This document shows positions 1 to 23,133 of a stretch of DNA of 23,133 nucleotides, piece by piece. The DNA lies in IMG/VR virus record IMGVR_UViG_3300032326_000223, positions 1-23,133 of that record. One strand, written 5' to 3'. Positions within the stretch are counted from its first letter, which is position 1, and each line of letters opens with the position of its first letter. Origin of the DNA: a virus. Below the pieces are notes generated by a model. The model ran no database searches. It saw only the letters and a list, made by a program, of their open reading frames with translations, and was not told where the DNA came from. The position numbers and the translations under genes are program-made.

Positions 1-273
1 ACCTTGTGCACCATTTGTACCCTGATTGCCTTGTGGTCCTTGTACACCACTACTACCCGCAGTTCCATTTACACCTTGCGGTCCAACTTCACCTTGTGGT
101 CCTTGTGTACCCTGCGAACCATTAGTTCCCGACGTCCCATTACTACCATTTACACCTTGATTTCCCTGTGGTCCTTGTACTCCACTACTACCAGTAGTTC
201 CATTTATACCTTGAGGTCCAATTGGTCCTTGATTACCTTGTGCACCGGATGTTCCACTTGTACCCGATGTTCC
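1..273 (-). repeat. Gly-X-Y collagen repeat array with an internal 135-nt-offset duplication
   Basis: The coding strand shows a glycine codon every 9 nt from 273 down to the edge. A six-triplet block at 157-210 is repeated nearly identically at 22-75, offset by 135 nt (15 triplets). Both copies encode GIN/GVN-GTT/GTA-GSS-GVQ-GPQ-GNQ. This suggests the shaft grew by in-frame duplication and can change length by recombination. Confidence 0.85.
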
Positions 274-546
274 AGTTGAAACTGATGATGAAACTGCGTT
301 TATTCTACTATGAAAAGATGCAGAATTTGTATTAAATATTGTAGTAGCTAATTTTGTATCAAGTGAATTACTTAATGCATTTGTTACTAAATCAGTTGCA
401 AATGCACCATCCAACGAAGATGTTAATTGATTTATTGAAATTTTATAAGTTGTACTACCAGATATACCAACCACAAAAGTTGTATCCAATGTTGCACTAG
501 TTAATGCTTCTAACTCGCTTATTTTTTTTGTTGGTGTAAATCTCAT
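1..546 (-). CDS. Collagen-like virion fibre/appendage protein (partial, C-terminus beyond window)
   Basis: The frame is open from ATG at 546 to the left window edge, giving 182 codons without a stop. The start lies one base after the TAA of the upstream gene (TAAGATG), which suggests translational coupling. The N-terminus (about residues 1-50) carries a KISELEALTSATL stretch followed by a short beta-type segment ending in INQL, a layout I associate with the virion-attachment end of phage fibres. Residues about 51-90 are Ser/Thr-rich and probably helical. From about residue 92 to the edge there are 30 uninterrupted Gly-X-Y triplets rich in Gln, Asn, Ser, Thr and Pro, the signature of a collagen-like trimeric shaft. 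Position after the neck and tail-completion genes fits a tail or neck fibre. The receptor-binding tip, if there is one, lies outside the window. Collagen-like structural protein is secure; the exact attachment point is inference. Confidence 0.85.
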   Translation of the reverse strand, partial: MRFTPTKKISELEALTSATLDTTFVVGISGSTTYKISINQLTSSLDGAFATDLVTNALSNSLDTKLATTIFNTNSASFHSRINAVSSSVSTGTSGTSGTSGAQGNQGPIGPQGINGTTGSSGVQGPQGNQGVNGSNGTSGTNGSQGTQGPQGEVGPQGVNGTAGSSGVQGPQGNQGTNGAQG

Positions 547-547
547 C

Positions 548-1108
548 TTATATTACTAATCCTAAATCGTTTTCAGTATTTATTATATTTGTATTTAATT
601 CAGTTGCAAGCAATATTGGAGCAAATGCACCACAAATTAAAAAGTTTTCTTCGTTTAAATCGTTTGGAATTGTTGTTTTTTGCATTGTAAATGCAATGTT
701 TCCCCTTTCGTTGAACCACACAAAATAATCAGGTACATCTAATCTAATTCCATTTATATAAATATCAAAATCTTTGCTAGTCAAACTATCGTATCCCTGC
801 ATTGGTGCGTAGGATGTTATAGTTGCTACATAATATGTTGAATATTCTATTAAAAGATTTGGATTCAGTTTAACATCACTTGCTATATAATCAAACATAT
901 CCAATTTATAATCCAACACCTTATCTAAATAATTTGGTTGAATTGTTTTAATTGGTGCTGATTTTGTCTTTGATGGAGTTGGTAATGTTTTTTCAGCCAA
1001 TATAGAACCGGTCATATCATTCAAAACTAAATTAGACAGAGTTTCCATCTTATCTAAAAATAGATTTTTTCTATTAGATATTACTGATATGTTTGGTCTA
1101 TTTTTCAT
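548..1108 (-). CDS. Hypothetical virion protein with NG-type beta-domain
   Basis: 186 aa, no family recognised by name. ATG overlaps the stop of the upstream gene by one base (TAATG), so it belongs to the neck/tail operon. Residues about 113-162 form a beta-type module with YINGIRL near the start, a central Tyr, a GN turn and an LICG end. The same pattern occurs in the next two genes upstream. Residues 1-60 are polar and probably helical or flexible. The operon context implies a virion component, perhaps an adaptor or a fibre-connecting protein at the neck or tail. No enzymatic motif is visible. Confidence 0.6.
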   Translation of the reverse strand: MKNRPNISVISNRKNLFLDKMETLSNLVLNDMTGSILAEKTLPTPSKTKSAPIKTIQPNYLDKVLDYKLDMFDYIASDVKLNPNLLIEYSTYYVATITSYAPMQGYDSLTSKDFDIYINGIRLDVPDYFVWFNERGNIAFTMQKTTIPNDLNEENFLICGAFAPILLATELNTNIINTENDLGLVI

Positions 1109-1437
1109 TAGTGTGGCATATGTTTGAACATTCCAGTTACTCTTATATCATCCGTTGCATCCAATGTGTATGGAAAGTTTGCTTTAATAAACTTTACCAA
1201 TACTGAATTACCGTCATTATTTTCTAATATATAATCCATTGGTAGAATTGTTTGTCCGTTTACATCTATTCTTTCTTTTTCTTGCACCGAAGTTAAAGTT
1301 CCCATTAAACTATTAGGAGCTAAAACATATCCTTCAATTATGAATATAAAATAAGTTGGATTACTTAAATCATATACATCTACTTTATGTGTGCTAGTAG
1401 TAACAAATGGTTTTACTAACTTTTGAAAATTGCTCAT
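1108..1437 (-). CDS. Small hypothetical virion protein with NG-type beta-domain
   Basis: 109 aa. The start ATG follows the preceding TAA after one T (TAATATG), and its own stop overlaps the next start, so it is tightly embedded in the tail operon. It appears almost entirely beta. Residues about 56-104 (RIDVNG..., MDYIL, GNSVLVKF, DDIRVTG) match in layout the module of the flanking genes. Residues 1-55 contain a hydrophobic FIFIIEG strand. Likely a small structural or adaptor protein; the family is not recognised. Confidence 0.55.
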   Translation of the reverse strand: MSNFQKLVKPFVTTSTHKVDVYDLSNPTYFIFIIEGYVLAPNSLMGTLTSVQEKERIDVNGQTILPMDYILENNDGNSVLVKFIKANFPYTLDATDDIRVTGMFKHMPH

Positions 1438-1438
1438 A

Positions 1439-2530
1439 TTAAACTATTATTTTTCCAACAATAGTAACCTCGTCCGATATTGGATTTAATCCAAAACCAA
1501 GTAATCCAGCATCAAAAGTTACAACATAGTTGTTTCCATTTTGAACTCCCGTCCAATATGCCTTTGAGTATTTTACACCATTTATATAAACTTTAATACC
1601 ATCTATTGCCTCTACCGAAAGTTCCGCTGGTGGTGTTACTAATTTTGTATTACTAAATGTAATTTGGTATGTTCCTGTAATTGTACCGATTTTACTATTA
1701 TATAAGTTGATATAATCAAATAGGATTTTATTATCATTGTAATCATTCATTGTAATTCCAGCAGTTAAAGCATCTCCTGCTGATTTGTTTATATCAGTTT
1801 CCAATGTAGTAATAACCGCTCTCGTTGATATTGATTTTTTGATTGTACTTTCGTTGTTTGCAGACTCCGGTAAAAGATATGCATAAGTTGTTAGTGAAAA
1901 ATTACTACGAACTAATCTTTCTTGATTATCTGTAACTTCAGTTACACCCTCAAATCCATCTATTGTAGTTCTAAACTTAAAACCATCACGTTCTCCCCAA
2001 TACTCTTGACTAGCCCATTGGAATTGCTCAACTATACTATTCATATGTTCCGTATAGTTTGTCCAAATCATAATATCATATGTAACATTCACATAATCAG
2101 GCATCGTAATATCAATGATTTCTTTTCTAGGTTTAAAATTGTTTAACAAAGAAAATTTATCATATCTGTTTTTATTAGAATACCCAACATACGATTGATA
2201 ATGTAATTGGCGATTTGGCATTGCCATTGCTTCATTTGGAGTTTGTCCAGTACGCTTGAACATAACCAATGGTAATTGTATCTTACCTCTTTGGTCACGA
2301 TATACACCATCTATTTGTGCAGATTTCCATCTTTCAGCATTTCCGTAGATTACTGGTACTGTTATTTCTTTACCATCCAATTTTAATTTTGGAACAATAA
2401 CATCTCTCATATACGAAAAGATTGCCTCATCCACATCGTATATGCTAATACCACGTTTGTATGTAATACCTTCTCTCGGCATTTGTTCTGCACGATTGAT
2501 TGGTTTTCGTAGTGGATTATTTGTTGCCAT
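1439..2530 (-). CDS. gp15-like tail terminator / sheath-stabilising protein
   Basis: 363 aa. The first about 225 residues resemble T4 gp15, the hexameric protein that caps the tail tube and sheath and joins tail to neck. Matching features are a VPVIYGNAERW segment (about 58-68, compare VPITYASKEHF in T4), and VNVTYDIMIWTNYTEHMNSI (about 147-166) followed by VEQF, corresponding to the T4 stretch with IFTRYEDDMFQIVEQ. A strand-rich region then ends at TTYAYLLPE (about 214-222). T4 gp15 has about 272 residues, and this protein carries an extra C-terminal beta-module (about 312-360, VYINGVKY...) that also occurs in the next two genes. It lies just after the gp14- and gp13-like genes, as expected for a neck module. 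The assignment rests on remembered family sequence, without an alignment. Confidence 0.65.
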   Translation of the reverse strand: MATNNPLRKPINRAEQMPREGITYKRGISIYDVDEAIFSYMRDVIVPKLKLDGKEITVPVIYGNAERWKSAQIDGVYRDQRGKIQLPLVMFKRTGQTPNEAMAMPNRQLHYQSYVGYSNKNRYDKFSLLNNFKPRKEIIDITMPDYVNVTYDIMIWTNYTEHMNSIVEQFQWASQEYWGERDGFKFRTTIDGFEGVTEVTDNQERLVRSNFSLTTYAYLLPESANNESTIKKSISTRAVITTLETDINKSAGDALTAGITMNDYNDNKILFDYINLYNSKIGTITGTYQITFSNTKLVTPPAELSVEAIDGIKVYINGVKYSKAYWTGVQNGNNYVVTFDAGLLGFGLNPISDEVTIVGKIIV

Positions 2531-2531
2531 A

Positions 2532-2987
2532 TTATTCTACTCTTGGTTTAATATTCAATTGTGATAATCTAGTCAAACGAGTTGTACATTCAATACCAAA
2601 ATTGTTTTCCGATTGCATACCTACCAATTGTGATTGATTGGTATTTGTAATTTCATAAAAACTATCATTGAAATAAAAGAAATCACCAACTTCTGGTAAT
2701 ATATCTTTGACAATACAAGTGTCTTGATTTACTCTTACAATTACTTCTTGTTCTGTATCTTGTCCAAATCCATCATATTGTTGAGTTTCATCACCGTATT
2801 GTAAAACTGCAAATATAGATACACCATCGTAGTATGATTTATCCAAAGACTCACCATATAGATTTACCTTTGTTTCACCCACAATAAGTTTATAGAAGAA
2901 TACTTGTGTTTGGATTACCGAGTCCACAAGCTCTCTACTTATATTTTGGAAAAAATTGTAATCTCTTGTACCTATAAAACGTGGCAT
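2532..2987 (-). CDS. gp14-like neck protein (head completion)
   Basis: 151 aa. The N-terminal pattern FFQNISRELVDSVIQTQVFF, followed by YKL and NLYGES (about residues 12-47), matches marine T4-like neck proteins related to gp14. Further on come a DDFG-like turn (YDGFGQD, about 91-97) and PEVGDFFYFNDSFYEI (about 119-134). T4 gp14 has about 256 residues, so this is a shorter version. Gp13 and gp14 together form the neck beneath the portal. The ORF starts after TAAT and lies directly between the gp13-like and gp15-like genes, which strongly supports a neck role. The exact gp14 equivalence is less certain than the structural role. Confidence 0.55.
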   Translation of the reverse strand: MPRFIGTRDYNFFQNISRELVDSVIQTQVFFYKLIVGETKVNLYGESLDKSYYDGVSIFAVLQYGDETQQYDGFGQDTEQEVIVRVNQDTCIVKDILPEVGDFFYFNDSFYEITNTNQSQLVGMQSENNFGIECTTRLTRLSQLNIKPRVE

Positions 2988-2991
2988 ACTA

Positions 2992-4158
2992 TTATCCTAT
3001 ATAAAATGGCATCGGGATTTTGTTTAACATCTTTTGTACATTATCTGCTTCTTGCATTTTGTACTCCATTTGTTTTGGTCTACTCAATTCTTCCAAATTC
3101 TGTCTCAATTGTTCGTACAATCTATCTTTATCATTTTGTGCTTCTGCTCTTAATGCCGCACCATCCAAAGAAACCTCACCTTCTGGAATTGGAATAGTTG
3201 CGTATTTCTCTCTAATAGCACCTAATAGTTCCTTTGCTAATGCTAATGTATATTTCCAAATCCATTGCTTACCAACTGAATTGATTGTTCTATATGGAAT
3301 GAAATCGTAATTTACATTTGAGTATGATGATACCGTGCCTGGTTTCTTTTGAATTGCGTTTTCATCTCTATCATCCACTACAATATATTCAAACCACATT
3401 TGTGCCGGTGTTTTATCCGTAGGAGCAGGAAAAATGTGTAGTTCATTATTTACTATGTTAAATGTATATGCACTTCTACGAACCTGGTCATTAAATTCAA
3501 TTGCCTGAATACGAAGTAAATCTTCATATATTGGCATCATTACGAATTGTGCTGCTGGTGAGAATGAACTAAATCCAAACTCATCCATAAGGTTTAGAGT
3601 ACCTTTTGCAGAAACCGCGTATGGGTCAAAGAAACGAGAGATTGCGGGTGTGTTTTCATAAAACACCTTTTTAATTTCAATTCTTTTTCCACTTTCACTT
3701 ACATCTGCCCATAGGTGGTTCAAATCATATTTACTTACACCTATTTGAGTTTGGAATGAACCTGATTTTTGTGATGTATAACCACCAACTTCTGCTTCTT
3801 GTCCATAAGAGTTTGCAATACGGATTAAAGAACCGATATTAGTTCCCTCTACATATGTGTTTGTAAAGTTAGAACCAGTAGATTGCCCCATCAAATTAGA
3901 TAGGTTATTACGGATGTTGAATTGATTTACTTGTGCAGAGTATTCACTAATTGATTCCTCAAAACAAGCATATATGTTTACAGGTAGTAATTCAATGTTT
4001 TGAATTGGATAACCTAATCGTTTTGCAACCCAATCGCCCACACGAGGTCCGTCTGCTTGGAAGTTTATATCTGTATCATAAATTCCGAAAGGAGTTGAAC
4101 CGGAGATTGCAGAACCACTTCCCGGCCAGTTTATACTAGTTACTAAATCTGCTGCCAT
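2992..4158 (-). CDS. gp13-like neck / portal-interacting protein
   Basis: 388 aa, first gene of the neck/tail operon. It lies downstream of a TATATTTATA motif and a terminator. The C-terminal part has KYTLALAKELLGAIREKYAT followed by IPIPEGEV, SLDG and a coiled-coil helix (RLYEQLRQNLEEL). This arrangement recurs in neck proteins of T4-like and other large phages (gp13 type). The N-terminal half is mixed, with several aromatic-rich beta segments and a gly/ser/asn-rich stretch. Gp13 in T4 has about 309 residues and completes the head by binding the portal. Here it leads the order gp13-gp14-gp15, which supports the call. Confidence 0.6.
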   Translation of the reverse strand: MAADLVTSINWPGSGSAISGSTPFGIYDTDINFQADGPRVGDWVAKRLGYPIQNIELLPVNIYACFEESISEYSAQVNQFNIRNNLSNLMGQSTGSNFTNTYVEGTNIGSLIRIANSYGQEAEVGGYTSQKSGSFQTQIGVSKYDLNHLWADVSESGKRIEIKKVFYENTPAISRFFDPYAVSAKGTLNLMDEFGFSSFSPAAQFVMMPIYEDLLRIQAIEFNDQVRRSAYTFNIVNNELHIFPAPTDKTPAQMWFEYIVVDDRDENAIQKKPGTVSSYSNVNYDFIPYRTINSVGKQWIWKYTLALAKELLGAIREKYATIPIPEGEVSLDGAALRAEAQNDKDRLYEQLRQNLEELSRPKQMEYKMQEADNVQKMLNKIPMPFYIG

Positions 4159-4179
4159 AATTTGTTGTTATATACCTAA

Positions 4180-4189
4180 TATAAATATA
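4180..4189 (-). promoter_or_regulatory. Candidate late promoter motif TATATTTATA (neck operon)
   Basis: The minus strand reads TATATTTATA 21 nt upstream of the gp13-like ATG and just after a terminator hairpin. The same 10-mer occurs upstream of three other structural blocks (8307-8316, 17909-17918, 20858-20867). It could be a phage late-promoter -10 element. Its reverse complement contains TATAAATA, the T4 late-promoter box, so orientation is ambiguous. Confidence 0.45.
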
Positions 4190-4212
4190 CGATTTCTAAA
4201 ATAGGATATAAC

Positions 4213-4240
4213 AAAAAAACTACCCACAAAGTGAGTAGTC
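4213..4240 (-). terminator. Rho-independent terminator closing the small-gene island
   Basis: On the minus strand a 9-bp stem (ACTACTCAC pairing with GTGGGTAGT, one G-U) with a TTT loop is followed by seven T. It lies 51 bp past the stop of the 119-aa gene and upstream of the neck-operon promoter motif. Confidence 0.85.
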
Positions 4241-4290
4241 TTTAACACAATCAAAATGAAAAATCAAAAAAAGAAACCTAATCTATATTT

Positions 4291-4650
4291 TTACAAACCT
4301 TGCTCCCTTCGAAGTTGTTGGTTGTCATATTCAGCTTCCGAATACTCTACCACTTTTAAGTAAGGGTCAAACTTTGTTTCGTAGTAACCATTTAGGTTAG
4401 CAATTGAAATCATTGTATCAATGAATGACTTACGAACATAAGTCATATCAGATGAACCAAAACCCTGGTCTTCAGGCCAATCAGAGTAATCTTCAGCTAC
4501 CTCATTTAATGCATCGTAAACTGCATCCATATAGGTAATAACTCTATTAGTAAAACGTCCCTCAACAGGAAAAGTATTTTTAATAGTATCAAACCCCTCG
4601 ATTAAAGAAGCGGTGGCTAAAACTGAATTAAGATTAAATGGAAGACTCAT
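4291..4650 (-). CDS. Hypothetical protein, last gene of promoter-island
   Basis: 119 aa, not recognised. Mixed helical protein with several acidic clusters (EVAEDYSDWPEDQG, about residues 51-64) and a charged C-terminus (EAEYDNQQLRREQGL). No membrane segment or signal peptide. It has its own host-like promoter (4689-4719) and is followed by a strong terminator (4213-4240), so it forms a monocistronic unit outside the structural operons. That suggests an early or regulatory role rather than a virion one, but this is inference from layout alone. Confidence 0.6.
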   Translation of the reverse strand: MSLPFNLNSVLATASLIEGFDTIKNTFPVEGRFTNRVITYMDAVYDALNEVAEDYSDWPEDQGFGSSDMTYVRKSFIDTMISIANLNGYYETKFDPYLKVVEYSEAEYDNQQLRREQGL

Positions 4651-4688
4651 AGTAGATATATTTAAAATGTTTAACTCTTATTACTCTA

Positions 4689-4719
4689 TAAAGGTAAGCA
4701 TAATAAATGGGAAAGTCAA
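4689..4719 (-). promoter_or_regulatory. Bacteroidetes-type promoter, copy 1 (TTG-N20-TACCTTTA)
   Basis: Minus strand: CTTGAC at the -33 box, 20 nt, then TACCTTTA as -7 box (4689-4696), followed by the leader box GTTAAACAT and the ATG of the 119-aa gene. Near-identical copies lie at 5354, 6272 and 6596. This copy also has an inverted repeat GGGAAAG/CTTTCCC (4709-4728) spanning the -33 box, either an operator or a small terminator for the gene ending at 4739. Confidence 0.75.
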
Positions 4720-4738
4720 GTCTTTCCCAAATTATTTT

Positions 4739-5317
4739 TTAAATATTTTGTAATGCTTTTTGAATAACATTTTCAGTATAAGAATAACCTCTTAACTTCT
4801 CAATCGCTTTCTCCAAAGTTAATACTCCCCATACATACTCACCGGCCATCATAGCTTTCAAACTACGTTTCGCTTCTGGCCAAGTACCATATGGTGCTTT
4901 ACCATTAAAACTCACATACTTTGCACCAAACTCTAATTCAGTTCCGTTATCAGTCGTACCATTATCACCATATTCGTAGATGTCATGCATACCATCGTAA
5001 TGACCACCTTTGAACATATTACAGAAAGAAGAGATTTCTTTATAATCATCAGTACCATATTCTAACTCCGAACCATCTGCGTAACAAGCATAAAGGTCAG
5101 ATGAACATCCACCAGCAAAAGTTTCTGATTTACCCCAAACTAACATATCTGGGAATTTAACTTTCATCCATTGTTTGAACATCAAAGGAACTTCTTTTCT
5201 TCCAATAGAAATAACTGGATTAAGTAACGCAACTCCTGAATAAGAGTGAGTACGAAGACAAGTAGCAGGTAACTCAAAACGGATACCCAAGTAATCAAAT
5301 TTCGTTGTATTTTTCAT
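4739..5317 (-). CDS. Hypothetical protein with own promoter
   Basis: 192 aa, family not recognised. Globular, with four Cys among the first 115 residues, an acidic central part (about 85-130) containing repeated ELEYGT/ELEFGA segments, and a helical C-terminus (EKAIEKLRGYSY...). No signal peptide or membrane helix. It is preceded by promoter copy 2 (5354-5384) and an A/T-rich leader ending AAAAATATG, typical of Bacteroidetes starts. Monocistronic within the small-gene island, so probably expressed by host RNA polymerase independently of the late genes. Function unknown. Confidence 0.6.
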   Translation of the reverse strand: MKNTTKFDYLGIRFELPATCLRTHSYSGVALLNPVISIGRKEVPLMFKQWMKVKFPDMLVWGKSETFAGGCSSDLYACYADGSELEYGTDDYKEISSFCNMFKGGHYDGMHDIYEYGDNGTTDNGTELEFGAKYVSFNGKAPYGTWPEAKRSLKAMMAGEYVWGVLTLEKAIEKLRGYSYTENVIQKALQNI

Positions 5318-5353
5318 ATTTTTATGTTTAATGTTTAACCCTCATTGGTTTAA

Positions 5354-5384
5354 TAAAGATACAAAGAATAATTGAGAATGTCAA
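5354..5384 (-). promoter_or_regulatory. Bacteroidetes-type promoter, copy 2 (TTG-N20-TATCTTTA)
   Basis: Minus strand: CTTGACATTCTC at the -33 side, exactly 20 nt between TTG and TATCTTTA (5354-5361), then GTTAAACAT (5331-5340 region) and the ATG at 5317. This is the most diverged of the four copies around the -7 box but has the same spacing. Confidence 0.7.
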
Positions 5385-5403
5385 GCTTTTAGCAAAATAT
5401 TTT

Positions 5404-5658
5404 TTAATTATTTTCATCTTTTTTTGCAATAATTTCCAAGTCACCTTGAACCATTACTTTCCTTCCATACACATCATCAAATACAATACCACGACCATAA
5501 ACCCTAAATGAATTTGCATAATATCGTTTTCCATTTTCCGATGTAATTTCATATTTTGCTTTATCCGTTTTACCAGGTATTGCAAATGCAAGTGCCGCTA
5601 CCATTGACATAACCACCAATGCTCCAAAAATTGCTAATCCGCTTTTAAATGTTGCCAT
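5404..5658 (-). CDS. Small exported or membrane-anchored hypothetical protein
   Basis: 84 aa from the ATG at 5658; an in-frame TTG three codons upstream is less likely. Residues 1-26 form a classical hydrophobic N-terminal segment (positive FKSG, then LAIFGALVVMSMVAALAFA). This is either a signal peptide cleaved after AFA or a single membrane anchor. The remaining about 58 residues are a small polar, beta-rich domain with RYYANSFRVYGRGIVFDDVYG. The start overlaps by 14 nt the end of the preceding 45-aa membrane protein, so the two are co-translated. A cell-envelope role (superinfection exclusion or lysis accessory) is possible, but no family is recognised. Confidence 0.6.
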   Translation of the reverse strand: MATFKSGLAIFGALVVMSMVAALAFAIPGKTDKAKYEITSENGKRYYANSFRVYGRGIVFDDVYGRKVMVQGDLEIIAKKDENN

Positions 5659-5782
5659 CTTTATCAAAATTTTTAAAATCGTTAATTAAATAAACTAAAC
5701 CACCAACAAATAGTGATGATAATAAGAAGAGATATACTCCATCTACTACATAATCCATTGTACTATAAATGTATCCTAACAT
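5645..5782 (-). CDS. 45-aa single-span membrane protein
   Basis: ATG at 5782 to TAA at 5645-5647. The product starts MLGYIYSTMDYVVDG, continues with a hydrophobic helix VYLFLLSSLFVGGLVYLI (about residues 16-33), and ends in a short charged tail (NDFKNFDKDGNI). It lies 18 bp after the 80-aa gene and overlaps the following exported-protein gene by 14 nt, which supports it as a real gene in the unit driven by promoter copy 3. Short single-span proteins of this type in phages are often holin-like or exclusion factors. No specific family is recognised. Confidence 0.55.
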   Translation of the reverse strand: MLGYIYSTMDYVVDGVYLFLLSSLFVGGLVYLINDFKNFDKDGNI

Positions 5783-5800
5783 AGTTTTATTATTTTAAGT

Positions 5801-6043
5801 TTAAAAGAAAAATGCATTCCAAACACACTCAACAGGCCGTTGATACCTTTCACCAGCTCTATGATTATGTTGGGCAGAGAATGAATGGGATGGATAAATA
5901 GATTTAACTACCTCCATTGTACACGTCCCAGCGTACTCATTAATACCTATCAGTTTTGCTCGTAGGGTTGGAGAGAAGTTCTCTGGTGTATCCTGACCTA
6001 CTACCTTAACTAAATCCGTAATCTTACTATCTGAATAATTCAT
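5801..6043 (-). CDS. Small hypothetical protein
   Basis: 80 aa, not recognised. Begins 3 bp after the stop of the upstream 63-aa gene (leader AAATAAGATATG) and ends in an unusual CVWNAFFF tail. The central part (MEVVKSIYPSHSFSAQHNHR) is His- and Ser-rich. No clear motif. Second gene of a four-gene unit (6238 to 5404) driven by promoter copy 3. Confidence 0.5.
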   Translation of the reverse strand: MNYSDSKITDLVKVVGQDTPENFSPTLRAKLIGINEYAGTCTMEVVKSIYPSHSFSAQHNHRAGERYQRPVECVWNAFFF

Positions 6044-6046
6044 ATC

Positions 6047-6238
6047 TTATTTATTTAGGATTAAAATATCAACTAATACTTTTTCTGTTTTTTTGTAGAA
6101 TGCTTTTCCAATATAATCATTGAAATACATTAAATCATTTTTGGTAATTAAATCAATAACCATATTAGGATTGAGAAAACGGAGTTCTAAACCACCTGTT
6201 AAGAACTCTAAATAGTGAGGGAGATTGTTGAATTTCAT
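6047..6238 (-). CDS. Small hypothetical protein
   Basis: 63 aa, not recognised; mixed hydrophobic and charged residues without a clear membrane segment. First gene after promoter copy 3, with the start context TTAAAGATATGAAA. The same start context precedes the 19-codon ORF at 6514-6573. Probably a small early protein; function unknown. Confidence 0.5.
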   Translation of the reverse strand: MKFNNLPHYLEFLTGGLELRFLNPNMVIDLITKNDLMYFNDYIGKAFYKKTEKVLVDILILNK

Positions 6239-6271
6239 ATCTTTAATTGTTTATGTTTAACTGATGTTTAG

Positions 6272-6302
6272 TAAAGGTAAGTAAAATAAATGAGAAAGTC
6301 AA
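6272..6302 (-). promoter_or_regulatory. Bacteroidetes-type promoter, copy 3 (TTG-N20-TACCTTTA)
   Basis: Minus strand CTTGAC, 20-nt spacer from TTG, TACCTTTA (6272-6279), then the GTTAAACAT leader box at 6253-6262. Drives the unit 6238 to 5404. Confidence 0.75.
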
Positions 6303-6319
6303 GTCTTTTTTAAAATATT

Positions 6320-6502
6320 TTACAAACTATGTCCTAATTTTTTATTGATTGAAATCATATGTTTGCAGGGTGTATATCTACGAAACTCTCTGGCTTCGCA
6401 ATTACAACCTGTAATCTTCCAATCTTCAACTGTTACTTTGTAGTATTTTAACTTTTGAGTCTTTTTATCTCTACTACCCATTTCTGTATAAAACCACTTC
6501 AT
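6320..6502 (-). CDS. SWIM zinc-finger miniprotein
   Basis: 60 aa. The C-terminal half holds a complete SWIM-type zinc ligand set: C33-x-C35 ... C46-x-H48 (within CNCEAREFRRYTPCKHM). The N-terminal half has a KYYKVTVEDW beta-hairpin that normally precedes the CxC in SWIM domains. SWIM domains are known to mediate DNA or protein contacts in transposases, SNF2 ATPases and recombination factors. Here the domain stands alone, with no catalytic partner, so a DNA-binding or host-protein-binding role is plausible. Expressed from promoter copy 4 after a 19-codon leader ORF. Confidence 0.75.
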   Translation of the reverse strand: MKWFYTEMGSRDKKTQKLKYYKVTVEDWKITGCNCEAREFRRYTPCKHMISINKKLGHSL

Positions 6503-6513
6503 ATTTTTGTTGT

Positions 6514-6573
6514 TTAGTAACCTAACATTTTTAAAACTCGCAACCCAAAAAAAATCAAATCTAAAATTTTCAT
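6514..6573 (-). CDS. Possible 19-codon leader peptide upstream of the SWIM gene
   Basis: ATG at 6573, TAA at 6514-6516; product MKILDLIFFGLRVLKMLGY, hydrophobic with three basic residues. The start context GTTAAAGATATGAAA is the same as that of the 63-aa gene. It sits 22 nt after the -7 box of promoter copy 4, where a first gene would be expected. It could be a translated leader, a tiny membrane peptide or chance. Confidence 0.35.
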   Translation of the reverse strand: MKILDLIFFGLRVLKMLGY

Positions 6574-6595
6574 ATCTTTAACTCTTATTACATAG

Positions 6596-6626
6596 TAAAG
6601 GTAAGTAAAAATAATGAGAATGTCAA
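6596..6626 (-). promoter_or_regulatory. Bacteroidetes-type promoter, copy 4 (TTG-N20-TACCTTTA)
   Basis: Minus strand CTTGAC, 20-nt spacer from TTG, TACCTTTA (6596-6603), then TAATAAGAGTTAAAG leading to the leader ORF and SWIM gene. The stretch after the -7 box is nearly identical to that of copy 1. Confidence 0.75.
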
Positions 6627-6653
6627 GTCTTTTCTTAATTATTTTTTAGACAT

Positions 6654-6678
6654 AAAAAAACCCACCGAAGTGGGTTTT
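6654..6678 (-). terminator. Rho-independent terminator with UUCG tetraloop
   Basis: On the minus strand AAAACCCAC-TTCG-GTGGGTTTTTTT: a stem of at least 9 bp capped by the very stable UUCG loop and followed by a T run. It lies just past the 78-aa gene and separates the late structural genes from the small-gene island. Confidence 0.9.
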
Positions 6679-6696
6679 AATATTTTGTAAGTTTAG

Positions 6697-6933
6697 TTAT
6701 TCTAATATAATAACTGCTCCAGATGAAATTGTTAAATATACTGGATAGCAAGGAAATATTTGATGATTATCAATTGATGTTAAATTTATAACACCACCAC
6801 CTGCTAATGCTACACTACCACTTGGATTTCCTTCTCCTCTCATTACACCCCATACATTTGGGTAATCAGTTCCTTTTCCTAATGCAACCGAACCACTTAC
6901 GGTTGATACTTTATATGCTCTATAATCTGCCAT
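6697..6933 (-). CDS. Small beta-rich hypothetical virion protein
   Basis: 78 aa, Gly/Ser/Val-rich with alternating hydrophobic residues (GSVALGKG, GSVALAGGGVINL, VYLTISSGAVIILE), a pattern typical of small beta-barrel or beta-sandwich decoration and fibre-tip proteins. Two near-repeats of SGSVAL occur at about residues 13 and 38. No Cys pair or membrane helix. It is the last gene of the post-capsid unit (8282 to 6697) and is followed by a terminator. A head-decoration or fibre-accessory role is inference. Confidence 0.5.
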   Translation of the reverse strand: MADYRAYKVSTVSGSVALGKGTDYPNVWGVMRGEGNPSGSVALAGGGVINLTSIDNHQIFPCYPVYLTISSGAVIILE

Positions 6934-6959
6934 TTTATTTTTATTTAATTAGTTTATTT

Positions 6960-7814
6960 TTATGCTCCACAAGGTGCAGTAGATATGATTTCACCTTGAC
7001 TACCACTTACTTCAAATTTAATTGAACCATCTCCATCAAGTCTATACCAACTAGGTTCTGCTGGCATCCATGCATCTGAATTTTGATATAATTTATTGCC
7101 AACTTCTATTGACGAGCCATTTACAATATATTGTGTGATTGTATATGTACTAGCACATATATCAGCTTCAAGTAATTCTTTTGCTACTGTCAATGCAGTA
7201 TGATTACCATTGGTAACATCAATACTCCAATTTCTTGTATTAAGAACAAAAAGTGATTCTCTTCCTATTTGTCCAGGTGTTGCGTTAGTTCCACCATCTA
7301 ATTGAATATATCCGTTTGAAATACTACCACTAGCTAATTCTAAAAGAATATTATCTACTGCGGTTTGAGTTAATGCACAATTATTAAGTAATATTTCTGT
7401 TCCATTATCACCCAATGGTTGAGTTCTTGATATAATTACTTCGGTTAATTCGGTGTTACCATTCATATCAAACCCTTCCAATGCAGGTAAGTTGGATAAA
7501 TCTACCGAACCTACTAAATTATTTTGGTCAAAATCAAAATATCGTAAAGAAGTACAATCTGATAAATCAGGAAATCCAGCTGAAAAATCATTATCATCTA
7601 TATAAAGAGATTGTAATGATGTACATCCACTTAAATCAATAGATGCTAAACAATTTGCACCACCCACAACTGCATCTTGGTCACTCACATCTACATAGGT
7701 AAGATTGGTTAATCCAGATAAATCAATTGATGTTAAAAAACTCCAATCTGCTCTAAAATCTTGTATATTTGTTAGGTTTTGTAAACCTGTTATTGATGTT
7801 AATCCTGCTCCCAT
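6960..7814 (-). CDS. Leucine-rich-repeat virion/surface protein
   Basis: 284 aa. Residues about 5-140 contain about six leucine-rich repeats of the LTxIDLSGxTxLxxLxxxxN type (LTSIDLSGLTNL, LASIDLSGCTSL, DLSDCTSL, DLSNLPAL). A unique C-terminal region (about 170-284) is rich in Ser, Gly and Trp and is probably beta. No signal peptide. The gene directly follows the PKD-domain gene in the same reading frame, with only a TAA and four codons between them, so the two look like halves of one ancestral PKD-LRR protein. Such domains mediate binding, and its place downstream of the capsid gene suggests a capsid-surface (Hoc-like) or fibre role. The exact location in the virion is unknown. Confidence 0.7.
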   Translation of the reverse strand: MGAGLTSITGLQNLTNIQDFRADWSFLTSIDLSGLTNLTYVDVSDQDAVVGGANCLASIDLSGCTSLQSLYIDDNDFSAGFPDLSDCTSLRYFDFDQNNLVGSVDLSNLPALEGFDMNGNTELTEVIISRTQPLGDNGTEILLNNCALTQTAVDNILLELASGSISNGYIQLDGGTNATPGQIGRESLFVLNTRNWSIDVTNGNHTALTVAKELLEADICASTYTITQYIVNGSSIEVGNKLYQNSDAWMPAEPSWYRLDGDGSIKFEVSGSQGEIISTAPCGA

Positions 7815-7826
7815 ATTATTTTTATT

Positions 7827-8282
7827 TTAATCGTCTCCTGTGAAATCTAATTCAGTTACTAAACTTATATCGTCAAAACACAATCTAGCAGTATATTCTG
7901 TATTTTCATCTGCGTAAGTATGGTCGATAGTTATACCACCATCTACTACATCAGTAACTTCCGTTCCATCACCCCATGTTATTGTATAGTTAGTAGGACC
8001 AGATGTTGTAATACCGATTTCCGAATAAGTCCCATTTTTTGTATTGTTTACAAATTCGATACATCCGGAAGGTAAATCACCTTGTTCTTGTTGTTGTCTA
8101 CGTCCACCGCTACCAACTGCAGATACATCATTTGCATTATTGTATTGTTGTTGTCTAAATAATTGTTCAGCTATTATTTGCTGATTGTATGCCTCATATT
8201 CCGCAATTTGTCTGTTAAGCGGCATGGTTGCTATATGCGGTAAGCTACTGAATTGTCTCCAATTAAGACCATCTATTATCAT
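7827..8282 (-). CDS. PKD-domain protein with Gln-rich N-terminus
   Basis: 151 aa. Residues about 27-68 are Gln/Asn-rich and low-complexity (EQLFRQQQYNN, RRQQQEQ). Residues about 72-146 form a PKD/Ig-like domain with the hallmark TITWGDGTE and DHTYADENTEYTARL strands. The N-terminal about 25 residues (MIIDGLNWRQFSSLP) may attach to the virion. First gene of the post-capsid unit, preceded by a TATATTTATA motif. PKD-type modules are common on phage capsid surfaces and fibres. The end LDFTGDD leads in frame into the LRR gene after one stop codon. Confidence 0.7.
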   Translation of the reverse strand: MIIDGLNWRQFSSLPHIATMPLNRQIAEYEAYNQQIIAEQLFRQQQYNNANDVSAVGSGGRRQQQEQGDLPSGCIEFVNNTKNGTYSEIGITTSGPTNYTITWGDGTEVTDVVDGGITIDHTYADENTEYTARLCFDDISLVTELDFTGDD

Positions 8283-8306
8283 AATGTATTATATTATATT
8301 ATCCCT

Positions 8307-8316
8307 TATAAATATA
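8307..8316 (-). promoter_or_regulatory. Candidate late promoter motif TATATTTATA (post-capsid unit)
   Basis: Minus-strand TATATTTATA 24 nt upstream of the PKD gene ATG and just after the capsid-gene terminator. Same 10-mer as upstream of the neck and head operons. Confidence 0.45.
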
Positions 8317-8332
8317 TAGTTTTCCAATAAAC

Positions 8333-8359
8333 AAAAAAAAGAGAGGATTTCTCCTCTCT
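8333..8359 (-). terminator. Rho-independent terminator after major capsid gene
   Basis: An 8-bp stem (AGAGAGGA pairing with TCCTCTCT) with a 4-nt loop is followed on the minus strand by eight T. It starts 28 bp past the capsid gene stop. The other flank is also T-rich on the plus strand, so it could work in both directions. Confidence 0.85.
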
Positions 8360-8387
8360 CTTTTCAATCTATCCGTTTTAGATAAAA

Positions 8388-10034
8388 TTAGATGTTAGCC
8401 AAGCCTTCAACTAAAATCTTACCATAAAATTCGGGTCTAACTAACTTCTTCGCGTAACGAGTCATAACACCTCTACGTGGAGTAAAGTTATCTGGGTCAT
8501 ACACTAATGGAGTTAAAATCAAAGGTACATATGGAGCATATACCGCACCAGTCTCAAGGAAGTTATTTCCTTTGTAACCCAATAAGATTTCGTTAGAAGT
8601 CATGTAAGGGTTTTTGTAAACTGTGTAACGGTTAGCCAATGAACCTACTTGAGTTACACCTGCTGCAAATTGTTTAGCATCTTTATCAGCGTTTACAGAG
8701 AAAGCTGGGATTGATTCTAAAATAGTACAAACGTCTGGAGAAGCAACGATAAAGTTAGCTCCACCACGCATTGTCAATTGGTGAATTTTGTTAGATACTT
8801 TGTTTAATTTAGTTCCTAAAGTCTGGAACCAAGTGTTTTTAGTGTAAGCACTTGCGTTAGCTGAATCAGAATCAACTGCGAATGCTGAACCATTCCACTC
8901 ATTACCAATCTTTGTAGACCAGTATTCAGTAGTCAATGCATTTCCTTTCAATAAATCCAAGATTTCCAAGTCAATCTCTAAAGAGATATATTCAGATAAC
9001 ATAGCAGTCAATTCAGCTTCTGCGTCAATTGAGTGGTATGCGTTCAAATCTTGTGCTAATTCTGGAGTCCACACTGCTTTCAACTTACGAGTTTTAGCAA
9101 CGATTGCTTCAGATTTCAATTCTAAATCTACTTGAGGAATGTTCAAGTTAGTACCACCTGATGGGTTGTTGATAGGGTCTCTATCTTCGAAATCACCACG
9201 AGATGTTGCAGTTGGTTGTACAGAGTACACTAAACCGATAGTAGCAGCAGTTGAACCTGAAGCCAATACTGATGAACTTACGATTAACGAAACTTGTCCG
9301 TTAGAAGAGTAAGTAGTCAATGCCGGGTAGTAAGTGTTGATTGAACCAGAAGTTCCACCTTGTAATGAACCAGATACATAGAATGAACGTACTGCGTTAG
9401 TATCAGCAGATAATGCTGCAACTGAAGCAGATGCTAAAGTAATTTTGTACAAGTTACCAGCAGAAACTGAAGCTGATAAAGATGAATCAAAATTGATGTC
9501 AGCTAAAGAAGTAACTTTAGCTGCAGTAGCGAAAGATACGATAGCAGATTGGTCATTAACCGAATATGCATAACGTCCTTCACCATAAAGACCATTTACA
9601 GGTGCATTAGTTGAACCTAACTTCGCTGCAGATGTTCCACCATATAAAGATGTGCTAGATGCATCACCATATCCTTTTCCAGTTGAACCATATTTGAAGT
9701 CCATGTAGAAAATCAAACCCGATGGTAAGTTCATTGGTTGAACCGAAACAAATTCCTTTGCTGCGATTTCACCAAAGATACGACGTACCAAAGGTAAAGC
9801 TACACCAGACCATTCTTCAGAACCACCTGAAAAACCTGTCTTTGTAGTCTCGTCTAATAATTGTTTTGCTTGGTTTTCTAAAATTACAGCCATTCCGTGC
9901 TCTTCAGTTGCACCAGTTAAGCCTTCTAATAAACCAGTTTTTTCCCACTTGTTTTTCAACCCGCGAGTTTGCTCAAGCATAACCGCAGTTGGGTTTTTGC
10001 CTTCCATTAATTTGTTTAAATTAAATTGTGCCAT
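8388..10034 (-). CDS. Major capsid protein precursor (gp23-like)
   Basis: 548 aa, in the T4 gp23 size range (521). Gp23-like marks: NKWEKTGLLEGL (about 29-40), AVILENQAKQLLDE (49-62), LVRRIFGEIAAKEFVSVQPM (about 80-99), AEAELTAMLSEYISLEID (about 340) and the C-terminal YVPLILTPLVYDPDNF with RRGVMTRY. A Ser/Ala-rich insertion (about 160-280) probably forms an extra surface domain. T4 gp23 is trimmed by the prohead protease after an xxE site at residue 65. Here LLDE followed by T ends at residue 62 and is the natural candidate; the extreme N-terminus also holds LME-G (residues 9-12). It sits 20 bp downstream of the scaffold gene, as in T4, and is closed by a terminator. Confidence 0.93.
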   Translation of the reverse strand: MAQFNLNKLMEGKNPTAVMLEQTRGLKNKWEKTGLLEGLTGATEEHGMAVILENQAKQLLDETTKTGFSGGSEEWSGVALPLVRRIFGEIAAKEFVSVQPMNLPSGLIFYMDFKYGSTGKGYGDASSTSLYGGTSAAKLGSTNAPVNGLYGEGRYAYSVNDQSAIVSFATAAKVTSLADINFDSSLSASVSAGNLYKITLASASVAALSADTNAVRSFYVSGSLQGGTSGSINTYYPALTTYSSNGQVSLIVSSSVLASGSTAATIGLVYSVQPTATSRGDFEDRDPINNPSGGTNLNIPQVDLELKSEAIVAKTRKLKAVWTPELAQDLNAYHSIDAEAELTAMLSEYISLEIDLEILDLLKGNALTTEYWSTKIGNEWNGSAFAVDSDSANASAYTKNTWFQTLGTKLNKVSNKIHQLTMRGGANFIVASPDVCTILESIPAFSVNADKDAKQFAAGVTQVGSLANRYTVYKNPYMTSNEILLGYKGNNFLETGAVYAPYVPLILTPLVYDPDNFTPRRGVMTRYAKKLVRPEFYGKILVEGLANI

Positions 10035-10054
10035 TTGTTTTTGTTCCTTATTTG

Positions 10055-11251
10055 TTATTTAATTAATCCTGCTAATTGTTTAAATCTATCAGAGTAAGCA
10101 GAATTTTCGCTGATGATTTGTTTTTTAACACCTGTACTCTTTTGTGGTTTAGAAGCTCCTTCAGTAATTCTCTTTACAGATTGTACTTTCTTAACACTTC
10201 CACCCATCTTCATAGATTCGGCGATTGTTGAGTAAACCAATTTCACTTCACGAATTGTTCCAGTTCTATCGAATGAATCAATAACTTTTGTTTTTTGTTC
10301 GTTAGTCAAATTGTATCCTCTAAATAATTTGTTAGAATATAAAAGTTTAGCGTTCAATAAGTTAATCTCATTGATTGTAGACTTCAAAGTTTTGATTACA
10401 GATATTGCTTGTCTCAATTCATTTTTCAATGATTTTGCTTCTGCTACTGCTGCTTTCTCTTCTTCTTCTGCTGCTTCTTCGTCTTCTAATTCTTTGATGA
10501 TAGATTCGATGTTTAATTCTTCTTCTTCACCTTCTTCTTCACCTTCTTCCATTTCAGAAGCTTCTTCGTCTTCACCATATCCTTCTAATTTAGCTATTTC
10601 TTTTCTTAATTCAGCGATTTTTTCTGCGTTAGGATTTTCTTCTTCTTCATCTTCTTCCGAAATTGATGAATCTGAATCATCTGCGTTCATGTAAGTATCA
10701 ACATCATCTGCATCTTCTTCCATTTCATCATCTGCTCCTAATTCGTCTTCTAATTCACGAATAATAGCTTCTAAATCTAAATCATCTTCAGATGGAGCTT
10801 CCATAGAATCATCTTCCATATCTTCACCTTCTTCCATTTCAGCTGCATCTTCCGCTGCATCTTCCATTGAATCTTCGTCTTCTTCTTCTGTGATTGATTT
10901 AGCGAAATCATAATCTTCAACCTCATCCTCTGGCTTACCAGAAGTTTTAGTTACGTCTGCTGCACCTAACTCATCTTCATCAGCTGCTGAATCTAATGTT
11001 GGTTGTGCACCACCTCCAATGTTAGAAGAACTTAATTCTTCTTCCATTTTATCTTCTTCTTCCTCTTCTCCCTCATGCATTTCGTCATCAGCTTCCATAT
11101 CTTCAGCTTCTGCACGCAATTTTTGAGAAAGAATTGACTTCAAACGAGGAGTAAATGCTTCCTCTAATTGAAGTTTTGCGTTTGCTAATGCAGTTTCTCT
11201 TACAGCTTTAGCATCGGCGATTGCTTCTTTTAACAATTTTGAACTTGCCAT
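10055..11251 (-). CDS. Prohead core scaffolding protein (gp22-like)
   Basis: 398 aa, extremely acidic through residues about 48-260 with long Glu/Asp runs, flanked by a helical N-terminus (ALANAKLQLEEAFTPRLKSI, about 21-40) and a basic, helical C-terminus (about 265-398). This is the usual build of T4-like scaffolding cores, which fill the prohead and are degraded by the prohead protease. The N-terminus has KLLKEA, an LxE-type site. It lies immediately upstream of the capsid gene, as gene 22 does before 23 in T4. The acidic core makes sequence similarity unreliable, so the call rests on composition, ends and position. It is longer than T4 gp22 (269 aa). Confidence 0.82.
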   Translation of the reverse strand: MASSKLLKEAIADAKAVRETALANAKLQLEEAFTPRLKSILSQKLRAEAEDMEADDEMHEGEEEEEDKMEEELSSSNIGGGAQPTLDSAADEDELGAADVTKTSGKPEDEVEDYDFAKSITEEEDEDSMEDAAEDAAEMEEGEDMEDDSMEAPSEDDLDLEAIIRELEDELGADDEMEEDADDVDTYMNADDSDSSISEEDEEEENPNAEKIAELRKEIAKLEGYGEDEEASEMEEGEEEGEEEELNIESIIKELEDEEAAEEEEKAAVAEAKSLKNELRQAISVIKTLKSTINEINLLNAKLLYSNKLFRGYNLTNEQKTKVIDSFDRTGTIREVKLVYSTIAESMKMGGSVKKVQSVKRITEGASKPQKSTGVKKQIISENSAYSDRFKQLAGLIK

Positions 11252-11387
11252 TTTTTATACTTGATTTTTTCTAAACCCATTGATTTCGGGTCTAATAGAA
11301 TTTTGTTAGATTTTCGGTGAGTTTATATAAGGATAAACTATTCATCAACTAACAGGATATTAACCAAATGATATTGGTATTACATTA

Positions 11388-11397
11388 TATAGATATA
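11388..11397 (-). promoter_or_regulatory. Candidate promoter motif TATATCTATA in long scaffold-capsid leader
   Basis: This is a 9/10 match to the TATATTTATA motif, on the minus strand 136 nt upstream of the scaffold ATG. The 168-bp gap 11252-11419 is the longest truly empty stretch near the capsid genes. It also holds a small inverted repeat ACCAA/TTGGT at about 11353-11368 and no ORF or terminator that I can see. A long untranslated leader for the scaffold-capsid mRNA is possible. Confidence 0.35.
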
Positions 11398-11419
11398 TAC
11401 TTTTTAAAAAAAAAGTAAA

Positions 11420-11662
11420 TTATTTATATAAACTACGAAATTTTTTTGGTATTTCTTTTAATTTTTTACCTCTGTAAAGGTCTTTTTGCTGAACCAGTTG
11501 TTTTCTTTCAGCTTTTTCCATCATTTCTCTTTTAGTAACGGATGGTTTAGTAAATTGTTGTCTATCTCTTAATTCTTTAACAACACCAATTGCATCAAAC
11601 TTTTTCTTTAATTTTTTTAATGCTCCAGCAATATTGCCGTCTTTTACTTCAATGTTAATCAT
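11420..11662 (-). CDS. rpsU: Phage-encoded ribosomal protein bS21 homologue
   Basis: 80 aa. Residues 1-55 follow the bS21 pattern: a first strand and KDGNI, then ALKKLKKKFDAIGVVKELRD and RQQFTKPSVTKR. The KDG-NI, KKFD and RQxFxKPSVxKR details fit Bacteroidetes bS21 better than the E. coli form. Bacteroidetes bS21 has about 64 residues, and this one carries a basic C-terminal extension (about 60-80, RGKKLKEIPKKF). In the 30S subunit bS21 sits beside the 16S 3' tail; in Flavobacterium it helps hide the anti-Shine-Dalgarno. The residue aligned with the conserved Tyr54 of flavobacterial bS21 is Arg53 here. Last gene of the head operon, 4 bp after its neighbour. bS21 homologues are known in some large and marine phages. 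Confidence 0.88.
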   Translation of the reverse strand: MINIEVKDGNIAGALKKLKKKFDAIGVVKELRDRQQFTKPSVTKREMMEKAERKQLVQQKDLYRGKKLKEIPKKFRSLYK

Positions 11663-11666
11663 AACT

Positions 11667-12029
11667 TTACTTTTGTTCTACTTTAGTATAACGTTGATTT
11701 TTATCGTTTTGTATTCTTTTCTTTGTTGATTTTACTTTATCATAAGATGGAGCACCATTGATATATCCACCGGGTAGGGATAAACCTACACCAGCTCCAC
11801 CGGGAAACCCATCTTCTTTAACCATAGACTCTGAACAACCGATTGCATCATAGAACTTACTATAATCAAACTTTATTCCTTCATCTTTGAATTGTCTTAC
11901 CATATTATCAGCAATAGATTTACGATTTTCTACATCTAATACTTGATTTAGAATATCAACAATACCATCTACCATTTGGTATTCGTTATTGTCTAACTTT
12001 TCTTTTAATATAGTTTTTAACTTTATCAT
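11667..12029 (-). CDS. Candidate internal head protein with MIKL-type targeting peptide (e)
   Basis: 120 aa. Begins MIKLKTILKEK, an amphipathic peptide with Glu at position 10 after LKE, shared in layout with the four genes upstream. The remainder is helical (about 12-60), followed by a Gly-rich loop (PGGAGVGLSLPGGYINGAP, about 76-94) and a strongly basic tail (about 98-120) with many Lys/Arg, which could bind packaged DNA. The start overlaps the previous stop (TAATG). Family not recognised by name; the Gly-rich loop is familiar from other marine T4-like phages. The role as a packaged head protein is inference from the N-terminus and position. Confidence 0.65.
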   Translation of the reverse strand: MIKLKTILKEKLDNNEYQMVDGIVDILNQVLDVENRKSIADNMVRQFKDEGIKFDYSKFYDAIGCSESMVKEDGFPGGAGVGLSLPGGYINGAPSYDKVKSTKKRIQNDKNQRYTKVEQK

Positions 12030-12874
12030 TATAGTTTTTTTAATAAAGTATCCATATCAATTTCAAATGCGTAACCTGCACCACTATGTCTTTTGTCCGG
12101 AATAACTTTCAATCCTAATTTCTTTTCTAAACGAATTTGAACCAATAATAAAAAATCTGCATCTGCACCATTACCCAATTCTTTTTTGATTGTATCTACT
12201 TTTTCTACATCTTTTGTTGAAGCTGGAATTAAAACAATCTTACCTTCTTTTGCCGATGTGTAGAATATAATACCACTTGTTATTGGAGTGGCATGCGAAA
12301 AATCTAATTTTGTAGTTGCTTCTTCTATTACCTCTTCTTTAACTTGTGGTTTGAATGCACTATGATATGGATTAGAATAAACAACTCCTTGCTGAAAACT
12401 TATACCTTCTTTTTTTAAAGTTCTCTTTTTAAGAATTATTTGTTGGATTTGTGAAAATATAGATTGTATATCTTTATCCAATTGCTTTTCTTCTGGACTC
12501 ATCGGTGTTGTCATATCAACATTTGAGTAAAGTTTTTTCTTTTTAGCAATTAATACATCTACTTTTTTAATTAAATCGTTTTTTACTTTATCCAAGTCTT
12601 TTACGATTTCAGGTGCAGTTTCTTCTTTTACATATCCTTTGGATGTGTAATCTTTTCTTGCTTTTAAATAATCAGTTTTATTTTTCTTTATATAAGAAAG
12701 TAATTCTGCAGTTGTATCAAATGATTTTTGACCTGAACCTTTTATGTTGTCAATCCAAAATGAGTCAGAGTCTCTATCGTATGAGTAATCACCAACTTTT
12801 TTGCCATCTAATGTTATTACACTTTTTTCGGCTTTCCAAGTCTCTTCTTTTAAGAATTTATTTAACTTTATCAT
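12029..12874 (-). CDS. Candidate internal head protein with MIKL-type targeting peptide (d)
   Basis: 281 aa from the ATG at 12874, which overlaps the preceding TAA (TAATG); a longer in-frame start five codons upstream would break the MIKL alignment. Begins MIKLNKFLKEET. Residues about 16-84 form a small domain with DSFWIDNIKG and DYTSKGYVKEE, echoed in the protein at 15898-16596. Residues about 85-155 are a lysine-rich coiled coil (KVKNDLIKKVDVLIAKKKK). The C-terminal about 90 residues are a separate mixed domain ending in a helix (EIDMDTLLKKL). No catalytic motif recognised. Suggested as a processed internal head protein from its N-terminus and its neighbours. Confidence 0.65.
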   Translation of the reverse strand: MIKLNKFLKEETWKAEKSVITLDGKKVGDYSYDRDSDSFWIDNIKGSGQKSFDTTAELLSYIKKNKTDYLKARKDYTSKGYVKEETAPEIVKDLDKVKNDLIKKVDVLIAKKKKLYSNVDMTTPMSPEEKQLDKDIQSIFSQIQQIILKKRTLKKEGISFQQGVVYSNPYHSAFKPQVKEEVIEEATTKLDFSHATPITSGIIFYTSAKEGKIVLIPASTKDVEKVDTIKKELGNGADADFLLLVQIRLEKKLGLKVIPDKRHSGAGYAFEIDMDTLLKKL

Positions 12875-13164
12875 TATCCTATATAGCAATTAAGTTCGTA
12901 TCCGTTTTTCATTCCGTATACCTGAATATGCAATTGTTTGTTTGTTGGTTTATCACCTTTAGTCAATTCAACAGAAACTTTAACAGTCTTTCCTTCCGAT
13001 GGTTTACGAGGTCCCATTCCTATCTTTCTAAATGAGTCATCATCATCTACCATATATCCTCTTTTCAACGCATATTCTTTGGCAGTTTGAATTGCTTCCG
13101 TATATGATTTGTGATATACTTTGAAATCGGTTGCTTCGCTTAATAAATCGGCTAACTTTATCAT
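12874..13164 (-). CDS. Candidate internal head protein with MIKL-type targeting peptide (c)
   Basis: 96 aa. Begins MIKLADLLSEAT, with the LSE-A arrangement of a T4-type prohead-protease site. The body has a helix ending in KRGYMVDDDDSF, then RKPSEGKTVKVSVELTKGDK and a final LHIQVYGMKNGYELNCYI. This compact alpha/beta fold recurs as a hypothetical protein in other T4-like marine phages. Function unknown. The conserved body occurring behind a targeting-type peptide fits a protein carried inside the head. 9 bp separate it from the upstream gene's stop. Confidence 0.65.
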   Translation of the reverse strand: MIKLADLLSEATDFKVYHKSYTEAIQTAKEYALKRGYMVDDDDSFRKIGMGPRKPSEGKTVKVSVELTKGDKPTNKQLHIQVYGMKNGYELNCYIG

Positions 13165-13175
13165 ATTTTTAGTAA

Positions 13176-13457
13176 TTAATTGACAGTTTCTATTCCATTT
13201 TCATCACCTCTGCTAGCAGTTTTGATACCACCCTCAATTGAAGATAACTTATGTCTAACTTTCTTTGAACCTTTCACTCTACCATTTTCGTCTGATGGTA
13301 CTAATGTTGCTGAATAATCATCCATTTCAACAACTTTGTAGTATTTACCACCTTCAATTCCTTTTAATCCAGTAAAACCAATTCCCAAAATTACAGAACC
13401 AACATATAAATTGGTTGGATATTTTGCTTCGCTTAATAAATCGTTTAACTTTATCAT
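13176..13457 (-). CDS. Candidate internal head protein with MIKL-type targeting peptide (b)
   Basis: 93 aa. Begins MIKLNDLLSEAK. The body is a small beta-barrel-like domain (residues about 15-75: LYVGSVILGIGFTGLKG, KYYKVVEMDDYSATLVP) with basic patches (KGSKKVRHK), reminiscent of SH3- or KOW-like folds. No family is firmly recognised. Removal at the LSE-A site would leave an about 83-residue domain. The context (second of five MIKL genes after the protease gene) supports a packaged protein. Confidence 0.6.
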   Translation of the reverse strand: MIKLNDLLSEAKYPTNLYVGSVILGIGFTGLKGIEGGKYYKVVEMDDYSATLVPSDENGRVKGSKKVRHKLSSIEGGIKTASRGDENGIETVN

Positions 13458-13472
13458 CTTATTTTTTTATTA

Positions 13473-14201
13473 TCAATGTTTAAGCAAATCATTTATTACT
13501 TTATCGTATAATCTTTGACTATTTGTATTACCAGCTCCAGTAAATCCTCTTTCTTTTTGTAAATATGCAACAACTCTACCTCTCAATGTTCTTTCAACTT
13601 CATTTGATTGTATTACTTTTTTAACGGCTGATTTAATATCATCGTATTCAGGAAATTCGTTTCCATTGGCATCTCTTGCTTCGTTTGTTTTACCTGCTCT
13701 TAAATCTGCTAAATCATCTGAACCAATATCACCATCTTTATCAACATCTAATTTGTGTTGATTTCCAACTAGCTTTTCGTTACGAATACCTAATCTTTGG
13801 TTTACTTCTTCTTCACTCAATTCACTAACACCATAGTATCTACCTATAATATGTCCCATATCTTCGTATAGGTTTTCCATTTGTGAATGTAATGATTTTG
13901 CCTCGTTAGCAATCTTTTCGAATTGAGATGATAGTTTCCCTAGCTCATTCATATTGCGTTTGACTGTGCTCTCGTCAAAGTGATTACCAGCTTCTTTATT
14001 AGCGAACTCACTAGCTGCGTCTGTAATTGCACCTAATGTTTCAGCAATTTGTGCCAAATCATTCTCATGCTTTAACTTTGGTCCAAATGAACCATAAGTA
14101 GAAATGATTTCTAAAAAGTGTCTTCTTGCTTCGTTGCTTAAAGTTTGTTTAGGTGCTTTCTTATCTTCACCTTCACCCATTAATTTCTTTAACTTTATCA
14201 T
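13473..14201 (-). CDS. Candidate internal head protein with EF-hand-like loop and MIKL-type peptide (a)
   Basis: 242 aa from the ATG at 14201, four bases after the start of the preceding stop codon; an in-frame ATG five codons upstream is less likely since this start gives MIKLKKLMGEGE, aligned with its neighbours. Residues about 20-130 are helical (helix bundle, heptad-like). Residues 152-163 (DVDKDGDIGSDD) form a calcium-binding loop of EF-hand/dockerin type with Asp at 1, 3, 5, 7 and an acidic residue at 12. The C-terminal about 60 residues are helical and basic. Function unknown; calcium-dependent assembly or stability is plausible. Confidence 0.65.
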   Translation of the reverse strand: MIKLKKLMGEGEDKKAPKQTLSNEARRHFLEIISTYGSFGPKLKHENDLAQIAETLGAITDAASEFANKEAGNHFDESTVKRNMNELGKLSSQFEKIANEAKSLHSQMENLYEDMGHIIGRYYGVSELSEEEVNQRLGIRNEKLVGNQHKLDVDKDGDIGSDDLADLRAGKTNEARDANGNEFPEYDDIKSAVKKVIQSNEVERTLRGRVVAYLQKERGFTGAGNTNSQRLYDKVINDLLKH

Positions 14202-14202
14202 C

Positions 14203-14427
14203 TTATTTTGCTTCAAATTGTTCTATAAGTTTGATTGCCATATCAATGTGCTTGATTGCTTCTTTGCTATAAGGTGCAATGTTATGCTTAACCTCTTTCA
14301 ATCTATCTAATGATTTTTCACGAGTCATTGCGTGCATTGCTGCTTCTAACAAATCTCTTCTTTCTTGCTCATTAGATTTGGCTTTAATCTTATTAGAAGC
14401 CATATATTGCGTTATATTAAATGCCAT
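14203..14427 (-). CDS. Small helical protein next to prohead protease (gp67/gp68-position)
   Basis: 74 aa, almost wholly helical and charged (NEQERRDLLEAAMHAMTREK, KHIDMAIKLIEQFEAK), not recognised as a family. It follows the protease gene by 7 bp. In T4 small core proteins (gp67, gp68) are encoded beside gene 21 and shape the prohead core, so a core or shape-determining role is a reasonable guess from place and build. No sequence match is claimed. Confidence 0.55.
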   Translation of the reverse strand: MAFNITQYMASNKIKAKSNEQERRDLLEAAMHAMTREKSLDRLKEVKHNIAPYSKEAIKHIDMAIKLIEQFEAK

Positions 14428-14434
14428 ATTTTTA

Positions 14435-15019
14435 TTAGTTTAATTCTTCTATAATTTGTCTCATTAAATCTTGTGATTTACACCACTTTCCACATTCTTC
14501 GATTTCTCTTTTAACACTTTCATTCATAGCAGTTGGAGACATGAATGCACCATGTGTAGATGGATTTGAAACGAAGTCCCATCCGATTAATTCAAAATCT
14601 TCTTGTACCATTACAGTATTCTCTCTCATAGGTTTAACTGAACCCATACCTCTACTACTAATACCCAAACGGATATTGTGTTTGAATAACTCTTTTAAGA
14701 TGTTACCAGATGGGGTTGATAGAACTTCTACTGTACCACATAAGTCTTTACCATCCCACCAAATCTCTTTGATGTTATGTGATACGTTCTTTAAGTTGAT
14801 TACAGTCGATTCTGGATGGTCTAATTCACCTAATGCTCTACGTTCTTGTATTAGGGTTTCGTATTTCTTTGCTTCCCTCTGTAATATGTTAAGAGGATAG
14901 ATACGATGATTTTGATTAGGAGCATCCGCACGTTGCAATACACCTTTAACCAAAAATTTTCCGTTTGCATCTTCCTGTATAGTTCCTTCGAAAAGGTTAT
15001 GCTCTATTAATAATCCCAT
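14435..15019 (-). CDS. Prohead core protease (gp21-like)
   Basis: 194 aa, near the T4 gp21 size (212). Motifs of the T4 prohead protease family (herpesvirus-assemblin-like fold): NQNHRIYPLNIL (about 36-46), ALGELDHPE with catalytic His68, LGISSRGMGSV with the nucleophile Ser (121 or 122), and IGWDFVSNPSTHGAFM (about 145-160). The enzyme sits in the prohead core, cleaves scaffold, capsid and internal proteins after xxE sites (LxE/IxE in T4), then degrades itself. It lies upstream of scaffold and capsid genes, the T4 order, but here seven genes stand between. The five MIKLxxxLxE proteins directly downstream are its obvious candidate substrates. Confidence 0.93.
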   Translation of the reverse strand: MGLLIEHNLFEGTIQEDANGKFLVKGVLQRADAPNQNHRIYPLNILQREAKKYETLIQERRALGELDHPESTVINLKNVSHNIKEIWWDGKDLCGTVEVLSTPSGNILKELFKHNIRLGISSRGMGSVKPMRENTVMVQEDFELIGWDFVSNPSTHGAFMSPTAMNESVKREIEECGKWCKSQDLMRQIIEELN

Positions 15020-15022
15020 ATC

Positions 15023-15895
15023 TTATGCTAGTAAGTAGTAATACTCTTTAAAATGTTTGATTCGGTCAGCCAATCCTATTGTACCACCATTTACTCTTTT
15101 TGTTATTTGTGTAACTACCGCATCGGAAGACCCACCATCAGCTAACTTATGTAATCCGTTTTTAGAGAAGAACCAAGCTGCCGAGAGCAAAGCGTATTTT
15201 GATGCAACCACATCTGGGTTAGCACAAACATCTTCACCGATGGACTTACCGAATGCGGTATAGTTTTCCTTTCCAGTTAATTGAATATATCCACGTCCTC
15301 TGAATTTGTAGCCCTCACGAGTTGCTTCAACTCCATTTCCCATACGTCCACCATATACTCTACTTGCAATCATCTCCGGCTTTCTCTCATATGCCATTGC
15401 TAATTGCACCGTTGGAAAGTATTTCTTAAATATACCCATCAATCCTTTTGCAGAATAGTTTAGGTTTTCTTGTGTTGCTTTGAAACCACCACTTTCATGT
15501 CCACATTGTGCCAAAAAGTGTGCTAATCTTAAAGGAGTGTTTATACCAAACTTCGCTGCCGTATCTGGAATCATAGCGATTACGTGTGCAGGAATATGTC
15601 CTTTTAATTTATCTAATTTTAAACCAGGATAAGATGGTGATGCTGCAACTGTTGGTGCAGGTGCTACAACGGGTGTAGGAGTTGCTACTACTGCCGGTTT
15701 AGGAACTGGAGTTAAACCCATAATCTTATTCCAAGTATTTGGTCCAACAATACCATCTGCTGCCAAACCATTTTTAGTTTGCCAAGCTTTAACCGCATCT
15801 TCCGTTTTTGGTCCGAAATTACCAACTGGGTCTAGTCCCAATTTAACCTGTAATTTCTTTACATCTTCGTTATTATCACCTCTCTTCAATAACAT
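15023..15895 (-). CDS. Endolysin: peptidoglycan-binding domain plus GH19 glycosidase
   Basis: 290 aa from the ATG at 15895, two bases after the preceding TAA; a start ten codons upstream would overlap the previous gene by 28 nt. Residues 1-60 are a PG_binding_1 domain (RGDNNEDVKKLQVKLGL, FGPKTEDAVKAWQ, DGIVGPNTW). Residues about 61-90 are a Pro/Ala/Val-rich linker. Residues about 95-290 are a GH19 chitinase/lysozyme-type domain with HFLAQCGHESGG (catalytic Glu134) and YKFRGRGYIQLTGKENY (about 196-212). It cleaves peptidoglycan glycan strands for lysis. No signal peptide, so release would need a holin or another route. Its place inside the head-assembly operon, next to the protease gene, is unusual. 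Confidence 0.92.
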   Translation of the reverse strand: MLLKRGDNNEDVKKLQVKLGLDPVGNFGPKTEDAVKAWQTKNGLAADGIVGPNTWNKIMGLTPVPKPAVVATPTPVVAPAPTVAASPSYPGLKLDKLKGHIPAHVIAMIPDTAAKFGINTPLRLAHFLAQCGHESGGFKATQENLNYSAKGLMGIFKKYFPTVQLAMAYERKPEMIASRVYGGRMGNGVEATREGYKFRGRGYIQLTGKENYTAFGKSIGEDVCANPDVVASKYALLSAAWFFSKNGLHKLADGGSSDAVVTQITKRVNGGTIGLADRIKHFKEYYYLLA

Positions 15896-15897
15896 AA

Positions 15898-16596
15898 TTA
15901 ATCCCTCTCTTGTTTTGCTTTCCAAGCTGCATCTACTTTATTAAAAAATGCTTTCTTTTCATCATCACTCATAGATGGAATAGATTTACCAGCTTTATCC
16001 ATTACTTTTTGGAAAAACCTTTGGTATTCTGCTTCCTCTTGCATTACCTCTCTTACGATTGATTTTAATGCTTCTCTCTTTAATGATTTTTGCTTACCCA
16101 TAGTTTGTGGTAATCCGTTTGCTACGTTTTCAATATTTTCTTTAACAAATCCTTTAGAAGAATAATTTTTAATTCCTTTTTCTAAATCCACTTTGTTTTT
16201 AAAAATTTCAATATCCCAAAAATCACTTCCATCTTTGTGTTTTTTTACACCATCATGTGAACTGATACTATATTTTGCTTTACCAATACCAGGATTTACT
16301 TTGAATGCTTTTTTGCCTTCGTTTACGGATTCGAATCTAAAGTCCTGATTCTTTTGTGATTCTGCACTTACTACTGCTAATAAACCAACTTTTGATTTAG
16401 GAACTTTTAATTGAGTAATTGCTTTTTGTTTTGCATCATACAAATCTTTTCCATCAATATCAATTTTTTTACCCATAAAGAATGCGATGAACTTTGTTTC
16501 CTCTAATTGTTGTTCTTGAACTTGTGCAGTTCTTGAACCAATTGGTCCACCTAATGCTTGAAGAGTAACGATACCCGATTTTGATAAATGTCTCAT
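15898..16596 (-). CDS. Hypothetical head-operon protein with two small conserved modules
   Basis: 232 aa. Residues about 34-90 contain KFIAFFMGKKIDIDGKDLYD, followed by AKQKAITQLKVPKSKVGLLA and NQDFRF, a module I recall from hypothetical proteins of other T4-like marine phages. Residues about 107-153 (KYSISS, GSDFWDIEIF, KNYSSKGFVKEN) resemble the N-terminal domain of the protein at 12029-12874. The C-terminal part is helical and charged (about 170-232). No catalytic motif. Starts after TAAT and ends 2 nt before the endolysin start. Probably a prohead-core or internal protein; function unknown. Confidence 0.6.
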   Translation of the reverse strand: MRHLSKSGIVTLQALGGPIGSRTAQVQEQQLEETKFIAFFMGKKIDIDGKDLYDAKQKAITQLKVPKSKVGLLAVVSAESQKNQDFRFESVNEGKKAFKVNPGIGKAKYSISSHDGVKKHKDGSDFWDIEIFKNKVDLEKGIKNYSSKGFVKENIENVANGLPQTMGKQKSLKREALKSIVREVMQEEAEYQRFFQKVMDKAGKSIPSMSDDEKKAFFNKVDAAWKAKQERD

Positions 16597-16597
16597 A

Positions 16598-17029
16598 TTA
16601 AAAATCTATAATTGTTCTTGCTATTTTATTTAATCTTTCTTTTATACGAAAGATACTTGTGTTTGTTCTTTTGTAAAAATCTTCGTTCTTTACTCCGTTT
16701 TCCATTTTAAGTTTGTTGTACCAACCTAAAAATCTTTCTACCTCTGCTAATTGGTTTTTGATTTCCCTAACACCTAAATTGATTTTTTGTTCTGGTGAAC
16801 GAGTTTCATCTCTTTTAAGTGCTAACCAACGATTTTCAGCCAATTCATATCCAGTTCCAGATGATTTAGCTTTACGCTCTTTATCAGCCTGTGTATTTCT
16901 GCCAAACGCAAATGGAGTTTGATACCCGTCTACTGAAGCAGTTGTAGTTTCTTCGTTAGTTGGTGTGTTCCTTTCACGAAGTTTTTTACGAACTATTTCT
17001 TTTAATCTATCTCTACTAGATAATTCCAT
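16598..17029 (-). CDS. Hypothetical head-operon protein
   Basis: 143 aa. Begins with an amphipathic basic helix (RDRLKEIVRKKLRERN) somewhat like the leading peptides of the MIKL group but without a clean site. A Thr/Ser-rich linker follows (about 24-60), then a helical C-terminal half (EIKNQLAEVERFLGWYNKLK). The start overlaps the previous gene by 14 nt. Conserved position between the portal and the protease suggests a head-assembly role. Family not recognised. Confidence 0.55.
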   Translation of the reverse strand: MELSSRDRLKEIVRKKLRERNTPTNEETTTASVDGYQTPFAFGRNTQADKERKAKSSGTGYELAENRWLALKRDETRSPEQKINLGVREIKNQLAEVERFLGWYNKLKMENGVKNEDFYKRTNTSIFRIKERLNKIARTIIDF

Positions 17030-17891
17030 TTTGAGTTCCCTTTAATACTTTATCCAACTCATATCCCATAATAACAGATGTAATATGTGTATCTGTAATT
17101 TTAGATGCAGTTTTGATTTTATTCAACTGATTGATTGTTTCGGCTAACTTTATTTTGGTAACTTTATCTTTAATTTCTTTACCAGTTTTAGTTAGTTCTT
17201 TAGTTAAAGTAACAACTTCGTTTGTAATAAACGTTTTAAGATTATCCGTATTAGTAAATGAATTGATATATTCTTTCAATATACCCTTTTGTTTATCATT
17301 TAAGGATTTGTATTTTTTATTGAAGTTCTCCACCAACATTTTGTATGTTAGTAAGCGGATTTCTTTATCTTCTTTTTTAAGAGCTTCGTTGATTTTATCT
17401 ACTGCCTTTAAGTTTGTAGATGGTTTAGATATAAGATGTTCTACGATTGCAAATTTAGTATTTACAAAATCTTTTGGGTCATAAGAATTTTCAGTATTCA
17501 AATTAAATTCAAATATCTTATATACCGAAGCAAGAACTTTATAGTTTGGAACTTGTGATTTTAAGAAATCATCTATTTGATAATTTTCTTTTATTTCTTT
17601 GATAAGATTATACTTTTCTTTAAGTATTTTTTTCTCATCTAATTTTTTACGATTATCAATTACTGCATCAATAAATCTTTCTGCACGATTTTCTGAATTA
17701 TATTTTTCATTTACGATGAATTGATATAATTTTAATTCGTTTGCCAGTTCTGTTTTAGAGTTAAAATACTTCTTTAACAATCCCTCCGCAATACTTTTAC
17801 GATTTGAGAGAATATCAGAGGTTACTTGACGAACCAATAGTTCGAAAAGAAAACCCGTATTTCTAAACTTTGAGTGTTTTATCTGTTTCAT
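17016..17891 (-). CDS. Conserved hypothetical helical protein downstream of portal
   Basis: 291 aa, almost entirely helical and Lys/Glu/Asn-rich. The N-terminus KHSKFRNTGFLFELLVRQVT followed by SDIL is a stretch I associate with a conserved protein next to the portal gene in marine T4-like phages. No enzymatic residues stand out. Coiled-coil potential at about 70-110 and 190-260. First gene of the long head operon (17891 to 11420), with a TATATTTATA motif 17 nt upstream. Perhaps a core or assembly factor; function unknown. Confidence 0.6.
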   Translation of the reverse strand: MKQIKHSKFRNTGFLFELLVRQVTSDILSNRKSIAEGLLKKYFNSKTELANELKLYQFIVNEKYNSENRAERFIDAVIDNRKKLDEKKILKEKYNLIKEIKENYQIDDFLKSQVPNYKVLASVYKIFEFNLNTENSYDPKDFVNTKFAIVEHLISKPSTNLKAVDKINEALKKEDKEIRLLTYKMLVENFNKKYKSLNDKQKGILKEYINSFTNTDNLKTFITNEVVTLTKELTKTGKEIKDKVTKIKLAETINQLNKIKTASKITDTHITSVIMGYELDKVLKGTQNGII

Positions 17892-17908
17892 TTATTCTTT
17901 ATTCCAAA

Positions 17909-17918
17909 TATAAATATA
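17909..17918 (-). promoter_or_regulatory. Candidate late promoter motif TATATTTATA (head operon)
   Basis: Minus-strand TATATTTATA 17 nt upstream of the first head-operon ATG, in the only real gap between portal and that gene. It overlaps an exact Bacteroidetes-type -7 box TATATTTG (17905-17912). Confidence 0.45.
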
Positions 17919-17940
17919 TAATATCTATTTAATAATAATT

Positions 17941-19779
17941 TTATTCGATTATATTTTGCTCATCCATCATACTCTTACCTTCCATTATCACTTTTGCTCC
18001 ACCGGATTTTAGAGATTTTTTGATTGATTTGATGAAACTTTCATTGCTTCTACTTAATTTTCTCAACTCTTTATCGCCAAAAGCATCTCTACCATACATA
18101 TGGTCATCTTTACCCATACGATTTACATCACGCGGTCTACCCGATGCTTTTGCTTCATTTGGTGATTGACCTAACTTTGATTTTAAATCTTGTATAGTTT
18201 TTTCAACATCCAATGGCTCTCCTGTTGGGAACTCTTCTTCTGGTTGTTCTTCTTCAGGTTGTTCTTCACCACCTTGTTGTGGTTGTCCAGCCATCATACC
18301 ACCTTGCTCTTGCTGTCCTTCTGGTTTACCGGTTGTTTCTAAATTAGTTAATACAAATGTATTTTTAGCATCTTTAACTAAACCTTTTTTCATATCTTCA
18401 ACATCATCATCGCTGAAATTGAATACGTTTTTATACATCCAATCTTTTGAGATAAGTTTTAAATCACCCATTGTTCTAGCTAAATCTACTTTGGATGCCC
18501 ACAATTCAATTTTAGATTGTTCGTAGATTGTATATGGGATAGTTAATGATAATTCAAAATCAGCTAATGTTTCATCCTCAATACCTTGTGAGTATAAGTG
18601 AATGATTGCAATCTTTTCTAATTCAGATGTTACTATTCTTTGAACTCTTTCAATTGTTTTAGCAAATCTCATATCCATAGCTGCTAATGTAGCTTTTGAA
18701 TTACCATCTTCTAAAAATCCTAAATGTTGTTTTGGTATTTTTAATGCCGCAAACATTTTATCTTTTAAGTAGTTTATATCATCAATAGGAGCATACTCTA
18801 AACCATCCAAATTTTCAATAGATGTTCCACTATCATTACCACGAACTGGTAGATAGAAATCTTCCATCAAGTTTTGAATGTTATACTTTAAGTTATACTC
18901 ACCCGTATCTGCATTGATAATTGGTGCTTTCTTTGATTTGTTGATAATACGCTGAATGTAATTATCAATCTCATTTGTAGGAATGTTACCCACATCAATT
19001 TTGTAGATACGCTTTTGTGGTGCTCTTGATATACGATGTATAATCATTGCATCTTCCATCAATGTAATTTGTTTCCACAATCTTCTTGCACTTTCTAACA
19101 TAGATTTACCATAAGGTAAAAAGTTAGTATCTGTCAACATACGAAAGTGAGCAATCTCGTAGTTTTCGTATTCTGTTTTTTGTCCAGCTACATAAAGTGA
19201 TTTAGTTGCTAATGGAGTATGAACGAATTTAACTGCTTGCCAATTGTTTGGGTCAAATCCTTCAACACGAGTAATTTCATAAACTGAAAGTGGTTGGATA
19301 CCAACTACACCTAACTCTTCTGCAATCTCAATATGTAAAAAGTGGTCACCATATTTAACCAAACTTCTTACCCAAGGGAATAAATTAAATTCAACATTTA
19401 TAATATCGTAGAATAAGTTTTCTAATATGGATTTTATTTGTTCGTTGTTAGTTCTAACTTCTAATACCTTTCCGTATTCGTTTTTAGATGTAGACTCTTC
19501 TGCGTAAATATCTAATGCAGCACCAATGATTGGGTCAGCATCCATAGCATCATAATCTCTAAAAAGTTCTTGTCGTATTTGTTGGTAAGCAAGATAGTTC
19601 TCATAGGTATTATTCATAGCCGATGAGTGTAATCTCATATATCTATCACGTAGATTGGTAGCAATTGCTTGCGTTTCATCGTAATCAATTACCTTTAACT
19701 TATTCCCCTGCTTTCTTACGATTACCGATGTGGAGAATAGTTTGTTTAACCTACCAAAAAATGATTTATCTGTTGCCAT
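17941..19779 (-). CDS. Portal protein (gp20-like)
   Basis: 612 aa (T4 gp20: 524). Gp20 hallmarks: DPIIGAALDIYAEES (about 82-96), LFPWVRSLVKYGDHFLHIEI (about 133-152), FLPYGKSMLESARRLWKQIT (220-239) and SRAPQKRIYKIDVGNIP (251-267), then DINYLKDKMFAALKIPKQHL (334-353). The dodecameric portal forms the DNA gate at the prohead vertex and binds TerL and the neck. Residues about 485-520 are a Gln/Gly/Glu low-complexity linker followed by a C-terminal extension (about 525-612) absent from T4 gp20. It ends with a basic helix and VIMEGKSM, possibly trimmed or core-interacting. Start ATG lies 92 bp after the previous stop. Confidence 0.93.
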   Translation of the reverse strand: MATDKSFFGRLNKLFSTSVIVRKQGNKLKVIDYDETQAIATNLRDRYMRLHSSAMNNTYENYLAYQQIRQELFRDYDAMDADPIIGAALDIYAEESTSKNEYGKVLEVRTNNEQIKSILENLFYDIINVEFNLFPWVRSLVKYGDHFLHIEIAEELGVVGIQPLSVYEITRVEGFDPNNWQAVKFVHTPLATKSLYVAGQKTEYENYEIAHFRMLTDTNFLPYGKSMLESARRLWKQITLMEDAMIIHRISRAPQKRIYKIDVGNIPTNEIDNYIQRIINKSKKAPIINADTGEYNLKYNIQNLMEDFYLPVRGNDSGTSIENLDGLEYAPIDDINYLKDKMFAALKIPKQHLGFLEDGNSKATLAAMDMRFAKTIERVQRIVTSELEKIAIIHLYSQGIEDETLADFELSLTIPYTIYEQSKIELWASKVDLARTMGDLKLISKDWMYKNVFNFSDDDVEDMKKGLVKDAKNTFVLTNLETTGKPEGQQEQGGMMAGQPQQGGEEQPEEEQPEEEFPTGEPLDVEKTIQDLKSKLGQSPNEAKASGRPRDVNRMGKDDHMYGRDAFGDKELRKLSRSNESFIKSIKKSLKSGGAKVIMEGKSMMDEQNIIE

Positions 19780-19813
19780 TTACTTCCGTTTGTTTAATTA
19801 TATAACCTTTATT

Positions 19814-19883
19814 TTTTACTCATTTTTACCACTTTTAGGTGTTTAGTGGTAATTTATAGTTTTACTCAATTTTACCACTTTCT
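19814..19883 (-). repeat. Direct repeat with inverted arm (two alternative hairpins) before portal
   Basis: A 22-nt direct repeat (TTTTACTCA[T/A]TTTTACCACTTT on the plus strand) occurs at 19814-19835 and 19860-19881, with one mismatch. Between them 19845-19852 (AGTGGTAA) is complementary to TTACCACT in either copy (19826-19833 or 19872-19879). Two mutually exclusive 8-bp hairpins are therefore possible in the mRNA. One includes the stop codon of the upstream gene. No T run follows, so this is not a standard terminator. Confidence 0.6.
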
Positions 19884-20849
19884 ACAAGACCAATATCTTG
19901 CTTTGTGTCTTGGACCAGGTTGGTCACAATTATGTCTAGCTCTAAAAGACCTTCTTGCATCAGGATTAGATTTTCTTATTCTCATTGTTTTTTCACCTTT
20001 AGATGCTGCGGATGTACCACCATGTCCAAAGTTTACTTTAACAACATTACCTGCTGGATTTTTAACATATACTTTGAATTTTTTAACATCACCTCTCATT
20101 GGTTTTCCTAATTGAACATTTCTTCCCTGATATTCAGCTTCAAATACACAATTGCAATTTTCCTCATCTAATGTATTTCTGTATGCTTTTAGGAACTGAA
20201 TAAAATCTTGTATATCTTCTCTATCAACATCCAACTCATCGTAATCATCATCTACCTCATTTACAGGTACACAATTTGGAACTTGCTTTCCACCTTTATC
20301 TTTCATTCCTACTTGCTTATATCCATCCCAACAAGCTTCACATAATGCATTAGCTTCTCCTTCGTTACAAGTCTTCCAACCACCGCCTTTTGATTTATAG
20401 TTCTTTGCAGCCCAACCATTTGCGTATGCAGATGGATAAACATCAAACTTTGATTTAGCTGCCGATTTAGATGCAGACCACTTTGCCGGGTCAGTTGGAC
20501 AATTCTTTTCTAAAAAAAGATTTAATTTTTCGTAGATATTCATACTTTCTTTTTTTGGTTTTGTAGAAACATATATTGGCGTTTTACCCTGCCCACTACT
20601 ACTTTTACCACCTCTATCTGCATCATTTTGTGCTGCTCTTTTTCTACGAGTTGCACTTTCTTTTTCTTTTTTGCTCATTCCGGCAGCTTTTGATGCTGGA
20701 ACACATTTTGCATATCCCTTCTTTTCGCCGGAAGTACCACATGGTGGGTGTTTTCCATCAACTTTCTTGCCGATGTTTACCCATTTTTCCTTAAACCACT
20801 TGCGTAAATCTTCTTTTACTATATTACGCAATTTAATATTACCATTCAT
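19872..20849 (-). CDS. Cys-containing multi-module protein between TerL and portal
   Basis: 325 aa from the ATG at 20849 (an upstream TTG is less likely). Module 1 (about 1-75): IKLRNIVKED leader, then KWVNIGKKVDGKHPPCG, AKCVPASKAAGMSKKE and a basic tail, similar to a domain seen in phage and large-virus proteins (perhaps DUF5872). Module 2 (about 101-195): MNIYEKLNLFLEK, CPTDPAKWSASKSAAK and FDVYPSAYANGWAAKNYKSK, plus a Cys cluster (C161, C170, C173, C193). Module 3 (about 230-325): FKVYVKNPAGNVVKVNFG and RARHNCDQPGPRHKARYWSC, familiar from marine T4-like phages. Zinc or DNA binding is plausible. The internal Met103 starts a leader-like peptide, as if two genes had fused. Function unknown; probably head assembly. 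Confidence 0.65.
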   Translation of the reverse strand: MNGNIKLRNIVKEDLRKWFKEKWVNIGKKVDGKHPPCGTSGEKKGYAKCVPASKAAGMSKKEKESATRRKRAAQNDADRGGKSSSGQGKTPIYVSTKPKKESMNIYEKLNLFLEKNCPTDPAKWSASKSAAKSKFDVYPSAYANGWAAKNYKSKGGGWKTCNEGEANALCEACWDGYKQVGMKDKGGKQVPNCVPVNEVDDDYDELDVDREDIQDFIQFLKAYRNTLDEENCNCVFEAEYQGRNVQLGKPMRGDVKKFKVYVKNPAGNVVKVNFGHGGTSAASKGEKTMRIRKSNPDARRSFRARHNCDQPGPRHKARYWSCRKW

Positions 20850-20857
20850 ATACAATA

Positions 20858-20867
20858 TATAAATATA
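20858..20867 (-). promoter_or_regulatory. Candidate late promoter motif TATATTTATA (upstream of multi-module gene)
   Basis: Minus-strand TATATTTATA only 8 nt upstream of the ATG at 20849. If it is a -10 box the transcript would be almost leaderless, which weakens the promoter reading at this site. Confidence 0.35.
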
Positions 20868-20884
20868 ACAAAATTGAGTTTAAC

Positions 20885-22480
20885 CTATCGTAGTAACCAT
20901 CTTAAATCTTCAAACTCATCACCATGACCAGTTTGCATCTTATATGGGTCATCACCAAACATACCAGGTGTGTATAAACTATCATGTGATGTTTGTACAA
21001 ATCCATCAATAGAACGTCTTGTCAAATCAATACCTTCTTGTCTTAAACGTAGTGCAGTATCTCTAATCCACAACCCCATACCTAATGCCATCACCAAGTC
21101 ATCATTGTATCCTCTTGCTGCTTCTGCTCTACCATTGTTCCAAATAAATGTAAAGAACTCATCTATCGTTCTCTTACTATGAATAACAACACTCATATCT
21201 CTCATATAAGTGTCTATTTTTGATATTACTAATGGACGAGTTTTAGATGATATACTAAATCCTGGTACCATTTGTTTTTCATCTCTGTAAAACTTATTAG
21301 TAAATTGAGTATCAATATCTACATATTTAATATCTCTATTAGACCAGAATAGATTTTTGTAGTTTCTATCTAAACATTGTTGGATTGTTGTCCAACCAAT
21401 TGATGCGTTATCAATGATTAGTAAAGCATCATTATATTCAGTTGCCAAATTGATTAGGAAATTACCAAAATCTTTTGGTTCAATCTTACCTCTATATTCT
21501 GCAACTTGCTCACAATTTTCTGCTTCTATTACGTGGACGGTAGAATAATCTTCCCCATCACCCCTTGCAACGTCAGCAGTTACTATATAACTCTTTGCAT
21601 AATTAGGGTCTTCCCATACCCATAAATTATTATCAAACCCACGTTTATACATTGGGTCTTTAACATATGCTTCAATATACTTTGTTAGAATTTCCGGTTG
21701 AATTACCGTTGCTCCAGAACTGATAAAGTCACAATCACATTCTTGTGCTGCTCCTTTTGGTCCTAATTGTTTTTCTTGCTCCTCTCTCCAACTATTATCT
21801 CTTTCAGGGTGAACCGTCCAATGGAGTTTAATTGGATGAAATAAGTTTTCACCATTTTCTGCTTTTACCCAAGTTTGGTGAAACCAATTACCAATACCAT
21901 TTGGTGTAGATAATGCTATACAACTACCACCCGTTGATAGTGTAGATTGTGCCGATGTCCAAATCTCTTCAATGTAATCAATAAATGCTGCTTCATCAAA
22001 CACCAATAGGGATAGGGCTTCGGAACGCCCTGCATCTGGTTTAGATGAAATTGCTTTGATTTGAGAACCATTTTTTAATCGTAGAGATAGTTTATTATCT
22101 TCAGACTCTTGTACTCTCAACCATACTGGTAAGAATTGGTTCATTACTCTAACCTTTAGTACCAAGTTCTTTGCAACTTCTTGTTTAGTTGCAATAACCA
22201 ACACGTTAAAGTCATCGTTGAATATCATTTTCCATAAAGCATATCCAGCAACTAATGTCGATATACCTAATTGACGAGATTTTAGAACAACATTAAAGCG
22301 ATTATCTTTAAAATCATTTAAAACTCCTTCTTGAAAATCATATAAATCAAAAGCGATTTTACCACGAGTTGGATGTTGAATTTTACAAAACTTACGCATG
22401 AAATAGACAGGGTCTTGCGCACATTTTCTGTATTGTTCTTTTACTGCATCTTGCAGAGATTTTGTTTGATTTGCGGCCAT
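20885..22480 (-). CDS. terL: Terminase large subunit (gp17-like ATPase/nuclease)
   Basis: 531 aa. The packaging motor pumps DNA through the portal and cuts concatemers. N-terminal ATPase: Walker A KSRQLGIST (67-75), Walker B LLVFDE with catalytic Glu163 (158-163), coupling motif ALSTPNG (189-195). C-terminal RNase H-like nuclease: TADVARGD with Asp303, LLIIDNAS with Asp357, and GYNDDLVMAL with Asp460/461, corresponding to the acidic triad of T4 gp17. All key residues are present. Somewhat shorter than T4 gp17 (610 aa). No small terminase gene is seen in the window; it may lie beyond the right edge. Eleven-base gap after the upstream gene. Confidence 0.95.
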   Translation of the reverse strand: MAANQTKSLQDAVKEQYRKCAQDPVYFMRKFCKIQHPTRGKIAFDLYDFQEGVLNDFKDNRFNVVLKSRQLGISTLVAGYALWKMIFNDDFNVLVIATKQEVAKNLVLKVRVMNQFLPVWLRVQESEDNKLSLRLKNGSQIKAISSKPDAGRSEALSLLVFDEAAFIDYIEEIWTSAQSTLSTGGSCIALSTPNGIGNWFHQTWVKAENGENLFHPIKLHWTVHPERDNSWREEQEKQLGPKGAAQECDCDFISSGATVIQPEILTKYIEAYVKDPMYKRGFDNNLWVWEDPNYAKSYIVTADVARGDGEDYSTVHVIEAENCEQVAEYRGKIEPKDFGNFLINLATEYNDALLIIDNASIGWTTIQQCLDRNYKNLFWSNRDIKYVDIDTQFTNKFYRDEKQMVPGFSISSKTRPLVISKIDTYMRDMSVVIHSKRTIDEFFTFIWNNGRAEAARGYNDDLVMALGMGLWIRDTALRLRQEGIDLTRRSIDGFVQTSHDSLYTPGMFGDDPYKMQTGHGDEFEDLRWLLR

Positions 22481-22490
22481 AATGCCTTAC

Positions 22491-23133
22491 CTATTTTTTA
22501 ATACGGATTTTCCAATATATACCACCACCCACATATGGAACTACTTGATTTCCACCAGTAGCTGATTGTTGATTGGATATACCAAGATTTAATTGGTATA
22601 ATTTATCTGTTTTTGTTTTTAGGATTACACCCGCACCAATTGAATTGCCGAAATTTACTTTATCTAATGCTCCGTTTACACCAACATATACTTGATTTTT
22701 AGGTAGTTCTTTTACTATCTTTGTATCAGTAATTGTTCTTTCTTTAATCGTAGCATTCCACTTTCTACCTAATATTTTGTTTTGGTATAAAGTATCTGTA
22801 AGTTCTATTGTTCCCAAATTATTATCTAAAACTAATTTATCTTTATATAACACCTTTTGGTTATACGATTGAACTATTCTAACCGTATCTCCTTTTGTAT
22901 ATACAGGAACTTCTATTCTTTTTTCTTTTTCAACAATTGTTTCGTGGTAAATATCTTTACCCTTAACATATTTTATTTTGGTGTGGTCTATTATTACAGT
23001 ATCAATTTTGTGTTTTAACAACTCGTAGTTTTTTCCATCTACATTTATAGTTTCACCTACCTTACCATCATCTTTAGTACATTTGTACCATACAATTCCG
23101 GCAGTTGCAAAAATCACAATCCATTTGATATTA
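22491..23133 (-). CDS. Membrane-anchored hypothetical protein (partial, N-terminus beyond window)
   Basis: The frame stays open to the right edge (214 codons visible). A GTG at 23117 is possible, but codons upstream (NIKWIV...) extend the hydrophobic segment, so the true start is probably outside. Visible order: N-terminal membrane helix (IKWIVIFATAGIVWY), a charged beta/coil region of about 110 residues with repeated KxIDTVIIDHTKIKY-like strands, and a C-terminal segment of alternating hydrophobics (QVYVGVNGAL, GAGVILKTK, PYVGGGIYWKI) resembling outer-membrane beta-strands. An inner-membrane anchor with an envelope-spanning domain suggests a spanin-like or envelope protein. No family is recognised, so this is a guess. 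Confidence 0.55.
   Translation of the reverse strand, partial: NIKWIVIFATAGIVWYKCTKDDGKVGETINVDGKNYELLKHKIDTVIIDHTKIKYVKGKDIYHETIVEKEKRIEVPVYTKGDTVRIVQSYNQKVLYKDKLVLDNNLGTIELTDTLYQNKILGRKWNATIKERTITDTKIVKELPKNQVYVGVNGALDKVNFGNSIGAGVILKTKTDKLYQLNLGISNQQSATGGNQVVPYVGGGIYWKIRIKK

Follow-up and report, generated by a model that had tools for sequence, protein, structure and literature searches.

The window, by which we mean the whole 23,133-nucleotide stretch of IMG/VR record IMGVR_UViG_3300032326_000223 that was analysed, holds five consecutive minus-strand genes (14201 to 11667), all of which start with ATGATAAAGTTA, encoding MIKL, and all of which have Glu at residue 10. An earlier, sequence-only reading of the window had claimed that five genes share this MIKL start and Glu10, that their nucleotide start is near-constant, that the bodies after the shared peptide are unrelated, and that the cassette follows a gp21-like protease gene. 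All of these claims held: the ORFs, their order and their strand were confirmed, the 12-mer ATGATAAAGTTA is exact in 5 of 5 tagged starts, mean DNA identity among the five genes falls from 78% in the 30-nt tag to 32% in the following 60 nt, and the protease gene lies beside the cassette, with the refinement that one untagged gene intervenes. To these we add a possible sixth, variant tag outside the cassette, at the start of the 19872-20855 gene. The features are listed below; here and throughout, a slash within a sequence marks a candidate cut or module junction.

8388..10034, minus strand: gp23-type major capsid protein
10055..11251, minus strand: putative gp22-like scaffold/core protein (position and acidic composition)
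11667..12029, minus strand: gene 5, 120-aa tagged protein with two modules
12000..12029, minus strand: tag of gene 5, MIKLKTILKE/K (sequence)
12029..12874, minus strand: gene 4, 281-aa tagged protein with at least two modules
12845..12874, minus strand: tag of gene 4, MIKLNKFLKE/E (sequence)
12874..13164, minus strand: gene 3, 96-aa tagged protein
13135..13164, minus strand: tag of gene 3, MIKLADLLSE/A (sequence)
13176..13457, minus strand: gene 2, 93-aa tagged protein
13428..13457, minus strand: tag of gene 2, MIKLNDLLSE/A (sequence)
13473..14201, minus strand: gene 1, 242-aa tagged protein, its body found beside the protease in most relatives
14172..14201, minus strand: tag of gene 1, MIKLKKLMGE/G (sequence)
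14203..14427, minus strand: untagged 74-aa gene between protease and cassette
14435..15019, minus strand: gp21-type prohead protease, Peptidase_S77 (Pfam; comparison with T4 gp21)
15898..16596, minus strand: untagged protein with junction-like sites SVNE/G and GFVKE/N
19872..20855, minus strand: multi-module protein, parts of it directly behind tags on other contigs
20811..20849, minus strand: possible variant tag MNGNIKLRNIVKE before DLRKWF, start of the 19872-20855 gene

The cassette and its head-gene neighbours

DNA similarity among the five tagged genes is gone directly past the Glu10 codon, and the 30 nt upstream of the starts average 37% identity. Within the tag, genes 1 to 5 have L at position 4 and E at position 10 in every case, L, L, L, F and I at position 7, and M, L, L, L and L at position 8; the 30-nt tags of genes 2 and 3 are 93% identical. 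The 12-mer start is invariant at synonymous sites within the window and almost so in its nearest relatives. The pattern ATGATNAARYT matches the window six times (the five tagged starts and one plus-strand match at 285), compared to a mean of 1.00 and a maximum of 4 in 100 shuffles. In the capsid-targeting sequence (CTS) of T4 IPIII, residues 4 and 7 matter for targeting and residues 8 and 10 for processing (PMC9026906), and all four mapped positions are kept in the window tag (L4, L/F/I7, L/M8, E10).

The protease matches the Peptidase_S77 profile at 2.8e-26, its 92.7 bits being above the curated cut-off of 27, and is 32% identical to T4 gp21 over 159 columns. We presume that it cuts the tags, its L/I-x-E specificity being inferred without cleavage data. 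The 10055..11251 protein, with N-terminus MASSKLLKE/A and 19 [LIVMF]xE sites, gave no convincing match in a family search; that it is a gp22-like core, and presumably the docking partner of the tag, is inferred from position and acidic composition, with no docking data. The gp23-type capsid protein in the same window has a candidate maturation site, NQAKQLLDE/T, at the T4-equivalent position, and of 26 distinct sequences, the window's among them, 25 keep [LIV]xE here while one is truncated at this point.

The body of gene 1, for which 87 distinct matching ORFs or ORF pieces were found across the relatives' loci examined, contains an EF-hand/dockerin-like loop, DVDKDGDIGSDD, seen directly in the sequence. 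A structure model of the gene 3 body reached middling confidence (pLDDT 78.8, pTM 0.67) and found no match in the PDB at E ≤ 0.001 (Foldseek). The earlier suggestion that some of these proteins are anti-defence effectors is a mere guess for the five window bodies, none of which has a convincing PHROG or Pfam family match.

The tag on other contigs

A scan of IMG/VR for the tag returned at least 120 stretches, compared to 1 for a permuted control. On 24 contigs retrieved by the tag, there were 68 tag-pattern matches and none of the reversed pattern, with at least 44 remaining after removal of one selecting match per contig. In contrast, 26 contigs chosen by an unrelated 15-mer held 2 tag matches, both on one contig, and 1 reversed match. 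(The 24 tagged contigs include all 19 of at least 40 kb among the first 80 tag-scan loci, some of the others coming from beyond those 80; the controls are those of at least 40 kb among the first 80 loci of the 15-mer scan.) A set of 14 records gave 32 tag matches to 2 for the control; one of the 32 (G003:124611) holds an in-frame stop. Isolates with tagged genes include Flavobacterium phage immuto (immuto26A_40, MIKLIDLLTE/S) and Microcystis phage Mel-JY01, in which three annotated genes between 60276 and 62718 carry the tag. Chance as the source of the tag was rejected on the shuffles, the permuted and reversed patterns and the 15-mer control contigs.

The tagged proteins fall into 101 body clusters (built from tag-pattern matches by single linkage), between which blastp showed no kinship at the threshold applied; when the first 50 body residues define the groups instead, 269 proteins fall into 121. 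Over the 101 cluster representatives, conservation drops from 3.97 bits at residue 10 to 0.32 at residue 11 and thereafter to about 0.1-0.3, with a sampling bias of 0.14. The tags of these representatives differ in their synonymous codons (Ile ATT 64, ATA 28, ATC 8; Lys AAA 72, AAG 24; Leu TTA 67, CTA 16, CTT 10), and therefore selection acts on the peptide. At least one of the clusters probably stems from an antisense ORF that fits the pattern by chance (L003:462-1124); a 70-member cluster joins several bodies via multi-module proteins.

The tag also lies near the protease elsewhere. The protease, used as the only query, retrieved 80 loci. Those with at least 400 nt of downstream sequence number 75, and one or more tagged ORFs, with varying bodies, occur within 3.2 kb in 65 of them; the other 10 have no strict-pattern tag within that distance, one of them (L078) having a near-tag, MMKLKHILRE. 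Peptidase_S77 is present in 13 of the 24 tagged contigs, compared to 3 of the 26 controls (a fourth control falls below the cut-off); restricted to contigs of at least 40 kb, the counts are 10/19 and 3/26 (Fisher P = 0.006, or 0.011 counting the fourth control). The 11 tagged contigs without Peptidase_S77, a 126-kb and a 207-kb one among them, may all be fragments. The tag, its statistics, its neighbourhood and its match to the T4-mapped positions are thus shown.

The tag has limits. LR756508, the nearest capsid relative, and Rhodothermus phage RM378 gave no match to the tag pattern, though both have S77 matches; thus, not even all S77 phages carry the tag. The pattern matched twice in LR756502 and not at all in four other comparison records. 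In L006-L012 and L014, one tagged-looking gene carries Gly in place of Glu10, which means that some tags cannot be cut at this residue. In two giant phage records, the 2H homologues have T4-style starts (MKLKKYKQFIKE in LR745206, MIKKYLEFMKE in LR756502) that suggested other tag dialects, an idea we did not retain: the T4-dialect pattern matched only once per record, with one control match in LR756502.

A tag-to-tag recombinant and module junctions

Comparison of L005 with the window revealed an exact 293-nt tag-to-tag difference, in which one gene's tag is joined to the next gene's body. L005 is a tag-to-tag recombinant, the one such case. Furthermore, the bodies between genes 1 and 5 differ among phages whose proteases are 96-100% identical.

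Bodies of tagged genes also occur internal to longer proteins, behind [LIV]xE junctions. The gene 2 body is internal behind GYVKE/V in L096 and L111 (95% identity), while the gene 3 body lies behind another tag in L005, and is internal after SLNE/A, SVNE/A or TVTE/A in L106, L114 and L111/L102, and after FYEG/A in L012. Gene 4 has a candidate internal site (GYVKE/ETA, after residue 84), and its C-terminal part is a gene of its own (MIKLTDL[VM]KG[YH]G...) in relatives L006-L012 and L014; gene 5 has a candidate site SMVKE/DGF after residue 72, and its two parts are in separate proteins in L014. Likewise, parts of the 19872-20855 protein (DLRKWF, CWDGYKQ and EYQGR) lie directly behind tags on other contigs; the L042 and L081 homologues of this protein lack the possible variant tag and begin MNEDLNKWF. 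The 15898..16596 protein may possibly be further cargo, judged only from its two junction-like sites.

At internal junctions, E occupies position -1 in 22 of 39 cases, compared to 0-8 of 39 at every other offset from -16 to +12, and a hydrophobic residue occupies -3 in 18 of 39. This strict count excluded alignments not beginning at body residue 1, ORFs in which the upstream part was shorter than 40 aa or held no Met, and any tag-like start within 20 aa; it supersedes a looser count (E at -1 in 56/134) that was contaminated by shifted tags. Taking the best junction per group, E is at -1 in 10 of 16 (8.1% background) and [LIVMF]xE is present in 9 of 16 (3.0% background); in the other 6 groups the best match lacks E at -1. 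Thus, module junctions are shown to be enriched in [LIV]xE; that cargo modules are punctuated by protease sites is suggested, and their cutting is inferred.

The sequence-only reading had predicted that related phages would keep the first residues in front of varying bodies, which is mostly what we found, and that the common peptide lets cargo be swapped, which is supported by the L005 recombinant and by the varying bodies at protease loci. It had also named as refutation homologues that conserve the bodies without the first 11 residues, and some homologues of genes 1, 2 and 3 are of this kind. For gene 1, Microcystis phage Mel-JY01 (for which no paper naming it was found in the literature searched) has VIAE/N before the body, and L176 has IVNE one residue before the aligned body. 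Since these two keep [LIV]xE ahead of the body, as do most internal occurrences of the bodies of genes 2 and 3, we read them as modular cargo rather than refutation. Body homologues with neither a tag nor a directly preceding LxE are found in L012 (gene 3) and L202/L204 (gene 1), and 2H phosphoesterases of this kind in Molly_1, Pumpernickel, LR756508 and L197. Of these untagged 2H records, Molly_1 and LR756508 have S77 matches.

Packaged cargo as the favoured reading

We consider it likely that the products of the cassette are cargo carried inside the head of an aquatic T4-like phage, an explanation inferred from sequence alone and without virion proteomics. In this view, the N-terminal 10 residues, MIKLxx[LIF][LM]xE, are a capsid-targeting propeptide by which each precursor would dock on the gp22-like prohead core; cutting after Glu10 by the gp21-type protease would free the body, which would remain in the head until it is ejected, along with the DNA, into the host. 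Recombination between tags may delete, add or swap bodies because this address is short and, in close relatives, near-constant in both DNA and protein; longer cargo would be strings of modules separated by [LIV]xE sites, probably cut by the same protease. Packaging, cleavage, injection and function in the host are all inferences; the packaged-protein proposal had been made before, and no data place any of the five proteins in the particle.

The kind of system is already known from T4; what is new is a much broader variant. As with T4 IPI, IPII, IPIII and Alt, a short N-terminal peptide heads unrelated bodies in a phage with a gp21-type protease, and as in IPII and IPIII it has 10 residues, hydrophobic or aromatic at 4, 7 and 8, with Glu at 10. 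However, the T4 peptide reads MKTYQEFIAE and here MIKLKDLLxE, T4 has three internal proteins in two loci rather than five in a single cassette at the protease, and the window-type system has far wider body variety and multi-module cargo. Kinship with the T-even leader MKT(Y/F)xEF was not met in a by-eye comparison with T4 ipI, ipII and ipIII, the position pattern alone being common; thus, we class the tag as working like a CTS but outside the T-even leader family. Of 14 T4 N-termini compared by eye, the closest is that of gp24, MAKINELLRE/S (which we take to be cut at this residue), one of the T4 head proteins with 10-20-residue propeptides (PMC5694885), but gp24 belongs to the shell, and in the window such a sequence heads presumed cargo. 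For T-even internal proteins, a single leader is reported to precede diverse bodies that vary between related phages (Repoila et al. 1994), and the anti-restriction proteins Ip1-3 inhibit type IV restriction enzymes (PMC12373910); both descriptions, however, concern T-even phages of E. coli. Proteins with ART, 2H or Nudix domains, some multi-domain, have been proposed as head-packed, injected effectors (PMC9503650; polyvalent proteins, PMC5512222), but were inferred from MuF/portal fusion or gene neighbourhood, whereas here a separable N-terminal tag marks each candidate. Inner-head proteins of phiKZ and SPN3US are cut by a gp21-family protease after a short Glu-ending motif (S/A-x-E in phiKZ) (PMC5694885, PMC9026906), but several of their propeptides exceed 100 residues (gp45: 20) and no common short tag is described in the relevant sections.

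The strongest of the alternatives accepts the tag as a cargo-targeting signal but takes the internal [LIV]xE sites for acidic linkers, with multi-module cargo left uncut. Cutting is backed by sequence only, and in 6 of the 16 groups the best match has no E at -1; against this, the E peak lies exactly at -1 with a hydrophobic residue at -3, the signature presumed for the protease, and we judge the linker reading less likely than not. It also remains possible that the tag targets and is cut but the proteins are structural parts of the core, like T4 gp67/gp68, with a role in building or sizing the head, not injected effectors. The retention of the gene 1 body at the protease in most relatives fits an assembly factor, and T4 IPIII mutants assemble heads more slowly (PMC9026906), but the bodies between genes 1 and 5 differ despite near-identical proteases, and enzyme domains are found among tagged bodies of other contigs. 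That ATGATAAAGTTA is instead a translation start region, promoter or recombination site with an incidental peptide draws on the near-constancy of the 12-mer at synonymous sites, but is very improbable given that codons vary over the 101 representatives while residues hold to Glu10, 30 nt in, and that the upstream sequences are unrelated. Equally remote is tandem duplication with diverged bodies and an N-terminus kept for another role (e.g., membrane or chaperone binding), for which the likeness of the gene 2 and gene 3 tags speaks, but not the tag's presence on 101 clusters without blastp-level kinship, unrelated domain families included, or the occurrence of one body now tagged, now behind a different tag, now internal after [LIV]xE.

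If the tag of the favoured cargo reading works as proposed, which proteins phages inject becomes answerable from sequence, and a single short motif lays open the injected proteins, mostly of unknown function, of a wide group of uncultured aquatic phages. A bolder reading, towards which we lean only slightly, is that a large set of aquatic T4-like phages shares a general way of delivering proteins: 10-residue tags, combined with internal [LIV]xE cuts, would allow modules of about a hundred families to be exchanged and strung together, then packed, cut apart by the maturation protease and injected, among them RNA-repair kinase-phosphatases, NUDIX, HD, GNAT, lysozyme, metalloprotease-like, ADP-ribosyltransferase-like and anti-CBASS-like 2H enzymes. 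With such cargo, host defence would be met by pre-made protein as the DNA enters, and the tag would be a computational handle for listing injected proteins of uncultured phages; in contrast, T4 has three internal proteins bearing such a leader, with anti-restriction roles established individually. The junctions raise a new testable idea, that cargo is delivered as protease-cut strings of domains, which we did not meet in the open-licence literature searched; the tag strings had no literature match either, which proves little.

Pfam was searched with 78 of the 101 cluster representatives and two extra members. The ADP-ribosyltransferase fold is only suggestive, a possibility for a 13-member tagged cluster: the L129 model ranked CteC sixth (Z 5.0 over 122 residues) and DarT sixteenth (Z 4.6 over 124 residues) in a list whose best Z is 5.7 and most of whose rows cover a helical stretch. 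Neither a Foldseek search with this model nor a comparison of the family with viral models gave a match at E ≤ 0.001, and the 13-member query found none in the phage collection. The anti-CBASS-like match is likewise weaker: the tagged 2H protein L093 scores below cut-off with both Acb1 (19.5 bits, cut-off 27) and 2_5_RNA_ligase2 (26.8, cut-off 27), and two H-x-T motifs are seen directly. Pfam domains found in tagged proteins of other contigs are NUDIX, HD, GNAT, lysozyme and kinase-phosphatase. T4 Pnk is laid out as a P-loop kinase followed by a HAD-type phosphatase. Tagged L213 matches Zeta_toxin at 24-168 (28.7 bits, cut-off 22.3) and NT5C at 255-389 (25.4, cut-off 24.8), both above cut-off, and by these profile matches meets the domain criterion of a T4 Pnk-like kinase-phosphatase, its activity and substrate being inferred.

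The shared peptide within the head gene block

The sequence-only reading had held that five consecutive genes encode packaged internal proteins with a common cleavable peptide and swappable cargo, some of it perhaps anti-defence. The shared peptide was confirmed: all five starts have ATGATAAAGTTA and Glu10 in common, and mean pairwise DNA identity among the genes falls from 78% within the 30-nt tag (ten residues, MIKLxx[LIF][LM]xE) to 32% in the 60 nt that follow, and is 37% in the 30 nt ahead of it. The gene order is as follows; the terminase, portal and core protein are assigned by resemblance, position and composition only.

20885-22480, minus: terminase
19872-20855, minus: multi-module gene
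17941-19779, minus: gp20-like portal, then several further genes
14435-15019, minus: gp21-type protease
between the protease and the first tagged gene, minus: untagged 74-aa gene
14201 down to 11667, minus: five tagged genes (gene 1, 13473-14201; gene 2, 13176-13457; gene 3, 12874-13164; gene 4, 12029-12874; gene 5, 11667-12029)
11420-11662, minus: ribosomal protein S21 (bS21; Pfam, 9.4e-15)
10055-11251, minus: gp22-like acidic core protein
8388-10034, minus: gp23-type capsid protein

Directly upstream of the protease, within the block, is a gene (15023-15895, minus) with peptidoglycan-binding and GH19-like domains, and a protein with collagen-like Gly-X-Y repeats (GTSGTSGTSGAQG...) runs off the window end (1-546, minus). 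The bS21 is phage-encoded; an annotated RpsU also lies near the protease in Microcystis phage Mel-JY01.

The tag-start pattern matched six times in the window, against a shuffle mean of 1.00 and a largest value of 4. Across 14 related or comparison records it gave 32 matches (one containing an in-frame stop), compared to 2 for the reversed pattern, and 24 contigs found by the tag gave 68 matches compared to 0, with at least 44 remaining after removal of one selecting match per contig. By contrast, 26 contigs of at least 40 kb chosen by an unrelated 15-mer had 2 matches, both on one contig, and 1 reversed match. An IMG/VR-wide scan returned at least 120 stretches (with 129 matches in those 120, 5 of them yielding <30 aa), compared to 1 for a permuted same-codon pattern. 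With one representative for each of 101 body clusters (the body being the part behind Glu10), residues 1-10 were conserved and residue 11 onward was near background. Since positions 1-8 and 10 are largely fixed by the search patterns, the less biased evidence is the sharp stop after Glu10 together with the counts against controls. Synonymous codon sites vary among tags; thus, the peptide is what is conserved.

Fit to the T4 capsid-targeting system

In T4 IPIII, the first 10 residues alone suffice for packaging, targeting depends on residues 4 and 7 and cutting on residues 8 and 10, with gp21 cleaving after L/I-x-E (PMC9026906). Judged from sequence alone, the tag agrees with each of these points. 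At the gp23 maturation site, aligned to the T4 cut, [LIV]xE (NQAKQLLDE and variants) is kept in 25 of 26 distinct lineage sequences, the window included, so Val is apparently tolerated at P3. Peptidase_S77, the family of gp21-type proteases, was above cut-off in 13/24 tagged contigs and 3/26 control contigs, with a fourth control below cut-off. As the controls were all at least 40 kb, we note that with the same size restriction the tagged count was 10/19 (Fisher p 0.006, or 0.011 with the fourth control); the two sets were unmatched for base composition. A gp23 was present in 12 of the 24 tagged contigs.

The interpretation as packaged internal proteins is supported on sequence evidence, and widened; we infer that the cassette likely works like the T4 system. 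By sequence, however, the tag is not the T-even leader (ipII and ipIII start MKTYQEFIAE); the nearest by eye among 14 T4 N-termini was that of gp24, MAKINELLRE|S ("|", presumed cut). It would therefore be a new form of a known kind of system.

Bodies as proposed modules and the case against

Bodies also occur inside other proteins of related viruses (L-numbered loci, largely IMG/VR). The gene 3 body lies directly behind SLNE|A (L106, 94% identity), SVNE|A (L114) or TVTE|A (L111, L102), and behind FYEG|A instead in L012; the gene 2 body lies behind GYVKE|V in L096/L111 (95%). We collected 39 distinct junctions from 16 body groups, with at least 40 residues upstream in the ORF and no tag-like start near. 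Glu immediately preceded the body in 22/39, compared to 0 to 8 at all other offsets from -16 to +12, and [LIVMF]xE did so in 18/39. Taking the best match per group, Glu was found in 10/16 (background 8.1%) and [LIVMF]xE in 9/16 (background 3.0%), although the groups are not fully independent, a DLRKWF-like body being common to two. These junctions are likely protease sites bounding cargo modules, an inference for which cutting has not been shown. The two parts of gene 5 are split between separate proteins in L014. The gene 4 C-terminal part stands alone as a gene in L014 and L012 and on the contigs of L006, L007 and L010; judged by N-terminus, L008, L009 and L011 have it too. In this stand-alone form (L006-L012, L014), Gly replaces Glu10 (MIKLTDL[VM]KG[YH]G).

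Several observations count against the interpretation. Such Gly10 tags would not be cuttable at residue 10, although an Asp10 form of T4 IPIII is still targeted (PMC9026906). Some body homologues have neither the tag nor a directly preceding LxE: those in L202/L204, and 2H phosphoesterases in Molly_1, Pumpernickel, LR756508 and L197. Two of these homologues come from phages that have an S77 match. The 19872-20855 gene has untagged homologues in L042 and L081, both beginning MNEDLNKWF. Peptidase_S77 was not found in 11 of the 24 tagged contigs, two of them >120 kb, and in the open-access literature searched we met no study that had sought proteins of this group in a virion.

Cargo, relatives and spread

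PHROG and Pfam searches gave no convincing match for the window's five bodies. Pfam, run on 78/101 cluster representatives and two further members, matched tagged proteins on other contigs to NUDIX (two members), phage lysozyme, HD, GNAT, DUF5872 and a Zeta_toxin/NT5C kinase-phosphatase fusion, whose order is the layout of T4 Pnk. Below cut-off were 2_5_RNA_ligase2 and Acb1 (both on one 2H protein, L093), ART-PolyVal (L197), and MPTase-PolyVal and DUF6782 (L126). A 13-member tagged family has invariant FH, ST.T and NE motifs (12 members aligned), and CteC and DarT, both ADP-ribosyltransferases, aligned with the globular part of its predicted model (Z about 5), among other rows of similar Z that cover a helical stretch; a relationship to these enzymes is possible, and no more than suggested. 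In T4 itself, the NUDIX gene, Pnk and RNA-ligase-like 57B, which we take to be Acb1, all lack a leader. Earlier work used domain fusions and gene neighbourhood to propose that phage heads carry ART, 2H and Nudix proteins (PMC9503650); in T4, Ip1-3 are inhibitors of type IV restriction enzymes (PMC12373910). Given these precedents and the enzyme-type domains, the anti-defence claim is plausible for part of the wider tagged set; for the window's own five bodies it would be a guess.

The closest phage-collection relatives of the capsid protein are LR756508 (uncultured giant phage, 55%), Flavobacterium phage immuto (52%) and Mel-JY01 (50%), from which we infer an aquatic phage; a Bacteroidota host is possible. 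The tag is not universal: its pattern had no match in LR756508 or Rhodothermus phage RM378, though both have S77 matches, and because the nearest capsid relative lacks it our confidence is slightly lowered. A protease search supplied 80 IMG/VR loci, of which 75 continued for 400 nt or more downstream; among those 75, 65 had at least one tagged ORF within 3.2 kb (first or second ORF in 54), and several of the 10 untagged loci had scant downstream sequence. Body sets already differ among relatives with 96-100% identical proteases. L005 and the window have proteases that are 100% identical in protein sequence, yet in L005 the gene 2 upstream DNA and tag are fused to the gene 3 body, and 293 nt, the exact tag-to-tag distance, are absent relative to the window. 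This join points to recombination at the tag; a gain of the gene 2 body in the window and its loss in L005 would both produce it.

Many of the protease loci L030-L084 have a short gene right after the protease, starting MAKLINLIPGRE or similar, which is tag-like without LxE at 8-10. Mel-JY01 has four consecutive tag matches beside replication genes (60276-62762, L086-L089): three are annotated genes (216, 60 and 220 aa) with a common ISDRVWH(L/V)T body, conceivably an ADP-ribosyltransferase, and the fourth opens just 18 codons. A T4-style pattern found gene 61.1 of T4 (NC_000866, 18966-19130, minus), whose product starts MKTFKEFIKE and resembles the IP leaders, and 2H homologues in the giant phage records LR745206 (L284) and LR756502 (L285) have the T4-leader-like starts MKLKKYKQFIKE|S and MIKKYLEFMKE|S.
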